NCBI GenBank assembly: GCA_031267935.1
Contig: JAIRYD010000158.1
Coordinates: 1-32,874, forward strand
Reading direction: 5' to 3'
Origin: Tannerella sp.
GTDB lineage: Bacteria; Bacteroidota; Bacteroidia; Bacteroidales; Tannerellaceae
Length of the DNA: 32,874 bases
A program made the translations under genes and the position numbers. Positions 1 through 32,874 of the stretch are shown piece by piece (within the stretch, counting starts at the first letter, position 1; each line of letters opens with the position of its first letter). Under the pieces are notes generated by a model. It was given only the letters and a program-made list of their open reading frames with translations. It was not told where the DNA came from and made no database searches.

Positions 1-130
1 TGATAAATTTTGATGTGCCCGTTGCCCTGAAAATTTTGGTTGATTCTTTTTTTCGAGGTGCTATTTCTTTTTGGAAATAAGGGAAAGACTATGGCAAATG
101 CATTCGCTACAGAGAATGGCGAGGCTCGTA

Positions 131-211
131 CCGTCATCTTTGCGAACACAGTGAAACAATCCAGTGAATACAAGACTCCCGGATTGCTTTACTGCGTTCG
201 CAATGACGGGG
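131..211. repeat. Dispersed palindromic repeat, two inverted arms
   Basis: The left arm (131-162) is an imperfect reverse complement of the right arm (181-209). They differ by a three-base insertion and a few transitions, so the unit could fold into a long hairpin with an 18-base loop. A single right-arm copy with about four changes recurs at 29469-29504. Repeats built on a GGATTGCTT...GCAATGACGG core are common intergenic elements in many bacteria; membership in one named family is inference. The rest of 1-369 holds no gene I can support. Confidence 0.8.
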
Positions 212-369
212 AAATAGAACGACTGACTATCATTATATTAACCGATCGTTTTTTTGTCTTTTTCCATTTTCCCCGACGAAGCCGGTATGGGATCTCACAA
301 CGACGGGAAAATACAATGCACAAAAATATCCCGCGTGAAGCATACAATTTTCCGAATCGCGGAAAAGGG

Positions 370-948
370 TCAGTAATTCTCCTTCTTCGGCTCGAAATAG
401 GCTTGCGGATGTGCGCAGGCGGGACATTTCTGCGGAGCATTCTTGCCCGTGTGCACGTATCCGCAATTACGGCACTGCCACGAAATTTCTTCTTCCCGAC
501 TGAAAACCGTGCCGTCCGTGAGGTTGGCCAGCAGTTTGCGGTAGCGGGTTTCGTGTTCGGCTTCTACCTTGGCAATCATGCGAAAAACGACGGCTATCTC
601 CTTGAAGCCTTCCTCTTCGGCGATGCGGGCAAAGGCAGGATACAGTTCCGCCCATTCCTCGTTTTCGCCTGCAGCCGCGGCGATCAGGTTTTCTTCGGTC
701 GTGCCGATAACGCCTGCGGGATATGAGGCCGTGATCTCTACCATCCCGCCTTCGAGGAACTTGAAAAACCGTTTGGCATGTTCCTTTTCCTGTTCGGCCG
801 TTTCCATGAATACGCCGGATATTTGCTCATATCCTTCCTTTTTGGCTACACTGGCAAAAAACGTGTAGCGGGATCTTGCCTGCGATTCGCCGGCAAACGA
901 TTTCAACAGATTCTGTTCCGTCTTCGTTCCTTTAATACTTTTATCCAT
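370..948 (-). CDS. Rubrerythrin
   Basis: A 192-residue non-haem diiron peroxidase that reduces hydrogen peroxide in the cytoplasm of anaerobes. The N-terminal ferritin-like four-helix domain (about residues 1-145) carries the expected carboxylate and ExxH ligands: Glu in FAGES, EKEH, Glu in AGENEEW, and EAEH. The C-terminal rubredoxin domain (about 150-192) has two Cys pairs, CRNC and CPAC, that bind the single electron-transfer iron. The length is normal for the family. The start is set at 948 because [10 protein letters not shown] is the usual N-terminus; an in-frame ATG four codons upstream is less likely. A TAACTTTG -7 element lies just upstream at 972-979. The gene looks monocistronic. 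Confidence 0.96.
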
Positions 949-971
949 AATGCATATCATTTTTTACACGC

Positions 972-979
972 CAAAGTTA
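972..979 (-). promoter_or_regulatory. Putative Bacteroidota -7 element upstream of rubrerythrin
   Basis: The minus strand reads TAACTTTG, an exact match to the Bacteroidota -7 consensus TAnnTTTG, about 24 bases upstream of the rubrerythrin ATG. No clear -33 TTG was found at the usual spacing. Confidence 0.55.
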
Positions 980-1109
980 CGTTTTATTTTCATACAGAGT
1001 ATCGTTGCCGCGACTGTTTTTTTGAAAAAATGTGCGCATCCTTCCGCGTATGCATCGGGCGCCGGTGAATTTATCAGACAATCATGGGCGGAAATTTCGC
1101 CGTTGTGAC

Positions 1110-1117
1110 TATCTTTG
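1110..1117 (+). promoter_or_regulatory. Putative Bacteroidota -7 element upstream of the SulP gene
   Basis: TATCTTTG matches TAnnTTTG and lies about 40 bases before the ATG at 1156. If used, transcription starts after the in-frame ATG at 1084, which supports the shorter start for the transporter. No good -33 TTG is seen. Confidence 0.5.
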
Positions 1118-1155
1118 CCGCGGATTTAACAGGTTATGTGCAAAAAAGAAAAAGA

Positions 1156-2871
1156 ATGAAGCTGGTTTTTGATTTCCACCCCAAGCTTTGGTCGACAATG
1201 AAATCGTATACGAAAGCGCGATTTTTCAGCGACTTGATGGCGGGTATTATTGTCGGAATTGTGGCGTTGCCGCTTGCGATTGCGTTCGGTATCGCTTCGG
1301 GCGTATCGCCGGAAAAGGGGTTGATTACGGCGATTATCGGCGGTTTTATCGTATCGTTTCTGAGCGGCAGTTCGGTGCAGATCGGCGGTCCGACGGGCGC
1401 CTTTATCGTGATTGTGTACGGAATCATCCAGCACTTCGGCGTCGAGGGACTGGCGATTGCGACCGTCCTTGCCGGAGTGTTTCTGGTGCTGATGGGCGTG
1501 CTGCGACTCGGAACGATCATCAAGTTTATCCCTTACCCGATTGTGGTAGGCTTCACGAGCGGCATTGCACTGACAATTTTCACCACGCAGGTGAAAGATT
1601 TGCTGGGAATGACGGTTGAAAAGATGCCCGCCGACTTCGTTTCGAAATGGATTGCCTACGCACAGAATATGGATACCGCGTCGGTCTGGCCGCTTCTGAC
1701 CGGCCTGGCAAGCATCGTGATTATTTTCGTCACGCCGCGTTTTATGAAGAAAATTCCCGGCTCGCTCGTCGCAATCGTGGTGATGACGGTTGCCGTCTAT
1801 CTTCTGCGGACGTATGCGGGAATAACCACTGTGGAGACAATCGGCGACCGCTTCGTGATCAACGCATCACTACCCCGTCCCGAAGCCATTACCGTCAACA
1901 TGGCGACCATCAATATGCTGCTGCCGTCGGCTTTCACGATTGCCATACTGGGCGCGATCGAATCGCTTCTGTCGGCCACGGTGGCAGACGGCGTCGTGGG
2001 CGACAGGCATCATTCCAACACGGAACTGATTGCACAGGGGGCAGCCAACATCATAGTACCCATTTTCGGAGGAATCCCGGTGACGGGTGCGATTGCGCGC
2101 ACGATGACCAACATCAACAATGGAGGCCGCACGCCGGTTGCCGGACTCATCCATGCCGTCGTGCTGTCGCTGATTCTGCTTTTCCTGGGACCGCTGACGA
2201 AACATATTCCCATGGCCTGCCTGGCAGGCGTGCTGATCGTTGTTTCGTACAACATGAGCGAATGGAGGACGTTCCGCTCGCTGCTGAAGAATCCGAAAAG
2301 CGACGTGACAGTGCTGCTGACCACTTTCCTGCTGACGGTCGTCTTTGATCTGACGATTGCCATCGAAATAGGGTTGCTGCTGGCCATGCTGCTGTTTATG
2401 AGACGGATGATGGAAACAACGAAAGTATCGGTGACGACCGAAGCCATCGACCTGTCGGAAGACGTGGAAGTACCCCACGACAACGAAGTGCTGAAAGTGC
2501 CCGAAGGCGTCGAAGTATACGAAATCAACGGACCGTTCTTCTTCGGAATCGCCAACAGGTTCGACGAGTGCATGCGCCGGATGGGCGGCAAACCGCTCGC
2601 ACGTATCATCCGCATGCGCAAGGTGCCGTTCATGGATTCCACCGGACTGCATAATCTGGAGAGCCTGTGTCGCCTGTCGCAAAAGGAACATATCCGCATC
2701 ATCCTCTCGGGCGTCAACCCCAAAGTGCACGAAATGCTGATAAAGAACGGCATGGACAGGCGTATCGGCGAAGAAAACATCTGTTCCCATATCAGCGAGG
2801 CGCTGGCAAGAGCGGAGCAGTATGTCGGAAGCGGAGAAACAAAAACAAATCAAACATATATTAAACAGTAA
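1156..2871 (+). CDS. SulP-family anion transporter with STAS domain
   Basis: A 571-residue inner-membrane permease of the SulP (SLC26-like) family, which moves sulfate, bicarbonate or similar anions. The hydrophobic core (about residues 25-420) opens with a conserved membrane segment (MAGIIVGIVALPLAIAFGIA) and contains GGPTGAFIVIV, matching the family's anion-binding region. A cytoplasmic STAS domain follows (about 440-560) with the hallmark FMDSTGLHNLE. The substrate cannot be read from sequence; bicarbonate and sulfate are both possible. The start at 1156 is preferred over 1084 because the extra 24 residues would precede the promoter-like element. prfB begins 12 bases downstream, suggesting co-transcription. 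Confidence 0.93.
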   Translation: MKLVFDFHPKLWSTMKSYTKARFFSDLMAGIIVGIVALPLAIAFGIASGVSPEKGLITAIIGGFIVSFLSGSSVQIGGPTGAFIVIVYGIIQHFGVEGLAIATVLAGVFLVLMGVLRLGTIIKFIPYPIVVGFTSGIALTIFTTQVKDLLGMTVEKMPADFVSKWIAYAQNMDTASVWPLLTGLASIVIIFVTPRFMKKIPGSLVAIVVMTVAVYLLRTYAGITTVETIGDRFVINASLPRPEAITVNMATINMLLPSAFTIAILGAIESLLSATVADGVVGDRHHSNTELIAQGAANIIVPIFGGIPVTGAIARTMTNINNGGRTPVAGLIHAVVLSLILLFLGPLTKHIPMACLAGVLIVVSYNMSEWRTFRSLLKNPKSDVTVLLTTFLLTVVFDLTIAIEIGLLLAMLLFMRRMMETTKVSVTTEAIDLSEDVEVPHDNEVLKVPEGVEVYEINGPFFFGIANRFDECMRRMGGKPLARIIRMRKVPFMDSTGLHNLESLCRLSQKEHIRIILSGVNPKVHEMLIKNGMDRRIGEENICSHISEALARAEQYVGSGETKTNQTYIKQ

Positions 2872-2883
2872 ACTTATAAAATC

Positions 2884-4006
2884 ATGATTACATTAGACCA
2901 ATTACGTGACGTATTGGAACGCGGACAGGCGTTGGGGAGGTATCTTTGACGTCGATGGAAAAACGATCCGTCTGGAAGAAGAAGAGTTGCGCACGCAGGC
3001 CCCGGAATTTTGGGACGACCCGAAGCGTGCCGAAGCACAGATGAAGGTCGTCAAGGACCTGCGGAAATGGATCGACCTGTACAGAGAGCTGCACGCCGCC
3101 ACCGAAGAACTCAGTCTGGCATACGAGTATGTAAAAGAGGAAATCATCTCCGAAGCGGAACTGGATGCTGCATACGCGCATGCGCTGGCGATGCTCGAAA
3201 ATCTGGAATTCAGAAACATGCTTCGCGAAGAAGGCGACCAGATGAGTTGCGTACTGAAAATAAACTCGGGAGCAGGCGGCACGGAAAGTCAGGACTGGGC
3301 TTCGATGCTGATGCGCATGTACATGCGATGGGCGGAAGCAAATGGCTACAAACTCACGGTAAGCAACCTGCTGGAAGGCGACGGGGCAGGCATCAAGACC
3401 GTAACGATGCAGATTGAAGGAGATTATGCCTACGGCTATCTGAAAGGCGAAAACGGCGTGCACCGTCTGGTTCGCGTGTCGCCCTTCAATGCGCAGGGGA
3501 AACGGATGACGTCGTTTGCCTCGGTATTCGCCTCGCCCCTTGTGGACGACTCCATCGAAATAGAGATTAATCCGGCCGACTACACGTGGGATACGTTCCG
3601 TTCCGGCGGTGCGGGCGGACAGAATGTGAACAAGGTCGAGACAGGCGTCCGGCTGCGTTACAATTACAGGAATCCCGATACGGGCGAAACGCGCGAAATA
3701 CTGATAGAAAACACCGAAAGCCGTTCGCAGACAGACAACCGCGAGAATGCCATGCGGCTGCTTCGCTCCATGCTCTACGACATGGAACTGCAACGCCGCC
3801 TGGCAGAGAAAAATAAAATCGAGGCCGGCAAGAAAAAAATAGAATGGGGATCGCAGATAAGGAGTTACGTTTTTGACGACCGTCGCGTGAAAGACCACCG
3901 GACGAATTTTCAGACCTCGGACGTGGATGGCGTGATGGACGGCAAAATCGACGGTTTCATCAAGGCATATCTGATGGAATTTGCCGGGACAGAAGCGAAA
4001 GACTGA
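2884..4006 (+). CDS. prfB: Peptide chain release factor 2 (programmed frameshift)
   Basis: RF2 recognises UGA and UAA and releases the nascent chain. The gene is in two frames. A 21-codon leader begins at ATG 2884 and reaches an in-frame TGA at 2947-2949; a +1 shift at CTT-TGA-C skips base 2947 and continues from 2948 to the stop at 4004-4006. The joined product is about 373 residues, normal for RF2. SPF, the RF2 codon-recognition tripeptide, is present in VRVSPFNAQG, and the catalytic GGQ loop appears as SGGAGGQNVN. An annotation starting inside the second frame would lose the N-terminus. It follows the SulP gene closely. No convincing terminator was found before the convergent lipoprotein gene. 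Confidence 0.97.
2934..2950 (+). promoter_or_regulatory. prfB programmed +1 frameshift signal
   Basis: GGGGAGG (2934-2940) acts as an internal Shine-Dalgarno sequence three bases before the slippery CTT codon, followed by TGA and C. This matches the canonical RF2 autoregulatory site: low RF2 lets the ribosome pause at UGA and slip forward, while high RF2 terminates it. It is notable as an SD-like element in a genome that otherwise rarely shows SD sequences. Confidence 0.95.
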
Positions 4007-4075
4007 AGCCCCCTAAAGAAAGGCTTTCAAGAAAAATTCGCTGCGGGTGGTCACGGTACATGCGCCGGCGCTGAG

Positions 4076-4960
4076 TCACGGTTCGGTTTCCGTCTGTCCT
4101 TCGGCCAGTTTTTCGTCGATATAGCGTATTTTTTTTATGGATTTTTCTTTTTCGATGCGCATCTTTTCGATATCGCCGAGCACGACGGCCAGGTCGTACG
4201 TGGCACGGATGGCTTCCCTGTCTGTCGCGTCCAGGTAGAGGGCAAAGGAGGATGTGCCGCCGGTATATTCGGCTTTGATGCGGGTTTTGCTGTCGGCGGT
4301 GTAGACGAAATTGATCGCCGCGATGCAGCGTTCGCCTTTGTAGGTGACTGCTTCTGTCGTATTGTCTTCGTCGCTGAAGCGGTAGTTCATTCCGCCGTCG
4401 TAGGGGATGGAGGCTGTTTCGGCATACGTACCGTCCGCCGCACTCAGTCTGAGGCCGGTATGATTGATGGAGCGACGGCCGAAATAGACGCTTCCCAGGT
4501 AGATCTCTCCTTTTTCGTCCACGCCACAGCGGATGTAGCTGCGCTCCACGTTGCGTTCGACCGTTTTCTGCGCCCGGATATAGTTGCCCGTGTCTTCGTA
4601 TTCGCCGTTTTTCTCGAAGACGAATCCTTTTTTAAGTTTCTCGGCTTCTTCGAGCCGGACGGGCATGAGGCTGTCGCAGTAGGCAATGTTCCGTTCACTC
4701 TCGCCGCGTTCGACCATCCGCATCAGGGTCAGCGCCTGTCTGAGGATGTCGACTTCGCGCGGATATTTTATCCGCAGACTGTCGATGGCGTTCTTGGCGG
4801 CTTCATAACGTCCGTATTCATAGAGGATTCTGGCGGCAGCCAACTGTTCATGCGCCTCACCCGACCGGCCGCATCCCGTCGTCAGCACAAGCGCCAGCAG
4901 GCAGTACGGCGCGAGTGTCCGCACGCGGGAAAGGGAAAATGATATTAAATGATTTTTCAT
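4076..4960 (-). CDS. Unrecognised lipoprotein
   Basis: 294 residues. The N-terminus is a lipoprotein signal with a basic stretch, a hydrophobic core and the lipobox LTTGC, so it should be lipid-anchored in the envelope. Residues about 38-80 look helical and resemble a single TPR-like unit (ARILYEYGRYEAAKNAIDSL). The middle is predicted beta-rich, and the C-terminal 40 residues are charged and probably coiled coil. I do not recognise a family. The start at 4960 is chosen because it directly precedes the signal peptide; the longer open frame upstream is a shadow of nagB. It follows nagB by 20 bases on the same strand, so an operon is likely, but a role in amino-sugar use is only a guess. Confidence 0.8.
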   Translation of the reverse strand: MKNHLISFSLSRVRTLAPYCLLALVLTTGCGRSGEAHEQLAAARILYEYGRYEAAKNAIDSLRIKYPREVDILRQALTLMRMVERGESERNIAYCDSLMPVRLEEAEKLKKGFVFEKNGEYEDTGNYIRAQKTVERNVERSYIRCGVDEKGEIYLGSVYFGRRSINHTGLRLSAADGTYAETASIPYDGGMNYRFSDEDNTTEAVTYKGERCIAAINFVYTADSKTRIKAEYTGGTSSFALYLDATDREAIRATYDLAVVLGDIEKMRIEKEKSIKKIRYIDEKLAEGQTETEP

Positions 4961-4980
4961 ATCGGTAAAATGAGAGGGTG

Positions 4981-5790
4981 TCAGAGCAACGATGCCGGAC
5001 AGAGATTGTCCTTCTCGATGTCTTTGAAATACTTGTATGTCCCGACTTTCAGTTCGGCGCAAGCGTCTTCGTCGCATACGATGATGCCTTTCGGATGTAC
5101 CTGCAGCGCCGTGATTGTCCACATCTGGTTGACGGCTCCCTCGATGGCCTGCTGCAGTGCGCGGGTCTTGCCGTGTCCGTTCACGAGAATCAGCACTTCG
5201 CGTGCAGCCAGCACCGTGCCTACGCCTACCGTCAGGGCGCGTTTCGGCACCCGGTTCACATCGTTGTCGAAAAAGCGCGAGTTGGCGATAATCGTATCCG
5301 TCGTCAGCGTTTTCACCCGCGTGCGCGAAACCATCGACGACCCCGGCTCGTTGAAGGCAATATGTCCGTCCGCCCCGACGCCGCCCAGGAAAAGGTCTAT
5401 TCCGCCCGCTTCGGCAATGCGCGCTTCGTACGAGGCACATTCCGCTTCCGTGTCGGGGGCATTCCCGTCCAGGATATGCGCCCGCTCCGGACAGATGTCG
5501 ATGTGGCTGAAAAAGTTTTTCCACATGAATGAATAGTAGCTTTCGGGATGCTCTTTCGGCAGACCGACATATTCGTCCATGTTGAACGTGACGACATGCC
5601 GGAACGACACCGCACCCGTTCGGTGCAGTTCGATCAGGTGACGGTACGTGCCCAGCGGCGAGGATCCGGTCGGCAGTCCCAGCACAAACGGTTTTTCGGC
5701 CGTCGGTGCGGCTTTTCTGATTTTGGCGGCGATGTAGTTGGCCGCCCATTGTGATAGCATTTCGCTGTCCGGTTCGATAATTACTCTCAT
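4981..5790 (-). CDS. nagB: Glucosamine-6-phosphate deaminase
   Basis: A cytoplasmic enzyme that converts glucosamine 6-phosphate to fructose 6-phosphate and ammonia, the last dedicated step of N-acetylglucosamine breakdown. The 269 residues match the usual length. Seen motifs are [12 protein letters not shown] (phosphate loop), FNMDEYVGL with the catalytic Asp, and [16 protein letters not shown] with the Asp-His-Glu set. The C-terminus is slightly divergent and ends in NLCPASLL. It is followed at 20 bases by the lipoprotein gene. No TAnnTTTG element was found upstream. Confidence 0.96.
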
Positions 5791-5853
5791 CGTGATAATT
5801 GATTAATGATTGATTGTTATGAATACTTTATTTTTTTCTCTCTCTCTTTCGAG

Positions 5854-7029
5854 TCACAGTTTTCCGGCCATTGCCTCACCCAGGGCGCGACATTTGTCGT
5901 GCGTGTCGCGGCTCATGGCCTGCTTCTGTTCTACCGGTTCGCCGACCGTTTCCCATTTCATGGCGTCCGCAAAGGCCGTCAGCCGTTTGACGGCCATCCC
6001 TGCCCACGTGTACGAGCCGAAACAGCCGAACAGGCGGTCTTTCACTTCGCGCAGTTCGATTTTTCGCAACAGCGAATCGATTTCCGGGAAGAGCTGTCCG
6101 CTGTACGTCGGGCTGCCGACAAGCAGACCTCTGTAGCGAAACACGTCGCGGAGGATATACGAGGCATGCGTCCTGGCGGCGTCGTGCACGGCGATGTCCC
6201 GAACGCCATGCTCCGCGAGCGAGGCGGCAATCGTTTCGGCCATCTGTTCCGTATGGCCGTACATGCTTCCGTAGACGACCGTGACGCCCCGCTCGCCTTC
6301 GTAGCGACTCAGCCGGTCGTAGATGCCGACGGGCATGTCGCGGTGTTCACGCCAGACAGGACCGTGCGTGGAGCAGATCGTCCGTATGTCGAGCGACGAG
6401 AGTTTCTGCATCGCTTTACGGACGGGACTGCCGTATTTGCCGACGATATTGGCGTAATAGCGTATCATTTCGTCCCGGTAACGTGCGGTGTCGAGTTCCG
6501 AATCGATCACGCCTCCGTCCAGCGCGCCGTATGTGCCGAATGCGTCGGCCGAAAAAAGCACGCCGTCCGTCCCGTCATACGCCATCATGACCTCCGGCCA
6601 GTGTACCATCGGCGTCATGTAGAATGTGAGCCGATGACGCCCAAGCGCGAGCACATCGCCTTCCCCTACTTCGCAGAGTCCTTCCGCGATGCCGTAGTAG
6701 CCGTTCAGCATGCCGAACGTCTGCTTGTTGCCGACGATCTGCAGGCCGGGATACAGTTGCCGCAACATACGGATGCTGCCCGAATGGTCGGGTTCCATAT
6801 GATTGACAATCAGATAATCCAACGGACGGCCATTCAGCGCCTCCTTCACCCTGTCGAGAAAAAGGTCGCAGAAAGCGATATCGACCGTGTCTACCAGCGC
6901 CGTCTTTTCGTCCGCAATCAGGAACGAGTTGTACGAAACGCCGTTCGGCAACGGCCACAAATTCTCGAAAAGCATTTTATGGCGGTCGTTCACACCGACG
7001 TAGTAGATGTCACTTTCGATTTTTTTCAT
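5854..7029 (-). CDS. Flavodiiron protein (A-type flavoprotein, FprA family)
   Basis: 391 residues; a cytoplasmic O2 and/or NO reductase. The N-terminal metallo-beta-lactamase-like domain (about 1-245) has the diiron ligands: HMEPDH, the His in TPMVHWPE, the Asp in SADAFGTYG, and the His in CSTHGP. A C-terminal flavodoxin domain (about 250-391) carries the FMN loop YGSMYGHTEQM. No rubredoxin or flavin-reductase extension is present, so an external electron donor is needed. The start at 7029 (MKKIES) fits the family and gives a 20-base overlap with the end of lgt; the longer frame would add 18 atypical residues. Whether it prefers O2 or NO cannot be told from the sequence. Confidence 0.94.
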   Translation of the reverse strand: MKKIESDIYYVGVNDRHKMLFENLWPLPNGVSYNSFLIADEKTALVDTVDIAFCDLFLDRVKEALNGRPLDYLIVNHMEPDHSGSIRMLRQLYPGLQIVGNKQTFGMLNGYYGIAEGLCEVGEGDVLALGRHRLTFYMTPMVHWPEVMMAYDGTDGVLFSADAFGTYGALDGGVIDSELDTARYRDEMIRYYANIVGKYGSPVRKAMQKLSSLDIRTICSTHGPVWREHRDMPVGIYDRLSRYEGERGVTVVYGSMYGHTEQMAETIAASLAEHGVRDIAVHDAARTHASYILRDVFRYRGLLVGSPTYSGQLFPEIDSLLRKIELREVKDRLFGCFGSYTWAGMAVKRLTAFADAMKWETVGEPVEQKQAMSRDTHDKCRALGEAMAGKL

Positions 7030-7873
7030 TGCGACTGGGTTTGGATGAATGGACCGGTTTCTTTTTGACGGCTCGCCAGACAAAGAAGACGCCGGCCAAA
7101 ATAAACGGAATGCTCAGACACTGTCCCATGTTGAGCGCCATGCTGGCCTCGAACGCTTCCTGGTCTTTTTTCAGAAATTCGATAAAGAAACGGGCGGTAA
7201 AGACGCAAATCATGAAGACGCCGAATATAAATCCCTCCTTCCGCCATGATTCCTTTTTAAAATACAGCCACATGCAAAGGGCGAAGATCAGCAGGTAGCA
7301 CAACGCTTCATAAATCTGTGTCGGATGGCTCGGCTCCGAAAAAACAGGCGCCGCGCCGCGCTTCCAGTAATACAGGTTCTCGATGAAACGAAAACCCCAC
7401 GGCAGATTTGTCGGATGGCCGTAGATTTCGTGATTCGCCAGATTGCCGAGGCGTATGAGCGCGGCGACAAGCCCGGTCGGGACTACCAGTTTATCGAATG
7501 TCCAGAGCATGCTTCGGTGCGAAACGTGGCGGGAGAAGAAATAGATGGCCACAATAATGCCCAGCACCCCTCCGTGGCTGGCCAGTCCGCCTTCCCAGAT
7601 TTTCAGGATTTCGACCGGATGAGAAAGATAATAGGCCGGATCGTAGAACAGGCAATGCCCCAGCCTCGCCCCGATGGCGGTTCCGAATCCCGTGTAAAAC
7701 AGTAGCGGATCGAGCCAGGCAGGATTCAGCTTTTCATTCTTCCACATCCGCTGTACAATCTTGTATCCAACGGCAAAACCGATAACGAAGGCCAGCGCAT
7801 ACCAGCGTATCTCTTTCGAGAAAATCGTGAAAATGGCCGGGTCGGCCGTCCAGGTAATTTCAAGTAACCTCAT
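7010..7873 (-). CDS. lgt: Prolipoprotein diacylglyceryl transferase
   Basis: A 287-residue inner-membrane enzyme that transfers diacylglycerol from phosphatidylglycerol to the lipobox cysteine, the first step of lipoprotein maturation. It has about seven hydrophobic segments. The family core is visible as GGLASHGGVLG, then the signature region RLGNLANHEIYGHPT, a Bacteroidota-type variant of the usual GRxGNxxN motif, then PSHPTQIYEAL. The C-terminus is short, basic and hydrophilic. Its last 20 bases overlap the flavodiiron gene, so the two are translationally close despite unrelated functions. Several lipoproteins in this window are its likely substrates. Confidence 0.96.
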   Translation of the reverse strand: MRLLEITWTADPAIFTIFSKEIRWYALAFVIGFAVGYKIVQRMWKNEKLNPAWLDPLLFYTGFGTAIGARLGHCLFYDPAYYLSHPVEILKIWEGGLASHGGVLGIIVAIYFFSRHVSHRSMLWTFDKLVVPTGLVAALIRLGNLANHEIYGHPTNLPWGFRFIENLYYWKRGAAPVFSEPSHPTQIYEALCYLLIFALCMWLYFKKESWRKEGFIFGVFMICVFTARFFIEFLKKDQEAFEASMALNMGQCLSIPFILAGVFFVWRAVKKKPVHSSKPSRNEKNRK

Positions 7874-7948
7874 AAATAATTAAGATAGATATACGGGCAA
7901 AATACCGTCTTCTTTGCGCATTTCAACCCGCATTCAGTTTATACCGTG

Positions 7949-7977
7949 CAAATATAATGATTCCCGGCCATTGACAA
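7949..7977 (-). promoter_or_regulatory. Putative Bacteroidota promoter of the lgt operon
   Basis: The minus strand shows TATATTTG at 7949-7956 (match to TAnnTTTG) with a TTG at 975-977 of the same kilobase (7975-7977), 18 bases upstream. The implied leader before the lgt ATG at 7873 is about 70 bases. Confidence 0.5.
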
Positions 7978-8010
7978 TGCACGATTTTTCGAAAAAAAAT
8001 ATCTGATACC

Positions 8011-8087
8011 GAACTATGACCGGATTCATCGTTCATCGTTCATCGTTCATCGTTCATCGTTCATCGTTCATAGTTCATCGTTCATAA
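8011..8087. repeat. Heptamer tandem array (TTCATCG) with a repeat head
   Basis: Nine consecutive 7-bp units run from 8025 to 8087: six perfect TTCATCG, then TTCATAG, TTCATCG and TTCATAA. The array starts inside a 26-base sequence (8011-8036) that recurs with one mismatch at 29338-29363, where only about two units are present. GAACTATGA at 8011-8019 is complementary to TTCATAGTTC at 8067-8076, so a hairpin is possible. It lies between lgt and the exb operon terminator and overlaps no gene. Confidence 0.93.
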
Positions 8088-8100
8088 AACTATGCCGCGC

Positions 8101-8142
8101 ACAATATAAAAGGAGGTTGCCCGATCTTTCCGGACAACCTCC
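8101..8142 (-). terminator. Rho-independent terminator of the exb operon
   Basis: On the minus strand GGAGGTTG (8135-8142) pairs with CAACCTCC (8112-8119), with extra G-C pairs inside, and is followed by TTTTATATT. It sits about 30 bases past the stop of the last exbD gene. Confidence 0.85.
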
Positions 8143-8169
8143 CTCTGTTTATCGCAAATGCGCCTGTTG

Positions 8170-8637
8170 CTAATTAATCCGCTTGCTGGCAGAATAATTT
8201 ATCTTCAGCGCGTAAGCTTTACGCAAGGCCTGTTTGAGGTCTGTGATCAAGCCCATTTTCGTGTCGTAGTCGCCTTTGATGGAAACCGTCATGAAAGGTT
8301 GGTCTTCCTCTTTCATACTCGACTTTTCCTGTGCGATATACGAACCTACTTCCGATACTTCGGCAAACTGGTCATTAAGTTGAAGACGTGGCTCGGTTCC
8401 CATTTTTGCGGCAAATTCCGATGTGGGCTTGCCTACATAGATGAACGTCACCAGCGACTTTTTCTCCAGTTTCTGAAGTTCCGTAGCTTGCGGCACTCTG
8501 AACTGCACCTTGAGAGTGACCTCGCGCATGGTCGTCACCATCATGAAAAAGAACAGGATGGCAAAAACCAGGTCAGGCAGCGATGATGTATTCAATTCGG
8601 GCATTTCGCGTCCGCCCGATTTATTAAACTTTCCCAT
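8170..8637 (-). CDS. ExbD/TolR-family biopolymer transport protein (second copy)
   Basis: 155 residues. One N-terminal membrane segment (about 20-40) holds the conserved Asp in LPDLVFAILFFFM, which in ExbD takes part in proton flow; the remainder is a periplasmic domain. With ExbB it forms the proton-driven motor that energises TonB for outer-membrane transport. It lies three bases after the preceding exbD, is last in the operon, and is followed by a strong terminator. The C-terminal part (DYDTKMGLITDLKQALRKA) resembles the usual ExbD/TolR end better than the longer neighbour does. Confidence 0.93.
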   Translation of the reverse strand: MGKFNKSGGREMPELNTSSLPDLVFAILFFFMMVTTMREVTLKVQFRVPQATELQKLEKKSLVTFIYVGKPTSEFAAKMGTEPRLQLNDQFAEVSEVGSYIAQEKSSMKEEDQPFMTVSIKGDYDTKMGLITDLKQALRKAYALKINYSASKRIN

Positions 8638-8640
8638 TTG

Positions 8641-9225
8641 CTATTTGCCTCCATAGTTTTTAGGCTCCGCTTCCGATATCATCTGAGGATAGATCTGCTG
8701 CACAGCCTTTTGTTGTTCTTCATCCAATTCGATGAACCTTTTACCCCATTTCCCTTTGGAAACCTCGTCGCGAAGTTCGTTGTAGGCCGCAGCCAGCTCG
8801 TTCTGGACATCGAGATATTTCTGGTACTGCGTACCCCGGTCGTTCATCAACGAGATTACATGGGATTTACACACCATCATCCGGCCGAAATACGGTACGT
8901 CTTCTTCTGTTTTCTCCGGCAGATTCGGATCGTCGTTTCGGTTGGAAATAAATTCTTTCGCTTTATCCTTCAATGCAACAAGGTCAATATATTCGCCTGC
9001 GCACAGGATCTGGTTGTCCGTATTGATCAGGATCGGCAGGATATTCCGCTTCTTGATATCGATTTCCTCTGTCTTCTTTTCGTTGTTGGGCGGCGGCGGC
9101 AAACGCCTCGCCAGCCCCTGATCGGTATCCATCGATGTCGTCAACAGAAAGAACAGCAGCAACATGAACGCAATATCGGCAGAAGAAGTGGCATTCACTC
9201 CGGGAACTTTTCTTTTTTTACCCAT
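8641..9225 (-). CDS. ExbD/TolR-family biopolymer transport protein (long, first copy)
   Basis: 194 residues, longer than typical ExbD (about 140). The membrane segment (about 15-34) has the conserved Asp in SSADIAFMLLLFF, followed by a PPPP stretch and a periplasmic domain. A charged helical insertion near residues 125-165 (YQKYLDVQNELAAAYNELRD) is not part of the minimal fold. Pairs of dissimilar ExbD proteins next to one ExbB are common in Bacteroidota; that the two form one mixed complex is inference. Confidence 0.92.
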   Translation of the reverse strand: MGKKRKVPGVNATSSADIAFMLLLFFLLTTSMDTDQGLARRLPPPPNNEKKTEEIDIKKRNILPILINTDNQILCAGEYIDLVALKDKAKEFISNRNDDPNLPEKTEEDVPYFGRMMVCKSHVISLMNDRGTQYQKYLDVQNELAAAYNELRDEVSKGKWGKRFIELDEEQQKAVQQIYPQMISEAEPKNYGGK

Positions 9226-9246
9226 TTTCTGTCCTTTTTTAAGTTG

Positions 9247-9720
9247 CTATTTTTTAAATACGGATTTAATCGAACCGGCAATCATTGCCACTATGCACAG
9301 TATGAGCATAATATATGCGGAATACAACCACATGTCAGACAACTTCAGCCAGAAGTCGGTATTGAAATGCGCCGAATCCACATTGATATTCGACAATTTC
9401 TCAGTGCCACCCGTCATAAACGTAATACCCAGAAGTGCTGCAAAAACGATCAGGACAACCAGTGAGCCGAGCGCGGCTTTGGGTTTGGCCTTGAGGGTCG
9501 ACAGAAACTGGAGTATTCCGAAAATTAACATTCCGGCAATCGTGAGAGCGGTAAGCACATAGCTCCAATACAGCAGCAACGACGTGTATATCGGCGCTTT
9601 ATTTTCAGCTGCAGGATCTTCTACGCCGCCCAAGTAAAAAATCGCCAGTACGGCTATCGTAATTACCGTGCAAACAATCAGAACCCAGCTTGAAAATCTT
9701 CTTATTTTAGTTACAGCCAT
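9247..9720 (-). CDS. Four-helix membrane protein of the exb cluster, function unknown
   Basis: 157 residues with four clear hydrophobic segments at roughly 10-30, 48-70, 82-102 and 128-152, and a basic C-terminal end (KSVFKK). It sits between exbB (6 bases upstream) and the first exbD (21 bases downstream) on the same strand, so it is almost certainly co-transcribed with the motor. I cannot assign a named domain. Its position suggests an accessory subunit or assembly factor for the ExbBD complex. Confidence 0.85.
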   Translation of the reverse strand: MAVTKIRRFSSWVLIVCTVITIAVLAIFYLGGVEDPAAENKAPIYTSLLLYWSYVLTALTIAGMLIFGILQFLSTLKAKPKAALGSLVVLIVFAALLGITFMTGGTEKLSNINVDSAHFNTDFWLKLSDMWLYSAYIMLILCIVAMIAGSIKSVFKK

Positions 9721-9726
9721 GGCCTT

Positions 9727-10464
9727 TTACTTTTGATATTTTACACTGTATTTGATAATTATATCGAGCAGCGTAATGGAAGCGTCTTCCATTTTGTTCA
9801 AGATGCTTTCCAGCTTGCTCAACAGATAATTATAAAATACTTGCAGAATAAGAGCCACAATCAAACCGCCCACAGTGGTGATCAACGCCACTTTCATACC
9901 ACCGGCCACAACTGTCGGGCTGATATCGCCCACGCGTTCGATTTTGTCGAATGACATAACCATACCTACCACAGTTCCAAGGAATCCGAGAGACGGAGCC
10001 ATGGCAATAAACAGCGTAATCCACGACAGGTTCTTTTCGAGCAGACCGCCTTGAACACCACCGTATGAAACGATGGACTTCTCTACGATGTCGACACCCT
10101 GATCGATTCGCAACAATCCCTGATAGGCAATCGATGCAATCGGACCTCTCGTATCGCGGGCAATGGCCTTGGCCGATTCGACGTCGCCTTTGTCCACAAG
10201 CGCCGATTCGATGCCTTCCAGCATCTTATTGACGTTGGTGTCGGCCAGATTCAGATAGATGATGCGTTCGAGCACGAATGCCAGACCTAAAATCAATGCG
10301 ATGGCGATTGTACTCATAAAGTCCGCACTACCTTCAATAAATTTGGTTTTGAGAGCTTGATGCATACTCTCACCTTCAACAGCTGCAACTTCCTGTGCAA
10401 AAAGGGCCGCGGAAGTTCCAAGTGCACACAATACCAGGAATACTCTTGTAAATAACTTTTTCAT
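9727..10464 (-). CDS. exbB: ExbB/TolQ/MotA-family proton channel protein
   Basis: 245 residues. It begins with a cleavable-looking signal sequence (core LVLCALGTSAALFA), then a first membrane segment (about 48-70), a cytoplasmic helical region, and the MotA/TolQ/ExbB channel core with APSLGFLGTVVGMV and KVALITTVGGLIVALI. With the two ExbD proteins it converts proton-motive force into TonB motion. It is first in the four-gene operon, with the AT-rich leader 10465-10558 separating it from tRNA-Ser on the same strand. The N-terminal extra segment is common in Bacteroidota homologues. Confidence 0.95.
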   Translation of the reverse strand: MKKLFTRVFLVLCALGTSAALFAQEVAAVEGESMHQALKTKFIEGSADFMSTIAIALILGLAFVLERIIYLNLADTNVNKMLEGIESALVDKGDVESAKAIARDTRGPIASIAYQGLLRIDQGVDIVEKSIVSYGGVQGGLLEKNLSWITLFIAMAPSLGFLGTVVGMVMSFDKIERVGDISPTVVAGGMKVALITTVGGLIVALILQVFYNYLLSKLESILNKMEDASITLLDIIIKYSVKYQK

Positions 10465-10558
10465 AGCGTTTGAAAATTTAAATTAATAATTTAGTTTCTA
10501 TTCTTTTTTATTGTTTATAATTAATTCTTTAATCTCTAATATTTTACCATACATGTTG

Positions 10559-10646
10559 CGGAGAAAGCGGGATTCGAACCCGCGATACGCTTTAGGCATA
10601 TACACGCTTTCCAGGCGTGCCTCTTCAACCACTCGAGCATCTCTCC
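10559..10646 (-). tRNA. tRNA-Ser(GGA)
   Basis: The 88-base minus-strand sequence folds as a class II tRNA. The acceptor GGAGAGA pairs with TTTCTCC, the anticodon loop CTGGAAA gives GGA, there is a long variable arm, and the T-arm is GCGGGTTCGAATCCCGC. The discriminator is G, as for serine tRNAs. CCA is not encoded. It reads UCC and UCU codons. Confidence 0.96.
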
Positions 10647-10807
10647 AATCACAGTTTTTAAGCATCGTCTCAAAAACGAGTGCAAATTACACAAAAAATA
10701 TAACATACCACGACTTTTTCAGTCTACAAATATCAGTTTTTTACTCGAAAGTAAACGCAATTTAGAAAGAAAAAATGCACCTCCGATTGAAATTTCTTTT
10801 TGCATTA

Positions 10808-11590
10808 TCAGTTATTTACTTGAACATCAAATAATTCCAATGTATTTTTTTTTGTGTGCTCCGCGACATTTTCCAGCCCGATTCCCAGGATGGAGGCCAG
10901 TTTTTTTGCCGTTTCCCACAAAAAGAGCGGTTCGTTCCGTTTTCCGCGGTGCGGAAAAGGCGCCAGATAGGGGGCATCCGTTTCCAGCAGAAGTGTTCCG
11001 ACCGGCGCGCGGCCGATGATTTCGGGCAAGTGCGACTTTTTGAACGTCAATATGCCGTTCACTCCAATCTTGAAGCCGTCGAGCTGCAGTATTTCGTCGA
11101 GGTCGTCCTGCGTACCGTCGAAGCAGTGGAAGACGCCTCTCAGCCGGCTCGCTCCGATCTTATGTATGGAATCGAACACCTCGGCAAAAGCATTCCGCGT
11201 ATGGATGGCTACGGGCAGATGCAGGTCGATACTCCATTGCAACTGCTCTTCGAACACGATTTTCTGTGCTTTCAGATGACTTTTGTCCCAATACAGGTCA
11301 ATTCCGATTTCGCCGATGCCGCAGTAGCGACGCCGTGCAAGCGCCGATTCGACCACCTTCAGCTCCTTCGTATATGTGCCGCCGACGCTCGTCGGGTGCA
11401 GTCCCATCATCGGAAACGCAAAATCCGGCTCGGCATCACACAGTTGCAGCAGGGGGCCGATGGTCGACGCATCGACATTCGGCAGCAGCGCCGCGACGAT
11501 TCCCGACTCCCTGGCAGCCCGAATCGTCTGCCGGCGATCGGCATCAAATTCTTCCAGATAGATATGCGTATGAGTATCAATTATTTCCAT
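10808..11590 (-). CDS. TatD-family metal-dependent DNase/hydrolase
   Basis: A 260-residue cytoplasmic TIM-barrel hydrolase of the TatD (YcfH-like) group, linked to 3'-5' DNA trimming or D-aminoacyl hydrolysis. Metal-binding features are visible: DTHTH near the start, GEIGIDLYW, HTRN, FHCFDGT, and ETDAPYLAPFPHRGKRNEP near the C-terminus. The length is typical. It lies 18 bases after the polyprenyl synthase gene on the same strand, forming a likely operon. No strong terminator is obvious downstream. Confidence 0.93.
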   Translation of the reverse strand: MEIIDTHTHIYLEEFDADRRQTIRAARESGIVAALLPNVDASTIGPLLQLCDAEPDFAFPMMGLHPTSVGGTYTKELKVVESALARRRYCGIGEIGIDLYWDKSHLKAQKIVFEEQLQWSIDLHLPVAIHTRNAFAEVFDSIHKIGASRLRGVFHCFDGTQDDLDEILQLDGFKIGVNGILTFKKSHLPEIIGRAPVGTLLLETDAPYLAPFPHRGKRNEPLFLWETAKKLASILGIGLENVAEHTKKNTLELFDVQVNN

Positions 11591-11608
11591 CGACAGATGT
11601 TTGGAGGG

Positions 11609-12589
11609 CTATGATTCGCGTTTCATCAGACGTTCGCTCATGTGGCGCATGACGGCAAGACGCGCGGCCGGCACGTCCAGACCGGCCAGTTCATCCATCG
11701 CCTTACCGTAATAATGTGCGATCCTGTTTTCCGTCAGCTCCTTTATCTGCAGACGGTCGTATATGGCCGTGATGGCGGCAATCTTTTCGGCAGGCGCAAA
11801 GCGGCGACCGTCGCAGGATTGATACTGTGCAATGATGTGTTGCTGCTGTTCGGAGGCCTGCCGGAGCGCATGTATGAGCAGAAACGTCTTTTTGTCGCAA
11901 AGGATGTCGCCTCCGATGTTTTTCCCGAACATCTGCGGATTTCCATACACGTCCAGCAAGTCGTCCTGCAGTTGGAAAGCCAGTCCCAGATATAGCCCGA
12001 AGCGGTACAGTCGTTCCGCTCCGGCATGCGGCGCGCCGCCAATGATTGCGCCCGCCTTGAGACAGCAGGCCAGCAGTACCGCCGTTTTCAGGCGTATCAT
12101 TTCGATGTATTCCTCTTCCGTCACGTCGGTTCTTGATTCAAACTCCATGTCGAACTGCTGCCCTTCGCAAATTTCGAGGGCTGTCTGTGTGAACAGCGAA
12201 AGTATTTCCTTAAGATGGGGTACGGGCGTTTCGCTGATAAGGCGGTAAGCCGAAATGAGCATGGCGTCGCCAGACAGAATGGCCGTGTTGCGGTTCCACT
12301 TTTTATGCACGGTCGGGCGGTTCCGCCTGATGTCGGCTTCGTCCATCAAATCGTCGTGCAGCAGGGTGAAATTGTGAAAAACCTCCATTCCCAGCGCCGG
12401 CAGCAGGGCGCCGTCCGTCGACCCGCCATACAAATCGCAGGCTATCAGCATAAATGCCGGACGGATGCGTTTACCTCCATTGGAGAGCGTGTATTTTATC
12501 GGATCGAACAGGCCCGGAGGATGGCTTTCGAGGTCCAGCGTCCGGATGGCGTCGTCGATGATCTGTAATATTTGTGCGGATGAATACAT
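11609..12589 (-). CDS. Polyprenyl diphosphate synthase (farnesyl/geranylgeranyl type)
   Basis: 326 residues. It makes short-chain isoprenoid diphosphates by head-to-tail condensation of IPP with allylic diphosphates. Both aspartate-rich motifs are present: DDLMDEADIRR (first) and DDLLDVYGNP (second), with NGGKRIRP as the IPP-binding region. The two residues before the first motif, Leu-His in TLLHDD, suggest a short-chain product, but chain length is not certain. It functionally follows IspH, encoded elsewhere in the window, and sits directly upstream of tatD. Confidence 0.93.
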   Translation of the reverse strand: MYSSAQILQIIDDAIRTLDLESHPPGLFDPIKYTLSNGGKRIRPAFMLIACDLYGGSTDGALLPALGMEVFHNFTLLHDDLMDEADIRRNRPTVHKKWNRNTAILSGDAMLISAYRLISETPVPHLKEILSLFTQTALEICEGQQFDMEFESRTDVTEEEYIEMIRLKTAVLLACCLKAGAIIGGAPHAGAERLYRFGLYLGLAFQLQDDLLDVYGNPQMFGKNIGGDILCDKKTFLLIHALRQASEQQQHIIAQYQSCDGRRFAPAEKIAAITAIYDRLQIKELTENRIAHYYGKAMDELAGLDVPAARLAVMRHMSERLMKRES

Positions 12590-12692
12590 TAATATAATGT
12601 GAAAAAAATGAGTCTAAAGAGAGAATGGATGATTTTACTTTTTCATCCCGATTTCAAAAAGAGATCTGTGAAGGACCTCTCTGCCTGCCATC

Positions 12693-12715
12693 AAAAAAGG
12701 CCGCATACGCGACCT
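12693..12715 (-). terminator. Terminator downstream of tonB
   Basis: On the minus strand AGGTCGC-GTAT-GCGGCCT forms a 7-bp stem with one G-U pair, followed by TTTTTT. It lies 167 bases past the tonB stop, beyond the MITE-like element, so that element would sit in the tonB 3' untranslated region. Confidence 0.75.
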
Positions 12716-12734
12716 CTTTCGTGAATTTAAATAG

Positions 12735-12853
12735 GGAACCTCTAAAAAACCCGACTTCTGCGTTACGCTTCGTCGCTAAAATGCTCGTTTACGACAGGTA
12801 AACTCCGCTTTTAGCTCCTCGCAAGCCTTGAATTCGGAGTTTTTAGAAGTCCC
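12735..12853. mobile_element. MITE-like element, copy 1
   Basis: A non-coding segment of about 119 bp with imperfect terminal inverted repeats: GGAACCTCTAAAAAACCCGA at the left, and the right end reads GGGACTTCTAAAAACTCCGA on the other strand. Inside are nested palindromes, GCTAAAA with TTTTAGC and GTTTAC with GTAAAC, so the whole unit can fold into one long hairpin. A diverged second copy of nearly the same length is at 32206-32322. No transposase is encoded; being a MITE rather than a structured RNA is inference. Confidence 0.75.
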
Positions 12854-12881
12854 CAATACTTATTATCTTGCAAACAAAATC

Positions 12882-13574
12882 TTATTGCAGCCTGAAATGA
12901 ACCGGCAGGGTAAATTTCACGCGTACCGGTTTACCTCTCTGTTCGCCCGGTCTCCATTTCGGCATGGTGCTGATCACGCGCATGGCTTCCTTGTCGAGCG
13001 AGGGATCAACCCCGCGCAAGACTTCAATGTCGACGATCGAGCCATCCCGATTTACCACGAACGCGCACGTCACACGTCCATGAATACCGTTTTCCTGAGC
13101 TACAACCGGATACCTCAATGCTTTCGAGATGAAACTCAACATTGCGGCCTGTCCTCCCGGAAATTCAGGTGCTTTTTCTACTACCTGGAAAATCGTTTCC
13201 GTATCTTCTTCTTCTTCTTCAACCTGGGCAGGCGGCACGTACGTTTGTACCTGCGCTTCACGCTGATTGTCTTCAGACGAAAGAAGGTCGACCTGTGCAA
13301 TGTTTGCATCATCTTCCACAATATTCAATATCTCTGCAACTTCCTGTGCAGGTGGTGGCGGCGGCGGTGGCGGCGGCGGTTCGTTTTGTGTCGTAATTTC
13401 GATTTCCTCCTCGGCAATGACATCGGAAATACCTTCATTCTGTGCGATTTTCAGGTCTTTCTGCGCCCATTCAAAGCCAACGAACAAAACGGCCAGCCCT
13501 ACTACCATACCCAATAGAAGACTTGTTCCTTTTATCTTCTCCAAGTCTGCTTTAGACGATTTCTTGATTTCCAT
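12882..13574 (-). CDS. tonB: TonB-family energy transducer
   Basis: 230 residues. A short cytoplasmic N-terminus is followed by one membrane anchor (about 17-37), then a periplasmic spacer that starts acidic, has a run of ten prolines (codons at 13351-13380) and a second acidic stretch, and then a C-terminal TonB domain (about 140-230) with EFPGGQAAMLSFI and GRVTCAFVVNRDGSI. It couples the ExbB/ExbD motor to TonB-dependent outer-membrane receptors. It is transcribed apart from the exb operon but lies only 2.4 kb from it. A TATCTTTG element precedes it. Confidence 0.96.
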   Translation of the reverse strand: MEIKKSSKADLEKIKGTSLLLGMVVGLAVLFVGFEWAQKDLKIAQNEGISDVIAEEEIEITTQNEPPPPPPPPPPAQEVAEILNIVEDDANIAQVDLLSSEDNQREAQVQTYVPPAQVEEEEEDTETIFQVVEKAPEFPGGQAAMLSFISKALRYPVVAQENGIHGRVTCAFVVNRDGSIVDIEVLRGVDPSLDKEAMRVISTMPKWRPGEQRGKPVRVKFTLPVHFRLQ

Positions 13575-13606
13575 AGCTTTTTAATTAATAAGTTTGACTT
13601 CGGTAG

Positions 13607-13614
13607 CAAAGATA
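13607..13614 (-). promoter_or_regulatory. Putative Bacteroidota -7 element of tonB
   Basis: The minus strand reads TATCTTTG, matching TAnnTTTG, about 32 bases upstream of the tonB ATG. No TTG at the standard -33 spacing is seen. Confidence 0.55.
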
Positions 13615-13792
13615 TGGACAATTTCAATTCGATGTGCGGAAAAATAAAAAAAAAATCGCTATTTCACTTTTTTTTAGAAATGAAAAAAGAGAAACCGGAT
13701 ATACCTTTTTGCCGATTTCTTCGTTATTGATATAACTGCCGCGTGTCCGACGACGGGAAAACGGCGTGCTTTTATACGCTTTTTGACTGTAA

Positions 13793-14806
13793 ATGAGAAT
13801 GAAATATATAGTTTTGGCAATTATTTTGTGGTTGTTTCCCCTGATGCTCCGTGCACAGGACGGCGACCGTGTGTTTACGTTTCTGCGTTACCCGACGTCT
13901 TCGCACGTCAATGCGCTGGGAGGACATTCCGTTTCGCTCATTGAGCGCGACCCTTCGCTTATATTCCATAATCCGGCATTGCTGGGAGGCGAGATGGACG
14001 GAATGGTGAATCTGAATTACATGAACTACATTTCGGATATCAGCATAGGCAGCGCCGCGTTTACGAAAGCGCTCGGGGAAAGGAGCGCATGGGGCGTCGG
14101 GGCGACCTTTATCAGCTACGGGAAGATGAAGGAGGTGAGCGCCGAACATGTCGTGTCGGGAGATTTCTCGGCCAAAGACCTGAGTTTGAACGGATTTTTT
14201 TCTTACGACCTGACGGATAGCTGGCGCGGAGGCGTCTCGTTCAAAGCGCTTTATTCGAATCTGGCCGAATATACGTCATTCGGGATCGCCGTCGACGCGG
14301 GATTGAGTTATTACGACCCGGAGAAGGGATTTGCCTACGGAGTGGCCATAAAAAATGCCGGAGCGCAACTGAAAGGCTACGATTCCAAACGCGAAAAATT
14401 GCCGTGGGACATCCAGATGGGCTTCACAAAGAAGATGGAACATGCGCCGATACGCATTTCGGTGACGGCTATGTATCTGAATCGATGGAAGTTCAAATAT
14501 ACGGATGCGACGTTGACCGCGACGGCGACGACGGACGACACGTTTGTGCAGACGCTGGCCAAGCATCTGGTCTTCGGCGTGGACTGGATTCCTTCCGAAA
14601 ATTTCTGGCTGGGCGCAGGGTTCAACCCTAAGGCCAATATGGATATGAAACTGCGGGATGGCGGAAACGGTCTGGGCGGTTTTTCCGTCGGTGCGGGATT
14701 CAAAATCAGCCGTTTCACGGTGGATGCTTCTGCGGCGCGCTATCATCCCTCGGCCTATTCGCTGATGCTGAGCGTTTCTACTACCCTGTCGGCTATCGAA
14801 CCTTGA
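13793..14806 (+). CDS. porQ: Type IX secretion system protein PorQ
   Basis: 337 residues with a signal peptide ending LMLRAQ, followed by a beta-rich outer-membrane protein of the PorQ type. Family-like features include FTFLRYPTSSHVNALGG near the N-terminus, DPSLIFHNPALLG, repeated amphipathic strands, and an ending in strands like a beta barrel. PorQ is an accessory outer-membrane component of the T9SS and interacts with PorZ, which is not in this window. The assignment is strengthened by the downstream cmk and ispH, an arrangement I recall from Porphyromonas-type genomes. An alternative start two codons later (13799) is equally possible. Confidence 0.88.
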   Translation: MRMKYIVLAIILWLFPLMLRAQDGDRVFTFLRYPTSSHVNALGGHSVSLIERDPSLIFHNPALLGGEMDGMVNLNYMNYISDISIGSAAFTKALGERSAWGVGATFISYGKMKEVSAEHVVSGDFSAKDLSLNGFFSYDLTDSWRGGVSFKALYSNLAEYTSFGIAVDAGLSYYDPEKGFAYGVAIKNAGAQLKGYDSKREKLPWDIQMGFTKKMEHAPIRISVTAMYLNRWKFKYTDATLTATATTDDTFVQTLAKHLVFGVDWIPSENFWLGAGFNPKANMDMKLRDGGNGLGGFSVGAGFKISRFTVDASAARYHPSAYSLMLSVSTTLSAIEP

Positions 14807-14839
14807 TCTTGACATAATACAATTATATAATGTACGCGC

Positions 14840-15529
14840 GTGAAAAGAATAAATGTGGCAATTGACGGTTTTTCGTCCTGCGGCAAGAGTACGATGGCAA
14901 AAGACCTTGCCCGGATGGTGGGATATACGTATATCGACAGTGGCGCGATGTATCGGGCGGTAACGCTTTATGCGATCAGAAACCATTGTTTTGTAGCGGA
15001 AAGCATCGACGAAACCCGGTTACGCGAAAGTATCGGGTCGATAGACATCTCGTGCAGGGTGCACCCCGAAACGGGAGGGACGGTGACCTGTCTGAATGGC
15101 GAAAATGTGGAAAACGAGATACGCAGTATGGACGTCGCTTCGCGTGTAAGCCTGATTGCTTCGCTGGGCTTTGTCCGCCGCATTCTGGTAGCCGGACAGC
15201 AGGCGGCGGGGCGCAGCAAGGGCGTGGTGATGGACGGGCGCGACATCGGGACGGTCGTTTTTCCCGATGCCGAACTTAAAATCTTCGTAACGGCCTCGGC
15301 TGCCATCCGTGCGCAACGGCGTGTAGACGAGCTGAAACAGAAAGGCGTACAGATCTCATTCGAAGAGGTGCTGACTAATGTCCGCGAACGCGACCGGCTG
15401 GACACGACCCGCCGGGAAAGTCCGCTGACAAAAGCGGCCGACGCGATTGAACTGGATAATTCGTACATGTCCATACACGAACAGCAAGCCTGGTTGCTGG
15501 AACAGTTCAACCGCGCGACGGGCGAATAG
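14840..15529 (+). CDS. cmk: Cytidylate kinase (GTG start)
   Basis: A 229-residue cytoplasmic kinase that phosphorylates CMP and dCMP. It has the P-loop GFSSCGKST near residue 10, the NMP-binding region with DSGAMYRAVTLYA, DGRDIGTVVFPDA, and the lid RRVDELKQKG. The start is GTG at 14840; the nearby ATG at 14830 is in another frame and no in-frame ATG comes before the P-loop. It lies between porQ (33 bases upstream) and ispH (10 bases downstream) on one strand. Confidence 0.95.
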   Translation: MKRINVAIDGFSSCGKSTMAKDLARMVGYTYIDSGAMYRAVTLYAIRNHCFVAESIDETRLRESIGSIDISCRVHPETGGTVTCLNGENVENEIRSMDVASRVSLIASLGFVRRILVAGQQAAGRSKGVVMDGRDIGTVVFPDAELKIFVTASAAIRAQRRVDELKQKGVQISFEEVLTNVRERDRLDTTRRESPLTKAADAIELDNSYMSIHEQQAWLLEQFNRATGE

Positions 15530-15539
15530 CAGAAGGCGC

Positions 15540-16424
15540 ATGATTGACGTAGCAATAGACAGTAATTCAGGATTCTGTTTCGGAGTGGTCAAGGCGATAC
15601 AAAGCGCCGAACGCGAACTGGAAAATACGAACGAACTGTGCTGTCTGGGCGACCTGGTACACAATAACCTGGAGATGGAACGGTTGAAGCTGCTGGGTCT
15701 GAAAACGATCCGGCACGAAGAGCTGCCACGGCTGCACGGCCGGACCGTGTTGCTCCGGGCGCACGGCGAGCCGCCTTCGACCTACCGTCTGGCGGAGCAG
15801 CACCACATTAAAATCGTCGACGCCACCTGCCCGGTGGTGCTTCAGCTGCAACGCCGTATCAGTCAGTGCTATCAGGAAATGAAAGACGCTTCCGCCCAAC
15901 TGGTCATCTATGGAAAAAAAGGACATGCCGAAGTAAACGGGCTGGTGGGACAAACGGATGGCGCCGCTATCGTAATCGAACGAAAGGAAGACTTGCACGT
16001 GCTCGACTTCGGGATGGATATCATCCTGTTCTCGCAGACCACCAAACCGCTGGACGGATTCATGGAGGTGGTGGACGCCATCGGCCGACGCATATCTCCG
16101 GGTGTGACGTTCCGCTACTACGACACGATATGCCGTCAGGTGGGCAACCGGCTGCCCAATATCCGGGCATTTGCAGCCAGACATGACCGGATCTATTTCG
16201 TGGCCGGAAAACAAAGTTCGAACGGCAGGATGCTGTTCGAAGAATGTAGCAAGGCCAACCGGGATACGTTTTTTATCACCGACGCTACCGAGATTGTCAC
16301 GCCCCTGCCGTGCGGAATCCGGAGTGTGGGCGTCTGTGGCGCTACCTCGACACCCAAATGGCTGATGGAAGAAGTGGCGGCTCGAATCAGGGAGGTGAAC
16401 GGCGGAACACGGGCGCAGAATTGA
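15540..16424 (+). CDS. ispH: 4-hydroxy-3-methylbut-2-enyl diphosphate reductase
   Basis: A 294-residue iron-sulfur enzyme and last step of the MEP isoprenoid pathway, giving IPP and DMAPP. Three cysteines at residues 13 (GFCFGV), 97 (DATCPVV) and 198 (DTICRQ) match the cluster ligands of the family. Substrate histidines appear in LVHNN and LRAHGEP, and the C-terminal GATSTPKWLMEEV is typical. The start at 15540 places the first Cys correctly; the longer frame overlapping cmk is not supported. No S1 or Cmk fusion is present, unlike some other phyla. Confidence 0.95.
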   Translation: MIDVAIDSNSGFCFGVVKAIQSAERELENTNELCCLGDLVHNNLEMERLKLLGLKTIRHEELPRLHGRTVLLRAHGEPPSTYRLAEQHHIKIVDATCPVVLQLQRRISQCYQEMKDASAQLVIYGKKGHAEVNGLVGQTDGAAIVIERKEDLHVLDFGMDIILFSQTTKPLDGFMEVVDAIGRRISPGVTFRYYDTICRQVGNRLPNIRAFAARHDRIYFVAGKQSSNGRMLFEECSKANRDTFFITDATEIVTPLPCGIRSVGVCGATSTPKWLMEEVAARIREVNGGTRAQN

Positions 16425-16531
16425 GTGGTTGCTCGAAAATAATACCTCAAAAAAAGATTTATCCGTTTTTTTACCCGTATAAGCAATATTTTTTGTATAA
16501 TTGCAATGTTTTCACTTCAAACGGAATTTGT

Positions 16532-17941
16532 ATGAAAAACAAAGCGTACACAATACCGCTCGTCGTCACACTGATGGCCGTTGCCGTATGGCTACCGCCA
16601 AAAGCGACGGCAGAACAGAGCGCTACCCCCGTATCCATCTATCGGATAGATATCAGGCAGGACATCGACCGGACGGCGCAGATCTACCTCGGCAAGGGGT
16701 TGCACGAGGCGCAGGACATCGGAGCAGATGCCGTGCTGATACATCTGAACACGTACGGCGGATTGCTGGACGCGGCCGATTCGATGCGCACAGCCATCCT
16801 GTACAGCCCCGTGCCCGTATACGTGTTCATCGACAACAATGCGGCTTCGGCCGGCGCGCTCATTTCGCTCGCATGCCGCAAGATATACATGCGCCGTGGC
16901 GCCAGTATCGGCGCGGCCACCGTCGTCGGTCAGACAGGAGAGGCGGCGCCGGACAAGTATCAGTCGTACATGCGTTCGCTGATGCGCTCCACTGCCGAAG
17001 CGCACGGTCGGGATACCGTCGTCGACGGACGCGACACGACGTATCGCTGGCGTCGCGACCCGCAGATCGCCGAAGCCATGGTAGACCGCGGCACAGTCAT
17101 CCCGCACCTTGTCGACTCAAGCCGGACATTGACGCTTACAGCCGACGAAGCCGTCAGATGGGGTTATTGCGACGGGATAGCCAACTCGGTCGACGAAGTC
17201 ATCACCCGCCTGATGGGATACGACGCCTACCGGCTGACGAGCTTCAGCCCCTCGTGGCTGGACAACCTGCGCGGCTTCCTGATGAATCCTGTCATGCAAT
17301 CCATACTGATACTGCTTATCATCGGCGGCATCTATTTCGAGCTGCAGACGCCGGGCATAGGTTTTCCGCTGGCCGTGGCCGTGATCGCAGCCGTCCTGTA
17401 CTTCATGCCGCTCTATATCGAAGGGCTGGCCGAGAACTGGGAAATACTGCTTTTCGTGCTCGGACTGATACTGGTTGCATTCGAGATATTCGTGATTCCC
17501 GGATTCGGCGTGACCGGTATATGCGGCATCATCCTGCTGATTGCAGGCTTCTTCCTGAGCCTGCTCGGTAATATCCGTTTCGACTTTTCCGGCGTACGCC
17601 TGACAGATACGGGGCGCGCCATGATGATTGTCCTGTCGGGCATCACGCTCGGCTCGCTGGCCATGCTCTGGCTCTCCGACCGCATCGGAAAAAAGGGCGT
17701 CCTGAGACGCATGGCGCTCACCGCCGACCTCGAAACGGCCGTTTCCTCACCCGTATTGACAAATCTGATCGGGAAAGAAGGCGTGGCCGAAACCGTTCTG
17801 CGGCTGTCGGGCAAGGTGATTATCGATGGCCGGCTCTACGACGGTGTATCCGAATCAGGCTTCATAGAGAAGGGAACACCCGTCCGCGTCACCCGGTTCG
17901 AAAATGCACAGATATATGTAGAAAAAATAATTGAATCCTGA
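16532..17941 (+). CDS. NfeD-family membrane-bound ClpP-class serine protease
   Basis: 469 residues. A signal sequence is followed by a ClpP/crotonase-like protease domain (about 35-230) with a likely nucleophile Ser106 in NNAASAGAL and a Lys142 (PDKYQSY) at the place of the catalytic Lys of NfeD proteases. Four or five membrane segments follow (about 245-390), then an OB-fold NfeD C-terminal domain (about 400-469). It is the long, protease-bearing form. Family members act in membrane-protein quality control, often with an SPFH partner, which is not seen here. The start at 16532 gives a good signal peptide. The S9 peptidase gene begins 11 bases after it. Confidence 0.92.
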   Translation: MKNKAYTIPLVVTLMAVAVWLPPKATAEQSATPVSIYRIDIRQDIDRTAQIYLGKGLHEAQDIGADAVLIHLNTYGGLLDAADSMRTAILYSPVPVYVFIDNNAASAGALISLACRKIYMRRGASIGAATVVGQTGEAAPDKYQSYMRSLMRSTAEAHGRDTVVDGRDTTYRWRRDPQIAEAMVDRGTVIPHLVDSSRTLTLTADEAVRWGYCDGIANSVDEVITRLMGYDAYRLTSFSPSWLDNLRGFLMNPVMQSILILLIIGGIYFELQTPGIGFPLAVAVIAAVLYFMPLYIEGLAENWEILLFVLGLILVAFEIFVIPGFGVTGICGIILLIAGFFLSLLGNIRFDFSGVRLTDTGRAMMIVLSGITLGSLAMLWLSDRIGKKGVLRRMALTADLETAVSSPVLTNLIGKEGVAETVLRLSGKVIIDGRLYDGVSESGFIEKGTPVRVTRFENAQIYVEKIIES

Positions 17942-17952
17942 ATATAAAACCC

Positions 17953-20094
17953 ATGAAAACAAACTTATTCTTTCTTATGTCAATGACCGTAATTCTGAAC
18001 GCCTGTTGCACGCGCGACAACAGTTCATCCCCCGAAGGGGAAAAAACAGTCGAGATCGATAATGCACTGACCGATGCGGAAATCTCGACCGGTGTCCTCA
18101 CACCCGAAATCATGTGGAAAATGGGACGGGCAGGCAACGGCAGCGTATCGCCCTCGGGCGAACAGGTCGCCTTCACCGTCACCCGCTACAGCGTGGCCGA
18201 AAATCGCGGTGTGACAAACATCCACCTGCTGACGGCCGGCAGTGACACGCCCGTGGAACTGACCGACAATGCGGGCAACGAAAGCAACCTGCAATGGAGC
18301 CGCGACGGCAGCACGCTTTATTTCCTGAGCGACCGCAGCGGCGACAGTCAGCTGTGGAGTATCCGACCCGACGGCACGGCGCTGACGCAACGTTCGACCG
18401 TCGAAGGAGGCATCGACGGCTTCGGCATCGCGGACAACGAAAGCAAACTGTTCTATACGAAAAGCGTCTCCGTCGAAAAACGCCTCTCCAAAGATGTGCA
18501 TTCCGACATGGACAAATCCAGGGCAAAGATATACGACGACCTGATGGCGCGCCACTGGAACTACTGGGACGAAGGGAAGTATTCGCACATCTTCGTAGCC
18601 GGCTTTACGGACGGCAGGGTGGGCGAAGGAAAAGACATCATGCCCGGCGAGCCGTGGGACGCACCGGTAGCCCCTTACTTCGACCTCGCGGAGATTGCGT
18701 GGAACCACGCAGGCACGCAACTGGCATACACCTGCAAGAAACAGACGGGTGCGGCATACGCCGTTTCGACAGATACGGACATCTTCATCTACGACACGGC
18801 AAGCGGACAGACGCGCAACATCTGCAAGGACGGCAATCCGGTCGACCCGCGACAGGACAAACCCGCACCGATGGAGGGATATGACAAGTATCCCGTCTGG
18901 AGCCCCGATGACAAGTGCATCGCCTTCATCTCCATGCGCCGTCCGGGCAACGAATCGGACAAGGAACGCCTCTTCGTGTGGGACAGTGCGGACGGCGGCA
19001 TGAAAGACCTCACCGCCATGTTCGACTACAATGCCGCCCACGTCAGGTGGAACGGCAGCGACGAACTGTACTTTATTGCCCCCATGCAGGCGACGCACCA
19101 GATTTGTCGTGTGAACCTGTCAGGCGACGTTTCGGTCATCACCCGTGGCGACCACGACATCCATGCTTTTTCGTTCGACGGAGGAAGGATGGTTGCCCAG
19201 GTGACGCAGATCACCCGCGCCACAGAACTGTTCGACATCGACCTCCGTGGCGAAGGCGCACTGAAGCCTCTCACGCGCATCAACCAGCCGATCTACGACC
19301 ATATCCGGATGGGAGAAGTCCGGAAGCGCTGGATCACGACGACCGACGGCAAGCAGATGCTTACGTGGATCATACTGCCGCCCGACTTCGACCCCGCCCG
19401 CAAATATCCGACGCTGCTGTACTGTCAGGGCGGTCCGCAAAGCGTCGTCAGTCAGTCCTGGAGCTATCGCTGGAACCTGCAACTGATCGCCGCCCGGGGA
19501 TACATCGTCGTGGCGCCCAACAGACGGGGCGTGCCCTCGTTCGGACAGGAATGGCTCGACCAAATTTCGGGCGACTACAGCGGACAGAACATCCGCGACT
19601 ATCTGAGCGCCATCGACGCCGTTGCCGCCGAACCGTGGAGCGACGAGACGCGCCTCGGATGCGTCGGCGCAAGCTACGGCGGATACTCGGCTTTTTTCCT
19701 GGCCGGAAACCACCACAAACGCTTCAAGGCCTTCATCGCGCATTGCGGCATATTCAACTTCGAAAGCATGTATGGCGGCACGGAAGAACTGTGGTTCGTC
19801 AACAACGACTACAAAGGCGCATACTGGGACGAAAATCCCGTCGCCAAACGTTCATACGCCAATTCGCCTCACAAGTTCGTGACCCGCTGGGATACGCCTC
19901 TCCTGATCTTTACAGGTATGAACGACTACCGCATACCCTACTCGCAAAGCCTGGAAGCTTTCACGGCCGCGCGACTGCACGAGATCCCCTCGCGGTTAGT
20001 CGTTTTCGAAGACGAAGGGCATCAGGTCTTCAAACCGCAAAATTCCATCGTCTGGAATCGCGAATTTTTCGGATGGCTGGAGAGGTATCTTTGA
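17953..20094 (+). CDS. S9-family (dipeptidyl-peptidase-like) lipoprotein
   Basis: 713 residues. The N-terminus is a lipoprotein-type signal ending VILNACC, so the enzyme is probably anchored in the periplasm. A beta-propeller with WD40-like/TolB-type strands occupies about residues 45-445. The C-terminal alpha/beta hydrolase domain (about 450-713) has the catalytic triad: Ser574 in GASYGGYS, Asp in GMNDYRIP, and His in EDEGHQV. Its size and layout resemble DPP5-type peptidases of asaccharolytic Bacteroidales, but the exact specificity is inference. It is likely in an operon with the NfeD-type protease. Confidence 0.93.
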   Translation: MKTNLFFLMSMTVILNACCTRDNSSSPEGEKTVEIDNALTDAEISTGVLTPEIMWKMGRAGNGSVSPSGEQVAFTVTRYSVAENRGVTNIHLLTAGSDTPVELTDNAGNESNLQWSRDGSTLYFLSDRSGDSQLWSIRPDGTALTQRSTVEGGIDGFGIADNESKLFYTKSVSVEKRLSKDVHSDMDKSRAKIYDDLMARHWNYWDEGKYSHIFVAGFTDGRVGEGKDIMPGEPWDAPVAPYFDLAEIAWNHAGTQLAYTCKKQTGAAYAVSTDTDIFIYDTASGQTRNICKDGNPVDPRQDKPAPMEGYDKYPVWSPDDKCIAFISMRRPGNESDKERLFVWDSADGGMKDLTAMFDYNAAHVRWNGSDELYFIAPMQATHQICRVNLSGDVSVITRGDHDIHAFSFDGGRMVAQVTQITRATELFDIDLRGEGALKPLTRINQPIYDHIRMGEVRKRWITTTDGKQMLTWIILPPDFDPARKYPTLLYCQGGPQSVVSQSWSYRWNLQLIAARGYIVVAPNRRGVPSFGQEWLDQISGDYSGQNIRDYLSAIDAVAAEPWSDETRLGCVGASYGGYSAFFLAGNHHKRFKAFIAHCGIFNFESMYGGTEELWFVNNDYKGAYWDENPVAKRSYANSPHKFVTRWDTPLLIFTGMNDYRIPYSQSLEAFTAARLHEIPSRLVVFEDEGHQVFKPQNSIVWNREFFGWLERYL

Positions 20095-20202
20095 TATAAT
20101 TCGAGATTGAGATTCGGCGAATTATTGCAGCACGAGATCCATCCGGACGCATGGCGCCATTTCAAAGCGCACAGATAGACGGATTTACGCGGATTTCTTC
20201 AA

Positions 20203-20244
20203 CCCGAAAATGCTTACATACCCCGGTATGCGCGCATTTTCGGG
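20203..20244. terminator. Strong hairpin between convergent genes, possible bidirectional terminator
   Basis: CCCGAAAATGC (20203-20213) and GCATTTTCGGG (20234-20244) are perfect inverted repeats, and CATACC (20217-20222) with GGTATG (20225-20230) continue the stem. Neither side has a clear U-run, so factor-independent termination is not certain. The rest of 20095-20282 shows no gene. Confidence 0.55.
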
Positions 20245-20282
20245 CTTCGTCCTGAAAAAACCATCTTCAATAAACCGTACAT

Positions 20283-21350
20283 TTACCGGAACCATTCCCC
20301 GCATCCGCTCATGCCGCAGAACGCATCCGACCCGATAATCATGCATCCGGTAACAATACTAACCGTCAGCGCAATAATCCACAGGATAAACAGTGTCCAT
20401 TTCGTGCCGGACGACAGTGGATTCAGTTTCATGAAAGTGCCGAAGAAGGCATGCGTCAACACCACCAGCGGAATCCCCACCAGCAGAATACCGGCAATAC
20501 TACCCATAATAGGCAGATATTCGGGAAGTTGATACATGATATCGATCTGATGACCGAACAGCGGACTTTCGATGCCGACCACAATCAGCGTCACCGCTAC
20601 GATCAGCAACGCTACGCTCGTTATCAGCAACGCCGGTATCATGACAATCGCAATCAGGAACACTCCTATCTTCAGCAGGATGCCCACAAATGTCACGATA
20701 AAGTCGCCTATTTTCTGCAACGTCGTGCGCGATTTGTCGGAATGCAGATAATCGTTCATCCTGTCGAAACTGTCCGTCACCGTCCTGCCCAGATTTTCCA
20801 GCGTCACGCTTTCGCCGCGCATAATCAGTTTGTCGGCAGCCGTCCGGGCCACAGGCGTCACCATCCATAAAATGATATATATCAATACTACGGGAATAGG
20901 AATGGGCAAAATCAGCAGTACGATCAGCAGCAGGCGCATCGCCATCACGTCGCATCCGAAATATGCCGCCAGACCGCTTGCGACCCCACCCAGGATATGA
21001 TCGTCCATGTCCCGCATCAGGCGTTTCCTTGCCTTTCCGGTCGGCGCCGTCGGCTGGCCTTCCTTCGCTCCTTCACGGTTTGCACTCTCGTCGAAGATTT
21101 CTTCCGGACGGCCCATCCGCCCGATGACCTCTTCGACATACGCAATCGTGATCACGCTGAAGCCGCCCTGCAGCCGTTCGTTGAACAATTCCGAAATGCG
21201 CGTTTCGAAATCGCTCATGATCTCATCCGTGCCTTCCTCGTGTCCGAAATGTATGCGCAAATTAGCGAGATACTTGTCGAGCAATGCATAAGCATCTTCA
21301 TCAATGTGAAATACGATGCCGCCCAAATTAACAGTCAAAGTCTTTTTCAT
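20283..21350 (-). CDS. PspC-domain membrane protein
   Basis: 355 residues. The N-terminal cytoplasmic part (about 1-105) is helical and charged. A PspC domain (about 110-170) follows, with RDMDDHILGGVASGLAAYFG and a membrane pair, then several further membrane segments (about 215-335). PspC proteins act in phage-shock or envelope-stress responses, usually by sensing the membrane. The short tail contains cysteines (CGMSGCG). It is directly downstream of a PadR regulator (2 bases between stop and start), a common PadR-PspC pair in Bacteroidota. Confidence 0.92.
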   Translation of the reverse strand: MKKTLTVNLGGIVFHIDEDAYALLDKYLANLRIHFGHEEGTDEIMSDFETRISELFNERLQGGFSVITIAYVEEVIGRMGRPEEIFDESANREGAKEGQPTAPTGKARKRLMRDMDDHILGGVASGLAAYFGCDVMAMRLLLIVLLILPIPIPVVLIYIILWMVTPVARTAADKLIMRGESVTLENLGRTVTDSFDRMNDYLHSDKSRTTLQKIGDFIVTFVGILLKIGVFLIAIVMIPALLITSVALLIVAVTLIVVGIESPLFGHQIDIMYQLPEYLPIMGSIAGILLVGIPLVVLTHAFFGTFMKLNPLSSGTKWTLFILWIIALTVSIVTGCMIIGSDAFCGMSGCGEWFR

Positions 21351-21352
21351 TT

Positions 21353-21691
21353 TTACGATATTTTTAAATTGTTTTTAATATAGTCGATCGTGCCGTTCAG
21401 TTCCTGCCACGACGCTTCCAGTTCCTGCAGGAAAACGACGCCTGCATCCGTCAGGCCATAATATTTTCGCGGCGGTCCCTGTGTGGATTCAATCCACTGA
21501 TACGATAGCAAGCCGCTGTTCTTAAGACGCATAAGCAGCGGATACAAAGTCCCTTCCACCACGATCAGTTGCGCATTGTGCAACTTCTGAATAATGTCGG
21601 ACGAATACAAAGGCTCCGTCTCGAGCAACAATAGGATACAATATTCCAGCACCCCTTTTCTCATCTGCGATTTTACATTTTCTACATTCAT
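21353..21691 (-). CDS. PadR-family transcriptional regulator
   Basis: A 112-residue winged-helix DNA-binding protein. The core MRKGVLEYCILLLLETEP, then the recognition region VVEGTLYPLLMRLKNSGLL and the wing QGPPRKYYGLTDAG, match PadR closely; a short C-terminal dimerisation helix follows. The start at 21691 is chosen because a promoter lies just upstream, and because the longer frame begins inside that promoter. It probably represses its own operon, which includes the PspC gene; this is inferred from the usual behaviour of the family. Confidence 0.93.
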   Translation of the reverse strand: MNVENVKSQMRKGVLEYCILLLLETEPLYSSDIIQKLHNAQLIVVEGTLYPLLMRLKNSGLLSYQWIESTQGPPRKYYGLTDAGVVFLQELEASWQELNGTIDYIKNNLKIS

Positions 21692-21709
21692 GTTTCTTCT
21701 AATTTTTCG

Positions 21710-21740
21710 CAAAGATAAGCAATATAAATATACCTTGCAA
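21710..21740 (-). promoter_or_regulatory. Bacteroidota promoter of padR-pspC
   Basis: The minus strand has TATCTTTG at 21710-21717 and a TTG at 21738-21740, 20 bases upstream. Both elements and spacing fit the Bacteroidota -33/-7 consensus. The leader to the padR ATG is about 15 bases. Confidence 0.7.
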
Positions 21741-21823
21741 TACAAACTACTATATTTTACATATTATTAACTTTCGCGAGTTGATTTGACACAATGCGAC
21801 GTCCCGTTGTGGACAAAAAGCCG

Positions 21824-21831
21824 TATCTTTG
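21824..21831 (+). promoter_or_regulatory. Putative Bacteroidota -7 element of the transglutaminase-like gene
   Basis: TATCTTTG, an exact match to TAnnTTTG, ends 21 bases before the ATG at 21853. It lies in the divergent spacer shared with padR. A TTG at 21807 is too close to be a normal -33. Confidence 0.55.
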
Positions 21832-21852
21832 CCACGAAAAAACGTAAGTACT

Positions 21853-24531
21853 ATGAATAAATTGATTGCCGGCCTTTTCGGCCTTTGCGTAGTGTGTACG
21901 TCCTGCACGCCCGTATCGCATTTTATCACGGACGCCGCTTCTCGCGAAAAGGTGTCGCAGACGTTCGCAGAAAAGAAATCGCTTTTTGCCGATCCGTCGC
22001 TCTTTGCTGTTTTCGACCGTGAAATGACGCCGCGCGAAAGGGAAGCGCTGACGTTTCTCTACGCATACATGCCCGTCGGAGACATTAGCGACTACGACGG
22101 CGCGTTTTATCTGGACAATGTGCGCGCGTCGTTCGCGGCGCAGGCGGAAATGCCCTGGGGCAACCGGATCCCCGAAACCGTTTTTCGCCATTTCGTACTG
22201 CCCGTTCGCGTCAACAACGAAAACCTGGACGAGAGCCGGATGGTGTTTTTCGAAGCGTTGAAAGCGCGTGTGAAGGATTTATCGTTACACGACGCCGTGC
22301 TGGAAGTGAACCACTGGTGTCACGAAAAAGTGATCTATACGCCTTCGGATGCCCGCACCAGTTCGCCGCTGGCTTCCGTCAAAACGGCTTACGGACGCTG
22401 CGGCGAAGAATCCGTATTTGCCGTGGCTGCCCTGCGCGCGGTCGGAATACCTGCACGACAGGTATATACGCCGAGATGGGCGCATACGGACGATAACCAC
22501 GCCTGGGTGGAAGCCTGGGTCGACGGCAAATGGTATTTCATGGGCGCATGCGAACCCGAACCGGTACTCAATCTGGCATGGTTCAACGGCCCGGCCTACC
22601 GCAGCATGCTGATGCACGCAAAAGTATTCGGACTGTACAGTGGCCCCGAAGAAGTAGTGGAAGCAACCGCCTGCTACACGGAAATAAACGTGACGGAAAA
22701 CTATGCGCCCGTCGCTGGAATGACGGTCGCGGTCGTGGATGCGGATCACCATCCCGTCGAAGATGCGACGGTCGAATTTAAACTGTACAACTATGCCGAA
22801 TTTTATTCCGTAGCCAGTAAAAAAACCGACGCCGAAGGGCGCTGCTCGCTTACGGCCGGCATGGGCGACATGCTCGTCTGGGCGACAAAAGACGGACGTT
22901 TCGGGTATGGTCTTGCGTCCTTCGGAAAAACCGGGCAGATCACCGTTGCGCTCGACCGGAAACCGGGCGACGAAATACACGAATCGTTCGATATCGCGCC
23001 TCCGACGGACGGAAGCATTCCTGCAGAAGTGACTGATGCGCAAAAAGCCGAAAACGCCACACGCATGTCGGAAGAAGATGACATCAGGAATGCCTACACG
23101 GCCACTTTCTACACCGGCGAAAAAGCGACCGCCCTGGCACAAACGCTCGCGACGGACGTGGAAAAACTCAAAGAATACATGCTGAAAAGCCGTGGCAACT
23201 GGACGGAAATCGAAACATTCCTGCGCGAAACGTCGCACGACAAGCGTCCGCAGGCCCTGGCATTGCTGGGTGCGATTTCGGCAAAAGATCTGCGCGACAC
23301 ACCGGCATCCGTACTGTTCGATCACCTGAATCATACGCCAGCCGTGGCGGAAAACTTGTGCGACGAGGACATACGGCAGCGCCTCTTCACTGATTACGTG
23401 CTGAATCCGCGCGTGGCAAATGAGTTTTTGACGTCTTACAAGCAGTTTTTTGCCGCGCAGATCGACGAGGCGCTCCGGAGAGCGGCACGCGAAAATCCGG
23501 CAACATGGGTCGACTGGGTCGGGCAACACATCACGGTGCGCGACGAATTGAATCCGCAGATCATCCCCGTCATGCCTGCGGGCGTATGGAAAGCGCGTAC
23601 GGCCGACACGCGCTCGCGCAATATTTTCTTTGTCGCCGCCGCCCGCAGCATGGGCATACCGGCTCGTCTCGAACCCGTCACAGGCAAAGTGCAGTATTAC
23701 AACAGCCAATGGATCGATGTCGATTTCGGAGCAGCACGGCAGCGCAGCGCCGGCAAAGGGCATGTCACCGCATCCTACCAGACGGTGACGGCATTGGATA
23801 ATCCCAAATATTACAGCCATTTCAGCATTGCCGAAATGCGTCCCGACGGACGGTTGCAGACGCTGAACTTCGAAACGAGCAACGACGTGGACATGGGCGC
23901 CGGCGGCACGTGGGCAGACATACTGAAAAGCCCGTTGCTGCTCGACGAAGGTCATTATCTGCTCGTGAGCGGCGCGCGCATGGCAAGCGGGAAAGTGCTG
24001 GCGCATATCTCGTCGTTCACCGTCGAGGCGGACAAAACGACGGAGACGGCGCTCGTCATGCGCGAGGACGACGACGATGTGAAGGTGATCGGCAGCATGG
24101 ATGCCGAGGCACGCTTCAGCACGGCCGACGGCCGGGAAACATCCATTCTCAACACGACGGGACGCGGCTACTTCGTCCTCGGCATTCTGGGCGCCAATCA
24201 GGAGCCGACCAACCATGCCATGCGCGACATCGCACAGTTCAGGAATGACTTCGAACAGTGGGGACGCCCGATGGCGCTGCTTTTCAGAAACGAAGAAGGA
24301 TTGCAACGCTTCGACAAAAATGAATTCGGCGAATTGCCGTCCACCATTACCTTCGGCGTTGATATCGACGACAGTATCTGCAAAATGATTGCCGCAGCGA
24401 TGAAACTGCCCCGCATCGATGCGTTGCCGGTCTTCGTCATTGCCGACACGTTTGGCCGGATTGTGTTCGTTTCGCAGGGATACACCATCGGACTGGGAGA
24501 ACAAATGATGAAAGTCGTTCATAAATTGTGA
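21853..24531 (+). CDS. Transglutaminase-like lipoprotein with two modules
   Basis: 892 residues; lipoprotein signal with VVCTSC. The first transglutaminase-like module (about 150-265) has an apparent triad: Cys183 (GRCGEES), His216 (DNHAWVE) and Asp224 (WVDGKW). A beta-sandwich resembling a carboxypeptidase-regulatory or CNA-B-like domain follows (about 280-350), then a helical region. A second module (about 595-660) echoes the first (AARSMGIPARLEPV, QWIDVDF) but lacks Cys and His at the matching places. The last about 120 residues look like a thioredoxin-like fold without a CxxC pair. The start at 21853 directly precedes the signal peptide. Such proteins may act as peptidases on cell-wall or dietary peptides; the actual reaction is unknown. 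Confidence 0.85.
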   Translation: MNKLIAGLFGLCVVCTSCTPVSHFITDAASREKVSQTFAEKKSLFADPSLFAVFDREMTPREREALTFLYAYMPVGDISDYDGAFYLDNVRASFAAQAEMPWGNRIPETVFRHFVLPVRVNNENLDESRMVFFEALKARVKDLSLHDAVLEVNHWCHEKVIYTPSDARTSSPLASVKTAYGRCGEESVFAVAALRAVGIPARQVYTPRWAHTDDNHAWVEAWVDGKWYFMGACEPEPVLNLAWFNGPAYRSMLMHAKVFGLYSGPEEVVEATACYTEINVTENYAPVAGMTVAVVDADHHPVEDATVEFKLYNYAEFYSVASKKTDAEGRCSLTAGMGDMLVWATKDGRFGYGLASFGKTGQITVALDRKPGDEIHESFDIAPPTDGSIPAEVTDAQKAENATRMSEEDDIRNAYTATFYTGEKATALAQTLATDVEKLKEYMLKSRGNWTEIETFLRETSHDKRPQALALLGAISAKDLRDTPASVLFDHLNHTPAVAENLCDEDIRQRLFTDYVLNPRVANEFLTSYKQFFAAQIDEALRRAARENPATWVDWVGQHITVRDELNPQIIPVMPAGVWKARTADTRSRNIFFVAAARSMGIPARLEPVTGKVQYYNSQWIDVDFGAARQRSAGKGHVTASYQTVTALDNPKYYSHFSIAEMRPDGRLQTLNFETSNDVDMGAGGTWADILKSPLLLDEGHYLLVSGARMASGKVLAHISSFTVEADKTTETALVMREDDDDVKVIGSMDAEARFSTADGRETSILNTTGRGYFVLGILGANQEPTNHAMRDIAQFRNDFEQWGRPMALLFRNEEGLQRFDKNEFGELPSTITFGVDIDDSICKMIAAAMKLPRIDALPVFVIADTFGRIVFVSQGYTIGLGEQMMKVVHKL

Positions 24532-24655
24532 TAAAAAAAATACTTTATCATTAAAAAACAGGGTTATTCATTTTTTTAACACCATTGAATCATGACATTT
24601 CCATGAATGATTAGTAATTTCGCAAGATTTTTAAGGTAAAAAGACATAAAAAAAC

Positions 24656-26845
24656 ATGAACGTTATTAACAAGACGATTGAATTGGGTGATGGAAGGACC
24701 ATCACCATTGAGACGGGAAAATTGGCGAAACAGGCCGACGGTTCCGTGACGGTGCGGATGGGTAACACCGTATTGCTGGCTACTGTATGCGCGGCGAAAG
24801 ATGCGGCTCCGGGCACGGATTTCATGCCGTTGCAAGTGGACTACAAAGAGAAATTTTCGGCTTTCGGCCGTTTCCCGGGTGGATTTACCCGCAGAGAAGG
24901 TAAAGCTTCAGACTATGAAGTCCTCACATGCCGGCTCGTGGACCGCGTGCTGCGTCCGCTCTTTCCGGATAACTACCATGCAGAGGTATTCGTAAGCATC
25001 ATATTGTTCTCGGCCGACGGCGAAGATCTTCCCGATGCACTGGCAGGCCTGGCCGCTTCGTCGGCGCTGGCCGTATCCGACATCCCGTTCAACGGACCGA
25101 TTTCGGAGGTGCGCGTCGCACGCGTAGGCGGCGCGTTCGTCGTCAATCCGACGCATGCCCAGCTGGAAAAGGCGGACATCGACATCATGGTCGGCGCCAC
25201 CATCGACAACATCATGATGGTGGAAGGCGAAATGGCCGAAGTGCAGGAAAGTGAAATGCTGGAAGCCATCAAGGTTGCACACGAGGCTATTAAAACACAT
25301 TGCCGCGTGCAGATGGAACTGACCGAGGCATGCGGCAAAACCGTCAAGCGCGAATATTGCCACGAGGAAAATGATGAAAACCTTCGCAAGGATGTACACG
25401 AAAAATGCTACGGCAAGGCATACGCCGTCGCCGTGTCGGGGACGGACAAACATGCCCGTGCGGAAGCGTTTGAGGCCATCATTGCGGAATACAAGACGGC
25501 TTTTACCGAGGAAGAACTCGAAACGAAAGGCTCGATGATCGGGCGCTACTACCACGACGTGGAAAAAGAAGCCATGCGCCGCGCCATTCTGGACGAAGGC
25601 AAACGGCTGGACGGACGGAAAACAACGGATATACGCCCGATATGGATCGAAACCGATTACCTTCCGGGACCTCACGGGGCCGCTGTTTTTACCCGCGGTG
25701 AAACGCAGTCGCTGACCACCGTCACGCTCGGCACGAAGAACGATGAAAAGATTGTGGACGACGTGCTTGTGCACGGCAAAGAACGTTTCCTGCTGCATTA
25801 CAACTTCCCGCCGTTTTCGACGGGCGAAGCCAGGCCGCAACGCGGCGTCGGCCGGCGCGAAGTCGGTCACGGCAATCTTGCACATCGCGCGCTCAAACGG
25901 ATGCTGCCCGAAAACTATCCCTACGTCGTGCGCATCATCTCCGAAATTCTGGAATCGAACGGCTCGTCCTCGATGGCTACCGTTTGTGCCGGGACACTGG
26001 CGCTGATGGATGCAGGCGTGCAAATCAAAAAGCCCGTTTCGGGTATCGCCATGGGGCTGATCTCCGAAAACAAGGGTACGAACTATGCCGTTCTGTCGGA
26101 TATACTGGGCGACGAAGATCATTTGGGCGACATGGATTTCAAGGTGACGGGCACGAAAGACGGCATCACCGCCACGCAGATGGACATCAAGGTCGACGGT
26201 CTTTCGTACGAGATTCTCGAAAAAGCGCTTGCTCAGGCTAAAGAAGGGCGTTTGCATATTCTCGGTAAAATCACGGAAGCGCTGCCGGCAGCGCGCGCGG
26301 AACTGAAACCGCACGCACCGCGCATCGAGACCATCACCATCGGCAAGGAATTTATCGGCGCCATCATCGGCCCGGGCGGCAAAATCGTACAGGGCATTCA
26401 GGAAAAGACCGGCGCTACCATTTCGATCGACGAGGTGGACGGTGCGGGCATCGTCGAAGTGTCGGCCACGAACAAGGAATCCATCGACGCGGCGATGCGG
26501 GCTATCCGCCTGATTGTTGCCGTGCCGGAAGTAGGCGAAATATACGAGGGCAAAATCTCGTCCATCATGCCCTACGGTGCGTTTGTCGAATTCATGCCGG
26601 GCAAGGACGGTCTGCTGCATATCTCTGAAATCGACTGGAAACGGCTGGAGACGGTCGAAGAAACCGGATTGAAGGAAGGCGATCTCATCACGGTAAAGCT
26701 GGTGGATATAGACCTCAAGACGGGTAAATTCAAACTGTCGCGAAAGGTATTGATACCCAAACCGGACGGTTATCAGGACGAACGTCCGCGCCAGTCGTCG
26801 TCTCACGGTGGAAACGGCGGTGGAGGCGGCGGCAGACGACGCTGA
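24656..26845 (+). CDS. pnp: Polyribonucleotide nucleotidyltransferase (PNPase)
   Basis: A 729-residue phosphorolytic 3'-5' exoribonuclease and part of the RNA degradation machinery. It has two RNase PH domains (about 10-230 and 320-545) with [14 protein letters not shown] in the first and [20 protein letters not shown] in the second. A KH domain (about 555-615) carries [16 protein letters not shown] and an S1 domain (about 620-695) carries [15 protein letters not shown]. The tail is Gly/Arg-rich. The length is typical. It is preceded by an AT-rich spacer (24532-24655) in which I see only a near-match -7 element (TAATTTCG, 24615-24622) and an A/T-only hairpin. A terminator follows the gene. 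Confidence 0.97.
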
Positions 26846-26876
26846 CAACAGATATCCCCCTCATCCCTTTTCTTAT

Positions 26877-26910
26877 GAGGCTGCCTTTTACGGGTGGCCT
26901 CTTTTATTTT
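26877..26910 (+). terminator. Rho-independent terminator of pnp
   Basis: GAGGCTGCC and GGTGGCCTC form a 9-bp stem with two G-U pairs, followed by TTTTATTTT. It lies about 30 bases after the pnp stop. Confidence 0.85.
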
Positions 26911-27028
26911 CCGGACAAGTTCGCCGGAAGGGATGCAATCCATCGTTAAAAAAGAGGCGACCGCGAGAAATAATCCGCCAAATGATTGAAAATATTACCG
27001 AAGCGGGTGACTGTTACAATTTTTATCG

Positions 27029-27036
27029 TAACTTTG
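27029..27036 (+). promoter_or_regulatory. Putative Bacteroidota -7 element of the FKBP gene
   Basis: TAACTTTG matches TAnnTTTG and ends 28 bases before the ATG at 27065. No TTG at standard -33 spacing is seen. Confidence 0.55.
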
Positions 27037-27064
27037 TTCGCCAAAATTTTATAGAATTACAAGA

Positions 27065-27616
27065 ATGAAAATTGCAACAAACAAGTTTGTTTCGGTCATT
27101 TACGACCTGAATGTAGGAGACGGCGATGCGCGCGAATTGAAAGAACGCGCTACCGAGGAACGTCCGCTGGAGTTTATTTTCGGGACGGGTTCCATGCTGC
27201 CTGCTTTCGAAGCGCAGTTGAAAGGGTTGGCGCCCGACGAGATTTTTCAGTTCTCGCTTGCGCCCGAAAACGCTTACGGTGAGATTGAACCGGAAAATAT
27301 CGTCGATCTGCCCAAAAAGATCTTCGAAGTGGAGGGCGAGTTTGACGCCGAGTTCGTCAAGGCGGGCAACATCCTGCCGATGATGGATTCCGACGGTCAC
27401 CGCATGAACGGTACGGTGATGGCCGTCAATGCGGACGCCGTGGTGATGGATTTCAATCATCCGCTGGCGGGACAGACGCTGCACTTCGCCGGCAGAGTGC
27501 TGGACGTCCGCAAGGCGACCGGCGAGGACATCGAGAAGCTGAACGGCGGCGGTTGCGGATGCGGTTGCAGCGAGTCGAGTGCGCACGGATGCGGTTGCGG
27601 CTGCAACTGTTCGTAA
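27065..27616 (+). CDS. FKBP-type peptidyl-prolyl isomerase, SlyD-like with Cys-rich tail
   Basis: 183 residues, no signal peptide. The FKBP catalytic core (about 1-70 and 125-155) is interrupted by an insert-in-flap domain (about 70-125) as in SlyD; visible are [22 protein letters not shown] and [14 protein letters not shown]. The C-terminal 25 residues form a tail with seven cysteines and one histidine in CGCGC-type repeats, a likely metal-binding segment. SlyD proteins act as chaperones and nickel/zinc carriers. No hydrogenase genes are nearby, so a nickel delivery role is unproven. aroC follows 35 bases later. Confidence 0.92.
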
Positions 27617-27651
27617 GGATATTTTTTTCACCTGCCGAATCTTATTTTCAC

Positions 27652-28731
27652 ATGATGAATACTTTTGGAAACCTTTTTCGTCTTACCTCGTTCGGAGAAT
27701 CGCACGGGGCATGCGTGGGCGGCGTGATCGACGGCTGCCCGGCAGGTCTGGCAATAGACGCTGCCTTCGTACAAAGCGAATTGAACCGCCGCCGTCCCGG
27801 ACAATCCGCCATCACGACCTCGCGCAGCGAAACCGACGGGGTGGAATTTCTGTCGGGCATCCATGAAGGCGTGACGACGGGTACGCCCATCGGGTTCACG
27901 GTGCGCAATGAAGACCCTCATTCCGACGATTACGGCGAGATGCGGGAAGCCTTCCGTCCTTCGCATGCGGACTACACGTATCAGGTCAAATACGGCCGGC
28001 GCGATCCGCGCGGAGGCGGACGCGCTTCGGCCCGCGAAACGGTGGCGCGCTGTGTCGGCGGCGCCGTGGCAAAGCTGGCGCTCAACAGGCGGCACGTGAC
28101 GGTGCAGGCCTATACGTCGTGCGTAGGAAACATCCGTCTCGACGGTTCGTACGGAGATTACGACCTGCGTCTGACGGAAAGCAATCCGGTGCGCTGTCCC
28201 GATCCCGACAGGGCGGCGGAGATGGCCGCGCTCATTACCCGCGTGAAAGCGGAGGGCGACACGGTCGGCGGCATCATTTCGTGCGTCGTGAAAGGCGTGC
28301 CGGCGGGACTGGGCGAGCCTGTGTTCGGAAAGCTGCATGCCGCACTGGGCGCCGCCATGCTCGGCATCAATGCCGCCAAGGGTTTCGATTACGGCGCGGG
28401 CTTCGACACGACGAATTACCCGGGATCGGAACAGAACGACACGTTCTGCAACGACCGCGGACGCATCCGTACACGGACGAATTTTTCGGGCGGCATACAG
28501 GGCGGCATCTCCAACGGAGAAGACATCTATTTCCGGGTGGCATTCAAGGCGGTCGCCACACTGCTGAAAGAACAGCCCACGGTCGACAAAGCAGGAAACG
28601 AGATCCTGCTCAAAGCCCGCGGACGCCATGATCCGTGCGTATTGCCGCGCGCCGTACCTGTCGTCGAGGCCATGGCGGCGATGACGATTCTCGACTATAT
28701 GCTCATTCACGAATCGAGGTTCAAAACGTGA
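27652..28731 (+). CDS. aroC: Chorismate synthase
   Basis: 359 residues. It converts 5-enolpyruvylshikimate 3-phosphate to chorismate using reduced FMN. Family signatures are [19 protein letters not shown] near the start, [12 protein letters not shown], and [18 protein letters not shown] in the C-terminal half. Two adjacent ATGs (27652 and 27655) are both plausible starts. The long open frame from 27553 overlaps the FKBP tail and is not favoured. The spacing suggests co-transcription with the FKBP gene. Confidence 0.96.
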
Positions 28732-29036
28732 CGGAGAACGTCCGGAACCCTCGCTTCCGTGTGACGCGCCGTTGCCGAAACGGACCACGACGCATGCGGA
28801 ACGGAAAGGCGCGGTTGCAATACAGTCCGCAGCGCCGTCGACGGTCGCTATCCATTCGACACCGGACAGTTGATCAGCCGGCCGTCGACGCCGAAACAAC
28901 AAGCATTCCCGCATCCGCAAGAAAGTTACATCTCGTTACGGTTGACAAACACGCCTGCAGGTTATTTGTCAGATAAGAAACATAAAAAAGAATTAGCCAA
29001 CATTTCAGACAAAAACGACGAACGGAATCGGGTTTG

Positions 29037-29185
29037 GATTCTCTCCGTCCGGAACCCGGACATTCACAATCTGACTCGATTCCGTCCGTCCGGGACCCGG
29101 ACGTTCACAATCTGACTTGATTCCGTTCGTCCGGGACCCGGACGTTCACAAGCTGACTTGATTCTGTCCGTCCGGGACCCGGACG
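29037..29185. repeat. 41-bp direct repeats with internal palindrome
   Basis: Three full 41-bp units (29037-29077, 29078-29118, 29119-29159) and a 26-bp partial unit (29160-29185). Units 2-4 contain the near-perfect palindrome GTCCGGG-A-CCCGGAC; unit 1 has one changed base in it. The remaining unit sequence reads roughly TTCACAATCTGACTTGATT with few changes. 41 is not a multiple of three, so it is unlikely to be coding. Confidence 0.92.
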
Positions 29186-29270
29186 ATCGCTATGCATACC
29201 CGGTTCCACGGTTTTCTTTTCCGGTATTCCTTTTCATTGCATGGTAACGTGGAACAGACAGGATATAACA

Positions 29271-29290
29271 GGGCATCTCTAAAAACTTTA
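29271..29290. repeat. Fragment resembling the MITE-like terminal repeat
   Basis: GGGCATCTCTAAAAACTTTA resembles the terminal repeat of the elements at 12735 and 32206 around CTCTAAAAAC. No matching second end was found nearby, so it may be a remnant or chance. Confidence 0.35.
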
Positions 29291-29337
29291 CCGTTTATTT
29301 TCAACACGGAGTGCACGGAGCACACAAGGAGAGCGAT

Positions 29338-29363
29338 GAACTGTGACCGGATTCATCGTTCAT
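29338..29363. repeat. Second copy of the 8011 repeat head
   Basis: Twenty-six bases match 8011-8036 with a single A/G difference. Here the TTCATCG heptamer occurs about twice instead of nine times, so this may be the unexpanded form. Confidence 0.85.
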
Positions 29364-29468
29364 AGTTAGACTCGCAATTTCAGACCGCGTGAAGTATAAC
29401 TCCCCGTCGGCGCGAAATGGCAACCCGTGCCAATCCTTGTCCTATATAAAACGACACGGGCTGCAAGC

Positions 29469-29504
29469 CTCCCGGATTGCTTCACTGCATTCGCGATGAC
29501 GGGG
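29469..29504. repeat. Single-arm copy of the palindromic repeat at 176-211
   Basis: About 36 bases match 176-211 with roughly four changes, mostly transitions. The opposite arm is missing here. Confidence 0.8.
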
Positions 29505-29558
29505 CATGCGCTTTGCCGTAATGTCAGCGTGACGGGGAAAACCGCAGGGGTCGCCCTC

Positions 29559-32057
29559 CTACATCATGATGATCATCTCGTCGCCGGCTTTCAGCGTGGC
29601 TTCGAGTATGTGCGATCTGACGGGCAGTGATGCGGGCAGCTTGTTGATCCTTACGCTCAGGTTGATTGCGTCTGCGGGCACTTTGACCCGGAACGTGCCG
29701 TCGTTGAGCGCCTTCAATGCGGTGCGCCGGAGTTTGCCGTTCGTCCATTCGGCGGATACTTCGCCTCCGCCCTGTATGCGCATGCCGTTGAAACGTCCGG
29801 TTTTCCAGGCTGCGGGCAGTGCGGGCAGGAAGTGTACGTATCCGTTGTGGCTCTGGAGCAGCATTTCGGCGATGCCTGCACAGCCGCCGAAGTTGCCGTC
29901 GATCTGAAAGGGTGGGTGGGCGCAGAAAAGGTTGGGATATGTTCCGCCTCCTTTTGCATAGTTGACGCTGTCGTGGAGGCATGGTGCGAGCAGGTCGGCG
30001 AGCAGTTTCCATGCATGTTCGCCGTCGTGCAGCCGCGCACGGAAGTTGACTTTCCAGGCCATGGACCATCCGGTGCTTTCGTCGCCGCGGGCTTCGAGTG
30101 TGCGACGTGCGGCTTCGGCGAGTTCGGGAGTGCTGTCGGGCGATATTTCGGCGGCGGGATGCAGACCGTAGAGATGGGAGACGTGCCGGTGGTGCGGCTC
30201 GGCTTCGCGGAAGGGTTCGAGCCATTCCATGATGCGTCCGTCGGCGCCGATGATTGTGGGCATGAGCCGGCTGCGCTTGACGGCGAGCGTGGCGGCGAAG
30301 TCGTTGTCGACGCCGAGCGTGGCGGCGGCGGCGATGACGTTGCCGAAGAGTTCGCGCAGAATCTGGTTGTCCATCGTGGATCCTGCACAGACGCTGGCGC
30401 GGCGTCCGTCGGGCAGGATGTAGGCATTCTCGGGCGACGTGGTGGGAGCGGTGACAAGGTAGCGGTTGCGCGGGTCTTCGACCAGCATGTCGACAAAAAA
30501 CAGGGCGGCTTCCTTCATGACGGGATATACGCCGGCCAGATATTCCTCGTCGCACGTGTAGAGATAGTGGTTGTAGAGATGTGCGCACATCCATGCGGCG
30601 GAGGTGTTGGTGGCGCCCCACGAGGGATGCTCGCCCGGCGCGGTAAATTCCCACACGTTGCCGAGAATGTGTGTCACCCACCCGCGTGCGTTGTAGAAGA
30701 CTCTGGCGGTACGCCTTCCGCTCGGCACCTGCCGCCGGGTCCATTCGATCAGCGGGAGATGCAGCTCGGAGAGGTTGCAGACCTCCGCCGGCCAGAGGTT
30801 CATCTGCATGTTGATGTTCATGTGGTAATCGCCGTTCCAGGGTGTGCGGACGGTGTTGCACCACAGTCCCTGCAGATTGGGAGGAAGCAGTCCGGGGCGG
30901 GTGGACGAAATCAGCAGGTAGCGTCCGAACTGGAAGTAGAGGGCAAGGAGCGACGGGTCGTTACGGTCCTGGCGGAAGAGTTCGAGCCGCCTGTCGACGG
31001 GGAGATTTTCTTTTTCGCGAACGTGTCCCAGGTCGACATGCAGGCGGTCGTACATGGCGCGGTAGGCTTCGACGTGCTCCTGCCGGAGTGTTTCGTAGCC
31101 CTTCGTTTCGGCGGCGAGGAGGAGCGAATCAATCTGCCGGTCCACGTCGTGACCGAAATAGTCGGTGGCCATGGCGACGAGCAGGATTGCTTCGGTGGCA
31201 TCTTCGATGACCAGCGTCGTGTCGCCGGCAACGGCAAATTGACCGCCTTCGGGCAGCAGCACGCGCAGACGTGCGCCGTAACGGATTCCGAGACCTTCGG
31301 CGTCGTCGCCGTCCGCCGCGGAGTTCGTGCCGCCGCGTTTCTTCGGGTCATGCTCGTCCCCTTCGTAGAGGCGGCCATACATGTGCAGGTCGCCGCGGTC
31401 GACGGCCAGCGAATAGCGCTCGGGACGGTTCATTCCGACGTGGAAACTGATGGCGTTCGCGGCATTTGCGGTGAGGCGTATTACGGCTACGTCCGAAGCA
31501 AACGACGTGAACGCCTCGCGCCGGTAGGTGTGCCTGCCGCGCCGGAACACGACGGTGGCGACCGCTTCTTCGAGACTCAGCTCGCGACGGTAGTTCCTGA
31601 CGGCGGTATCTTTTCCGTCGTCGTATTCGTATCCGAACCTCATGTTGCCAAGTATCTGATAGCTGCCGTACGGCTTGCGGTATCCCTGCCGGCTTCCCTC
31701 GCCGGCGCAGACGAAGGATTCGTACATGAGCTGCTGTGCCTCGTCGTTGCGCCCCTCGAAGAGCAGTTCGCGAATCCTGGGCAACGCCTTGAGCGCTTCG
31801 GGATTGTCGGTGTTTTGACGGCTGCCCGACCACATCGAGATTTCGTTCAGCACATAATTCTCCACCTCTACTCCACCGTCGGGCATCAGTCCGATACGTC
31901 CGTTGCCGAGCGGAAAAGTCTCTTCCCATATCTTTGCCGGCGCCTCGAAATGATACGCCATCCCGCTTTGCAGCGCATCTTCGCCTACGCGTGAAAAATT
32001 GCATCCCGGCAACAACAGTATGGCCGAAAGCATGGTCCACTTGATTTTGTTGTTCAT
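29559..32057 (-). CDS. GH95 alpha-L-fucosidase-type lipoprotein
   Basis: 832 residues. A lipoprotein signal with lipobox LLPGC anchors the enzyme in the envelope. An N-terminal beta-sandwich (about 30-290) has the family opening WEETFPLGNGRIGLM and NEISMWSG; an (alpha/alpha)6 barrel (about 320-700) has N414 and N416 in MNINMQMN, MEWLEPF (610-616) with the likely acid Glu, and D720 in QIDGNFGG; a C-terminal beta domain follows. GH95 enzymes mostly remove alpha-1,2-fucose, with some alpha-galactosidases, so the precise substrate is open. No T9SS sorting domain is present. It stands alone: no SusC/SusD or other glycan genes adjoin it in the window. Confidence 0.94.
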   Translation of the reverse strand: MNNKIKWTMLSAILLLPGCNFSRVGEDALQSGMAYHFEAPAKIWEETFPLGNGRIGLMPDGGVEVENYVLNEISMWSGSRQNTDNPEALKALPRIRELLFEGRNDEAQQLMYESFVCAGEGSRQGYRKPYGSYQILGNMRFGYEYDDGKDTAVRNYRRELSLEEAVATVVFRRGRHTYRREAFTSFASDVAVIRLTANAANAISFHVGMNRPERYSLAVDRGDLHMYGRLYEGDEHDPKKRGGTNSAADGDDAEGLGIRYGARLRVLLPEGGQFAVAGDTTLVIEDATEAILLVAMATDYFGHDVDRQIDSLLLAAETKGYETLRQEHVEAYRAMYDRLHVDLGHVREKENLPVDRRLELFRQDRNDPSLLALYFQFGRYLLISSTRPGLLPPNLQGLWCNTVRTPWNGDYHMNINMQMNLWPAEVCNLSELHLPLIEWTRRQVPSGRRTARVFYNARGWVTHILGNVWEFTAPGEHPSWGATNTSAAWMCAHLYNHYLYTCDEEYLAGVYPVMKEAALFFVDMLVEDPRNRYLVTAPTTSPENAYILPDGRRASVCAGSTMDNQILRELFGNVIAAAATLGVDNDFAATLAVKRSRLMPTIIGADGRIMEWLEPFREAEPHHRHVSHLYGLHPAAEISPDSTPELAEAARRTLEARGDESTGWSMAWKVNFRARLHDGEHAWKLLADLLAPCLHDSVNYAKGGGTYPNLFCAHPPFQIDGNFGGCAGIAEMLLQSHNGYVHFLPALPAAWKTGRFNGMRIQGGGEVSAEWTNGKLRRTALKALNDGTFRVKVPADAINLSVRINKLPASLPVRSHILEATLKAGDEMIIMM

Positions 32058-32081
32058 AACTTCTTTTTATAATTGATTTGG

Positions 32082-32112
32082 CAAAATTACATGAAAATCC
32101 CCGGACCGCCAA
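32082..32112 (-). promoter_or_regulatory. Bacteroidota promoter of the GH95 gene
   Basis: The minus strand has TAATTTTG at 32082-32089 and TTG at 32110-32112, separated by 20 bases. This matches both boxes and spacing of the Bacteroidota consensus. The implied leader is under 20 bases. Confidence 0.7.
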
Positions 32113-32205
32113 GCCGGCGAAATAAAAACAGCGGTTTTATATTGTTCCGGATATATGAACAGGCGTCAGGGAAATGCAGGATAGAAATGCGATGAAGAAG
32201 ATGGA

Positions 32206-32322
32206 GGAACCTCTGAAAAACCCTGCTTCTGCGCTACGCACGTCGCTAAAATACTAATTTACTATCAGTAACATTCACTTTAGCACCTCACAATCCTCGT
32301 ATTTGGAGTTTTTAGAGTTTTT
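32206..32322. mobile_element. MITE-like element, copy 2
   Basis: About 117 bp with the same ends and order of internal palindromes as 12735-12853: GGAACCTCTGAAAAACCCTG at the left, and CTCTAAAAACTCCAAATACG reading in from the right on the other strand. GCTAAA/TTTAGC and TTAC/GTAA pairs are retained although the bases between differ. It marks the change from GC-richer chromosome to the AT-rich right edge. Confidence 0.7.
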
Positions 32323-32383
32323 TCAATGTTCATATTATTAAAAAAATTAGTAATTATTAAGTGGTGCAATATAAAAAGAACAG

Positions 32384-32391
32384 TAATTTTG
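32384..32391 (+). promoter_or_regulatory. Putative Bacteroidota -7 element at the AT-rich edge
   Basis: TAATTTTG matches TAnnTTTG and ends 15 bases before the ATG at 32407. In AT-rich DNA a chance match is more likely, so confidence is modest. Confidence 0.4.
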
Positions 32392-32406
32392 CAGAAAAAA
32401 CGAACA

Positions 32407-32703
32407 ATGGATTTGAGGCGGGTATGGATAAAAAGAATTGAGAAACAGGATTACGCATCTGTATGTAAAAAGGGATGTGCAGGAGAAGAATATATAGTAT
32501 TACCGCAACATGAAAAACGGCGGAAACTGATTTTTCATGCCAGTCAATATTATGTCTTGCAAGCGTTTGGTGGAAATGTTTTTGGGATTTATTCGAATTG
32601 GCTGTTATCCATTCGGTTGATACGGCGAGCAGGGATTTTCAAAATGATCAAAAGAAATTCAATTTATGGAGAAAGACAAAGACAGTGCAATAAATTTTTT
32701 TAA
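32407..32703 (+). CDS. Small protein of unknown function
   Basis: 98 residues from the ATG at 32407, basic, with no signal peptide or clear membrane segment. I recognise no family. The start is favoured over the longer frame at 32326 because a -7 element lies just before it. Its last 38 bases overlap the following nucleotidyltransferase-like gene in another frame, which could mean translational coupling as in toxin-antitoxin or small defence operons, or that this frame is spurious or a broken remnant. Base composition is visibly AT-rich, unlike the rest of the window. Confidence 0.4.
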   Translation: MDLRRVWIKRIEKQDYASVCKKGCAGEEYIVLPQHEKRRKLIFHASQYYVLQAFGGNVFGIYSNWLLSIRLIRRAGIFKMIKRNSIYGERQRQCNKFF

Positions 32704-32874
32704 AGAAAAAATTATCAGGATATATAAACCGCTTAAAATTGCGCAAATAGGTTCTAATCGTAAAGTTAAGGATAAGACTGATGATTACGATTGCAAGAGT
32801 GATTTTGATATGATTGTTGTTGTAGATGATAAACTTGACTGTTACGAATATATGAAACAGATATCTTCTGTAAT
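32666..32874 (+). CDS. Nucleotidyltransferase-fold protein, 5' part only (runs off the window)
   Basis: Sixty-nine codons are visible from ATG 32666, the first ATG after an in-frame TGA at 32645; the frame stays open to the end. The start reads MEKDKDSAINFFKEKI, then IGSN and, 16 residues on, SDFDMIVVVDD. GS followed by SDxD in front of a hydrophobic strand is the metal-binding signature of the polymerase-beta-like nucleotidyltransferase fold. The spacing is longer than in small MNT antitoxins (about nine), so a larger type such as a CD-NTase or another KNTase-like enzyme is possible. The rest of the gene is needed to decide. Confidence 0.65.
   Translation, partial: MEKDKDSAINFFKEKIIRIYKPLKIAQIGSNRKVKDKTDDYDCKSDFDMIVVVDDKLDCYEYMKQISSV

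Follow-up and report, generated by a model that had tools for sequence, protein, structure and literature searches.

A clipped nucleotidyltransferase gene at the end of a Tannerella contig may open a type III-B CRISPR-associated cassette with HEPN-like and SLATT membrane proteins

The window, that is, the whole stretch of 32,874 nucleotides of Tannerella sp. DNA that was analysed, is an entire contig (C237) of the assembly referred to here as G000, so the assembly holds no sequence to the right of position 32874. The last 25 bases are present only once in G000, and therefore no linked contig was found as a continuation. In 300-bp windows, the GC content dropped past 32.1 kb from about 0.60 to 0.34, with values of 0.315 at 32326–32874 and 0.537 at 1–32100. 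This abrupt shift, which the original prediction had placed after the second of two MITE-like elements, was indeed located directly past a copy of a repeat of approximately 113 bp (32206–32322) that borders the AT-rich segment (32323–32874, GC 0.32–0.34). The element is a real dispersed repeat: the window has another copy at 12735–12847 (79% identical to the first), the rest of G000 holds at least eight more, and some also occur in the genomes G016 and G017. It is likely a MITE, and likely also a cause of contig breaks.

The GH95 gene neighbouring the segment is present in related genomes of the same genus, in which the AT-rich segment is missing beside the orthologous gene. In three of the five relatives checked (G009, G019, and G026), the place of the repeat and the AT-rich segment is taken by genes that we read, from their translations, as Fur-like and rubrerythrin-like. 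Thus, the segment is acquired and non-core, as had been proposed from its composition; the clipped gene at its end was found in only 2 out of 124 genomes of the family (G000 and G043), contrary to the core-genome conservation that had been considered as the opposite case. Other repeats were seen in the window: a tandem array of 41-bp units (CCGTCCGTCCGGGACCCGGACGTTCACAA...) at 29037–29193, downstream of the GH95 gene; and a 41-bp repeat at 171–211 and 29464–29504, 29 kb apart and 90% identical, which is another dispersed short element. Several G000 copies of the 113-bp repeat lie at contig ends (e.g., C69:2–114 and C26:6–118).

Two overlapping frames on the forward strand lie in the segment, a small unrecognised ORF and a clipped gene, as originally predicted (32326–32703 and 32666 to the contig end). 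The small ORF would encode 125 aa if read from the ATG at 32326 and 98 aa from that at 32407; the latter is the likely start (32407–32703, 98 codons), leaving an overlap of 38 nt with the next gene. The ATG at 32407 stands after the box TAATTTTG (forward strand, 32383–32390), which resembles the Bacteroidota -7 box TAnnTTTG and, going by its letters only, is a possible promoter of the unit. Searches of Pfam, NCBIfam, PADLOC, PHROGs, phages, and viral contigs returned nothing for the small ORF. In simulations matched to the composition of the AT-rich stretch, frames of at least 98 codons arose in 2.4% of cases and frames of at least 69 codons in 14%, so frame length alone is weak evidence of coding.

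The second gene (32666–32874, forward strand) is represented by the 69 codons of its 5' end, with a GS-x15-DFD motif, and its frame (32666–32872) stays open where the contig end cuts it. A complete homologue of 110 aa, 63% identical over the visible part, was detected in G043, a genome of the same family ("Bacteroidia bacterium MS495-74", contig BNTS01000133.1), and the two differ by an in-frame indel of two codons; for these reasons the clipped frame is a real gene. This G043 contig was also the only one holding a close relative in a search across plasmids, phages, viral contigs, and the contigs of 84,980 species, and the window protein had no sequence match in the PDB. The dispersed repeat adjoining the fragment, the 69 codons seen, and the overlapping small ORF devoid of homologues would all fit a non-functional piece of an MNT gene that remained in an AT-rich scar flanked by repeats. 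However, the frame shows no disruption as far as the contig end, it is conserved over this length, and the motif residues are kept, and we consider such a decayed remnant very improbable.

In the HMM searches that the original prediction had suggested, the complete G043 homologue matched PDC-S09, a candidate-defence model of PADLOC that picks up MNT proteins, at 3e-10, and no CD-NTase match was obtained. With a profile that we built from 27 MNT proteins of Bacteroidales it scored 5e-6, far better than any of 1000 shuffles, and the profile–profile probability for MNT was 95%. The window fragment alone gave 0.0051 with the PADLOC model and 0.014 with our MNT profile, the latter just above the best shuffle. 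Whereas the motif described for MntA is GSX10DXD (PMC7641770), the spacing is longer here, the window having GS-x15-DFD and G043 GS-x13-DFD. On these profile matches and this spacing, the G043 homologue and the window gene are, judged by sequence, divergent MNT proteins. The structure model of the G043 protein was of low confidence (pLDDT 57), with an alpha-beta-beta-alpha-beta order of elements, and its structural matches included several enzymes of the Pol-beta fold (terminal uridylyltransferases, AadA, an archaeal MNT, and CD-NTases), with modest Z values of 5–6.4, a range in which unrelated folds also turn up. Foldseek gave no match below 0.001 with this model, which does not count against the MNT family.

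Two other nucleotidyltransferase families were rejected, as their members are much longer. CD-NTases reach about 300 aa or more at full length versus the 110 aa of the complete homologue, with no match to any CD-NTase family; aminoglycoside nucleotidyltransferases are two-domain proteins of about 250 aa, versus a single domain in G043, with no match to resistance families of Pfam or NCBIfam. From the toxin–antitoxin or CD-NTase-type unit put forward in the original prediction, the nucleotidyltransferase and the defence context were retained, with an MNT-like protein in place of the CD-NTase, and the antibiotic-modifying transferase that it had named as a counter-case was not supported.

In G043, the MNT gene belongs to a type III-B CRISPR operon in the order cas6, MNT, HEPN-like::SLATT_4, SLATT_4, cmr1, cas10, cmr3. 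It overlaps the gene of a 289-aa protein in which an N-terminal HEPN-like helical domain is joined to a SLATT_4 domain with two transmembrane segments (2TM), and the third gene of the cassette encodes a SLATT_4 protein of 175 aa. Both partners scored above the cut-off of NCBIfam SLATT_4 (1.4e-17 for the fusion and 1.2e-32 for the third-gene protein) and contain two hydrophobic segments each. The GC content of the cassette genes (0.23–0.32) is lower than that of the cas genes (0.36–0.42), and the cassette looks as if it had been inserted among them. A second Cas10-palm-like protein, in a 572-aa frame, was also noticed in G043 (C9:8123–8602).

When the phylum was searched with the fusion protein, a match was obtained in G530, which belongs to another class; in this genome, a 104-aa MNT (3.9e-6 against PDC-S09; DxD kept, no GS), a 428-aa HEPN-like membrane protein, and a 178-aa SLATT_4 protein precede cmr1, cas10, cmr3, and further type III-B genes. 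The MNT gene overlaps the HEPN-type gene 3' of it in G530 too. Identities between the G043 and G530 proteins were 34% for the MNT (61 aligned residues), 24% for the fusion, 43% for the SLATT protein, 28% for Cas10, and 29% for Cmr1. The two Cas10 proteins are short; GGDD is retained in both, and neither shows an HD dipeptide. Past its first pair of hydrophobic segments, the G530 fusion (L070 8279–9553) seemingly has more, in an arrangement of HEPN plus two 2TM units, and a Cas6–reverse transcriptase fusion with a Cas1-type match lies at the far end of the operon (L070 3–1391, G530:C22). In both complete cassettes the partners of the MNT are encoded downstream, which, together with the absence of relatives of the small ORF, speaks against the earlier idea that this ORF is the partner of the clipped gene.

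Beyond these two genomes, a type III locus in G828 carries a similar SLATT_4 protein, with a Csm3-like gene on one side, cas6–cas1 on the other, and no MNT (L071 2926–3444, G828:C97); the role of SLATT as a type III effector may thus be more general. Elsewhere in the order, SLATT_4 genes lie mostly beside a nucleotidyltransferase-like gene of about 270–300 aa, in a CBASS-like arrangement, and not beside an MNT; the HEPN::SLATT fusion was found in none of the 393 genomes of the order, in a search run without a positive control.

By sequence, the HEPN assignment had modest support: the domain matched PF05168 over its full length at 0.088 and a HEPN profile made from MNT partners of the order at 0.0087 (the best of 1001), and its profile–profile probability was 76%. 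The AF2 model of HEPN::SLATT was poor (pLDDT 43), and the fold search with it returned generic helical bundles only, an uninformative result that does not count against the HEPN or SLATT families. The RX4HXY motif is not kept, since G043 shows R36-x5-H42 with no Tyr and G530 retains the R with a K in place of the H. As the RNase motif is not conserved, and as PF05168-type (class II) HEPN partners are reported likewise to lack RX4H (PMC7641770), the domain is more likely non-catalytic and adaptor-like than an RNase.

On this basis, we hold it about as probable as otherwise that the window ends in the MNT gene of an acquired MNT / HEPN-like::SLATT_4 / SLATT_4 cassette, as its first gene, with the locking mechanism set out below; this reading draws on one close homologue and on the gene order in two genomes. 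Neither SLATT_4 nor Cas10 was detected in G000, an assembly scored 99.8% complete, in searches with G043 as positive control; HEPN::SLATT was likewise missing from G000 in the search of the order. Because SLATT_4 and Cas10 are absent elsewhere in the assembly, no further part of the unit was retrieved, and either the remainder was lost in an assembly gap or the window copy has another partner.

The latter case would include an ordinary two-gene HEPN/MNT toxin–antitoxin system, in which a plain HEPN toxin of about 130 aa would follow the window MNT, with no SLATT protein or CRISPR operon. Such pairs are abundant, the MNT family being present in 239/393 genomes of the order and a HEPN of about 130 aa directly following the MNT in many of them, and the lack of SLATT_4 and Cas10 in G000 fits them. 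In contrast, the window MNT resembles the MNT of the G043 CRISPR cassette (63%) much more closely than it does ordinary MNTs, which have no long loop between GS and DxD, and PDC-S09, which does find ordinary MNTs, stayed below threshold on the G000 fragment, so that we consider an ordinary pair unlikely. A G043-type cassette standing alone in G000 and working without a CRISPR operon appears more doubtful still. The gene upstream of the window MNT is not cas6 and no Cas10 was found in the assembly; in addition, the G043 cassette may move independently, as its GC content is below that of the surrounding cas genes. However, both complete cassettes found sit in type III-B operons, and the missing Cas10 is weak evidence because assemblies readily lose islands of deviant composition.

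For the cassette in a type III-B operon, the following mechanism can be proposed. Target RNA would activate Cas10, which is short and HD-less, and the intact GGDD cyclase of Cas10 would make a nucleotide messenger; this messenger would lead both SLATT 2TM proteins to permeabilise the membrane; SLATT proteins have been predicted by Burroughs, Aravind and colleagues to be nucleotide-responsive pore-formers, according to their citation in PMC7159879. Through the HEPN-like domain, the MNT would be tethered to the membrane effector, which it would keep inactive until infection, either by nucleotidylation or by simple binding, in the way that MntA acts on HepT. We see a fair chance, somewhat short of even, that this is a new type III-B cassette in which a toxin–antitoxin-like lock acts on a CBASS-type effector triggered by a Cas10 messenger, with the window holding its first gene. 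Full-text searches, in a literature of incomplete coverage, returned no paper describing type III CRISPR operons with SLATT proteins, and a survey of type III effectors makes no mention of SLATT or nucleotidyltransferases (PMC11229360).

Three known systems share parts of this arrangement. As in HepT/MntA (PMC7641770, PMC3710099), the MNT gene comes first in G043 and G530 and overlaps the gene of a HEPN-type partner; unlike there, the partner carries a fused 2TM SLATT domain and is followed by a second SLATT protein, the location is a cmr operon, RX4HXY is not kept, and the GS–DxD spacing is 13–15 instead of 10. In the Cmr system of Bacteroides fragilis, a membrane protein receives the signal from Cas10 (PMC10600005). 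This CorA/NrN type III-B system, which uses SAM-AMP, likewise combines an HD-less Cas10 with cyclase and a candidate membrane effector in Bacteroidota, although the cassette has SLATT_4 proteins and MNT/HEPN where B. fragilis has CorA and the NrN phosphodiesterase. Finally, CBASS loci with a SLATT 2TM effector (L043–L046 and a plasmid match, H1) also place a SLATT_4-family effector beside a nucleotidyltransferase, but their nucleotidyltransferase frame is of 266–302 aa versus the 110-aa MNT of the cassette, and in G043 and G530 it is Cas10 that is present as messenger source.

If this proposal is true, MNT/HEPN pairs, SLATT membrane effectors, and type III CRISPR signalling, three known parts of defence, would join in one operon, which would allow the control of a membrane effector by an AMPylation-type lock to be tested, and the arrangement may hint at a messenger distinct from cOA and SAM-AMP.
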